DNA from: Verrucomicrobiota bacterium
GTDB lineage: Bacteria; Verrucomicrobiota; Verrucomicrobiia; Chthoniobacterales; JAFAMB01
Direction of reading: 5' to 3'
DNA: 32,524 bases
NCBI GenBank assembly: GCA_019236675.1
Contig: JAFAIO010000041.1
Location: 1-32,524, forward strand
In this document: one piece after another, positions 1 to 32,524 of the stretch
Layout: each line of letters opens with the position of its first letter
Numbering within the stretch: the first letter of the stretch is position 1
Program-made: the position numbers and the translations under genes
The notes under the pieces: model-generated
The model's database searches: none
Seen by the model: only the letters and a program-made list of their open reading frames with translations
Told to the model about the DNA's origin: nothing

Positions 1-1
1 C

Positions 2-946
2 ATTCGACGAATCCGGCAGGCCCATGAGGTGCGCCAACAATGGACGCTCGATCGCGACCCCGGGCGATTGGTTTGGAGCGAGAGCGACGGCCTGCCCGGA
101 CTGATTGTGGATCGCTACGGCAGTAACCTAGTGATTCAGACGTTGACCGTCGCCATTGATCAGCGGAAAGATCTGATCGTTCAAGCCCTCGATACCCTGT
201 TCTCGCCCACTTCAATCATCGAGCGCAACGATGCCGCGGTGCGTCGAGCCGAGGGCTTGGAACTCAACACGGGAGTCCTGAAAGGCGAACCCCCGGCGCG
301 TCTCCACATGAGTATCGCCGGGATGGATTTTGAGTTGGAGCTATTGAGCGGGCAAAAGACCGGGTTTTACCTCGATCAGATCGACAATTACGGAGAAGTG
401 GCTGTGCTCGCGTCCGGTAAACGGGTGCTGGATTGTTTTGCTAACCAAGGGGCCTTTGCCATTGCTTGCGCTAAAAACGGCGCTGAATCGGTGACAGCAG
501 TTGAGATTAGTGAAGCTTTGGCAGCCGGTATCGAGACGAACGCGCGATTGAATCAGGTCTCATTGACGGTTCATCCGAAGAACGTTTTCGATTTTCTCAC
601 CGAACAGGTCGCTAAACAGGAAATCTACGATTTGATCATCTTGGATCCGCCATCGTTTACCCGTTCGCGGGAAACTTTGGAAAGCGCCCGGCGCGGCTAC
701 AAAGAAATTCATTTGCGGGCAATTCAGTTGTTGGCTCCGCAGGGTCTGTTAGTGACTTTTTCGTGTTCACACCACATCAGCCAATCCGTTCTTTCGGATA
801 TAGTCGTCGATGCGAGCGTCGACGCCAAGAGACACCTGCGGCGGATCAAATCGCTGTCACAGCCGCTTGATCACCCGATCTTGCCCCATTTGCCCGAGAC
901 CGAATATCTGAAGGGATTTGTTTTTCAGTTGCTGCCGGGACGGTGA
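2..946 (+). CDS. RlmI-like 23S rRNA cytosine methyltransferase, 5' end cut by window edge
   Basis: Class I SAM-dependent methyltransferase of the RlmI/YccW family, which makes 5-methylcytosine in 23S rRNA. The reading frame is open from base 2, and residues before the GTG at 29 already fit the family, so the gene starts outside the window; about 315 codons are present of a usual 390 or so. Visible: the segment ESDGLPGLIVDRYG, SGQKTGFYLDQ before the methylase domain, SAM motif I VLDCFANQGAFAI, the acidic end of motif II (AVEIS), motif IV DLIILDPPSF, and TFSCSHHIS, which holds the expected cysteine. The stop is followed at once by the GGCGTATGGGCG-type repeat. The exact target base is inferred from the family only. 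Confidence 0.88.
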   Translation: MRRIRQAHEVRQQWTLDRDPGRLVWSESDGLPGLIVDRYGSNLVIQTLTVAIDQRKDLIVQALDTLFSPTSIIERNDAAVRRAEGLELNTGVLKGEPPARLHMSIAGMDFELELLSGQKTGFYLDQIDNYGEVAVLASGKRVLDCFANQGAFAIACAKNGAESVTAVEISEALAAGIETNARLNQVSLTVHPKNVFDFLTEQVAKQEIYDLIILDPPSFTRSRETLESARRGYKEIHLRAIQLLAPQGLLVTFSCSHHISQSVLSDIVVDASVDAKRHLRRIKSLSQPLDHPILPHLPETEYLKGFVFQLLPGR

Positions 947-948
947 TT

Positions 949-1158
949 GCGTGTGGGCGTGACGGCGTATGGGCGTATGGGCGTGTCTAATCGTGCTCGA
1001 AAGCCGTGGACGGCGATCCCAGATGGGATTTATGGGGAGTCATTAATCCCAAGGGTCCGATTGGTTCATCCTTAATCACCGCCCACAGCTTTAGAGCGCG
1101 ACGACGAGCGCGATGTGGGGATGCGGGTACACGCTGTCACGCCGATACGCCCGTACGC
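949..1158. repeat. GGCGTATGGGCG-type repeat arms in spacer
   Basis: The left arm (949-987) is a run of near-identical words of the type GGCGTRTGGGCGT. The right arm (1129-1158) carries the reverse-complement type, GTCACGCCGATACGCCC. The same right-arm core recurs near 22774-22793. The arms are imperfectly complementary, so a weak long-range hairpin is possible. No gene is seen between 947 and 1224. Confidence 0.7.
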
Positions 1159-1224
1159 TCTCTTATGGGCTTGACACAACGGTTTCCGGTCGCGGAGAGG
1201 GGATTTCTCGGATATTATCCAGGG

Positions 1225-1845
1225 ATGTCAGAAGGTACGAAAGAGCCGTTCCTGGATCTCTCGAACGGCGACCCACCCTCGCCGGATGAACTGGATTCCA
1301 AAGTTCAGCGCGCCCAAGAACAGCTCCTGCAACTGAAGCGCCAGCAGGAAGCAATCGAGCGACAGAAACGCGAGCTGGAAGAGCTCAGTCGGAAGCAAGA
1401 GGAGCTAGAAAAGGGACGCGCAGAGATGATCGAAAAACTGAGCCGATCCCTCGTGGTGATCGAACGCCAGACTTACGAAACCGAGAAGCGAGTCGAACAG
1501 CTTAAGGGTTCGGCGACTGCTTTTGCGCAGCATCTGCGAACACTGGAGCGAATCAATCCCAAGACCTGGACCAATGGCGATTTGCATCGCGAATTGAGCA
1601 AAGGTTTGAGCGCGGTGGACGATGCCAGGGCCGAATATTCGAAATCGATTACCAAGATAAATGCGGAGTCGGAGAACGAAGTTCTCGAACCGATGGGAAC
1701 ATCTGATTTTGCCGAGTACCCGACCGAGGAGGGAAGTTTTGCCACGTGGTTTAAGAGGGGGCTGGCATTTACTCTGCCTCTCATCATTTTTGGTCTGATC
1801 GCGCTGGCAATCCTCTTTATCGCGCACGCTGCCTTAGCTAGGTGA
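1225..1845 (+). CDS. Coiled-coil protein with C-terminal membrane anchor, function unknown
   Basis: I do not recognise a named family. The 206-residue product begins with a short acidic, proline-rich segment, followed by a long charged helix rich in Gln, Glu, Arg and Lys (about residues 25-90) with heptad-like spacing typical of a coiled coil. A second helical region follows, then a single hydrophobic segment near the C-terminus (FTLPLIIFGLIALAILFIA) preceded by KR. This predicts a tail-anchored protein with the bulk in the cytoplasm. An upstream GTG at 1006 would extend it, but that extension runs through repeat sequence and looks non-coding, so ATG 1225 is preferred. The stop overlaps the start of the next gene, which has the same architecture, suggesting translational coupling and a shared role. 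Confidence 0.7.
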   Translation: MSEGTKEPFLDLSNGDPPSPDELDSKVQRAQEQLLQLKRQQEAIERQKRELEELSRKQEELEKGRAEMIEKLSRSLVVIERQTYETEKRVEQLKGSATAFAQHLRTLERINPKTWTNGDLHRELSKGLSAVDDARAEYSKSITKINAESENEVLEPMGTSDFAEYPTEEGSFATWFKRGLAFTLPLIIFGLIALAILFIAHAALAR

Positions 1846-2222
1846 TGCATCGAAAACAATTCGGCCAAACGCCGCTCGATTCTCAAAAGCAACAGCTCGC
1901 CAAGCAAGAAGAAGCTCTGCGGCAGCAAATGGCCGAGCTTGAGAAGGTTATTGCAGATGCGCCCAAGCTGGCCGAGGAACGGTTAGAACGAGAACGCCAG
2001 GAGCGGATCGCGCGTGCGAGCACGCGGCGCAGCCCGTTGGATTCTCCTGACATTCTCGAGGATGTCCGCCACGAATCCGACGTTTTAGTCGACCGACCAC
2101 CCAGACCACGCCGGGCACAACGCCGCGCTGCCCGCCTGCGGCTGGTGGCTCTAGTGGTGGCTGTGCTCGGGGCGAGTAGTATCGTGGTGTATCTCGTGAT
2201 GCAGCTGATGAACCATTTGTAG
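1845..2222 (+). CDS. Small coiled-coil protein with C-terminal membrane anchor, function unknown
   Basis: The 125-residue product is a smaller version of its upstream partner. A Gln/Glu-rich helix (roughly residues 13-55, with KQEEALRQQMAELEK) is followed by a proline- and arginine-rich linker (PPRPRRAQRRAAR) and one C-terminal hydrophobic helix (LVALVVAVLGASSIVVYLVM). The ATG at 1845 shares its A with the TGA of the preceding gene; a GTG at 1842 is an alternative start giving a four-base overlap. No catalytic motif is visible. The tight coupling implies that the two proteins are made together and possibly interact through their coiled coils in the inner membrane, which is inference only. Confidence 0.65.
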   Translation: MHRKQFGQTPLDSQKQQLAKQEEALRQQMAELEKVIADAPKLAEERLERERQERIARASTRRSPLDSPDILEDVRHESDVLVDRPPRPRRAQRRAARLRLVALVVAVLGASSIVVYLVMQLMNHL

Positions 2223-2223
2223 C

Positions 2224-2380
2224 GCCGTCATCGCCGGGATCGCCGTGAACGCCGGGAACGGTCGCAGGCTAATAAACGATTGCCGATCCTGATTTCGCCT
2301 TCGGTTTCACACACGGGCTCAGCCCGCAGTGGTAGACGGATTCCGTTCCCGGCGTTCACGGCGATCCCGGCGTTGACGGC
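2224..2380. repeat. 38-bp inverted repeat with an 81-base centre
   Basis: The arms 2224-2261 and 2343-2380 are reverse complements with one mismatch over 38 bases. They are built from words such as GGCGTTCACGGCGATCCCGG. The element fills the gap between the anchored-protein pair and gatC, so transcripts read through it could form a very stable hairpin. Related GGCGTT-type words recur at 6950-7069 and 15738-16016. Confidence 0.85.
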
Positions 2381-2414
2381 GTTCTCCCGACATTCTATTC
2401 GTTAAGACTTCTCG

Positions 2415-2702
2415 ATGAGCGCGACAAAATTCGATGTGCGATATATCGCCGAGCTTGCTCGTATAAAGCTGGAGCCTGCCGAAATAGCCACCTTCGAATC
2501 GCAGCTTGGTCACGTGCTTGAGCATGTCGAGAAACTTAACCAGCTCGATGTGAGTGAGGTTGAACCGACTGCGCATAGTTTCCCGATCTACAATATCTTT
2601 CGTGAGGACCAGATCCGGCCGTCACTCGAGCGGGAAGCCGCGCTGGCGAATGCACCGCGTCAAGCTCAAGGCTTATTCATCGTAACAAAAGTGGTGGAAT
2701 AA
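2415..2702 (+). CDS. gatC: Asp/Glu-tRNA amidotransferase subunit C
   Basis: GatC is the small subunit of the GatCAB complex, which converts Glu-tRNA(Gln) or Asp-tRNA(Asn) to the amidated form in the cytoplasm. The 95-residue length is normal. Visible features are the N-terminal helix FDVRYIAELARIKL, the LGHVLEHVEKLNQLDVSEVEPTAH-like core of the family (position about 30-55) and a C-terminal LFIVTKVVE, matching the usual F-V-P/T-K-V-ending. The next gene, gatA, starts two bases after the stop, forming a clear operon. gatB does not follow and must lie elsewhere. The ATG at 2415 has no Shine-Dalgarno sequence, as for most genes here. Confidence 0.95.
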   Translation: MSATKFDVRYIAELARIKLEPAEIATFESQLGHVLEHVEKLNQLDVSEVEPTAHSFPIYNIFREDQIRPSLEREAALANAPRQAQGLFIVTKVVE

Positions 2703-2704
2703 GC

Positions 2705-4186
2705 GTGGCACTGTCTTCACTCACCGTTCACGAAGCTCTGGACTTGCTTCGGCGAAAAGAGATATCGCCGAAAGAGATCGTTGAAGCTCTAGTCAAACGA
2801 ATCCAAGAGATCGACGGGGCAGTTCATGGGTACTTATCATTCGATCCTGAGCGTGCTTTAAAAGACGCAGAACACGCTGATGTTTCGCTTCCGTTGGGAG
2901 GTATTCCCATTGCTATCAAGGACGTAGTTAGTGTCCAAGGTCACCCCTGCGGCTGCGCTTCCAAGATTTTACAAGGGTACATCGCGCCGTTCGATGCCAC
3001 CGTAATCAAAAAATTGCGGGCAGCGGGCGCTATTCCCTTCGGGCGGACAAACATGGACGAGTTCGCCATGGGATCGTCTACCGAAAACTCCGCATTCGGC
3101 CCGAGCCGTAACCCTTGGGATGCGGACCGGACTCCTGGAGGCTCAAGTGGCGGATCCGCGGCTGTGGTCGCTGCCGATGAGGCCTTGGCTGCGCTTGGCT
3201 CTGATACCGGAGGGTCCATTCGCCAACCTGCTGCCCTCTGTGGCTGCGTGGGTGTTAAACCGACGTACGGAAGAGTGTCCCGGTACGGTCTGGTCGCGTT
3301 TGCTTCGTCTTTGGACCAGATCGGACCACTTACAAAGAACGTCCGTGACGCGGCCCTCATCATGAACGTCATCAGTGGGGCGGACCCCTGTGATTCGACG
3401 ACTTTGGACGAGCCGGTTCCCGATTACACGGCAGATCTCGACAAAGGAGTAAAAAATCTCACGCTCGGTCTGCCCAAAGAATATTTCATTAAAGGGCTTG
3501 ATCCTCAGGTTGAGGAGGCCGTGCGAGCCGCCGTGGCGTGGTACGAAAAACTGGGCGCGAAGATCGTCGATATTTCGCTTCCGCACACGGAATATGCGCT
3601 GAGCACTTATTACATCATCGCTCCGGCTGAAGCCTCGGCAAATCTCGCTCGTTTCGACGGTGTCCGTTATGGTTTTCGCGCAGACGGGATCACCGGATTG
3701 TCGGATCACTACGGCAAGACCCGGGAAGAAGGTTTTGGCCAGGAAGTCAAACGCCGGATTATCCTGGGTACGTATGCGCTGAGCTCCGGCTACTACGATG
3801 CTTTCTATCTTCGGGCACAAAAGGTGAGAACTTTGATCCGGCGCGATTTTGATGATGCTTTTGCCACAGTGGACGCCATTCTGTGCCCGACTTCTCCGAC
3901 GCCCGCTTTCAAGCTAGGAGAGCGGACCGGCGACCCCTTGCAAATGTATCTGGCTGACATTTTCACTTTGGCTGCGAACATGGCAGGCATTTGCGGGATC
4001 AGTATCCCATGCGGCTTTGCTGAGGTCGACGGGAAGAAATTGCCGGTCGGCCTGCAAATTCTAGGTAAAGCTCTCAATGAAGCCACCATGTTCCGAGTGG
4101 CGAACGCGTATGAGCAAAGCACCGATTGGCATCGGGCGAAGCCGCTTTTTGGGGCAGAAAGTGAAAGGTTGAAAGGTGAAAAGTGA
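2705..4186 (+). CDS. gatA: Asp/Glu-tRNA amidotransferase subunit A
   Basis: GatA is the amidase subunit that releases ammonia from glutamine (or asparagine) for tRNA amidation. At 493 residues it has normal length. The amidase-signature triad is intact: Lys72 in PIAIKDVVSV, cis-Ser147 in GGSSGGSAA and nucleophile Ser171 in GSDTGGSIRQPA, with the same 24-residue spacing between the serines as in Staphylococcus GatA. The start is a GTG two bases after the gatC stop; it gives the expected N-terminal helix, and no better ATG exists. The last codons are rich in GAAAGG-type sequence (ERLKGEK), a slightly variable tail. The gene converges on acs across the spacer with the composite repeat element. 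Confidence 0.96.
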   Translation: MALSSLTVHEALDLLRRKEISPKEIVEALVKRIQEIDGAVHGYLSFDPERALKDAEHADVSLPLGGIPIAIKDVVSVQGHPCGCASKILQGYIAPFDATVIKKLRAAGAIPFGRTNMDEFAMGSSTENSAFGPSRNPWDADRTPGGSSGGSAAVVAADEALAALGSDTGGSIRQPAALCGCVGVKPTYGRVSRYGLVAFASSLDQIGPLTKNVRDAALIMNVISGADPCDSTTLDEPVPDYTADLDKGVKNLTLGLPKEYFIKGLDPQVEEAVRAAVAWYEKLGAKIVDISLPHTEYALSTYYIIAPAEASANLARFDGVRYGFRADGITGLSDHYGKTREEGFGQEVKRRIILGTYALSSGYYDAFYLRAQKVRTLIRRDFDDAFATVDAILCPTSPTPAFKLGERTGDPLQMYLADIFTLAANMAGICGISIPCGFAEVDGKKLPVGLQILGKALNEATMFRVANAYEQSTDWHRAKPLFGAESERLKGEK

Positions 4187-4205
4187 AAGCGCGAACCATC
4201 ACCGA

Positions 4206-4450
4206 GACCGGAGGGGCGTTGCATTCCGCGTGCAGTTTTCACGCATGTCGGCGCCTATAATCGTGTCAGATATGGCGCTCGGAAAGACGCGACGCCCCGG
4301 GGGTGCAGCCGGGTTCCACGCGCTTGGTTGGAAAGATTCCTCGATCCTGCCACATCAACAGGGAGCCGCGGCAAATGTGTCCATCAGTGACTCACGCGAT
4401 AGACCTTTTCAAAGGCTAAAGGCCCGATAAATTTAATGCGGCTCCCCTTC
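4206..4450 (+). repeat. Composite paired-hairpin non-coding element, copy 1
   Basis: This fills the gatA-acs spacer (4187-4524), which has no gene. It has two modules. Module 1 is closed by GGGGCGTTGC (4213-4222) and GCGACGCCCC (4289-4298), complementary at nine of ten positions. Module 2 is closed by GGGAGCCGC (4361-4369) and GCGGCTCCC (4438-4446), perfectly complementary. A second copy in inverted orientation at 28665-28880 shares exact blocks in the same order: CAGATATGGCGCT (4267-4279), CGACGCCCCGG (4290-4300), ACAGGGAGCCGCGGC (4358-4372) and ATGCGGCTCCCCT (4436-4448). I know no named family; it could be a structured RNA, a MITE-like repeat or a bidirectional terminator. Confidence 0.8.
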
Positions 4451-4524
4451 ATCCTGGGTTGTGCAACGCCTCTTACCTGAATCAAAACATGGTTCCCTGG
4501 CTGCATTCACGGCGAGCTTGCAGC

Positions 4525-6474
4525 TCACTCGTCCGATCCGCGCAACGCCGCCAGAACATTCAGGTCCTCCAGGGTCGTCGTATCCCCCGTCACCTTACCC
4601 CCGGCCGCGATTTCTTTCAGCAGACGCCGCATGATTTTTCCGCTGCGGGTCTTGGGTAAAGCTTCGGCAAATCTGACGTCATCCGGCCGGGCGATAGCAC
4701 CGATCATGGTGGCAACGTGTTGGCGGAGTTGATCGCGCAACTCCGGTAAGGCAGTTGTTCCCTGTTTTAAGGTCACAAAGGCAACCACTGCTTGCCCTTT
4801 CAATTCATCCGGTCTGCCAACGACGGCTGCTTCGGCGACACTTGGGTGGCTTACTAAGGCGCTTTCTATCTCCGACGTTCCCAAGCGGTGGCCGGCAACG
4901 TTCAAGACGTCATCAATCCTACCCACGATCCAGAAGTAACCGTCCTCATCTCGCCTGGCTCCGTCGCCTGTGAAATAATAACCAGGAAAGTCGGACCAAT
5001 ACTGTTTCTCGTAGCGGGCCTCATCTCCCCAAATAGTTCTCAGCATGGATGGCCAAGGCCTGCGAATGATTAGTTTACCCCCGACATTAGGAGGCACTTC
5101 TTTACCCGTTTCATCCACCACGGCTGCGTCGACGCCAAAGAACGGCAAGGTCGCGCTGCCCGGCTTGGTCGGAATTGCGCCCGGTAATGGAGTGATCATG
5201 ATTCCACCGGTCTCTGTTTGCCACCAAGTATCGACGATCGGGCAACGGCCGCCGCCGATTACCGTGTGATACCAGATCCATGCCTCAGGATTGATTGGTT
5301 CACCGACTGTTCCGAGCAGCCGCAGAGAAGAGAGGTCATGGCCCTTTGGATAAGAGTCTCCCCATCGGATAAAGGCACGAATGGCGGTCGGCGCGGTATA
5401 GAAAACCGTGATCGCGTACTTCTCGATTAGCTTCCAGAAACGATCTAGCTCCGGCCAATTGGGAGCCCCCTCGTACATGAAGGTCGTCGCCCCATTGCTG
5501 AGCGGTCCGTAGACGACGTAGCTATGTCCCGTGACCCAGCCGATGTCGGCGGAGCACCAGTAAAGGTCATCCTCATGAAGATCGAATATGTATTTTGAGG
5601 TGATAGTGACGCCAAGAAGGTAACCGCCGGTTGTGTGCAGGATTCCTTTTGGTTTACCGGTCGAGCCGCTGGTATAAAGAATGTACAGAGGATCTTCCGA
5701 GTCGAGCGCTTCCGGCTCGCACTGTGGGTCGACATATTCCATCTCGCGATGCCACCAGACATCCCGTCCTTCAGTGATCGCGATCTCGTTATTCGCCCGG
5801 CGGAACACGATGACCCTTTCAACAAGAGTGTTGTCCTTCAGCGCTTCATCTACATTCTTCTTCAGTGGAACGATGGCGCCTCTTCTGTATCCGCCGTCGG
5901 CAGTGATCACCAATTTTGCTTGGGAATCGTTTAATCGGTCTTTTATTGCCTCGGAACTGAACCCCCCGAACACGACCGAATGCACCGCCCCGATGCGAGC
6001 ACACGCTAACATCGCGATCGCTGCTTCCGGGCACATCGGCATGTAGATGATGATCCGATCCCCTTTTTGCACCCGGTTGCGTTTTAAAACGTTAGCAAAT
6101 TTGCAAACTTCGCGATGCAACTGCTGATAGGTCAACGTCCGCACTTCTCCTGGTTCCCCTTCCCAAATGATGGCGGCTTTATTTCGTCGCGGCCCGTTCA
6201 AATGACGATCCAAGCAATTTTCCGAGACGTTCAGTTTGCCGCCAACGAACCATTGGGCAAACGGGGCTTCCCACTTCAACACCGTGTCCCACTTTTTTCG
6301 CCAGAGAAGCAGCTCGGTTGCCTGTTTACTCCAGAACCCGTCCGGATCTTGGATGGACTGCTGGTAAAGCTCCCGGTATTGGTCCAGGCTCGGAATTAGT
6401 GCTCGCTGCGCGAAACCATCGGACGGCTTAAAGACACGTGTCTCTATCAGGTGCGATTCAATCGTATTGCTCAT
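4525..6474 (-). CDS. acs: Acetyl-CoA synthetase (acetate-CoA ligase, AMP-forming)
   Basis: This enzyme activates acetate with ATP and CoA to acetyl-CoA through acetyl-AMP, in the cytoplasm. At 649 residues it has the full length of the family. It starts with the acetyl-CoA synthetase N-terminal region ([16 protein letters not shown]), then the AMP-binding P-loop [11 protein letters not shown] (about 267-277), the acetate-pocket strand with [10 protein letters not shown], the hinge region [16 protein letters not shown], and the C-terminal [11 protein letters not shown] whose Lys613 is the equivalent of the reversibly acetylated lysine of Salmonella Acs. No deacetylase or acetyltransferase gene lies beside it. 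It converges on gatA; upstream on the same strand lies a DUF6941-like gene. Confidence 0.97.
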
Positions 6475-6543
6475 GGGGGAGGAGGGGACTTGAGGGTGAT
6501 CAGAACATCGCGCAAAAACTTGGAACCGAAAGGGGGGCGGCGC

Positions 6544-6939
6544 TCAAACTTTCACAACCGGAACGGGATAGCGTAACCTTAGTTCATTCTCCAATAAGAT
6601 TTCCACATAGTGCAAACCATATCGCTGGAACTGCACACCGGTAAACAGATTGACATTAGTAACGTGGCTCTCCAGGTCTTTTAATTCGAACTCAATCTGG
6701 GACTCTGCCAATACTTGCTCTTCGTCGGCACCCAAGATCCGGGAAACCTGTCGGAAACGACCGATTCCGCCACACCAACGGGTCCAAACACAGAGCTTCA
6801 AGATCGCGACCGGGAGCACCCTGGCGGGGATCATATTTATAATGCCGACCAGCGTCTGCATACCGTTGACTTCCTGCCTGACATCTTCACAAATCAGCGA
6901 GGCCTGCAGATCGGGAGAAACGGTGGTCAGTTCATCCAT
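6544..6939 (-). CDS. DUF6941-like protein of unknown function
   Basis: The 131-residue protein appears soluble. The N-terminal stretch ASLICEDVRQEVNGMQTLVG followed by a short strand resembles the start of the small DUF6941 family, in which a phrase like L-C-E-D-V-R-x-E-x-x-G-K is typical; this match is from memory and only moderately sure. The rest alternates short hydrophobic strands, including a region with paired aromatic residues (CVWTRWCGGIGRF) and a C-terminal LLENELRLRYPVPVV, consistent with a beta-sandwich. No catalytic residues stand out. It lies 69 bases upstream of acs on the same strand and may be co-transcribed with it. Function is unknown. Confidence 0.65.
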   Translation of the reverse strand: MDELTTVSPDLQASLICEDVRQEVNGMQTLVGIINMIPARVLPVAILKLCVWTRWCGGIGRFRQVSRILGADEEQVLAESQIEFELKDLESHVTNVNLFTGVQFQRYGLHYVEILLENELRLRYPVPVVKV

Positions 6940-6949
6940 AGCAACAAAT

Positions 6950-7069
6950 AAACGCCGGCAGCGCCGACAACGCCGGGAGCGTATTCAAGGGGGGCGCGGT
7001 GAAACGTGAACTGCGAAAAGTGCTTGGCCGTTGCCGGCGTTCTCGGCGATACCGGCGTTGTCGGCGTTT
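6950..7069. repeat. GGCGTTGTCGGCG-type inverted repeat
   Basis: The left arm 6950-6981 contains CGCCGACAACGCCGG and the right arm 7027-7069 contains its exact reverse complement CCGGCGTTGTCGGCG, in each case inside longer runs of related words. It occupies the spacer between glnB and the DUF6941-like gene. The words belong to the same family as those at 2224-2380. Confidence 0.75.
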
Positions 7070-7089
7070 CCAATTTCGGAGGGCCATGC

Positions 7090-7745
<656 letters not shown>

Positions 7746-7747
7746 TC

Positions 7748-8341
7748 CTAGCTCCTGATCCGGTCCATGGCGATTTGCCGGACTACTTCTGGCAACAGGT
7801 CGTGTTCGGCTTCCTGTATTCTGGCGTGTAAGGAAGCCGCGGTGTCGTCCGGCTGGATAGCTATTTCTCGCTGGCCCAGTATGTGGCCGGCATCGACCGC
7901 CGGCTCTACGTAATGAACCGTACAGCCGGTGACCTTTTCCCCTGCATCCAACGCCTGTTTCCAAGCTTCTAATCCTTTAAATTTCGGCAATAGAGAAGGG
8001 TGGATATTGATGATCGACTTGGGGAAAGCTTTCAGCAACGGCTCCTTTAGAACGCGCATAAATCCGGCTAGAACCACCAACTCCACCCCAGCTTCCTGAA
8101 GCAGGCGCGCGATATCGTGCTCCACCTCTGCCTCCAATCGAGTCCGATATTTGCCCGGGTTTACGAATAGAGCGGGCACCTGAAAGTCGCGGGCGTAAGA
8201 AAGGATGCCGGAATCCGGCACATCGGAAATCACCAGTCGAACTTCAGCGGGCAGTTTCCCATCAATAATCCGCTCCATGATGGCCTTGAAATTTGAGCCT
8301 TTGCCCGATCCCAACACCCCGATCTTGAGTCGCCTATTCAT
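7748..8341 (-). CDS. purN: Phosphoribosylglycinamide formyltransferase
   Basis: PurN transfers a formyl group from 10-formyl-tetrahydrofolate to GAR, the third step of purine synthesis. The 197-residue length is normal. The N-terminal nucleotide-binding loop is IGVLGSGKGSNFKAI, the folate region carries VLAGFMRVLK, and the catalytic residues Asn112 and His114 (IINIHPSLLPKF) and Asp150 (HYVEPAVDAGHI) have exactly the spacing of E. coli Asn106, His108 and Asp144. The start ATG overlaps the stop of rfaE2 by four bases (ATGA), so the two are translationally coupled. The final codons and stop (AGG AGC TAG) lie in a copy of the AGGAGCTAGG word that recurs as intergenic repeat elsewhere in the window. 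Confidence 0.95.
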   Translation of the reverse strand: MNRRLKIGVLGSGKGSNFKAIMERIIDGKLPAEVRLVISDVPDSGILSYARDFQVPALFVNPGKYRTRLEAEVEHDIARLLQEAGVELVVLAGFMRVLKEPLLKAFPKSIINIHPSLLPKFKGLEAWKQALDAGEKVTGCTVHYVEPAVDAGHILGQREIAIQPDDTAASLHARIQEAEHDLLPEVVRQIAMDRIRS

Positions 8342-8811
8342 GTGTTCTGGATAGCATTGATCAGCCGGGTGGTAGATCGGCCAGGGACGAGAGGCACGAT
8401 CTTGATCTCGGCGCCTACCGAGCGTAGCGCATCGACCTCGCCGCGGTCCAGGCTATCTATGGAGTAATCTCCTCCTTTGACGTACAAATCCGGTCGCAGC
8501 AGGGTGACTAACCGGCTCACCCTTTCCTCCCGAAAGATTACAACATGGTCCACCACTGCTAATGCCGCTAAAACTTCCGCTCGATCAGCCTCCGAATTAA
8601 TCGGTCTGTTAGGTCCTTTTAGCTGGCGAACCGAATCATCGCTATTGAGTCCGACCACCAGAATATCCCCCAACTGTTTCGCCGCGGTTAAATAGCGGAT
8701 ATGACCAACGTGAAGGATATCGAAGCAACCATTCGTGAACACGAGTCGTTGTTCCGCACAAGTCTTTCTAATTACGGCCGCCTCGGCCTCAGGCACGATC
8801 TTGCCTAACAT
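8338..8811 (-). CDS. rfaE2: D-glycero-beta-D-manno-heptose 1-phosphate adenylyltransferase
   Basis: This is the stand-alone adenylyltransferase corresponding to the C-terminal domain of HldE. It makes ADP-heptose for the lipopolysaccharide inner core, which supports a Gram-negative envelope. The nucleotidyltransferase motif FTNGCFDILHVGHIRYL with HxGH is intact, followed by NSDDSVRQLKGPNRPI, the conserved VKGGDY and the C-terminal GRSTTRLI. I choose the ATG at 8809-8811 (157 residues); a GTG at 8844 would add eleven residues that do not resemble the family. The kinase half (rfaE1) is not in the window. Its overlap with purN ties envelope and purine synthesis genes in one transcript. Confidence 0.92.
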   Translation of the reverse strand: MLGKIVPEAEAAVIRKTCAEQRLVFTNGCFDILHVGHIRYLTAAKQLGDILVVGLNSDDSVRQLKGPNRPINSEADRAEVLAALAVVDHVVIFREERVSRLVTLLRPDLYVKGGDYSIDSLDRGEVDALRSVGAEIKIVPLVPGRSTTRLINAIQNT

Positions 8812-8887
8812 GTTAAAAACGGGCGTTTTCAGTTGCAGTACCACTTTCTGAAAGTAAGTCTAACCGAATTCCAGTTCATCAACTCCT

Positions 8888-9997
8888 ATGCATGACCCGC
8901 GTTACGATCAGTTAGCCGAAGTGCTGACCGGGTATTCCACCCGACTACAAAGCGGAGAAAAAGTCCTCATTGATACTTTCGACGTACCGGTTGAGATCGT
9001 CACCGCGCTTATCCGGAAAGCGCGTGAAAAAGGGGCTATTCCTTTGGCGAACCTGCAGAGCAACGTCGTCAACCGGGAACTACTTCGAGAAGCGGAAGAG
9101 AGCCAATATCAATTGATCGCCGAATTCGAGATGGTGAGGATGAGGGGCGTCAGTGCATATATCGCTCTCCGGGGCAGTCACAACATCACGGAACAGTCAG
9201 ATGTTCCACCGGATCGGATGAAGCTTGCGATGAAGCTGCTGAAACCGGTGCTGGATCAGCGGGTCAATAAAACCAAATGGGTGGTGTTACGTTGGCCGAC
9301 TTCTTCCATGGCTCAGATGGCGGGAATGAGCACGGAAGCATTTGAGGATTTCTTTTTTCGAGTCTGCACGTTGAATTATTCAAAAATGGCAGCTGCCATG
9401 AAGCCATTGGTAGCGCTCATGAATGATACCGATCGGGTCAGAATTGCCGGCCCCGGGACGGATTTGAATTTTAGTATTCGAGGCATTTCGACGGTCGCCT
9501 GTAGTGGGGCGCATAATATCCCTGACGGAGAGGTTTTTACTTGTCCCGTGCGGGACTCTGTTCAAGGTCATGTCCAGTTTAATGCGCCCACGATCTATCA
9601 AGGCACTGCCTTCGATTCGATCAAGCTGGCTTTCAAAAACGGGCGAATAACGGATGCGACCGGCAATAATACGACCCGAATTAACGAGATCTTGGATACT
9701 GACGACGGGGCACGGTTTATTGGCGAGTTCGCTCTTGGGTTCAATCCATTTATCCTCGAGCCGATGCGTGATATCCTATTCGACGAAAAGATCGCCGGTT
9801 CATTCCATTTCACGCCCGGGCAAGCTTATGAGGAGGCGGATAATGGTAATAGAAGCCAAGTCCACTGGGATCTGGTTTGTATCCAGCGGCCCGAGTATGG
9901 CGGTGGTGAGATCTATTTTGATGACAAGCTGGTCAGGAAAGACGGCAAATTCGTTCTGGAAGAATTAAAGGCGTTGAATCCGGAGAATTTGGTGTAG
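8888..9997 (+). CDS. M29 family aminopeptidase
   Basis: The product is a thermophilic-type (AmpS/PepS) dimetal aminopeptidase that removes N-terminal residues from peptides in the cytoplasm. The length of 369 residues is usual. Expected metal ligands are visible: Glu215 in [10 protein letters not shown], Glu280 in [10 protein letters not shown], His307 in [11 protein letters not shown], and His326 and Asp328 in QVHWDLV. The N-terminal domain has the typical GEKVLIDT segment. The gene is divergent from rfaE2 with only about 75 bases between the two starts, so the promoters must be close together or overlap. It converges on the greA-like gene through a 22-bp inverted repeat. Confidence 0.9.
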
Positions 9998-10010
9998 GTA
10001 GGGAAAATTT

Positions 10011-10184
10011 GGAGCGCTGCCTCGCTTGCGAGGCCGTCCCAAGCAGCGGCGCACCATATACACCCCATCTAAGTCTGCGCTCTTAGTCGCGATGTCTGCC
10101 TCTTCGCACAAGTGAGTGTGGCCAGACAGAAGCAGGGGCTCGGAGGGTGCCCACCGCGTCGGCTCGCAAGCGACGCAGCGCTCC
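10011..10184. repeat. 22-bp inverted repeat between convergent genes
   Basis: Arms 10011-10032 and 10163-10184 are reverse complements with one mismatch over 22 bases; the core is CTCGCAAGCGA. They lie in the spacer between the M29 aminopeptidase and the greA-like gene, which are transcribed toward each other, so the element may act as a terminator in both directions. No T-run follows either arm. Confidence 0.8.
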
Positions 10185-10195
10185 ACGGCTTCCGC

Positions 10196-10747
10196 TCACC
10201 CTCCCTTCAACACTGGAAAAATCGCCAGAATCTCGTCTCGGGTTGGGCGGCGAATGGAATGGACGTACACGCTGCGCTCCGCTTCCCGTATGGTCACTTT
10301 GAAGCTCTCTTTTTCACGTTTCCCGAGCAACCCTTGCCCTAAAGGCGAACTGTAAGGAATCGGAAGGATGTCGCCTTCACTGGGAACATGGTGGTCTCGT
10401 GCGCCGGCTACGAGGAATTTATCACGTTGACCATCCAGATCGATTTCCACCACGGTGCCAAGCTCGACCGCCTCAGGTAGACCGTCGTTGACCCAAGTTA
10501 GCGGATCCACCAGCCGATGTCCCTCCGTTAACAGGTGATCCATTTCCCGGGTCAATCGTCGTTGGATCCGGCCCATTGTCCGAAACTTTTCTTTAGCGGC
10601 TTGGTAAGGGGCGTTCTCGCTTAGATCTCCGTCCAGCTTGGCTACTTTTGCTTCGCGCAAGGCTTCATTCTTTTGCGCCTGGGCCGATTCAAATTGATCG
10701 CCAAGTTCCCAAGCGCTGACCGTGGATAGAATGATCTTCTCTTTCAC
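10196..10747 (-). CDS. GreA/GreB family transcript cleavage factor
   Basis: The product rescues backtracked RNA polymerase by stimulating cleavage of the nascent RNA. The N-terminal coiled-coil tip is GDLSENAPYQAAKEK with acidic residues Asp41 and Glu44 at the same numbers as the functional pair of E. coli GreA. The C-terminal FKBP-like domain has VELGTVVEIDLDG and IPYSSPLGQGLLGKREKESF, which matches the GreA signature. It is 183 residues long, about 25 more than E. coli GreA, with the extra length at the N-terminus and in the C-terminal part after the signature. It could be a GreA paralogue; whether another greA exists cannot be judged from this window. Confidence 0.85.
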   Translation of the reverse strand: MKEKIILSTVSAWELGDQFESAQAQKNEALREAKVAKLDGDLSENAPYQAAKEKFRTMGRIQRRLTREMDHLLTEGHRLVDPLTWVNDGLPEAVELGTVVEIDLDGQRDKFLVAGARDHHVPSEGDILPIPYSSPLGQGLLGKREKESFKVTIREAERSVYVHSIRRPTRDEILAIFPVLKGG

Positions 10748-10793
10748 GTGTTAGAAATTTGTTCACAAACTAGGATTGATACAAGGCCTGCAA

Positions 10794-10878
10794 ACCGAAG
10801 AAAACTCACGCAAAGCCGCAAAGAAAAGAGACAAACTAAGAATAGCCGCAAAGAGCACAAAGAACGCAAAGAAGAAGT
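10794..10878. repeat. CGCAAAG-rich spacer repeat
   Basis: Several copies of CGCAAAG, CCGCAAAG and related words fill the spacer between greA-like and nudC. The phrase AAGAATAGCCGC recurs at about 23431-23442 before CGCAAAAAACGCAAAAAG, so this is an interspersed repeat type. Reading frames here are repeat-derived and lysine-rich and are not believed. Confidence 0.6.
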
Positions 10879-11005
10879 GAACCTCTTCCCATCCGCGTCC
10901 ATTTTACTCCGGAAAATTTCGGGGCTGCGATTGGTCGGTCTTTCTTTGCACTCTTTTACGGCTATACCGAATTTCCCCTTACCTTCGCTTGAGATTTTTC
11001 TGTTC

Positions 11006-11923
11006 TCAGCCCTGCTCTTCTAACCAAGTCCGTATCAGGCGGCGAGCGATCGTGTCCAGGTGCGGGAAACGGTTGGAAAGTCGGGCTAGCACATTGCGGG
11101 TCTCTTCAACGCTGAACCAGCGCACATCCGCGAGTTCGCTCCCAACGACGATCTCGGTTGTAATCGCTTCCGCGAAAAATCCTAACATCAAAGATTGCGG
11201 GAAGGGCCACGGTTGAGATCTGAAATAGCGGAGGTTTCGGATCTCGATTCCGCTTTCTTCTTTTACTTCTCGAGCGACCGCTTGTTCGGCGCTTTCCCCG
11301 GCCTCCACGAATCCAGCGAGTGTTGAATAGACATCCTCGGGCCAGCTGGGTTGTCGCCCGAGCAAACAGAAACCAGGCCGATGAACCAGCATAATCGTCG
11401 CCGGATCACTCCTGGGGAAATACTGGTGTTCGCACTCCGGATTGGTACAGATCATGACATGACCGCCTTCGGTAGGCACCGTTGGATTTCCGCAACGGCT
11501 GCAAAATCTCTGCGTGTCGTGCCAGTGCAGTAAAGCCCGCGAATAAAGCAAAGCGCTCCGTTCTTCCGGGGACAATGTTCCTTTAAATTCGCGAAGCTGG
11601 ACAAAAGCGGCTGCATCTTGCTCGAGACCGAGTGCACGCAGGGCCGCGCGTTCCGTATCCGCATCGGCCACATTCACGGCAAACAACCCCACACCATCCG
11701 GCCGTAGCCCCAAAAAAATAGGATTAGAAAGTTGTTTAGCATTGGAAGCCGGGATCAGAACCGGCCTTCCCCGACCGCCCTGATCAAACAAATTTTGCCC
11801 GCGCCAGACCGCGATAAACACGGCTCCATTGTCCAAAAGTTCTGCCAATCTCTTAGAGTCGGCCCTGAGCTCAACGGCTCGTTCCACTATCTCAAATCGA
11901 GACGGATCAGATGCAGGTTCCAT
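11006..11923 (-). CDS. nudC: NAD(H) pyrophosphatase NudC
   Basis: NudC hydrolyses NADH to NMNH and AMP and, in E. coli, also removes NAD caps from RNA. The 305-residue protein has the three expected parts: a variable N-terminal domain, a zinc ribbon with Cys141, Cys144, Cys159 and Cys164 (CSRCG and CTNPEC), and a Nudix domain. The Nudix box spans about residues 204-226 (GFVEAGE then REVKEESGI). The family-specific SQPWPFPQS motif at 236-244 settles the NADH specificity. It is divergent from the M20 amidohydrolase, and the space between carries the ATCAGT repeat hairpin. Confidence 0.94.
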   Translation of the reverse strand: MEPASDPSRFEIVERAVELRADSKRLAELLDNGAVFIAVWRGQNLFDQGGRGRPVLIPASNAKQLSNPIFLGLRPDGVGLFAVNVADADTERAALRALGLEQDAAAFVQLREFKGTLSPEERSALLYSRALLHWHDTQRFCSRCGNPTVPTEGGHVMICTNPECEHQYFPRSDPATIMLVHRPGFCLLGRQPSWPEDVYSTLAGFVEAGESAEQAVAREVKEESGIEIRNLRYFRSQPWPFPQSLMLGFFAEAITTEIVVGSELADVRWFSVEETRNVLARLSNRFPHLDTIARRLIRTWLEEQG

Positions 11924-12027
11924 GGTAAAGTCTCTACCAAAGAAGAAACGGGATTGGTGTGAGCGTCAACGCTCGAATCGCGATGGTCGACCGTTCGGAG
12001 GCGCTATGTGAGAATTGCTGCCGCGAA

Positions 12028-12127
12028 AGTAATTAGTGATCAGTGAATCAGTAATCAGTATTGAGGCCGCTTAGCCGATTTTCGCGAGCTTCCGAACTGA
12101 TTACTGACCTACTGATTACTGATTACT
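12028..12127. repeat. ATCAGT-word inverted repeat, copy a
   Basis: The left arm 12028-12059 and right arm 12096-12127 are about 32 bases each and largely complementary. The right arm, reverse-complemented, is identical to the 32-base words at 16707-16738 and 32392-32423. It lies in the divergent spacer between nudC and the M20 gene (11924-12211), which holds no gene. Confidence 0.85.
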
Positions 12128-12211
12128 TTCATGAACGAAGCCGACGACGAAACACCGTCCCACGAAGTCCTTGGGTAATACAACGTCCCGCGGTACATTG
12201 CTTGTCATCGG

Positions 12212-13420
12212 ATGGAGCAGCAATCGACCGAAGTTCTTCAGCGGTTAGACAAATACTTCGAAGAAGCCGAACCCAAACTCATCGCGTTTCGACGCCACAT
12301 TCACCAACACCCAGAGCTAAGTGGCAATGAAACGAGCACGGCGCGTTTCATCAGCCAAGTCCTTGCCGGCGCGGGGATTCGGCACCGATTGGCTGCGAGT
12401 GATTGTGGCATCATCACGGAGATCGCTCGTGCGCCCGATCCAGCAGCGCCGGTCATCGCGCTGCGGGCAGATATCGACGCGCTGCCTATCCAGGAAGAAA
12501 CCGATAAACTTTATCGTTCAAACAACCCAGGCGTGATGCATGCGTGCGGTCACGATGCGCATACTGCCATGCTTCTGATGACCGCACTTGCCCTCAAGCA
12601 GGAAAATCGTTTGCCTTTTTCCTGGCGCGCCATCTTCCAGCCTAGCGAAGAAGAGGGCCAAGGCGCTCAGCAATTGATCCAGGAAGGCGCTCTCGAAAGC
12701 GTCGACGGTATCCTGGCCTTGCATGTCGATCCCAATCGGCAAATTGGGAAAGTCGGGATTACGCCGGGACCCCGGACCGCTTTTTGCCGTGATTTCTTGA
12801 TAGAAGTTCGCGGGCGAGGAGGACATGCTGCCCGGCCGTATGCCACCATCGATCCGATCGCGGCAGCCGCCCATTTGATCACGTTGATTTATCAGGCGCT
12901 GCCACGGAGTTCCGATGCTCGTGATCCTCTGGTTGTAACCGTCGGCATGATCCAAGGCGGATACACGAGCAACGTGATTCCGGATTTGGTTACCCTGAAA
13001 GGGACTATTCGCGCGCTTCGACGCGAGGTGGCGATGGAGGCTAGCGAAACTCTCGAACGACTTTCGGATGCGACCGCGCAGGCATTTAAGGCCGATATAA
13101 AGGTAGCATTTAAGAATCTATTGAACGGGATGGTGAACGACGAACTTACGGCAAATGCTTGTGCTAAGGTGGCTCGTCAGTTTCTCGGACCGGACAACGT
13201 GATCAGCGATGATCCACCGAGTCTGGGAGGCGAGGATTTTGCCGATTACACTGCGAAAGTGCCAGGCTGTATGATGACACTAGGAGTCGCTTTCCCAGGA
13301 AGAAAAGTAACCCCTCTACATACGGCCACTTTTGAGCTGAATGAAGCTGGTTTGTTAGTGGGCCCTAAACTCCTGGCGCGGTGCCTGCTCCATTGGAGTA
13401 AAAAGAGAGCGACTGTGTGA
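12212..13420 (+). CDS. M20 family metallo-amidohydrolase
   Basis: This is an M20D-type amidohydrolase of the hippurate hydrolase / N-acyl-amino acid amidohydrolase / IAA-conjugate hydrolase group. The 402-residue length is normal. Visible motifs are RRHIHQHPELSGNE at the start, ALRADIDALPIQEET, the metal-binding MHACGHDAHTAM (Cys112, His114), the catalytic QPSEEEGQGA (Glu146/Glu147), His171 in ALHVDP, and the C-terminal GGEDFADY. The lid domain carries GRGGHAARPY. The substrate is not readable from sequence. Its stop codon overlaps the next start, so it is coupled to the transglutaminase-like gene. Confidence 0.92.
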   Translation: MEQQSTEVLQRLDKYFEEAEPKLIAFRRHIHQHPELSGNETSTARFISQVLAGAGIRHRLAASDCGIITEIARAPDPAAPVIALRADIDALPIQEETDKLYRSNNPGVMHACGHDAHTAMLLMTALALKQENRLPFSWRAIFQPSEEEGQGAQQLIQEGALESVDGILALHVDPNRQIGKVGITPGPRTAFCRDFLIEVRGRGGHAARPYATIDPIAAAAHLITLIYQALPRSSDARDPLVVTVGMIQGGYTSNVIPDLVTLKGTIRALRREVAMEASETLERLSDATAQAFKADIKVAFKNLLNGMVNDELTANACAKVARQFLGPDNVISDDPPSLGGEDFADYTAKVPGCMMTLGVAFPGRKVTPLHTATFELNEAGLLVGPKLLARCLLHWSKKRATV

Positions 13421-14250
13421 TGCTGATCAAACTCGGTTACGATATCGCCCTGGGTCTTCCAGCGGCCACCACCATCGTCTACGTACTACATGTTCATCCT
13501 TCTCGTACCTCGGATCTAATAACTTCGGAAAATTTCCGAATTGAACCGAGCTTGCCGGTTGAAGAATATCTAGACACTTTCGGGAATCGTTGTGGCCGCG
13601 TAAATGCACCCGCCGGCAATGTCCGGTTTATCAGTGACGCCGTAATAAGGGATTCGGGCGAACTTGATCCTTATGTACCCAGCCAGCCGCAGAATGATGT
13701 TACTTCGTTGCCACTCGAGACCCTGGCTTTTGTTCTGCCCAGCCGATACTGTGAGGTGGATAGCGAATTGCTGGATTTCGCCTGGTCGACCTTCGCCTCA
13801 GCGCCGGCAGGTTGGCGACGCGTGCAAGCGGTTTGTGACTTTGTTCATTCGCAGATCCGCTTTGACTATTTGCAAGCGAGGGCCAACCGGACCGCGCTTC
13901 AGGCTTTTCATGAACGGGTCGGTGTTTGCCGCGACTTCACTCACTTGGCGATCACTTTGTGCCGTTGCCTGAATTTTCCGGCGCGCTATGTGACGGGTTA
14001 TCTAGGCGATATCGGGGTTACTCCAAGCCCGGATCCTATGGATTTTAGCGCTTGGTTCGAAGTTTTTCTCGGCAATCGGTGGTACACTTTTGATGCTCGC
14101 CATAACGCCCGGCGCATCGGTCGAGTCGTGATCGGTCGTGGGCGCGATGCCGGTGATGTCCCCATCACCATGGCATTCGGAAAGCATACCTTGGAGCATT
14201 TTCAGGTAACTACTGAACAAGTTGACCGGGTAAACTCGCCGTTATCTTAA
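13420..14250 (+). CDS. Transglutaminase-like family protein with altered His position
   Basis: This 276-residue protein has an N-terminal beta-sandwich domain and a transglutaminase-like cysteine-protease core. The nucleophile Cys170 sits in RVGVCRDFTHLA and the aspartate Asp225 in RWYTFDARHN. The usual HAW motif reads SAW (Ser210 in MDFSAWFEVF), so the canonical histidine appears to be serine; some relatives may share this, which I cannot check. The GRGRDAGDVPIT stretch after the core is typical of this bacterial subfamily. The ATG at 13420 shares its A with the preceding stop; a GTG at 13417 is an alternative. The coupling to an M20 amidohydrolase suggests that both act on peptides or amide bonds, which is inference. 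Confidence 0.85.
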   Translation: MLIKLGYDIALGLPAATTIVYVLHVHPSRTSDLITSENFRIEPSLPVEEYLDTFGNRCGRVNAPAGNVRFISDAVIRDSGELDPYVPSQPQNDVTSLPLETLAFVLPSRYCEVDSELLDFAWSTFASAPAGWRRVQAVCDFVHSQIRFDYLQARANRTALQAFHERVGVCRDFTHLAITLCRCLNFPARYVTGYLGDIGVTPSPDPMDFSAWFEVFLGNRWYTFDARHNARRIGRVVIGRGRDAGDVPITMAFGKHTLEHFQVTTEQVDRVNSPLS

Positions 14251-14313
14251 ATTTCAGTTGCGAAGTAGCCCTTCTTCTGGTTTGCTCTGAACCTCTCTTC
14301 GAAAGGAGGCAAT

Positions 14314-14394
14314 ATGATCAACACGCGGACTAATTGGTTTTACTCGCAGCGTCATATGGTCGCATTGCCCCTCAATGGGATGGCCAAACCGTAA
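14314..14394 (+). CDS. Possible 26-residue small protein with ideal ribosome binding site
   Basis: An ATG at 14314 is preceded by AAAGGAGG with about five to six bases of spacing, the only near-perfect Shine-Dalgarno sequence before an ORF that I found in this window, where other genes have none. The ORF runs 26 codons to TAA and contains aromatic and basic residues (NWFYSQRH) followed by a hydrophobic stretch (MVALPLNGMAKP). No family is recognised. It could be a small protein, a leader peptide for the gene at 14541, or chance. It sits alone in the spacer after the transglutaminase-like gene. Confidence 0.45.
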   Translation: MINTRTNWFYSQRHMVALPLNGMAKP

Positions 14395-14540
14395 ATCCGG
14401 TTCTGGACGCTCTTCCGCCGCGGTCGCGGCGTAATTCCTTCGGTCAACCTGAGTCGCGCTGAGCGCGCTCGTGGTGAGTCACAACAACCTGTAACTCGAT
14501 CAGAGGCAATCCCTCTGTCGATTCGCCGTTAGCACACTCG

Positions 14541-14828
14541 ATGATTACCACCGAACAGCCTGAAAGTGCCAAGACGACCCAAAAAAGGGCCGCAGGCTCC
14601 GATTTGCAGAGTGAGAAGATTATCGATTTCTTCACCGCTCGGCGCGCTCTATTAAAGGAAGCCGAAGCGGAGGACCGATTGCTCGGGTTAGAAGAAACGG
14701 TTCGCTTAGCTGCGGAGCAAAGACGCCGTTCTATCCGCTTGCCGGACCCGTTCGTGGACGCCGCGTTGCTGTTCATTTTGGTGGCAGCGGTGTTGCTGGC
14801 GCTCCTAATTATTGCCGGCTTTGGGTGA
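14541..14828 (+). CDS. Small membrane-anchored protein, function unknown
   Basis: The 95-residue product has a polar, charged N-terminal part with a helical, coiled-coil-like segment (IDFFTARRALLKEAEAEDRL) and one C-terminal hydrophobic helix (AALLFILVAAVLLALLIIAG) ending two or three residues before the stop. The layout is that of a tail-anchored inner-membrane protein and resembles the two coupled genes at 1225-2222, although no sequence similarity is obvious. No catalytic residues are visible and I do not recognise a family. It is followed by a very strong inverted repeat and converges on the isochorismatase-family gene. Confidence 0.6.
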   Translation: MITTEQPESAKTTQKRAAGSDLQSEKIIDFFTARRALLKEAEAEDRLLGLEETVRLAAEQRRRSIRLPDPFVDAALLFILVAAVLLALLIIAGFG

Positions 14829-14843
14829 AAGTAAGGGAGGCGA

Positions 14844-15060
14844 GTGGGCGATGGGCGAATAGGCGCACGGCGAAACGGCGAAACGGCGAAGGGCGACCGC
14901 GGTAGGGCGAAAACCCGACTTCGCCAAGCCTACGTCGCGGCTAGTCTTAAGGCCTGATACGATACAGAGAAGGGCCGCGCCAAAGCGTAGCGGCGACGTA
15001 GGCTTGGCGAAGTCGGGTTTTCGCCAATTCGCCGGTGCGCCGTTTCGCCTATTCGCCCAC
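14844..15060. repeat. Perfect 33-bp inverted repeat with nested outer arms
   Basis: The core arms 14906-14938 and 14993-15025 are exact reverse complements over 33 bases, with 54 bases between them. Outside them, GGCGAATAGGCG-type words (14851-14866) and CGCCTATTCGCC (about 15046-15057) extend the complementarity. The element lies between two convergent genes. The word GCGGCGACGTAGG at 14990-15002 also occurs, on the minus strand, across the stop codon of the isochorismatase-family gene. Confidence 0.9.
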
Positions 15061-15066
15061 TGGCTC

Positions 15067-15693
15067 CTACGTCGCCGCGACTTCAGCCTTCTTGCCGGCG
15101 AGTTCCGCTAGGAATTCTTCGTGAGAGAGCGGGTGCGAGAACATTGGGAAATCGTGTTCAATCGCGTTTTGGTGAGCTTCTTCGCTAACGGTCGCCGCAC
15201 AATCTTTAAGCGTAACGACGTTGTAGCCTAGCTCGTAGGCGGTCCGCATGGTTGATTCAACGCAACAATTGGTCAAGAAGCCGGCTATCGCTACGTTCTC
15301 TATCTTTCGGCTGCGTAGAATGAAGTCGAGGTTGGTAGTAGCAAACCCATCTAAACCCCGTTTCCCCTCGACAATGATATCGCTGGCCTGCGGTTTGAGG
15401 TCATCAACAATTTCAGCTCCCCAAGTTCCCTTCTGGAACGTCTCACCGTCTTTGCACCCTTTGAGAATGCCGTAAGGGGTGTTGCTGATTTCGCGAAAAT
15501 CGGGCGCGAACTGAATCGGAACGTGAACGATAGTGGCGCCTGCTTTTCTGGCTTCATTAACGGTCTCAACCGTGTTTTCGAGCATTCCGGTCGATTCCAT
15601 GACCGGCTTCACTGCATCATGAAGTTTGCCGCCGTTCGTGGTGAAGTCGTTCTGGAACTCAATAAGGACTACCGCAGTATTTTTCGGGTTCAT
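15067..15693 (-). CDS. Isochorismatase-family cysteine hydrolase
   Basis: The 208-residue product belongs to the isochorismatase-like hydrolases, which include nicotinamidases, ureidoacrylate hydrolases and N-carbamoyl hydrolases. The nucleophile region is FLTNCCVESTMRTAYELGY (Cys144 expected), and the triad lysine is Lys111 in EGKRGLDGF. The first triad residue is normally Asp in a V-I-D-x-Q-N motif but here reads VLIEFQNDF, with Glu12 instead; Glu occurs in some family members. The substrate is unknown. The last residues (EVAAT) and TAG are encoded within a word shared with the neighbouring inverted repeat. Confidence 0.88.
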   Translation of the reverse strand: MNPKNTAVVLIEFQNDFTTNGGKLHDAVKPVMESTGMLENTVETVNEARKAGATIVHVPIQFAPDFREISNTPYGILKGCKDGETFQKGTWGAEIVDDLKPQASDIIVEGKRGLDGFATTNLDFILRSRKIENVAIAGFLTNCCVESTMRTAYELGYNVVTLKDCAATVSEEAHQNAIEHDFPMFSHPLSHEEFLAELAGKKAEVAAT

Positions 15694-15737
15694 AGGTTTG
15701 ATGGGGTCCTTTAGAACGTCTGCCGAGTCTGGAGGTT

Positions 15738-16016
15738 GTCAACGGGAACGCCGTCATCGCCGGCAGACAGAACAAAGCGATTCGCCGTCAGGCTCTTTGA
15801 CCTAATCGATGACATCCCTCAGATCCCAAAAGGTCTAGTCGTCCAGACCCAGCTTGCTAAAGCGGCTTCCTCTGTGGCGGCTAACTACCGGGCTGCTCAG
15901 CGTTCGCGTTCGCGAGCAGAATTCATATCGAAACTCAGCGTCACTTTCAGAGCGAAGTTGACGGCGGTGTCGGCGTTGATGGCACTGGGGGCGATGACGG
16001 CGCTGTGGCGTTGCCA
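15738..16016. repeat. GGCGATGACGGCG inverted arms around the broken S23 gene
   Basis: The left arm 15749-15761 (CGCCGTCATCGCC) and right arm 15990-16002 (GGCGATGACGGCG) are exact complements, each inside longer GGCGTT-type runs (15738-15764 and 15958-16016). Between them lies the four-helix-bundle gene remnant. The words match those of the 2224-2380 inverted repeat. Confidence 0.75.
15769..15957 (+). pseudogene. Truncated four-helix-bundle (S23 / rRNA intervening-sequence type) protein
   Basis: About 63 codons match the N-terminal half of the small four-helix-bundle proteins first described as encoded in 23S rRNA intervening sequences: RTKRFAVRLFDLIDDIP, then AKAASSVAANYRAAQRSRSR and AEFISKL. 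Full members are about 115-125 residues. Here the second half (usually the helix with W-L-E-L-L) is missing: after TFRAK the frame runs into GGCGTT repeats. The start is also unclear, as the upstream codons come from the same repeats. The frame stays open from a TTG at 15736 to 16074, but the C-terminal part is repeat translation and overlaps the next gene. I regard it as a remnant. Confidence 0.7.
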
Positions 16017-16045
16017 CGCTTCCAAACATCACTATATCTTTATGC

Positions 16046-16660
16046 ATGGCGCCCAATTCAGATCTAGCCGTTGATTGCGTCGAATGGTACAACCTGCACG
16101 CTGAATCGGTAGTCGAACGTCATGAATCTATCCGGGCTACTGACGCAAATGCGTGGTTACGAAAAGATCTTCCGAAATCGCCGGCGCTTGTTCTTGATGT
16201 CGGCGCCGGTTCGGGTCGTGACGCGGCTTGGCTTAAGTCACTCGGTCACAAGGTGATCGCGGTTGAGCCATCAACAGAAATGGCGGCCCATGCCAGAAGA
16301 CTTGGCCGTTGTCGCGATATCGAGTGGATTGACGATCGATTGCCTCAACTCGCCAAAGTCTTCGCTAAAAATTCTCGATTCGATTTTATCTTGGCAAACG
16401 CAATGTGGATGCACCTGGCGCCGGACGAACGAGCGCCCGCGATCGCTTCTCTCCTTGGGTTGCTATCGTCTGGTGGAATGTTGGCGATCGCCTTTAGCGA
16501 AGGGACGCCCCAAGCGAATCGACCCTTTTTCGAATGTCCGGGAGAAGAGATTCTCGATATCGCGCTCACCGAGGGCGCGCAGCTCGTTAAGTTCAGAAAA
16601 AGGCTACCTGTGTCGATGTCTCCTCCCTCAGTTCAGATTTTGCTGCGCCAACCAAACTGA
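16046..16660 (+). CDS. Class I SAM-dependent methyltransferase
   Basis: The 204-residue protein has a Rossmann methyltransferase fold. Motif I is LVLDVGAGSGRDAAWL (about 48-63), the acidic residue of motif II is in VIAVEPS, and motif IV is FDFILANAMWMHL. The C-terminal half carries the usual LLSSGGMLAIAFSEG strand. This resembles the small-molecule methyltransferase group (methyltransferase type 11/12 or TehB-like), but the substrate cannot be told. The ATG at 16046 starts inside the repeat-derived tail frame of the S23 remnant. The gene converges on the mannitol dehydrogenase-family gene. Confidence 0.85.
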   Translation: MAPNSDLAVDCVEWYNLHAESVVERHESIRATDANAWLRKDLPKSPALVLDVGAGSGRDAAWLKSLGHKVIAVEPSTEMAAHARRLGRCRDIEWIDDRLPQLAKVFAKNSRFDFILANAMWMHLAPDERAPAIASLLGLLSSGGMLAIAFSEGTPQANRPFFECPGEEILDIALTEGAQLVKFRKRLPVSMSPPSVQILLRQPN

Positions 16661-16706
16661 GCCAGGATGGCTAGTTGGCTTTTCATAAATCCTCGTGCTG
16701 ACGGCA

Positions 16707-16796
16707 AGTAATCAGTAATCAGTAGGTCAGTAATCAGTATCGGCTGACCACCGCCAGCTTTCGGACTGATTAATGACACGCTGATTACTGATTACT
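16707..16796. repeat. ATCAGT-word inverted repeat, copy b
   Basis: The left arm 16707-16738 is identical to the 32-base word at 32392-32423. The right arm 16765-16796 is its reverse complement with a few changes. It sits in the convergent spacer 16661-16838, and no gene is visible there. Confidence 0.88.
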
Positions 16797-16838
16797 TAGT
16801 TCCACGACCCGGCTACCCTCCCACATGCTGAGCCGCCC

Positions 16839-18326
16839 CTACGCTCCTACGTAGCGCGTCAAAGCAGCCCTAGCTCCTTCGCCGTATAAATAGCGCATCG
16901 CTTCGGTCAGGCAGTCTAAGAACACGGAGGATTGGGTTAAAGCGGCTGGGAATAATTCAGAGATCTCTAACAATGGACCAGGGTCCTCTTTGCCTTTCCG
17001 AGCGCGTTCCTGTAACCGATCTTTCAGCGGATCAATAATCTGTAGCTCGCGACCACGATCGTCGGTCCCGGTGAGATACCGGAACCAGGTTGCTACTGTA
17101 AAAATCAAAAGCCGATTCGGTGTGCCCGAATTCAAGCTCTCGACAATCGATGGGAGGACGAACTTCGGGATACGCGCCGACCCTTCCGTCGCCAGGCGGA
17201 GCAACGTGTCTTTGATCGCAGGATTTGAAAACCGGCGGATCAGGGTTCGTTTATAATCTTCGAGGTCGATGCCGGGCACCGGATCTAAAATGGGGGTGAC
17301 CTCCTCATCCATCATCCGCTGCACAAAACGGACGATTTCGGCGTCCCCCATGGCTTCGTCGGCATATTGATAACCCACTAACATACCGATGTAGCACATG
17401 GTTTGATGACTGGCGTTCAGCAGACGCATTTTCATCTTTTCGTATGGCAAGACATCGGACGTCATTTCTGCGCCGGCCTCTTCCCAGGCGGGACGGCCAT
17501 GAAGGAAATGATCCTCGATCACCCACTGGCGGAATCCCTCGGGTACAACCGGCCAAGCGTCATCGATACCGAACTTTTCCCGCACAAACCCGCGATGAGC
17601 GTCGGTGGTTGCTGGCGTGATTCGATCCACCATGCTGTTCGGAAACGCGCCATTCCTTTCCAGCCAGTTTCGAATTGCCGGATCCCGAAGCTCGGCAAAA
17701 GCCAGCAGCATTCGTTTCGAGACCTCGCCGTTGCTCTGCACATTGTCGCACGACATTATGGTGAATGGTGCTTGATCTCTCTTTCGTCTCCGATTCAAAG
17801 CCTCTATCAAGTACCCAAACGAGCAATCGGGTTTCTCGGGATGCTCTAGATCGTGTTTGATTTCCGGATGCTGATCGTCGAATTCACCGGTCGCCTGATT
17901 CAAATAGTAACCGCCTTCAGTAATCGTCAGAGAAACGATCTTGGTTTCTGGTGATGCCAGCTTCTCCAAGACGGTTTCCCGATTCTCCGGGGCGTACAGA
18001 AAATTGACGATTGAGCCGATCACTCTGGCCTGATCGTGCCCTAGTTCTCTCTCAACGACGGTATAAAGGTAATCCTGGTCCCGGAGGACGTCCCGAATCC
18101 GGATGTCATGAGGTAATAAGCCAATTCCACACAGCCCCCACTCCTGGTTTTCCCTTTTTTGCAGGAGATCGTCTGCGTACACCGCTTGGTGCGCCCTATG
18201 AAAACCGCCGACGCCCACGTGACAGATCGATTGGCCAACTTCTTTCCGATTATAGGTCGGTACTCCCACCTCGGGTGGGAGTGAATGCAGATTTGCTTGT
18301 TTAAGGGGGAATACGTTTAAGGCCAT
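16839..18326 (-). CDS. Mannitol 2-dehydrogenase / fructuronate reductase family oxidoreductase
   Basis: This is a long-chain polyol dehydrogenase that interconverts a sugar alcohol or aldonate and a ketose with NAD(P)(H). The 495-residue length is typical. The dinucleotide-binding segment is HVGVGGFHRAHQAVY near residues 36-50, followed by TITEGGYY and the MSCDNVQSNG motif. The catalytic K-x4-N-x2-H signature is intact as Lys299, Asn304 and His307 (KMRLLNASHQ). Candidates are mannitol 2-dehydrogenase (mtlK), fructuronate reductase (uxuB) or related enzymes; the sequence alone does not choose. It follows the cupin gene after 21 bases, implying one transcript. The final codons and TAG lie in an ACGTAGGAGCGTAGG word related to the repeats. 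Confidence 0.9.
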   Translation of the reverse strand: MALNVFPLKQANLHSLPPEVGVPTYNRKEVGQSICHVGVGGFHRAHQAVYADDLLQKRENQEWGLCGIGLLPHDIRIRDVLRDQDYLYTVVERELGHDQARVIGSIVNFLYAPENRETVLEKLASPETKIVSLTITEGGYYLNQATGEFDDQHPEIKHDLEHPEKPDCSFGYLIEALNRRRKRDQAPFTIMSCDNVQSNGEVSKRMLLAFAELRDPAIRNWLERNGAFPNSMVDRITPATTDAHRGFVREKFGIDDAWPVVPEGFRQWVIEDHFLHGRPAWEEAGAEMTSDVLPYEKMKMRLLNASHQTMCYIGMLVGYQYADEAMGDAEIVRFVQRMMDEEVTPILDPVPGIDLEDYKRTLIRRFSNPAIKDTLLRLATEGSARIPKFVLPSIVESLNSGTPNRLLIFTVATWFRYLTGTDDRGRELQIIDPLKDRLQERARKGKEDPGPLLEISELFPAALTQSSVFLDCLTEAMRYLYGEGARAALTRYVGA

Positions 18327-18347
18327 GGCTGGTAAAAGGATCGCACC

Positions 18348-18986
18348 TTAATCTCCGTCAGCCACCGGTTCAGGACAAGGCTTGTTACTCCAACCCGATC
18401 GAAATGCGTCGACTCGGCCAGTAGCCGCGTCGAATTTCTGTCGGACCACGCATCCGGTATCATTAGCGAGCAAGTGGAGACTAATCGACGGCTCGGCCGA
18501 GATGGTTTTGATCCGGTGCACGTCATTGTAAGGCGGGATCAGCTCATAAAATTCGCCCGGCTTCAATACTCGCAAGAAACGCCGGCTCATCCGCACGTTG
18601 TCGCCCGGATGTAAATGATCGTGATGTTCGACCTCGAATTCCTCTTCCTCTTGTTCTCCCTGGTAAAGTCCGACTAAACCCCAGGCGAGGTGATTGTGGA
18701 TCGGGGTGGTTACCCCGGGCGGGACGACCAGGCTGAACAGCGAGAGGTCCTTCTCCAAATTTTGGTATAACAGCCACGATGCAATGCCGCCGCCCATCCC
18801 GCTGTTGGGGTTGATCTGGCGGAATTCTTCTGGTAGCCACGATTGGTCTTCCAACAGTTTTCGGTAGGGCGTCCGTAAAATAGCTAGACGCTTGCTCACG
18901 TCAGTTTCTCGCTCCAGGACCGCCTGAACCTCGGTGATGAAAGCATGGACTGAAGGTTCTTGAACAAAAAACTCGCCACCGCTCAT
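18348..18986 (-). CDS. Cysteine dioxygenase-like cupin protein
   Basis: The 212-residue protein is a single-domain cupin like the cysteine / 3-mercaptopropionate dioxygenase family, mononuclear iron enzymes that oxidise thiols to sulfinates. The predicted iron ligands are His97 and His99 in TPIHNHLAWGLVGLY and His157 in NDVHRIK, followed by the usual SISLHLLAND strand. A helical N-terminal half (about residues 1-60) precedes the cupin, as in that family. The substrate is uncertain. It is the first gene of a probable two-gene unit with the polyol dehydrogenase. Confidence 0.75.
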   Translation of the reverse strand: MSGGEFFVQEPSVHAFITEVQAVLERETDVSKRLAILRTPYRKLLEDQSWLPEEFRQINPNSGMGGGIASWLLYQNLEKDLSLFSLVVPPGVTTPIHNHLAWGLVGLYQGEQEEEEFEVEHHDHLHPGDNVRMSRRFLRVLKPGEFYELIPPYNDVHRIKTISAEPSISLHLLANDTGCVVRQKFDAATGRVDAFRSGWSNKPCPEPVADGD

Positions 18987-19026
18987 CGCTTGAATCTCAG
19001 AAGCTTAGCCACGGTTGTCAATCAGG

Positions 19027-19206
19027 AGGAGCAGTCGCTACGCGAATAGCAAATAGCAAAGAGGCCAGGGGCTAGTCGGGGGACAAAGCAGTAGAGCCAT
19101 GCTCTAAAGCGGTAGCGGCTGCTTCGTCGGACCTCGGTCGAAGACAGGTTAACCGTAATTTGCTATTTGCAATCTGCTATTTGCTATTCGCATAGCGACT
19201 GCTCCT
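19027..19206. repeat. 34-bp inverted repeat of AAATAGC words
   Basis: Arms 19027-19060 and 19173-19206 are complementary at 32 of 34 positions and contain GAATAGCAAATAGC or its complement. The space between holds further TTGCTATTTGC words (about 19159-19172). It separates the lipoprotein gene from the cupin gene, both on the minus strand. The right end merges into a TCCTAGCTCCT word. Confidence 0.85.
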
Positions 19207-19217
19207 AGCTCCTCGGC

Positions 19218-19757
19218 TCAGCCTTCGGGTGGCCTTTGCAGTTCCGGTCCCATCAGGACCCGGAATTTGGTTTTTGCGTCTGCGCTGTAGCGGGTGGCCT
19301 GATAGACAGACGATTGTTTCCCATCGGGCTCCATGACGGTGATCCGGAAGACGTGGGTGGTGTCGTCCGGCTTAAATAGCCAGGGAACTAAGGATGGCGT
19401 TGCCCGGATCAACTGGCCTTGTCCCATCCACTGTAATTCTTCGATCTGGGGATGCTCATCCTTAATCAGCAATACTGGACGCCGAGTGGTTACATCTTCT
19501 ACCTCGACAACTGCCAGCTGGGTTTCTGGCCTTGGCCGAATGGCGAATTGCCACCGGACAAAATTCTTCCCCTCGGTTCGATAGGTGGTTAACCCCGCTT
19601 CCACTACCGCAAACCGATCGTTCTCCGCTTTGACGAACTCATTTCCGATCCGCTTGAAACTGATGACTCCGCGACCCACCGGGATCTGCTCAGTGACTTC
19701 CGGCTGAGTACAACCAACAAAACCGAGAAGGATCACCAACCAGATCGTGTTTCGCAT
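19218..19757 (-). CDS. Predicted lipoprotein of unknown function
   Basis: The 179-residue product starts MRNTIWLVILLGFVGC, a typical type II signal peptide with lipobox and Cys16, so it should be lipidated and attached to a membrane on the periplasmic side. The mature part alternates strands and turns with few cysteines, suggesting a beta-rich fold; it includes YRTEGKNFVRWQF, VVEVEDVTTRRP and HVFRITVMEPDG. I do not recognise the family. It is flanked by repeat arms on both sides and has no obvious operon partner. Confidence 0.72.
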   Translation of the reverse strand: MRNTIWLVILLGFVGCTQPEVTEQIPVGRGVISFKRIGNEFVKAENDRFAVVEAGLTTYRTEGKNFVRWQFAIRPRPETQLAVVEVEDVTTRRPVLLIKDEHPQIEELQWMGQGQLIRATPSLVPWLFKPDDTTHVFRITVMEPDGKQSSVYQATRYSADAKTKFRVLMGPELQRPPEG

Positions 19758-19789
19758 AGGGTACTTTGGGCGCGAACAGGGGACCGAAC

Positions 19790-19810
19790 AACCGCGAATG
19801 GACGCGAATA
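19790..19810. repeat. CCGCGAATGGACGCGAAT word, left bracket of GxxExxY gene
   Basis: This 21-base word upstream of the GxxExxY gene is matched downstream, in reverse-complement form, at 20344-20363 (ATTCGTGTCCATTCGCGGTT). The same word family forms a hairpin at 25493-25620. The spacer up to 19911 contains AT-rich sequence (19879-19910) that may hold the promoter. Confidence 0.7.
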
Positions 19811-19911
19811 GGCGGATTCGGCAGCGGACGGAACGGTGTACGGATGTCGTAATTCAATAGCCAGAGTGATCGGATTGTAATACATTATTAATAAGTGTTA
19901 CATTCACTAGT

Positions 19912-20280
19912 ATGAACCTACGGCCAGCGCGTGAGGTGCTGTTTAGAAAGGAAGTCTACGCCATTGTGGGGGCGGCCTTGGAGGTCCTCCGAGAGCTCGG
20001 CCACGGGATTCATGAAAAGCCCAATGAGAGAACTTTGGCGGTCGAGCTGCGCCTGCGTAGTTTGTCATTTCAGCAACAGACCCCGTTCGATATCGTCTAT
20101 AAAACAGTCAACGTGGGCCGGTTCACTCCAGACCTAGTCGTCCTTGGAAAGATCATCGTAGATACCAAGGTAATCGAAAGAATTACGAATCACGAAGGAG
20201 GTCAGATGCTTAACTACCTCAGGATCACCCGTCTGCCTGTCGGGGTGATTCTTAACTTTCGACACCCTAAACTAGAATGA
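19912..20280 (+). CDS. GxxExxY family protein
   Basis: The 122-residue product matches the small GxxExxY proteins, related to PD-(D/E)XK nucleases and of unknown role. The N-terminal helix has ALEVLRELGHGIHEKPNERT followed by AVELRLRSLSFQQQ, and the core strand pair is TPDLVVLGKIIVDTKV, after which comes QMLNYLRITRLPVGVILNF. In typical members the core reads I-V-E-x-K, so Asp replaces Glu here. The signature tyrosine is not obvious, as the third residue after Glu reads N-E-R. The gene stands alone and is bracketed by inverted repeat words. The upstream region at 19879-19910 is AT-rich, unlike its neighbours. Confidence 0.85.
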   Translation: MNLRPAREVLFRKEVYAIVGAALEVLRELGHGIHEKPNERTLAVELRLRSLSFQQQTPFDIVYKTVNVGRFTPDLVVLGKIIVDTKVIERITNHEGGQMLNYLRITRLPVGVILNFRHPKLE

Positions 20281-20343
20281 GAGCGTCTCGTTTTCACCGA
20301 TCACTGCCATACTGACGACGTAGGATGTACTTAAAGGCACTTT

Positions 20344-20363
20344 ATTCGTGTCCATTCGCGGTT
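20344..20363. repeat. Right bracket repeat of GxxExxY gene
   Basis: ATTCGTGTCCATTCGCGGTT is the complement-type partner of 19790-19810 and identical in type to 25602-25621. It is followed by CTGCGTTCATCTGCGG, which resembles the text after the 25620 arm. It lies in the convergent spacer between the GxxExxY and POT genes. Confidence 0.7.
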
Positions 20364-20396
20364 CAAATCTGCGTTCATCTGCGGTTAAAACGGTTT

Positions 20397-21833
20397 TTAG
20401 CTGCTGAGCGTCTCGGCAGTGGCCAGTTCCTCTTCTTCAGCTCCTTGGATGTACGTCCTACCTCGGTAGAATCTGGCGACGACCACGAACACCAGTGCGG
20501 CAATCAACATGAGCCCGGTGAAGAATGCGTAATGATTGGCTCCGTCAAGATTGATCCCGATGCTTTTCAGATTTGGTTTCCCGAAATCAATCAACGAAGT
20601 GACCTGGTTACCGACGCTGACCGCGAATAACCAAAGGGCCATGACTGCACTTTTCATTTTCTTTGGGGCCTGTGTATAAGAGAATTCAAGCCCGGTGATT
20701 GATACCATCACTTCCCCAGCTGTTAGCAGGATGTACCCCGGAACCTGCCACAGGAAGCTGGGCCTACCTCCGGCATCGACTTTGATTTGAATCCACCAGA
20801 GTACGACGAAAGAAGCCGCCGTCAGAAAAAGCCCGATGCCAATCTTACGCAGTGGAGTAAGAGGAAATATCCGATCGATCAGAGGGTAGATCCAGTAATT
20901 GAAGATTGGCACTAAAACTAGGATCAGAAAGGGGTTCAGGATCTGCACCTGTTCCGGATAGATACGTATCCCAAAGAAGTTGAGGTCGAGCTTGGTTGCC
21001 TGCAGAGTCCATTCCCCACCCGAGCTCTGGTCCCATAACGCCCAAAACACGGCTACGAAAGCATAGACAATCGCAAGTCGCAGTAAGACGAGCAGACCTT
21101 CTTTACTAAAGAATTCTCGAACAAACCCGAAGCCACCGGCTGGAATGTGGACGAACTTTTTCCGGCCCATCCAAAATATGATCGTTGCAACGAACATCAA
21201 AACGCCCGGGAGGCCGAAGGCAAAGTGGGCGCCAAACTTCGGATCGTTCAAGAGCAATGGGCAGAGCCAGGTCGAAAAAATAGAACCCAGGTTAATCGAG
21301 AGATAAAACCAGCCGAAAACCTTGGACATCAAATGTTGATTCCCTTGACCGAATTGGTCGCCAACATTCGCGGAAACACAGGGCTTTATTCCGCCGGCGC
21401 CTATTGAAATCAAGGTTAACCCGAGGAAAAGACCTACCCTGGTATCGTCTAAAGCGAGCGCTAAATGGCCAAAGCAATAGACTATGGAAAGATAAAAAAT
21501 GGTTCGATATTTGCCCAGTATTCCATCGGCGAGCAGTGCACCGAATACGGGCATCCAATAAACGGCCGAAACGAATTGATGAAACCAGCCAGAAGCCTCG
21601 TCCTCACCCATCACCGCGCGCTGACCAGCGGCGTTCATGAGATAGGTCGTCATGAAAACAGCGAGGATGGTCCGCATCCCATAAAAACTGAATCGCTCCG
21701 CGGCCTCATTTCCGATGATGTTAGGCACGCCGGGAGGCATCGTCGTTAGCTGTTGATCCGGAACGGTGCGATATTTCCCGTGAGGTTGATTGCCGGCGAG
21801 GCTGGTCGCCGGAGATGAGACAGAATCGGACAT
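20397..21833 (-). CDS. POT/PTR family proton-dependent oligopeptide transporter
   Basis: This inner-membrane symporter imports di- and tripeptides with protons. With the ATG at 21833 it has 478 residues; the frame is open 12 codons further, but that extension looks unlike the family. The proton-coupling motif ExxER is Glu43, Glu46 and Arg47 (NEAAERFSFYGMR), and the second signature reads ISIGAGGIKPCVSANVGDQF. About 12 hydrophobic segments are visible, with a long acidic C-terminal tail (GAEEEELATAETLSS). It is divergent from upp and fits with the peptidases elsewhere in the window as part of peptide scavenging. Confidence 0.93.
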   Translation of the reverse strand: MSDSVSSPATSLAGNQPHGKYRTVPDQQLTTMPPGVPNIIGNEAAERFSFYGMRTILAVFMTTYLMNAAGQRAVMGEDEASGWFHQFVSAVYWMPVFGALLADGILGKYRTIFYLSIVYCFGHLALALDDTRVGLFLGLTLISIGAGGIKPCVSANVGDQFGQGNQHLMSKVFGWFYLSINLGSIFSTWLCPLLLNDPKFGAHFAFGLPGVLMFVATIIFWMGRKKFVHIPAGGFGFVREFFSKEGLLVLLRLAIVYAFVAVFWALWDQSSGGEWTLQATKLDLNFFGIRIYPEQVQILNPFLILVLVPIFNYWIYPLIDRIFPLTPLRKIGIGLFLTAASFVVLWWIQIKVDAGGRPSFLWQVPGYILLTAGEVMVSITGLEFSYTQAPKKMKSAVMALWLFAVSVGNQVTSLIDFGKPNLKSIGINLDGANHYAFFTGLMLIAALVFVVVARFYRGRTYIQGAEEEELATAETLSS

Positions 21834-21946
21834 AAGCCGAAGATTCTGCGTTCCCCTGCAAATTTTCAACCAAGAATGGACGCCAAGGTAGACTAACCCC
21901 GAATGGATCCCTCTACGCCTAGGGCTCGGGTCAAAGATGCGCCCGA

Positions 21947-21985
21947 TTCTAGCTCCTAGCTCCTAGATTCTAGCTCCTAGCTCCT
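21947..21985. repeat. TAGCTCCTAGCTCC tandem words
   Basis: Short words of the type TCTAGCTCCTAGCTCCTAG are repeated in tandem just upstream of upp. The complementary form AGGAGCTAGG recurs at 32425-32450, and single copies lie at 7747-7756 (on the purN stop) and 19201-19212 (next to the lipoprotein stop). Confidence 0.75.
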
Positions 21986-22001
21986 GTATCCTTTCCCAGC
22001 A

Positions 22002-22616
22002 ATGCTCCACCTGCTTAACCATCCGCTCGGCGCTCATATCATTACCCATTTACGCGATCGGACCACTAAACCTGTGACTTTCAGGACATTGACTTACCAA
22101 ATCGGTCTGCTGCTGGCGTTGGAGTCGACCCGGGATTTGCGGACGAAGGAAGCATTGATCGAAACGCCGTTAGAAACTTATCATGGGGCTGTTCTGGGCG
22201 ATTCTCTGGTGCTGGTTCCTATTTTGCGAGCCGCAATCGGCTTAGTACAACCGTTCACTGACCTGTTTCCTGATGTCAGTATCGGTTATGTAGGATTAGA
22301 ACGCGACCACGCAACCGCTGTCGCCCGGAACTATTACTGTAAACTTCCTGCGCTAGCCGGCAGGCATGTCCTGATCGTCGATCCGATGCTGGCAACCGGT
22401 GGTTCCGCGGTCCAAACCATCCATCTGGTGCAAGAGCATGGCGGACAAAACATCTCGGTTGTTTGCGTGGTCGCCGCACCAGAAGGTGTCAAAGCCGTAG
22501 AAGCGGTAGATCCGGCTATCCCGATTTTTGCAGCTACGCTCGACCGCGAGCTGAATTCTCGAAAATACATTTTGCCGGGGGTGGGGGATTACGGTGACCG
22601 GCTTTATGGGACCTAA
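22002..22616 (+). CDS. upp: Uracil phosphoribosyltransferase
   Basis: Upp salvages uracil with PRPP to UMP in the cytoplasm. The 204-residue length is normal. The PRPP-binding loop is VLIVDPMLATGGSA at about residues 123-136, ILRAAIGLVQPF is the conserved central segment, and the uracil-binding C-terminus is YILPGVGDYGDRLYGT. The N-terminal region HPLGAHIITHLRDRTT fits well. The ATG at 22002 has no Shine-Dalgarno sequence. It converges on the TPMT-like gene across a spacer of GTGTCGGC tandem repeats. Confidence 0.95.
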   Translation: MLHLLNHPLGAHIITHLRDRTTKPVTFRTLTYQIGLLLALESTRDLRTKEALIETPLETYHGAVLGDSLVLVPILRAAIGLVQPFTDLFPDVSIGYVGLERDHATAVARNYYCKLPALAGRHVLIVDPMLATGGSAVQTIHLVQEHGGQNISVVCVVAAPEGVKAVEAVDPAIPIFAATLDRELNSRKYILPGVGDYGDRLYGT

Positions 22617-22617
22617 C

Positions 22618-22799
22618 GGGGCGTGTCGGCGTGTCGGCGTGTCGGCGTGTCGGGCGATTTTGCCTAGAACGCACAAATACAAAAAAGCCAGCCTCGTCGA
22701 ACGAATAAAGTCCTACGCTACCAGCTGCAGGCAGAGTGCGCAGTGCTCGCTGCGGCGGCCCTAAACGCCCATACGCCGTCACGCCGATACGCCCACACG
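22618..22799. repeat. GTGTCGGC tandem and CGCCGATACGCCC words
   Basis: The tandem GGCGTGTC words at 22619-22655 follow upp directly. At 22766-22799 lies the complementary type, CGCCGTCACGCCGATACGCCC, nearly the same as at 1133-1153. The last codons of the TPMT-like gene (minus strand, RVGVSA and stop) are written in this repeat. Confidence 0.75.
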
Positions 22800-23396
22800 T
22801 ATCTTTCGGAGTAACCTCACAATCTCCCGGCCTTCGCGTCCGGGAAAGGCGGTCGTGGGCTTGAACTCTTCGATCAGGCTAAAGTGGGGATGGAAGAGGT
22901 TTTCCAGTTCCGCTTTGGTAACACCGAATGGTGGGCCGCCGCCCTCTGGGATTTCGTCTTCGGGATCCCATGGATTCAAAAAGAAGATTGCCAGAAGCTG
23001 TCCTTCCGGCTTAAGCGCGGAAACCGCCATTTTCACGTAATTAAGACGTTGCTCGGGTTGAATCGCGCAGAAACAAGTGTGTTCGAAAACCCAATCAAAA
23101 CGGCACTGTAGCGATTGGGGTAATGCAAAGATATCGGCCGACTGAAAAACTTCGCGGCCAACGCTAGAATATCTCAAGGCTTCCTTGAGTGCGGTGGCGG
23201 AAATATCGATGCCAACAACCGTACTCTTTGGCGACGCAGCCGCGATCGCTCGAACGTCATGCCCGTGGCCGCAACCCGGTACCAGCACCTCGCCTTCGAG
23301 CGCGCCGCGCTTCCGTAACCATTCGATTAAAGGAGGAGCAGGAGCACCTTTCTCCCAAGGCGTCTCTCCTGCCTGATACCGTTCGTCCCAGTTCAT
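22779..23396 (-). CDS. TPMT-family SAM-dependent methyltransferase
   Basis: The 205-residue protein belongs to the thiopurine methyltransferase-like group, which methylates sulfur, selenium, tellurium or halide substrates. Diagnostic features are WDERYQAGETPWEKGAPAPP at the start, motif I VLVPGCGHGHDVRAI, the acidic end of motif II VVGIDIS, and the FEHTCFCAI motif in the substrate region. It also has IFFLNPWDPEDEIPEGGGPP, typical of this family. The exact substrate cannot be inferred. The C-terminal residues RVGVSA and the stop come from the neighbouring GGCGTATCGG repeat, so the original end may have been lost or extended. Confidence 0.86.
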   Translation of the reverse strand: MNWDERYQAGETPWEKGAPAPPLIEWLRKRGALEGEVLVPGCGHGHDVRAIAAASPKSTVVGIDISATALKEALRYSSVGREVFQSADIFALPQSLQCRFDWVFEHTCFCAIQPEQRLNYVKMAVSALKPEGQLLAIFFLNPWDPEDEIPEGGGPPFGVTKAELENLFHPHFSLIEEFKPTTAFPGREGREIVRLLRKIRVGVSA

Positions 23397-23430
23397 TGCT
23401 TCGCGAATAACAAATAGAGATAGCCAAAAG

Positions 23431-23538
23431 AATAGCCGCGAAAAGGCGCAAAAAACGCAAAAAGATTTCTGGCTCCAAGCAAATCGCTCCTGGCTCTTCC
23501 TCTGACACTGATTACTGACTCACTGATTACTGATTACT
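23431..23538. repeat. CGCAAAAA words and single ATCAGT arm, copy c
   Basis: A block of GCGCAAAAAACGCAAAAAG type (23431-23465) is followed by one 32-base ATCAGT arm (23507-23538), which differs from the consensus arm at two bases. No opposite arm is present, so this copy cannot form the hairpin. The spacer 23397-23653 between two divergent genes has no gene. Confidence 0.75.
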
Positions 23539-23653
23539 TGCCCTTCCCGCCTTAGAGACGCTCCCTAGGAACAAACACCTCCGCGTGGCTCATTTGACGT
23601 GATTACTCCACTGCCGGACCGTCAACGCGGACGACGTCAACCAATTCCAACCG

Positions 23654-24460
23654 ATGAAACAGAAGACGGAGATCAAAGGAAGAAACATCGCTTACACCCT
23701 GCTGGGCCCGGAGGGTGCGCCGGCTGTCGTGCTCGGCCACGCCTTAGCAGCGAATAGTCACCTCTGGGGATACCAATTACCCCTTTTAACGGCTCGCTTC
23801 CGGGTCCTGGTTTACGACCTTCCGGGCCATGGCGAAAGCGATCCTCCGATTGGACAAGATTCGTTCGACGATTTTGCCAATGATTTGGCTGCGCTTCTCG
23901 ATCACGCGGGAATCAGCCAGGCAACTTTGGTGGGACTTTCCATTGGCGGAATGATTGCCCAGCATTTCGCGTCACTTTATCCGGACCGGCTCCAAGGCTT
24001 AGTCCTTTGCAGCACGGGCTGCCAAACCAACGAAGCCGGGAAAAAAATCTTTGGTGATCGGATCGCTCAGGTAAACGAGGGCGGAATCGAGACTCAAGTC
24101 GAAAGTTCGATCAGCAGATGGTTCACTCCACAATTTGTGAGCGATGCACCGGCCACCATCGAGTGGGTAAAATGGATGTACCGAAAGACCTCACCCGCCG
24201 GCTTAATTAATGGTTGCCGGGCAATTCAGGAACTCGACACGCTCGACCGACTCTCAAGCATCACCGCGCCCACACTAGTGGTTCCCGGCGAATTTGATCC
24301 GGCGTTTCCAGAGAGCGCTTCGAGAATCATCCAATCTCGAATTAAAAACGCCCAATTAAAAGTCCTCGCCGGTGCGGCCCATATCGGGAACGTCGAACGC
24401 CCGCATCAGTTCAACGAAATACTGTTTGAATTTTTAGCTGAAGTGGCACCTCAGAATTGA
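23654..24460 (+). CDS. Alpha/beta hydrolase, 3-oxoadipate enol-lactonase-like
   Basis: The 268-residue enzyme has the alpha/beta-hydrolase fold. The nucleophile is Ser96 in GLSIGG, the acid is Asp215 in GEFDPAFP and the histidine is His243 in AAHIGNVERP, the latter phrase being common in PcaD-type enol-lactonases and related esterases. The oxyanion region is VLGHALAANSHLWGYQ. No other beta-ketoadipate genes are nearby, so the specific function is uncertain and a general esterase or haloperoxidase-like role is possible. The gene is divergent from the TPMT-like gene and is followed after 39 bases by the YgjP-type gene. Confidence 0.85.
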   Translation: MKQKTEIKGRNIAYTLLGPEGAPAVVLGHALAANSHLWGYQLPLLTARFRVLVYDLPGHGESDPPIGQDSFDDFANDLAALLDHAGISQATLVGLSIGGMIAQHFASLYPDRLQGLVLCSTGCQTNEAGKKIFGDRIAQVNEGGIETQVESSISRWFTPQFVSDAPATIEWVKWMYRKTSPAGLINGCRAIQELDTLDRLSSITAPTLVVPGEFDPAFPESASRIIQSRIKNAQLKVLAGAAHIGNVERPHQFNEILFEFLAEVAPQN

Positions 24461-24499
24461 GTATATCCAGATCGGAACTCTGATATCTCAGACTCACCG

Positions 24500-25429
24500 A
24501 TGGGTAAACCAGATCAGCTATTCCTGCCGTTCGCACAGGTGTCCGCCTCCGCAAGCTACGGCGCGACAGGTTCCGCCTCCGCAAGCTACGGCGCGACAGG
24601 TTCCGCCTCTGCAAGCTACGGCGCGACAGGTTCCGCCTCCGCAAGCCACGGGGCGACCGGTCATGCCTTTGTCGAGACTTCCTCCTTTGTCGGACCGAGC
24701 CGGACTATGGCGGACGAGACTGTGCCACAGGCTCTCAAATACCGGGTACGCGAAAATCGGCGGGCAAAAAGGATCATCTTGCGCGTGACCGTTACGCACG
24801 GGCTAGAGGTGGTGATACCGTCGGCTGCGGCCCGGCGCCAAATTCCGGAGGTCTTAGCCAAGAACCGCGCCTGGATCGAACACGCATTGAAGAAGCTTTG
24901 CGATGAGCAAGTGGTAGCCAGGCGGGAGTTGCAGACTCCTCCCACGATGATTGCTTTGCCGGCAGTGGCGGAGACGTGGACGATTACTCGGGAACATGTC
25001 GTAGGAGCGCGTCCCCGATTAGAAGAGCGAGCGCATCAGCATCTTCACCTGTGTACCGATCTGCGTGATAGCGGCTGGCAGACATTATTGCGCACCTGGT
25101 TGATCACTCGAGCGCAAAAAGCTTTTAGCGCCTGGCTTAAACAACTAAGTGAACGAACCCAGCTCGGTTACGCCCGAATAACCGTGAGAGTACAAAGGAC
25201 TCGATGGGGCAGTTGTTCCAGAAATGGAAATATTAGTCTCAACGCCCGCCTACTGTTCGTGGCGCCGGAGATAGCCACCTATGTGCTTCTGCATGAGCTT
25301 TGTCATACCCAAGAGCTGAATCACTCCATCCGATTTTGGAGGTTAGTCGAACGGTTCGAACCAAATTGGCGGAAATTAGACCGCGCGCTGACTGAGGCGT
25401 CACGGACTTTGCCCCGTTGGGCGATGTAG
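24500..25429 (+). CDS. YgjP-type (DUF45) M48-like metallopeptidase with repetitive N-terminus
   Basis: The protein carries the YgjP/WLM zinc metallopeptidase domain: RRAKRIILRVT near the start of the domain, TRWGSCSRNGNISLNARL, and the zinc motif HELCH (265-269) with a third histidine His275 in LNHSIRFW. These resemble SprT-like proteases. Reading from ATG 24500 gives 309 residues, of which 15-54 are four copies of a ten-residue repeat (SASASYGATG). An ATG at 24707 would give 240 residues, the ordinary family length, so the repeated extension may be non-coding or a recent addition. Three of the four base changes inside the coding repeats are synonymous, which mildly favours translation. Confidence 0.8.
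   Translation: MGKPDQLFLPFAQVSASASYGATGSASASYGATGSASASYGATGSASASHGATGHAFVETSSFVGPSRTMADETVPQALKYRVRENRRAKRIILRVTVTHGLEVVIPSAAARRQIPEVLAKNRAWIEHALKKLCDEQVVARRELQTPPTMIALPAVAETWTITREHVVGARPRLEERAHQHLHLCTDLRDSGWQTLLRTWLITRAQKAFSAWLKQLSERTQLGYARITVRVQRTRWGSCSRNGNISLNARLLFVAPEIATYVLLHELCHTQELNHSIRFWRLVERFEPNWRKLDRALTEASRTLPRWAM
24541..24660 (+). repeat. Four tandem copies of a 30-bp unit
   Basis: The units run 24541-24570, 24571-24600, 24601-24630 and 24631-24660. They contain CGCAAGCTACGGCGCGACAG, identical in the first three units; unit 4 has CGCAAGCCACGGGGCGACCG. A unit is ten codons long, so copy number can change without breaking the frame. The preceding bases CGCACAGGT resemble the end of another unit. 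No spacers separate the units, so it is not CRISPR. Confidence 0.95.
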
Positions 25430-25492
25430 ACCGCCAACATAACGGAACGACCAAGCGCAGACGTACGCAGCCGGCGGGAAAGACAAAGTTAC

Positions 25493-25620
25493 ACCGCGAA
25501 TGGACACGAATGGACGCGAATACGGTTTTGATCGTATTTGCGCGCTACCTGAATCTGCAGTTGAACGTTTGTGCCTCGTTGTTGCTCACATTCGTCCCCC
25601 TATTCGTGTCCATTCGCGGT
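25493..25620. repeat. 21-bp inverted repeat of CCGCGAATGGACACG words
   Basis: Arms 25493-25513 and 25600-25620 are complementary at 20 of 21 positions. The words are of the same family as those bracketing the GxxExxY gene. The element fills the convergent spacer between the YgjP-type gene and the esterase gene (25430-25678). Confidence 0.85.
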
Positions 25621-25678
25621 TGATCCTTATCTGCGTCCCTATGCGTTCATCTGCAGTTGGATTTGGCCCTCTTTAAGT

Positions 25679-26473
25679 TCATTGGTTGTTATTCGTGGTT
25701 CGCGTATGCTCAAGGAACCAGGAGTACAAATCCTGATTCTCGTAGGTATCGATGATCCCGTGGTCGCGCCCGGGTAGCACGGTAAACCGGACGTTGTTTC
25801 CTAATTTGCGCAAAGCATCGATTAGATCTTGGGTCCCCGCGATTGGCACTAAGTCATCATTGCTGCCGTGGAAGGCCCAGATCGGCATCTTTTTCAAGCG
25901 ATCAGCCCAAGCTGTAAGTACGAATGGCGCACTCATCGGCGCTATGGCGGCAAATCGGTCCGGGTGTTGATAGCCCAAATACCAGGTGCCGAAGCCACCC
26001 ATACTATGACCAGTTAAATAGACCCGGGAAAGATCGACCGAGTAACGTTTCTCGATCTCGTCCAGTAGAGAGACTAGCGCTTCGGTGTCGGTCCAGTACT
26101 CGCCATTCGGGCACAATGGTGAAACCACGATAAACGGAAAAGATTTCTTCTTTTCAAGCAGCGCCGGTAGTCCCCATCCCGGTTCCCTCACTTTCTCGAT
26201 GTCATCGCCTCGACGAGATCCTCCGTGCAGATACATAATCAATGGCCACTTCTTAGATTGATCATCCTGGTAACCATCTGGAATAAACAGCAGATACTTC
26301 ATCTGCACCGATCGCGTAACCGTTCCGCGGAATTCTTCCGGATGCTGCCCCGCAGCCGTCTCTCCAAAACAAACCCCAGGCAAAAGAATCGAGATAAGTG
26401 CCAAAAATGTCAGGTGACGCGTCGCAGGAACGAAGCGCACATCAACTGATCCAAGGTCAAGCTCTTCTGCCAT
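25679..26473 (-). CDS. Secreted alpha/beta-hydrolase esterase (PHB-depolymerase-like)
   Basis: The 264-residue product has a hydrophobic N-terminal segment (FLALISILLPGVCFG) that looks like a signal peptide with cleavage near GETAA, so it should be exported. The start at 26473 leaves a long polar leader of about 20 residues; a GTG 11 codons later would give a more typical signal peptide. The catalytic domain has LIMYLHGGSRRGDD, nucleophile Ser157 in GHSMGGFGTW, Asp206 in HGSNDDLVP and His238 in GRDHGI. This group includes polyhydroxybutyrate depolymerases and feruloyl or acetyl xylan esterases; the substrate is unknown. Confidence 0.83.
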   Translation of the reverse strand: MAEELDLGSVDVRFVPATRHLTFLALISILLPGVCFGETAAGQHPEEFRGTVTRSVQMKYLLFIPDGYQDDQSKKWPLIMYLHGGSRRGDDIEKVREPGWGLPALLEKKKSFPFIVVSPLCPNGEYWTDTEALVSLLDEIEKRYSVDLSRVYLTGHSMGGFGTWYLGYQHPDRFAAIAPMSAPFVLTAWADRLKKMPIWAFHGSNDDLVPIAGTQDLIDALRKLGNNVRFTVLPGRDHGIIDTYENQDLYSWFLEHTRTTNNNQ

Positions 26474-26516
26474 CTGAGCGGCCTAAAGTGACGACCAACC
26501 TGCGGCTGAAGATCTG

Positions 26517-26747
26517 TTAGCTAAGGACCGCTTGGGGTACGTCTGTCTTTTTTTCGGCGTTTCCGCAAACAGCCCAGATGGCCGGAATTGTCGTTATCAG
26601 GCCGATGATCGTCAGGGTCGCTCCGACCGCTCGTCGTTGGTCTCTAGTGAATCGATCCGCCAGCAAAAGGGCGATCCCCGCTCCTAGCATGGCTCGGGTC
26701 GCGATGATCATTCCTAGCTCCGGGAAATCGAGACGCACCTGCTTCAT
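26517..26747 (-). CDS. Small membrane protein of unknown function
   Basis: With the ATG at 26747 the product has 76 residues. It begins MKQVRLDFPELGMIIATRAM, then has two hydrophobic helices, GMIIATRAMLGAGIALLLA and ATLTIIGLITTIPAIWAV, separated by a charged loop (DRFTRDQRRAVG). This makes it a two-helix inner-membrane protein. An earlier start at 26792 adds fifteen residues of unlikely sequence. I recall similar short predicted proteins in related bacteria but no assigned role. It lies between the esterase and the MFS transporter on the same strand. Confidence 0.65.
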   Translation of the reverse strand: MKQVRLDFPELGMIIATRAMLGAGIALLLADRFTRDQRRAVGATLTIIGLITTIPAIWAVCGNAEKKTDVPQAVLS

Positions 26748-26927
26748 GCCCTCAAGCTCTCTTATGCCTGGGACCGGGTCAAACCTGGGCAAACACCCAC
26801 CGACCTGTCCAACATCGTTCTCGGGTCCGCCGGCCGGCAGTTGATCACTTTCTGCCTAGGATCTTTGCGACCTTTGTGGCCTTGTTGTGCATTCTTTATT
26901 TCTTCGGACTTTCGTGTGGAGCGGGGC

Positions 26928-28361
26928 TCAGATTATCTCTGCGTCGCTTCTCTCTGCTTCGATTCGCGAATGCGGGTCGTGAGGAACAAACCGGAGCGTC
27001 AGCCCAGTGCCGATCAGACAGATAGTGCTGGAGATGATCATGCCCCATTGAAAACCGGCGACAAAGCTAGGCGCCGCCATAAGTAATGAACCTAGGACCG
27101 CCACTCCGGAGGCGGCGCCAATCTGCCGTCCAGTGTTTAAGGTTGCGGAAGCGAGACCGACTTGCGACCGATCAACCGATGCTAGTACGACCGTAGTCAA
27201 AGGCGGCAAAATAAGCGGCACCCCGGCGCCGACGCACAACAAAGGCAGCAGTAAACCCCAGTAAGTGGTGGCGGTGCCGCTGGCAAATGCGAGCCAGAAA
27301 AAGCCGATCCCGCCACCGATAAACCCGATCACCATTGGAAAGCGCATACCGCGGGCTGCACCGAGTCTGCCCGCAAAAACATTCATCACGGTAAGCAAAC
27401 CAGTCACCGGCAAGAAAGCGAGGCCGGTCTGCAATGGGGTGAAATGGCGAACCTGTTGGAAATACAGACTAAGGGTAAAGATCAATCCGTAGAACGAGAA
27501 ACTCAGGAGAAGCCCGAGCAAGGTTGAGACCGTGAACTGCGCGGACTGAAAAAGAGACAACGGTAACATCGGCTGCGATTGCCTTTCCTCGATTAGAAAA
27601 AACAAAACAGACAAACCGATGAAAACAGCGCTCAGAATGATGGTCCCTGTAGAAAGCCATCCCCAATTGGTCCCTTCGATCAGAACCGTGGTGAGTGAAG
27701 CCAGTGCGAAGAGGCTGACGAGCTGCCCTGGCCAATCGATTCTTTGCCCAGGTCGCGGCTGCTCTCTCCGAATATAACGATAGGTCAAAAAAAGCGCAGC
27801 TAAGCCAATAGGAATGTTGACATAGAAAATGCTACGCCAACCAAAACTGTGTATGAGGAAGCCGCCGATGACGGGACCGGCAGCAACTGAAGCTCCGCCG
27901 CTCCCCGCCCACCAGCCGAACGCTCTCGCTCGTTCGCGCGGATGCTGGTACGCGTGATTCAATAACGTAAGTGAGCAGGGGATAATGAGAGCTGCGCCGA
28001 TCCCTTGCAAAACCCGAGCACCTATCAATGCAGGCAAGTTACTGGCAGCTCCACAAACGACGGAAGCGATAGTGAAAATAACAAATCCCGCCACAAACAC
28101 CTGTCGATTTCCGAAGCGATCTCCAGCGGTGCCGGCACTAAGAAGAAAGCTGGCAAAGGCCACCGTGTAGGCGTCGACAATCCACTGAAGATCGCTGAGT
28201 CTACCGCCCAATCCCGCGGCGATCGGCTTGAGCGCGACATTAACGATCGAAATATCGAGTAGAACGACTACGCATCCCAGGCAGACAATGAAGGCCGTGA
28301 AGTTTGCACGACTACGCTCGGGTGCTCCCGCGTCGAGAACGTTCTCAAGACAATCAGACAT
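26928..28361 (-). CDS. DHA2-family MFS drug transporter
   Basis: This 477-residue inner-membrane protein is of the EmrB/QacA type, about 14 hydrophobic segments, exporting toxic compounds using the proton gradient. Visible signatures are the TM1 motif with Asp36 in VVVLLDISIVNVAL, motif A GDRFGNRQV (80-88) after TM2, and the motif C-like stretch GSGGASVAAGPVIGG in TM5. The substrate is unknown. A near-palindromic sequence sits in the promoter region at 28400-28431, suggesting control by a repressor. A decayed LysR regulator gene lies further upstream on the same strand. Confidence 0.92.
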   Translation of the reverse strand: MSDCLENVLDAGAPERSRANFTAFIVCLGCVVVLLDISIVNVALKPIAAGLGGRLSDLQWIVDAYTVAFASFLLSAGTAGDRFGNRQVFVAGFVIFTIASVVCGAASNLPALIGARVLQGIGAALIIPCSLTLLNHAYQHPRERARAFGWWAGSGGASVAAGPVIGGFLIHSFGWRSIFYVNIPIGLAALFLTYRYIRREQPRPGQRIDWPGQLVSLFALASLTTVLIEGTNWGWLSTGTIILSAVFIGLSVLFFLIEERQSQPMLPLSLFQSAQFTVSTLLGLLLSFSFYGLIFTLSLYFQQVRHFTPLQTGLAFLPVTGLLTVMNVFAGRLGAARGMRFPMVIGFIGGGIGFFWLAFASGTATTYWGLLLPLLCVGAGVPLILPPLTTVVLASVDRSQVGLASATLNTGRQIGAASGVAVLGSLLMAAPSFVAGFQWGMIISSTICLIGTGLTLRFVPHDPHSRIEAERSDAEII

Positions 28362-28399
28362 CTTGGTCCCTGGACTCTCCCTTCCTGAGCAAACCCGCT

Positions 28400-28431
28400 T
28401 TTGGTATCATTGTATCGTGATTAATACCAAA
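28400..28431 (-). promoter_or_regulatory. Possible operator upstream of the MFS transporter
   Basis: TTTGGTAT (28400-28407) and ATACCAAA (28424-28431) are exact eight-base complements separated by 16 bases, 39-70 bases upstream of the transporter start. On the minus strand a TACAAT hexamer lies between the arms, like a -10 box. Such a dyad over a promoter is typical of a TetR or MarR family operator, but no regulator gene of those families is adjacent. Confidence 0.45.
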
Positions 28432-28485
28432 GCTGATAGGGTGGCTCTGTCAACATGTGGCAGGTGAGAGGGGTGGCTTGAGAGT

Positions 28486-28592
28486 GAGCAGTAAGCAGTA
28501 AGCAGTAAGCAGTAATCAGTAAAATCAGTGATCAGTCTTGATGCTCACCGGGCTTCTGAAACTGATTACTGACATACTGATTATTGATTACT
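28486..28592. repeat. ATCAGT-word inverted repeat, copy d
   Basis: The left arm (28486-28536) is a degenerate run of AGCAGTAAGCAGTA and AATCAGT words. The right arm 28561-28592 matches the 32-base arm type with three changes. It is more diverged than copies a and b. Together with the neighbouring composite element it fills the gene-free stretch 28362-28940. Confidence 0.8.
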
Positions 28593-28664
28593 ACGCGCAC
28601 ACCCGGGTCTTGGTTTCGCTCACCAGACTCCTTCTCGTCTGCAGCGTTGCATGACCTCAAACGG

Positions 28665-28880
28665 AGGGGAGCCGCATTGGCGATATCAGACCTTTGAATT
28701 CGGAAGCGATCTATCGCGGATCTCGCCAAAAGACGTGTCTGGCCGCGGCTCCCTGTAGCTGTGGCACGATCCCGGTCTGTTAAACCTGCCTCAAGTCCGG
28801 GGCGTCGAGTCTATTCTAGCGCCATATCTGCGACGATCATTGCAGTCGACGAGAGTGCGAGCTGCAATGCCCCTCCGATC
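28665..28880 (-). repeat. Composite paired-hairpin non-coding element, copy 2
   Basis: This is the inverted counterpart of 4206-4450. On the minus strand it shows the same blocks in the same order: CAGATATGGCGCT (28818-28830), CGACGCCCCGG (28797-28807), GATCGTGCCACA (28760-28771), ACAGGGAGCCGCGGC (28742-28756) and ATGCGGCTCCCCT (28665-28677). The module 2 inverted ends (28668-28676 and 28745-28753) are again perfectly complementary. The internal sequences have diverged and are shorter by about 30 bases. No open reading frame is shared with copy 1. Confidence 0.8.
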
Positions 28881-28940
28881 TGGGGTGTTTGATACCTTTT
28901 CAAAATCACTAGTCGAGCAATACCGCTTCAAACCTTCTCC

Positions 28941-29345
28941 TCACGTCGGAGCTGATTCGTGATTATAAGTCGCGACGATCTGGTCACGAAGCCAGGCGTT
29001 CCCGGGATCACTTTCGACGCGTGCGCTCCAGTAAAGGAGGACATCCACTTCGGCGGGAGCACCTGGAAATGGGTAGATTCGGTTCGCCAGATGTGAGTTC
29101 ACCAACTCGGGGGGCGCCGTGCCATGGTAAGAATTAGGTTCGTCCGGCTGACCACATGACATGCCGCTAAATAGTCATGACATCGAAGTACAATCCGGCG
29201 TTCATGACCTTGCCGGCCGAGGTTAAAATCCTCGATACTAACTCCTTTACGCCTGGAGGAGACTTGAATGTGCTCTTGAGTTAAGTAGGTCTCCAGCGTG
29301 AGCCGGCGTTTTATCGCGGGATGGCCGGCGCGAGCTACTACACTG
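28941..29345 (-). pseudogene. Broken LysR-family regulator, effector-domain part only
   Basis: Read on the minus strand from about 29345, one frame gives SVVARAGHPAIKRRLTLETY, then RRIVLRCHDYLAACHVVS and NLILTMARR, which is the co-inducer domain of a LysR regulator (the VVARAGHP and D/N-LILTMP phrases are typical). At a run of six G (29109-29114 on the plus strand) the frame must shift by one base to continue as LVNSHLANRIYPFPG, DVLLYWSARVESDPG and NAWLRDQIVATY, the standard LysR C-terminus. One extra base in that run would restore a single frame. The DNA-binding half is missing because the sequence beyond about 29345 belongs to another gene. A sequencing error could explain the frameshift but not the truncation. 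Confidence 0.78.
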
Positions 29346-29349
29346 AGCT

Positions 29350-30063
29350 GTGCAACTCTGTATTGCGTTGTTGGAAAAGCTTATTGATCTTCATCAGATC
29401 GACTACCGTGCCCATGGGCTGGAGTGGATTGGCAAAGGTGAGGGATATGTTCGCAGACAAGTTGAACGCTGGACCGACCGTTTTCATAAAGATCGGCGCG
29501 AAAACAATCCTGTAGGCGAATCCGTGGCCGCGTGGCTGAGCCAGAATACGCCTCTTAGCGAAACCGGCGTTTCTCTCATCCATAACGACTTTCGGTTCGA
29601 TAATGTCGTACTCGATCCGGCCGACCCATTAAAGATCATCGGTGTGCTTGACTGGGAGATGGCGACACTGGGTGATCCCTTGATGGATCTTGGCGCCGCG
29701 CTCGCCTATTGGACAGAACCGAACGATGCCGAACCTTGCCAGCTTATCCGTGTCCAACCGACTACTGCTCCCGGAATGTTCACCCGAAGTCAGGCGATCA
29801 AATACAATTTAGATCGAACCGACCGTCAGACCGGGTTAGATAAATTTTATCCGATTTTCGGCTACTTCCGACTCTCCGTGATCCTTCGGCAATTCTATTC
29901 TTGGTCTCTTCAGGGTAAGAAGAAGAACCCGCGCTTTGCTGATTTCGGAGGCGCCGCCCGGCATCTTGAAGAACTTTGCTTAGGGCTGATAGAAACGTCC
30001 CGCTGCAGAGGTAGTTTGAGCGGCGATCGCGGAGGGTATCGTTCTCCCGATCAACATGCATGA
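29350..30063 (+). pseudogene. 5'-truncated aminoglycoside phosphotransferase-family kinase
   Basis: The 237-codon frame matches the C-terminal two thirds of the APH/ACAD10-type phosphotransferases (LIDLHQIDYRAHGLEWIGKG, then the catalytic loop SLIHNDFRFDNVVLDP and the metal-binding region GVLDWEMATLGDPLMDLG). Family members are about 340-350 residues; here the N-terminal lobe with the glycine-rich loop and ATP-binding lysine is missing, and the frame starts in the middle of a helix directly after the LysR remnant. It is unlikely to be active. The C-terminal tail after ELCLGLIETSR is also unusual. Most probably this is the remainder of a gene cut by a deletion or rearrangement. Confidence 0.75.
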
Positions 30064-30517
30064 AATTAATGCAACCATATCAATCCTATTCATTGGATTC
30101 ATGTTCGTGCCGGTCTTTAATTTTCACCGATCTTTTGACTCGGGATCCCGTAACTGCTTCAAAATGAGATCATATCGATCATCCCTAGAGATACTCGAGA
30201 CCGGCATCGAGCGTTATTAGCCGGCGAGACGTCACACGTGACTTGGTAACCATATGCACGGCCAAAGGACAATGAGCACCCGACTGATTTGGGCCTATCT
30301 GTTAGCAATTTGTCGTTTGCGGTTTCCCCAATCGGTCGCAATGTGAAGAGCTGGCAGGTGTTTTTGAATCTGATGATTTAGACCGGGTTCATCAACGGAT
30401 AAGAACAACCTTTGGGCGATAAAGATATGGCGAAGAATGTCCTTCCCAAGGCTGAGTCGAAGTCTCCAGGGCGGCGGTTGGGAGAAATGCCAATCGCCAT
30501 CATCTTAACCTAGACCC
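30064..30517. other. Gene-free spacer, nothing recognised
   Basis: This 454-base stretch before the acyl-CoA synthetase has no believable gene. It also lacks the typical repeat words found in the other spacers. A 28-codon frame at 30427-30513 and a 60-codon minus frame at 30159-30341 are present but show no family features and no ribosome binding site. It may be old, decayed coding sequence continuing the degraded zone 28941-30063. Confidence 0.6.
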
Positions 30518-32323
30518 ATGAACTCTCCGACTCGGATCTTTGATCTATTGCGGACCCAGTTGAGCAAATCTCCAAGACCGGATGCATTTGCTCACAAGGT
30601 TAATGGTGAATGGAAGAGGTTTTCGACGGCAGAATCGCTGGAGATAATCGAGGCGCTGGCGTGGGGGTTACATCTTGCCGGGATCGAAAAAGGAGACCGG
30701 GTTGCCAACGTTACGGAGAGAAACCGGCCGGAGTGGAACTTTATTGATAATGCGGTAACGAGCTTGGGCGCGGTCCATGTTCCGGTGTACCCGAACCTGA
30801 ATCCCGAAGAGTTCGAGTTGGTTTTAAATCACTCGGAGGCCAAGCTTCTTTTCGTCTCCAGTGAGGCTCTGGTCCATTTCTTCACGGGTATCCGGTATAG
30901 GCTGCGTTTTTTGGAGGGAATTTATACCTATGATCCTGTGAAAGGTGTGCGTTCCTGGAGCGAGTTGCGGGACCTGGGAGAGGCTGACCTCCAGGAAGGT
31001 GACAATCACGAAGTCCTCGAAGCGGCGATGGCTCAAGTAGACCCCAATGATCTAGCAACATTGATTTATACCTCAGGTACGATGGGTGCACCTAAGGCGG
31101 TGATGCTTTCGCACGCCAATTTGATTTCAAATTGTATCGCCTGTTGTCCCATGGTGCGGCGGCTGAATGTCGATCGAACCCTCTCTTTTTTGCCGTTGTG
31201 CCACGTCTTTGAACGGACCATGGTGAACATCTATGTCGGCCTGGGAATCTCTGTCTATTACGTCGAGAGCTTCAGCAAGGTGGTAGAGACTCTTCGCGAA
31301 GTTCAACCAGTCTATTTTGCGGCTGTTCCCAGGGTGTTAGAAAAGATTTATGAAGCCATGGTCGCTTCGGGGAGCCGTCTGAGCGGAATCCGGCGGAAGA
31401 TATTTGATTGGGCGCATCGCTTAGCCCTCGAATACCGCCACCATGGGGCGATATCGTGGACTAAACGTATCGAGTATGCCTTGGCAGATCGCCTTGTCTT
31501 TCGAGGCTGGCGTCAAGAGCTGGGAGACCGGCTAAAAGCAATCACCTGCGGTTCCGCTCCATTACCGGCGCCGCTCGCATCGGTTTTCTTTGCCGCAGGC
31601 GTGCAGGTGTTTGAAGGCTACGGCCTGACCGAAGCGGCACCGGTTATTTCTACCAACTATGATGACGTCGGAAAACTAAGGGTCGGAACTGTCGGGCCAA
31701 TTATCCCCGGTGGTCAGGTGAAGCTAGCAGTCGATGGCGAAATCCTGTATCGGGGACCGAACGTGATGATGGGGTATTTTCGAGCACCGGATCTGACGAA
31801 CGAGGCGATTGATAAGGATGGTTGGTTGCACACCGGCGATATCGGTCAGCTCATCGATGGGTTTTTAACAATCACTGGCCGCAAGAACGCGATGTTCAAA
31901 ACATCCGGTGGCAAATACGTTCACCCGCAACAGCTCGAAAATAAAATGAAGGAATCGCCGTTTATCGAGCAGATATTGGTCGTTGGCGAAGGCCGAAAAC
32001 ATCCGGCGGCGTTGATCGTGCCGGCTTTCAATGAAATGGCCAATCACCTATCACCCAGGCGTTATTCTTCTCGACGCGAGTTGATAGCCGACCCGAAGGT
32101 GCAGGCCTTAATCCAGCAAGAGGTAGACCGATTGAATCAAAATTTTGGCCGGTACTTGCAGGTTAAAAAGTTTCTTCTCGTGGCTGACGATTGGACGGTC
32201 GATACCGGAGAGCTAACAGCGACGCTGAAACTAAAGAGACGTTGTGTTACCGAAAAATATGCGAATGAGATTGAGTCGCTGTACGCGGAATCAGCACCAG
32301 TAAAGGTAGCAGGTGGGTGGTGA
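30518..32323 (+). CDS. Long-chain fatty acyl-CoA synthetase (AMP-forming)
   Basis: This enzyme activates fatty acids with ATP and CoA. At 601 residues it matches the FadD15-like group. Features in order are GDRVANVTERNRPEWNFID near the N-terminus, the P-loop YTSGTMGAPKAVMLSH at 184-199 (T-M-G instead of the usual T-T-G and Ala instead of the last Gly), LPLCHVFERT, GYGLTEAAPVIS, HTGDIGQLIDGFLTITGRK, and FKTSGGKYVHPQQLE. The C-terminal region ends with TATLKLKRR, usual for this group. It starts at ATG 30518 without a Shine-Dalgarno sequence. It stands alone, as the spacer upstream has no gene, so co-regulation with the acs gene far away is unknown. Confidence 0.93.
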   Translation: MNSPTRIFDLLRTQLSKSPRPDAFAHKVNGEWKRFSTAESLEIIEALAWGLHLAGIEKGDRVANVTERNRPEWNFIDNAVTSLGAVHVPVYPNLNPEEFELVLNHSEAKLLFVSSEALVHFFTGIRYRLRFLEGIYTYDPVKGVRSWSELRDLGEADLQEGDNHEVLEAAMAQVDPNDLATLIYTSGTMGAPKAVMLSHANLISNCIACCPMVRRLNVDRTLSFLPLCHVFERTMVNIYVGLGISVYYVESFSKVVETLREVQPVYFAAVPRVLEKIYEAMVASGSRLSGIRRKIFDWAHRLALEYRHHGAISWTKRIEYALADRLVFRGWRQELGDRLKAITCGSAPLPAPLASVFFAAGVQVFEGYGLTEAAPVISTNYDDVGKLRVGTVGPIIPGGQVKLAVDGEILYRGPNVMMGYFRAPDLTNEAIDKDGWLHTGDIGQLIDGFLTITGRKNAMFKTSGGKYVHPQQLENKMKESPFIEQILVVGEGRKHPAALIVPAFNEMANHLSPRRYSSRRELIADPKVQALIQQEVDRLNQNFGRYLQVKKFLLVADDWTVDTGELTATLKLKRRCVTEKYANEIESLYAESAPVKVAGGW

Positions 32324-32391
32324 GTCGCTGCGTCAGCTGATAGGAAAGCTCGGTCGAAGGGTGAGACGTGAGAAGGTGGCTCGAGGCTGAA

Positions 32392-32450
32392 AGTAATCAG
32401 TAATCAGTAGGTCAGTAATCAGTTCAGGAGCTAGGAGCTAGGAGCTAGGA
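32392..32450. repeat. ATCAGT arm (copy e) followed by AGGAGCTAGG tandem words
   Basis: Bases 32392-32423 are identical to the left arm of copy b at 16707-16738. Directly after them, 32425-32450 hold AGGAGCTAGGAGCTAGGAG-type words. Here two different repeat types are fused. The partner arm, if any, lies outside the window or is absent. Confidence 0.85.
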
Positions 32451-32524
32451 GGGGGCTCTTCCTATACTGCGTGTCGGTCGCTTGGTAGCCATCCGGCAAG
32501 GGAGCTTGGGACAGATGGGACTTA

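Follow-up and report, generated by a model that had tools for sequence, protein, structure and literature searches.

A dispersed GGAG-footed hairpin element of Verrucomicrobiota with probable dependence on a RAYT transposase

Introduction

The 32,524-nucleotide stretch of DNA analysed here (the window) belongs to a soil Verrucomicrobiota MAG (G000; 5.87 Mb, 565 contigs) and carries, at two sites and on opposite strands, a composite non-coding sequence whose parts recur in the same order. What this sequence is, and what maintains it, is the question raised by the locus. The original prediction saw an undescribed element, present twice and built of two closed modules, that might be an ncRNA, a MITE-like element or a bidirectional terminator.

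Two composite copies in the window

Comparison of the window with itself, made without a prior, recovered an ungapped inverted match of 85 nt and another match of 30 nt between copies A and B (Table 1). Exact blocks common to both, which include CGGAGGGGC, AGATATGGCGCT, CGACGCCCCGG, AGGGAGCCGCGGC and AATGCGGCTCCCCT, follow in the same order, and the blocks, positions and closing arms were found as predicted. Both copies are intergenic: A lies between two converging genes that end at 4186 and 4525, and B lies between 28361 and 29350. Chance is excluded as the source of this resemblance, because a search of the 5.9-Mb genome with copy A returned copy B (E = 1.3e-7) and 47 other places, making 48 further matches at E <= 0.001 (best 3.8e-35).

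Table 1. Coordinates of the two composite copies and of their feet and stem arms in the window
Feature	Position	Strand	Evidence
Copy A, whole: left-type unit, spacer, inverted right-type unit	4209..4454	+	Profile matches 4209-4298 and 4348-4454; inverted-pair class at 12 places in the genome
GGAG foot of left-type hairpin, copy A	4210..4213	+	48-unit alignment; GGAGGG ranks first among 6-mers that flank RAYT genes on both sides
Left-type stem, 5' arm GGGCGTTGC, copy A	4214..4222	+	Unit alignments, stem pair counts
Left-type stem, 3' arm GCGACGCCC, copy A	4289..4297	+	Unit alignments, stem pair counts
Right-type stem, inner arm GGGAGCCGC, copy A	4361..4369	+	Unit alignments, stem pair counts
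Right-type stem, outer arm GCGGCTCCC, copy A, followed by CTTC, a mutated CTCC foot	4438..4446	+	Unit alignments, stem pair counts
Copy B, whole, built as copy A	28660..28880	-	Profile matches 28799-28878 and 28660-28766; orthologous copy in G003, remnant in G002
GGAG foot of left-type hairpin, copy B	28873..28876	-	Window sequence, unit alignment
Left-type stem, 5' arm GGGCATTGC, copy B	28864..28872	-	Window sequence, unit alignment
Left-type stem, 3' arm TCGACGCCC, copy B	28800..28808	-	Window sequence, unit alignment
Right-type stem, inner arm GGGAGCCGC, copy B	28745..28753	-	Window sequence, unit alignment
Right-type stem, outer arm GCGGCTCCC, copy B	28667..28675	-	Window sequence, unit alignment
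CTCC, inverted GGAG foot of right-type hairpin, copy B	28663..28666	-	Window sequence, unit alignment

Other repeats share the window. One dispersed repeat, ACTGATTACTGA...CTGATTACTGATTACTT, often forms inverted pairs (12027-12128, 16706-16797, 23507-23539, 28558-28592 and 32391-32423) and has matches at dozens of places in the related genomes G002 and G003 and at a few in G001. A short tract like GAAAGGTTGAAAGGTGAAAAGTGAAAG lies at 4159-4190, just left of copy A, and is found again at many sites across G002 and G003. Long local inverted repeats, with arms of 43 and 39 nt that are 93-97% complementary, occur at 14906-15025 and 2223-2381 in DNA otherwise rich in short motifs.

A family of paired, inverted hairpin units

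The family was delineated by profile HMMs and pair counting, and its copy numbers, taken from searches, are lower bounds. By this approach, at least 65 related terminal units, in approximately 40 elements, were found in G000, so that the predicted two copies were far too few. The search of relatives that had been proposed also revealed further copies, in two of the three other genomes of the genus. Units of the left type (that of the first hairpin of copy A) were found in three of 28 genomes, namely G000, G003 and G002, which are exactly those that contain the RAYT-1 gene described below, and were not found in G001 or the 24 other relatives.

Alignments of 48 left-type and 12 right-type units define the layout of the ends. 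From the outside in, a unit consists of an ACCCAG-like flank, GGAG, a stem of ~9 bp and a loop of 55-75 nt, with a short spacer between units; left ends read GGAG-GGGCGTTGC…GCGACGCCC and right ends, reversed, read GGAG-GGGAGCCGC…GCGGCTCCC. On the other strand the right type starts CGGAGGGG-AGCCGC-ATT, compared with CGGAGGGG-CGTTGC-ATT for the left type. A reversed right-type unit starts like a left-type unit, which makes the two modules opposite ends, in inverted orientation, of a single element: each is indeed closed by inverted ends, as predicted, but they are not independent. The possibility that module 2 is a second element of its own was rejected, since it is an inverted end that has a left-type partner in 12 of 12 pairing cases; one lone right-type unit is present elsewhere (L162:1201-1299).

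Pairing is the rule across the family. An inverted partner on the inner side accompanies 50 of the 65 units in G000 and 40 of 42 in its relatives, while 14 of the 65 have no partner (9 of them near a contig or locus end) and one has a direct neighbour, at the RAYT locus, which is also the only place with outer-side neighbours. Composites of a left and a right unit are ~245 nt long, with spacers that are mostly 47-53 nt. Some copies have the left type at both ends, and their spacers range from 7 to 289 nt, plus one of 514 nt where the RAYT gene sits; no pair of two right-type units was seen. Genes around 42 elements are convergent at 15, tandem at 16 and divergent at 4, with 7 elements at edges. 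The composition of the flanks, taken together, reveals only a slight preference for ACCCAG-like sequence and no evident duplication.

When 31 units that represent both stem types in four genomes were aligned jointly, the 9-bp stem was intact in 97.8% of cells. Both partners have changed in three of its pairs, and its covariation scores 0.285, versus a mean of 0.136 for shuffled alignments and at most 0.099 for slid pairings. The stem is nearly invariant within one type, left or right, and the covariation therefore rests on a few changes between types rather than on many independent events. Indels that are not multiples of three occur among the aligned left-type units.

A RAYT gene between the same units

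Seven Y1_Tnp matches were found in G000, one of which, RAYT-1 (L024:649-1188), is bordered by two direct left-type units on one side and an inverted one on the other. RAYT-1 is a 180-aa protein with the Y1_Tnp core as its sole domain; it is assigned to REP_Tyr_transpos (NCBIfam NF047646; 89.9 bits, cut-off 80), its nearest solved structure is TnpAREP 4ER8, and the IS200 model NF033573 gives 23.2 bits, short of its cut-off of 55. Its orthologue in G003 is 82% identical and that in G002 76% over the core; G000, G003 and G002 each have a single copy of the gene, bounded by inverted left-type units (L024, L107 and L108, respectively). Its dN/dS of 0.24 against G003 indicates purifying selection. 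The G002 gene (L108, G002:C337) contains in-frame stops and encodes EYIH instead of EHVH/EHIH, with loss of the first histidine of HUH, so it looks inactivated though its repeats remain; dN/dS values that involve G002 are void on account of these stops.

RAYT-2 and the RAYT of G001 are flanked by units with another stem, and in all four genomes of the genus related RAYTs have AGCCGC-stem units alongside, several of them in tandem. A RAYT tree sets the left-stem RAYTs apart (100/98) and unites the RAYT-2 group, including the G001 RAYT (99/98). Stem type is thus seen to track RAYT clade, with compensatory changes. Unit length also differs, from ~90-95 nt for the left and right types to 58 nt for RAYT-2 units and ~20 nt for distant relatives. 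The composites look like chimeras of two stem types, because their right-type end joins the stem core of RAYT-2 units to left-type flanking bases (CGG, CATT). Close relatives in named records are Verrucomicrobiota MAGs.

RAYTs of another group (C312/C375) were considered as the cognate enzyme, given a short module-2 match beside C312, and were rejected as a separate clade with other flanks; no GGAGGG was found within 600 nt of L049 or of L124, a relative of these RAYTs.

Copies compared between sister genomes

At site A the element is present in G000 and G002 and absent in G003, where the joint could not be aligned. Site B has the full element in G000 and G003, of which G002 keeps only the last ~28 nt, and at site C (L160) a left-left pair is common to G000 and G003. 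Between the same two genes at site D, G000 has a left-left pair (L165, G000:C137) and G003 an AGCCGC-stem pair (L192, G003:C604). The latter lies within inverted GCGAGATCGGAGG, and it looks as though one family had taken the other's place or moved into it. None of these four sites offers a recent insertion matched by a precise empty site.

Composites have a mean identity of 72%, and orthologues are hardly closer than paralogues. Judged by these alignments, this looks like an old population of elements that is eroding, with losses and replacements, rather than a recent burst. A function other than mobility is possible, because orthologous copies persist, and can be aligned across two species, while their intergenic flanks have diverged.

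A GGAG foot beside other RAYT genes

The foot is also found outside the genus. GGAGGG flanks both sides of 22 of 28 RAYT loci in other Verrucomicrobiota genomes and is the most frequent both-sided 6-mer in an unbiased test (100 shuffles; shuffled mean for GGAGGG 3.2, best of any 6-mer 16), and GTAGGG is on both sides of none of the 28. Distant RAYT relatives have short, ordinary REPs with this foot, such as GGAG-GGACGAC-ctccgt-GTCGTCC and GGAG-GGGCATG-ctccgt-CATGCCC, and no GGAGGG was found at four more distant RAYTs of the genus. In the short relatives (flanks of L128, L130 and L092) the loop is often CTCCGT, in which CTCC is complementary to the foot, so that contact between foot and loop is conceivable.

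Published feet and motifs include GTAG, GTGG, CGTC, CnGA and GGGGWSAS (PMC3733652, PMC6006769). GGAG as a word start was not found in the main texts of the REP/RAYT papers examined, and a literature search of mostly open articles returned no paper. Since GT[AG]GGAG precedes the stem in some REPs of Pseudomonas and Xanthomonas, GGAG may be an offset form of a known foot. It is about as likely as not that these repeats constitute a GGAG-tagged REP superfamily, an additional tag class alongside GTAG and CGTC with its own RAYT clade across Verrucomicrobiota (and single examples in Armatimonadota and Lysobacterales), in which the genus of the window would have several-fold larger loops and the window elements would be chimeras with the stems of two sister RAYTs at their two ends.

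Relationship to known systems and proposed mechanism

The family resembles REPs and REPINs in its footed, intergenic hairpins, its inverted doublets, its many copies, and a RAYT gene of the same genome that is flanked by the same hairpin, with stems specific to RAYT lineages (PMC3116915, PMC2817692, PMC8266576). It differs from them in its GGAG foot, where REPINs have GTAG or GTGG, in units of 58-95 nt with large loops, where REPs have 20-40 nt (21-65 in the widest use), and in that the left and right hairpins of one element can differ in stem. With TIRtrons/TIRYTs (Di Nocera et al., 2013; PMC3733652) it shares a RAYT-like gene enclosed by long terminal inverted repeats, which are in addition dispersed singly or in pairs. 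However, the motif GGGGWSAS of the majority of published TIRs (PMC3733652) is absent, GGGGCGTT or GGGGAGCC being present here, and the core-only RAYT-1 is unlike TIRYTs, most of which were placed in subclass 2.1, which has additional C-terminal domains (PMC6006769). A Y1 HUH transposase and subterminal hairpins are shared with IS200/IS605, from which the family is distinguished by a single gene-bearing copy per genome, by ends that are inverted copies of one unit and by a score far below the IS200 cut-off. The original statement that no named family matches holds for Rfam, where a scan of the window at gathering score gave no match, but the kind of element, RAYT-associated palindromic repeats of REPIN/TIR type, was already known.

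The window copies are very probably non-autonomous, RAYT-dependent mobile elements of REPIN/TIR type in which the tag is GGAG rather than GTAG and the loops are greatly enlarged. Direct observation covers the family itself, its inverted-pair geometry, its stems and their compensatory changes, the location of the RAYT gene between such units in three species and the match of stem to clade. By analogy with TnpAREP/REP and IS200/IS605, the Y1/HUH RAYT, encoded once per genome between inverted units, would bind folded single-stranded hairpins, recognize them through the GGAG foot as a guide plus the family-specific stem, nick beside them through its tyrosine, and copy or join a hairpin pair into new intergenic sites. 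The parts required for such a mechanism (HUH and tyrosine, foot, stem, inverted pair) are present. Escherichia coli TnpAREP binds single-stranded REP hairpins via foot and stem and cleaves nearby dinucleotides with a covalent tyrosine link (PMC8266576), and it has been suggested that REPINs are what RAYTs mobilize (PMC3116915). Several observations stand against RAYT-dependent mobility: the missing recent insertion with a precise empty site, the persistence of orthologous copies beside diverged flanks, the broken RAYT-1 of G002, the RAYT-2 stem at the right-type end, so that more than one RAYT could move the composites, and the GGAG foot, whereas TnpAREP is known to read GTAG.

A secondary reading, which we consider improbable, is that the ~245-nt composite is a selected structured RNA or a bidirectional 3'-end or terminator element, with mobility at most its origin. 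The near-constant composite spacers, the copies alignable at one site in two species beside flanks that are not, and the position of copy A between converging genes agree with it, and although the ncRNA and terminator predictions gained no direct support, 15 of the 19 convergent or divergent sites are convergent, which is the arrangement anticipated for hairpins located at the 3' ends of genes. However, Rfam has no match, the loops drift freely, composites at one site in different species resemble each other little more than unrelated copies do, each of sites A and B has been lost or has eroded in a sister species, and this reading accounts neither for the left-left pairs, whose spacers differ, nor for the RAYT link.

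Of the three roles predicted, the MITE-like one was right, given the inverted ends, a copy number in the dozens and the cognate transposase gene that these ends enclose. A MITE of the classical DDE-transposase kind that lies beside a RAYT gene by chance would share the first two of these features, but it is very unlikely: RAYT is between the same units in three species, stems change together with RAYT clade, and each end is itself a hairpin with a foot. Pooled flank composition gives no clear sign of a target-site duplication. An origin of the shared blocks from a decayed protein-coding gene has a negligible probability and was rejected on the non-triplet indels of the alignments, the compensatory stem changes and the placement of 41 of 42 elements outside genes predicted by a simple codon-usage gene finder. 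Codon-wise conservation between species was not seen, and the short frame matches that favour this reading arise because the RAYT reading frame runs a few residues into one unit.

Implications

RAYT-REP pairs are a system built on a domesticated transposase, for which a recognition rule of foot plus stem has been proposed, and in vitro work on them has used the GTAG repeats of Proteobacteria. A clade that combines a GGAG foot, lineage-switching stems, very large loops and two-stem chimeras offers a natural test of which hairpin parts the enzyme reads and of the way in which enzyme and repeat co-evolve.
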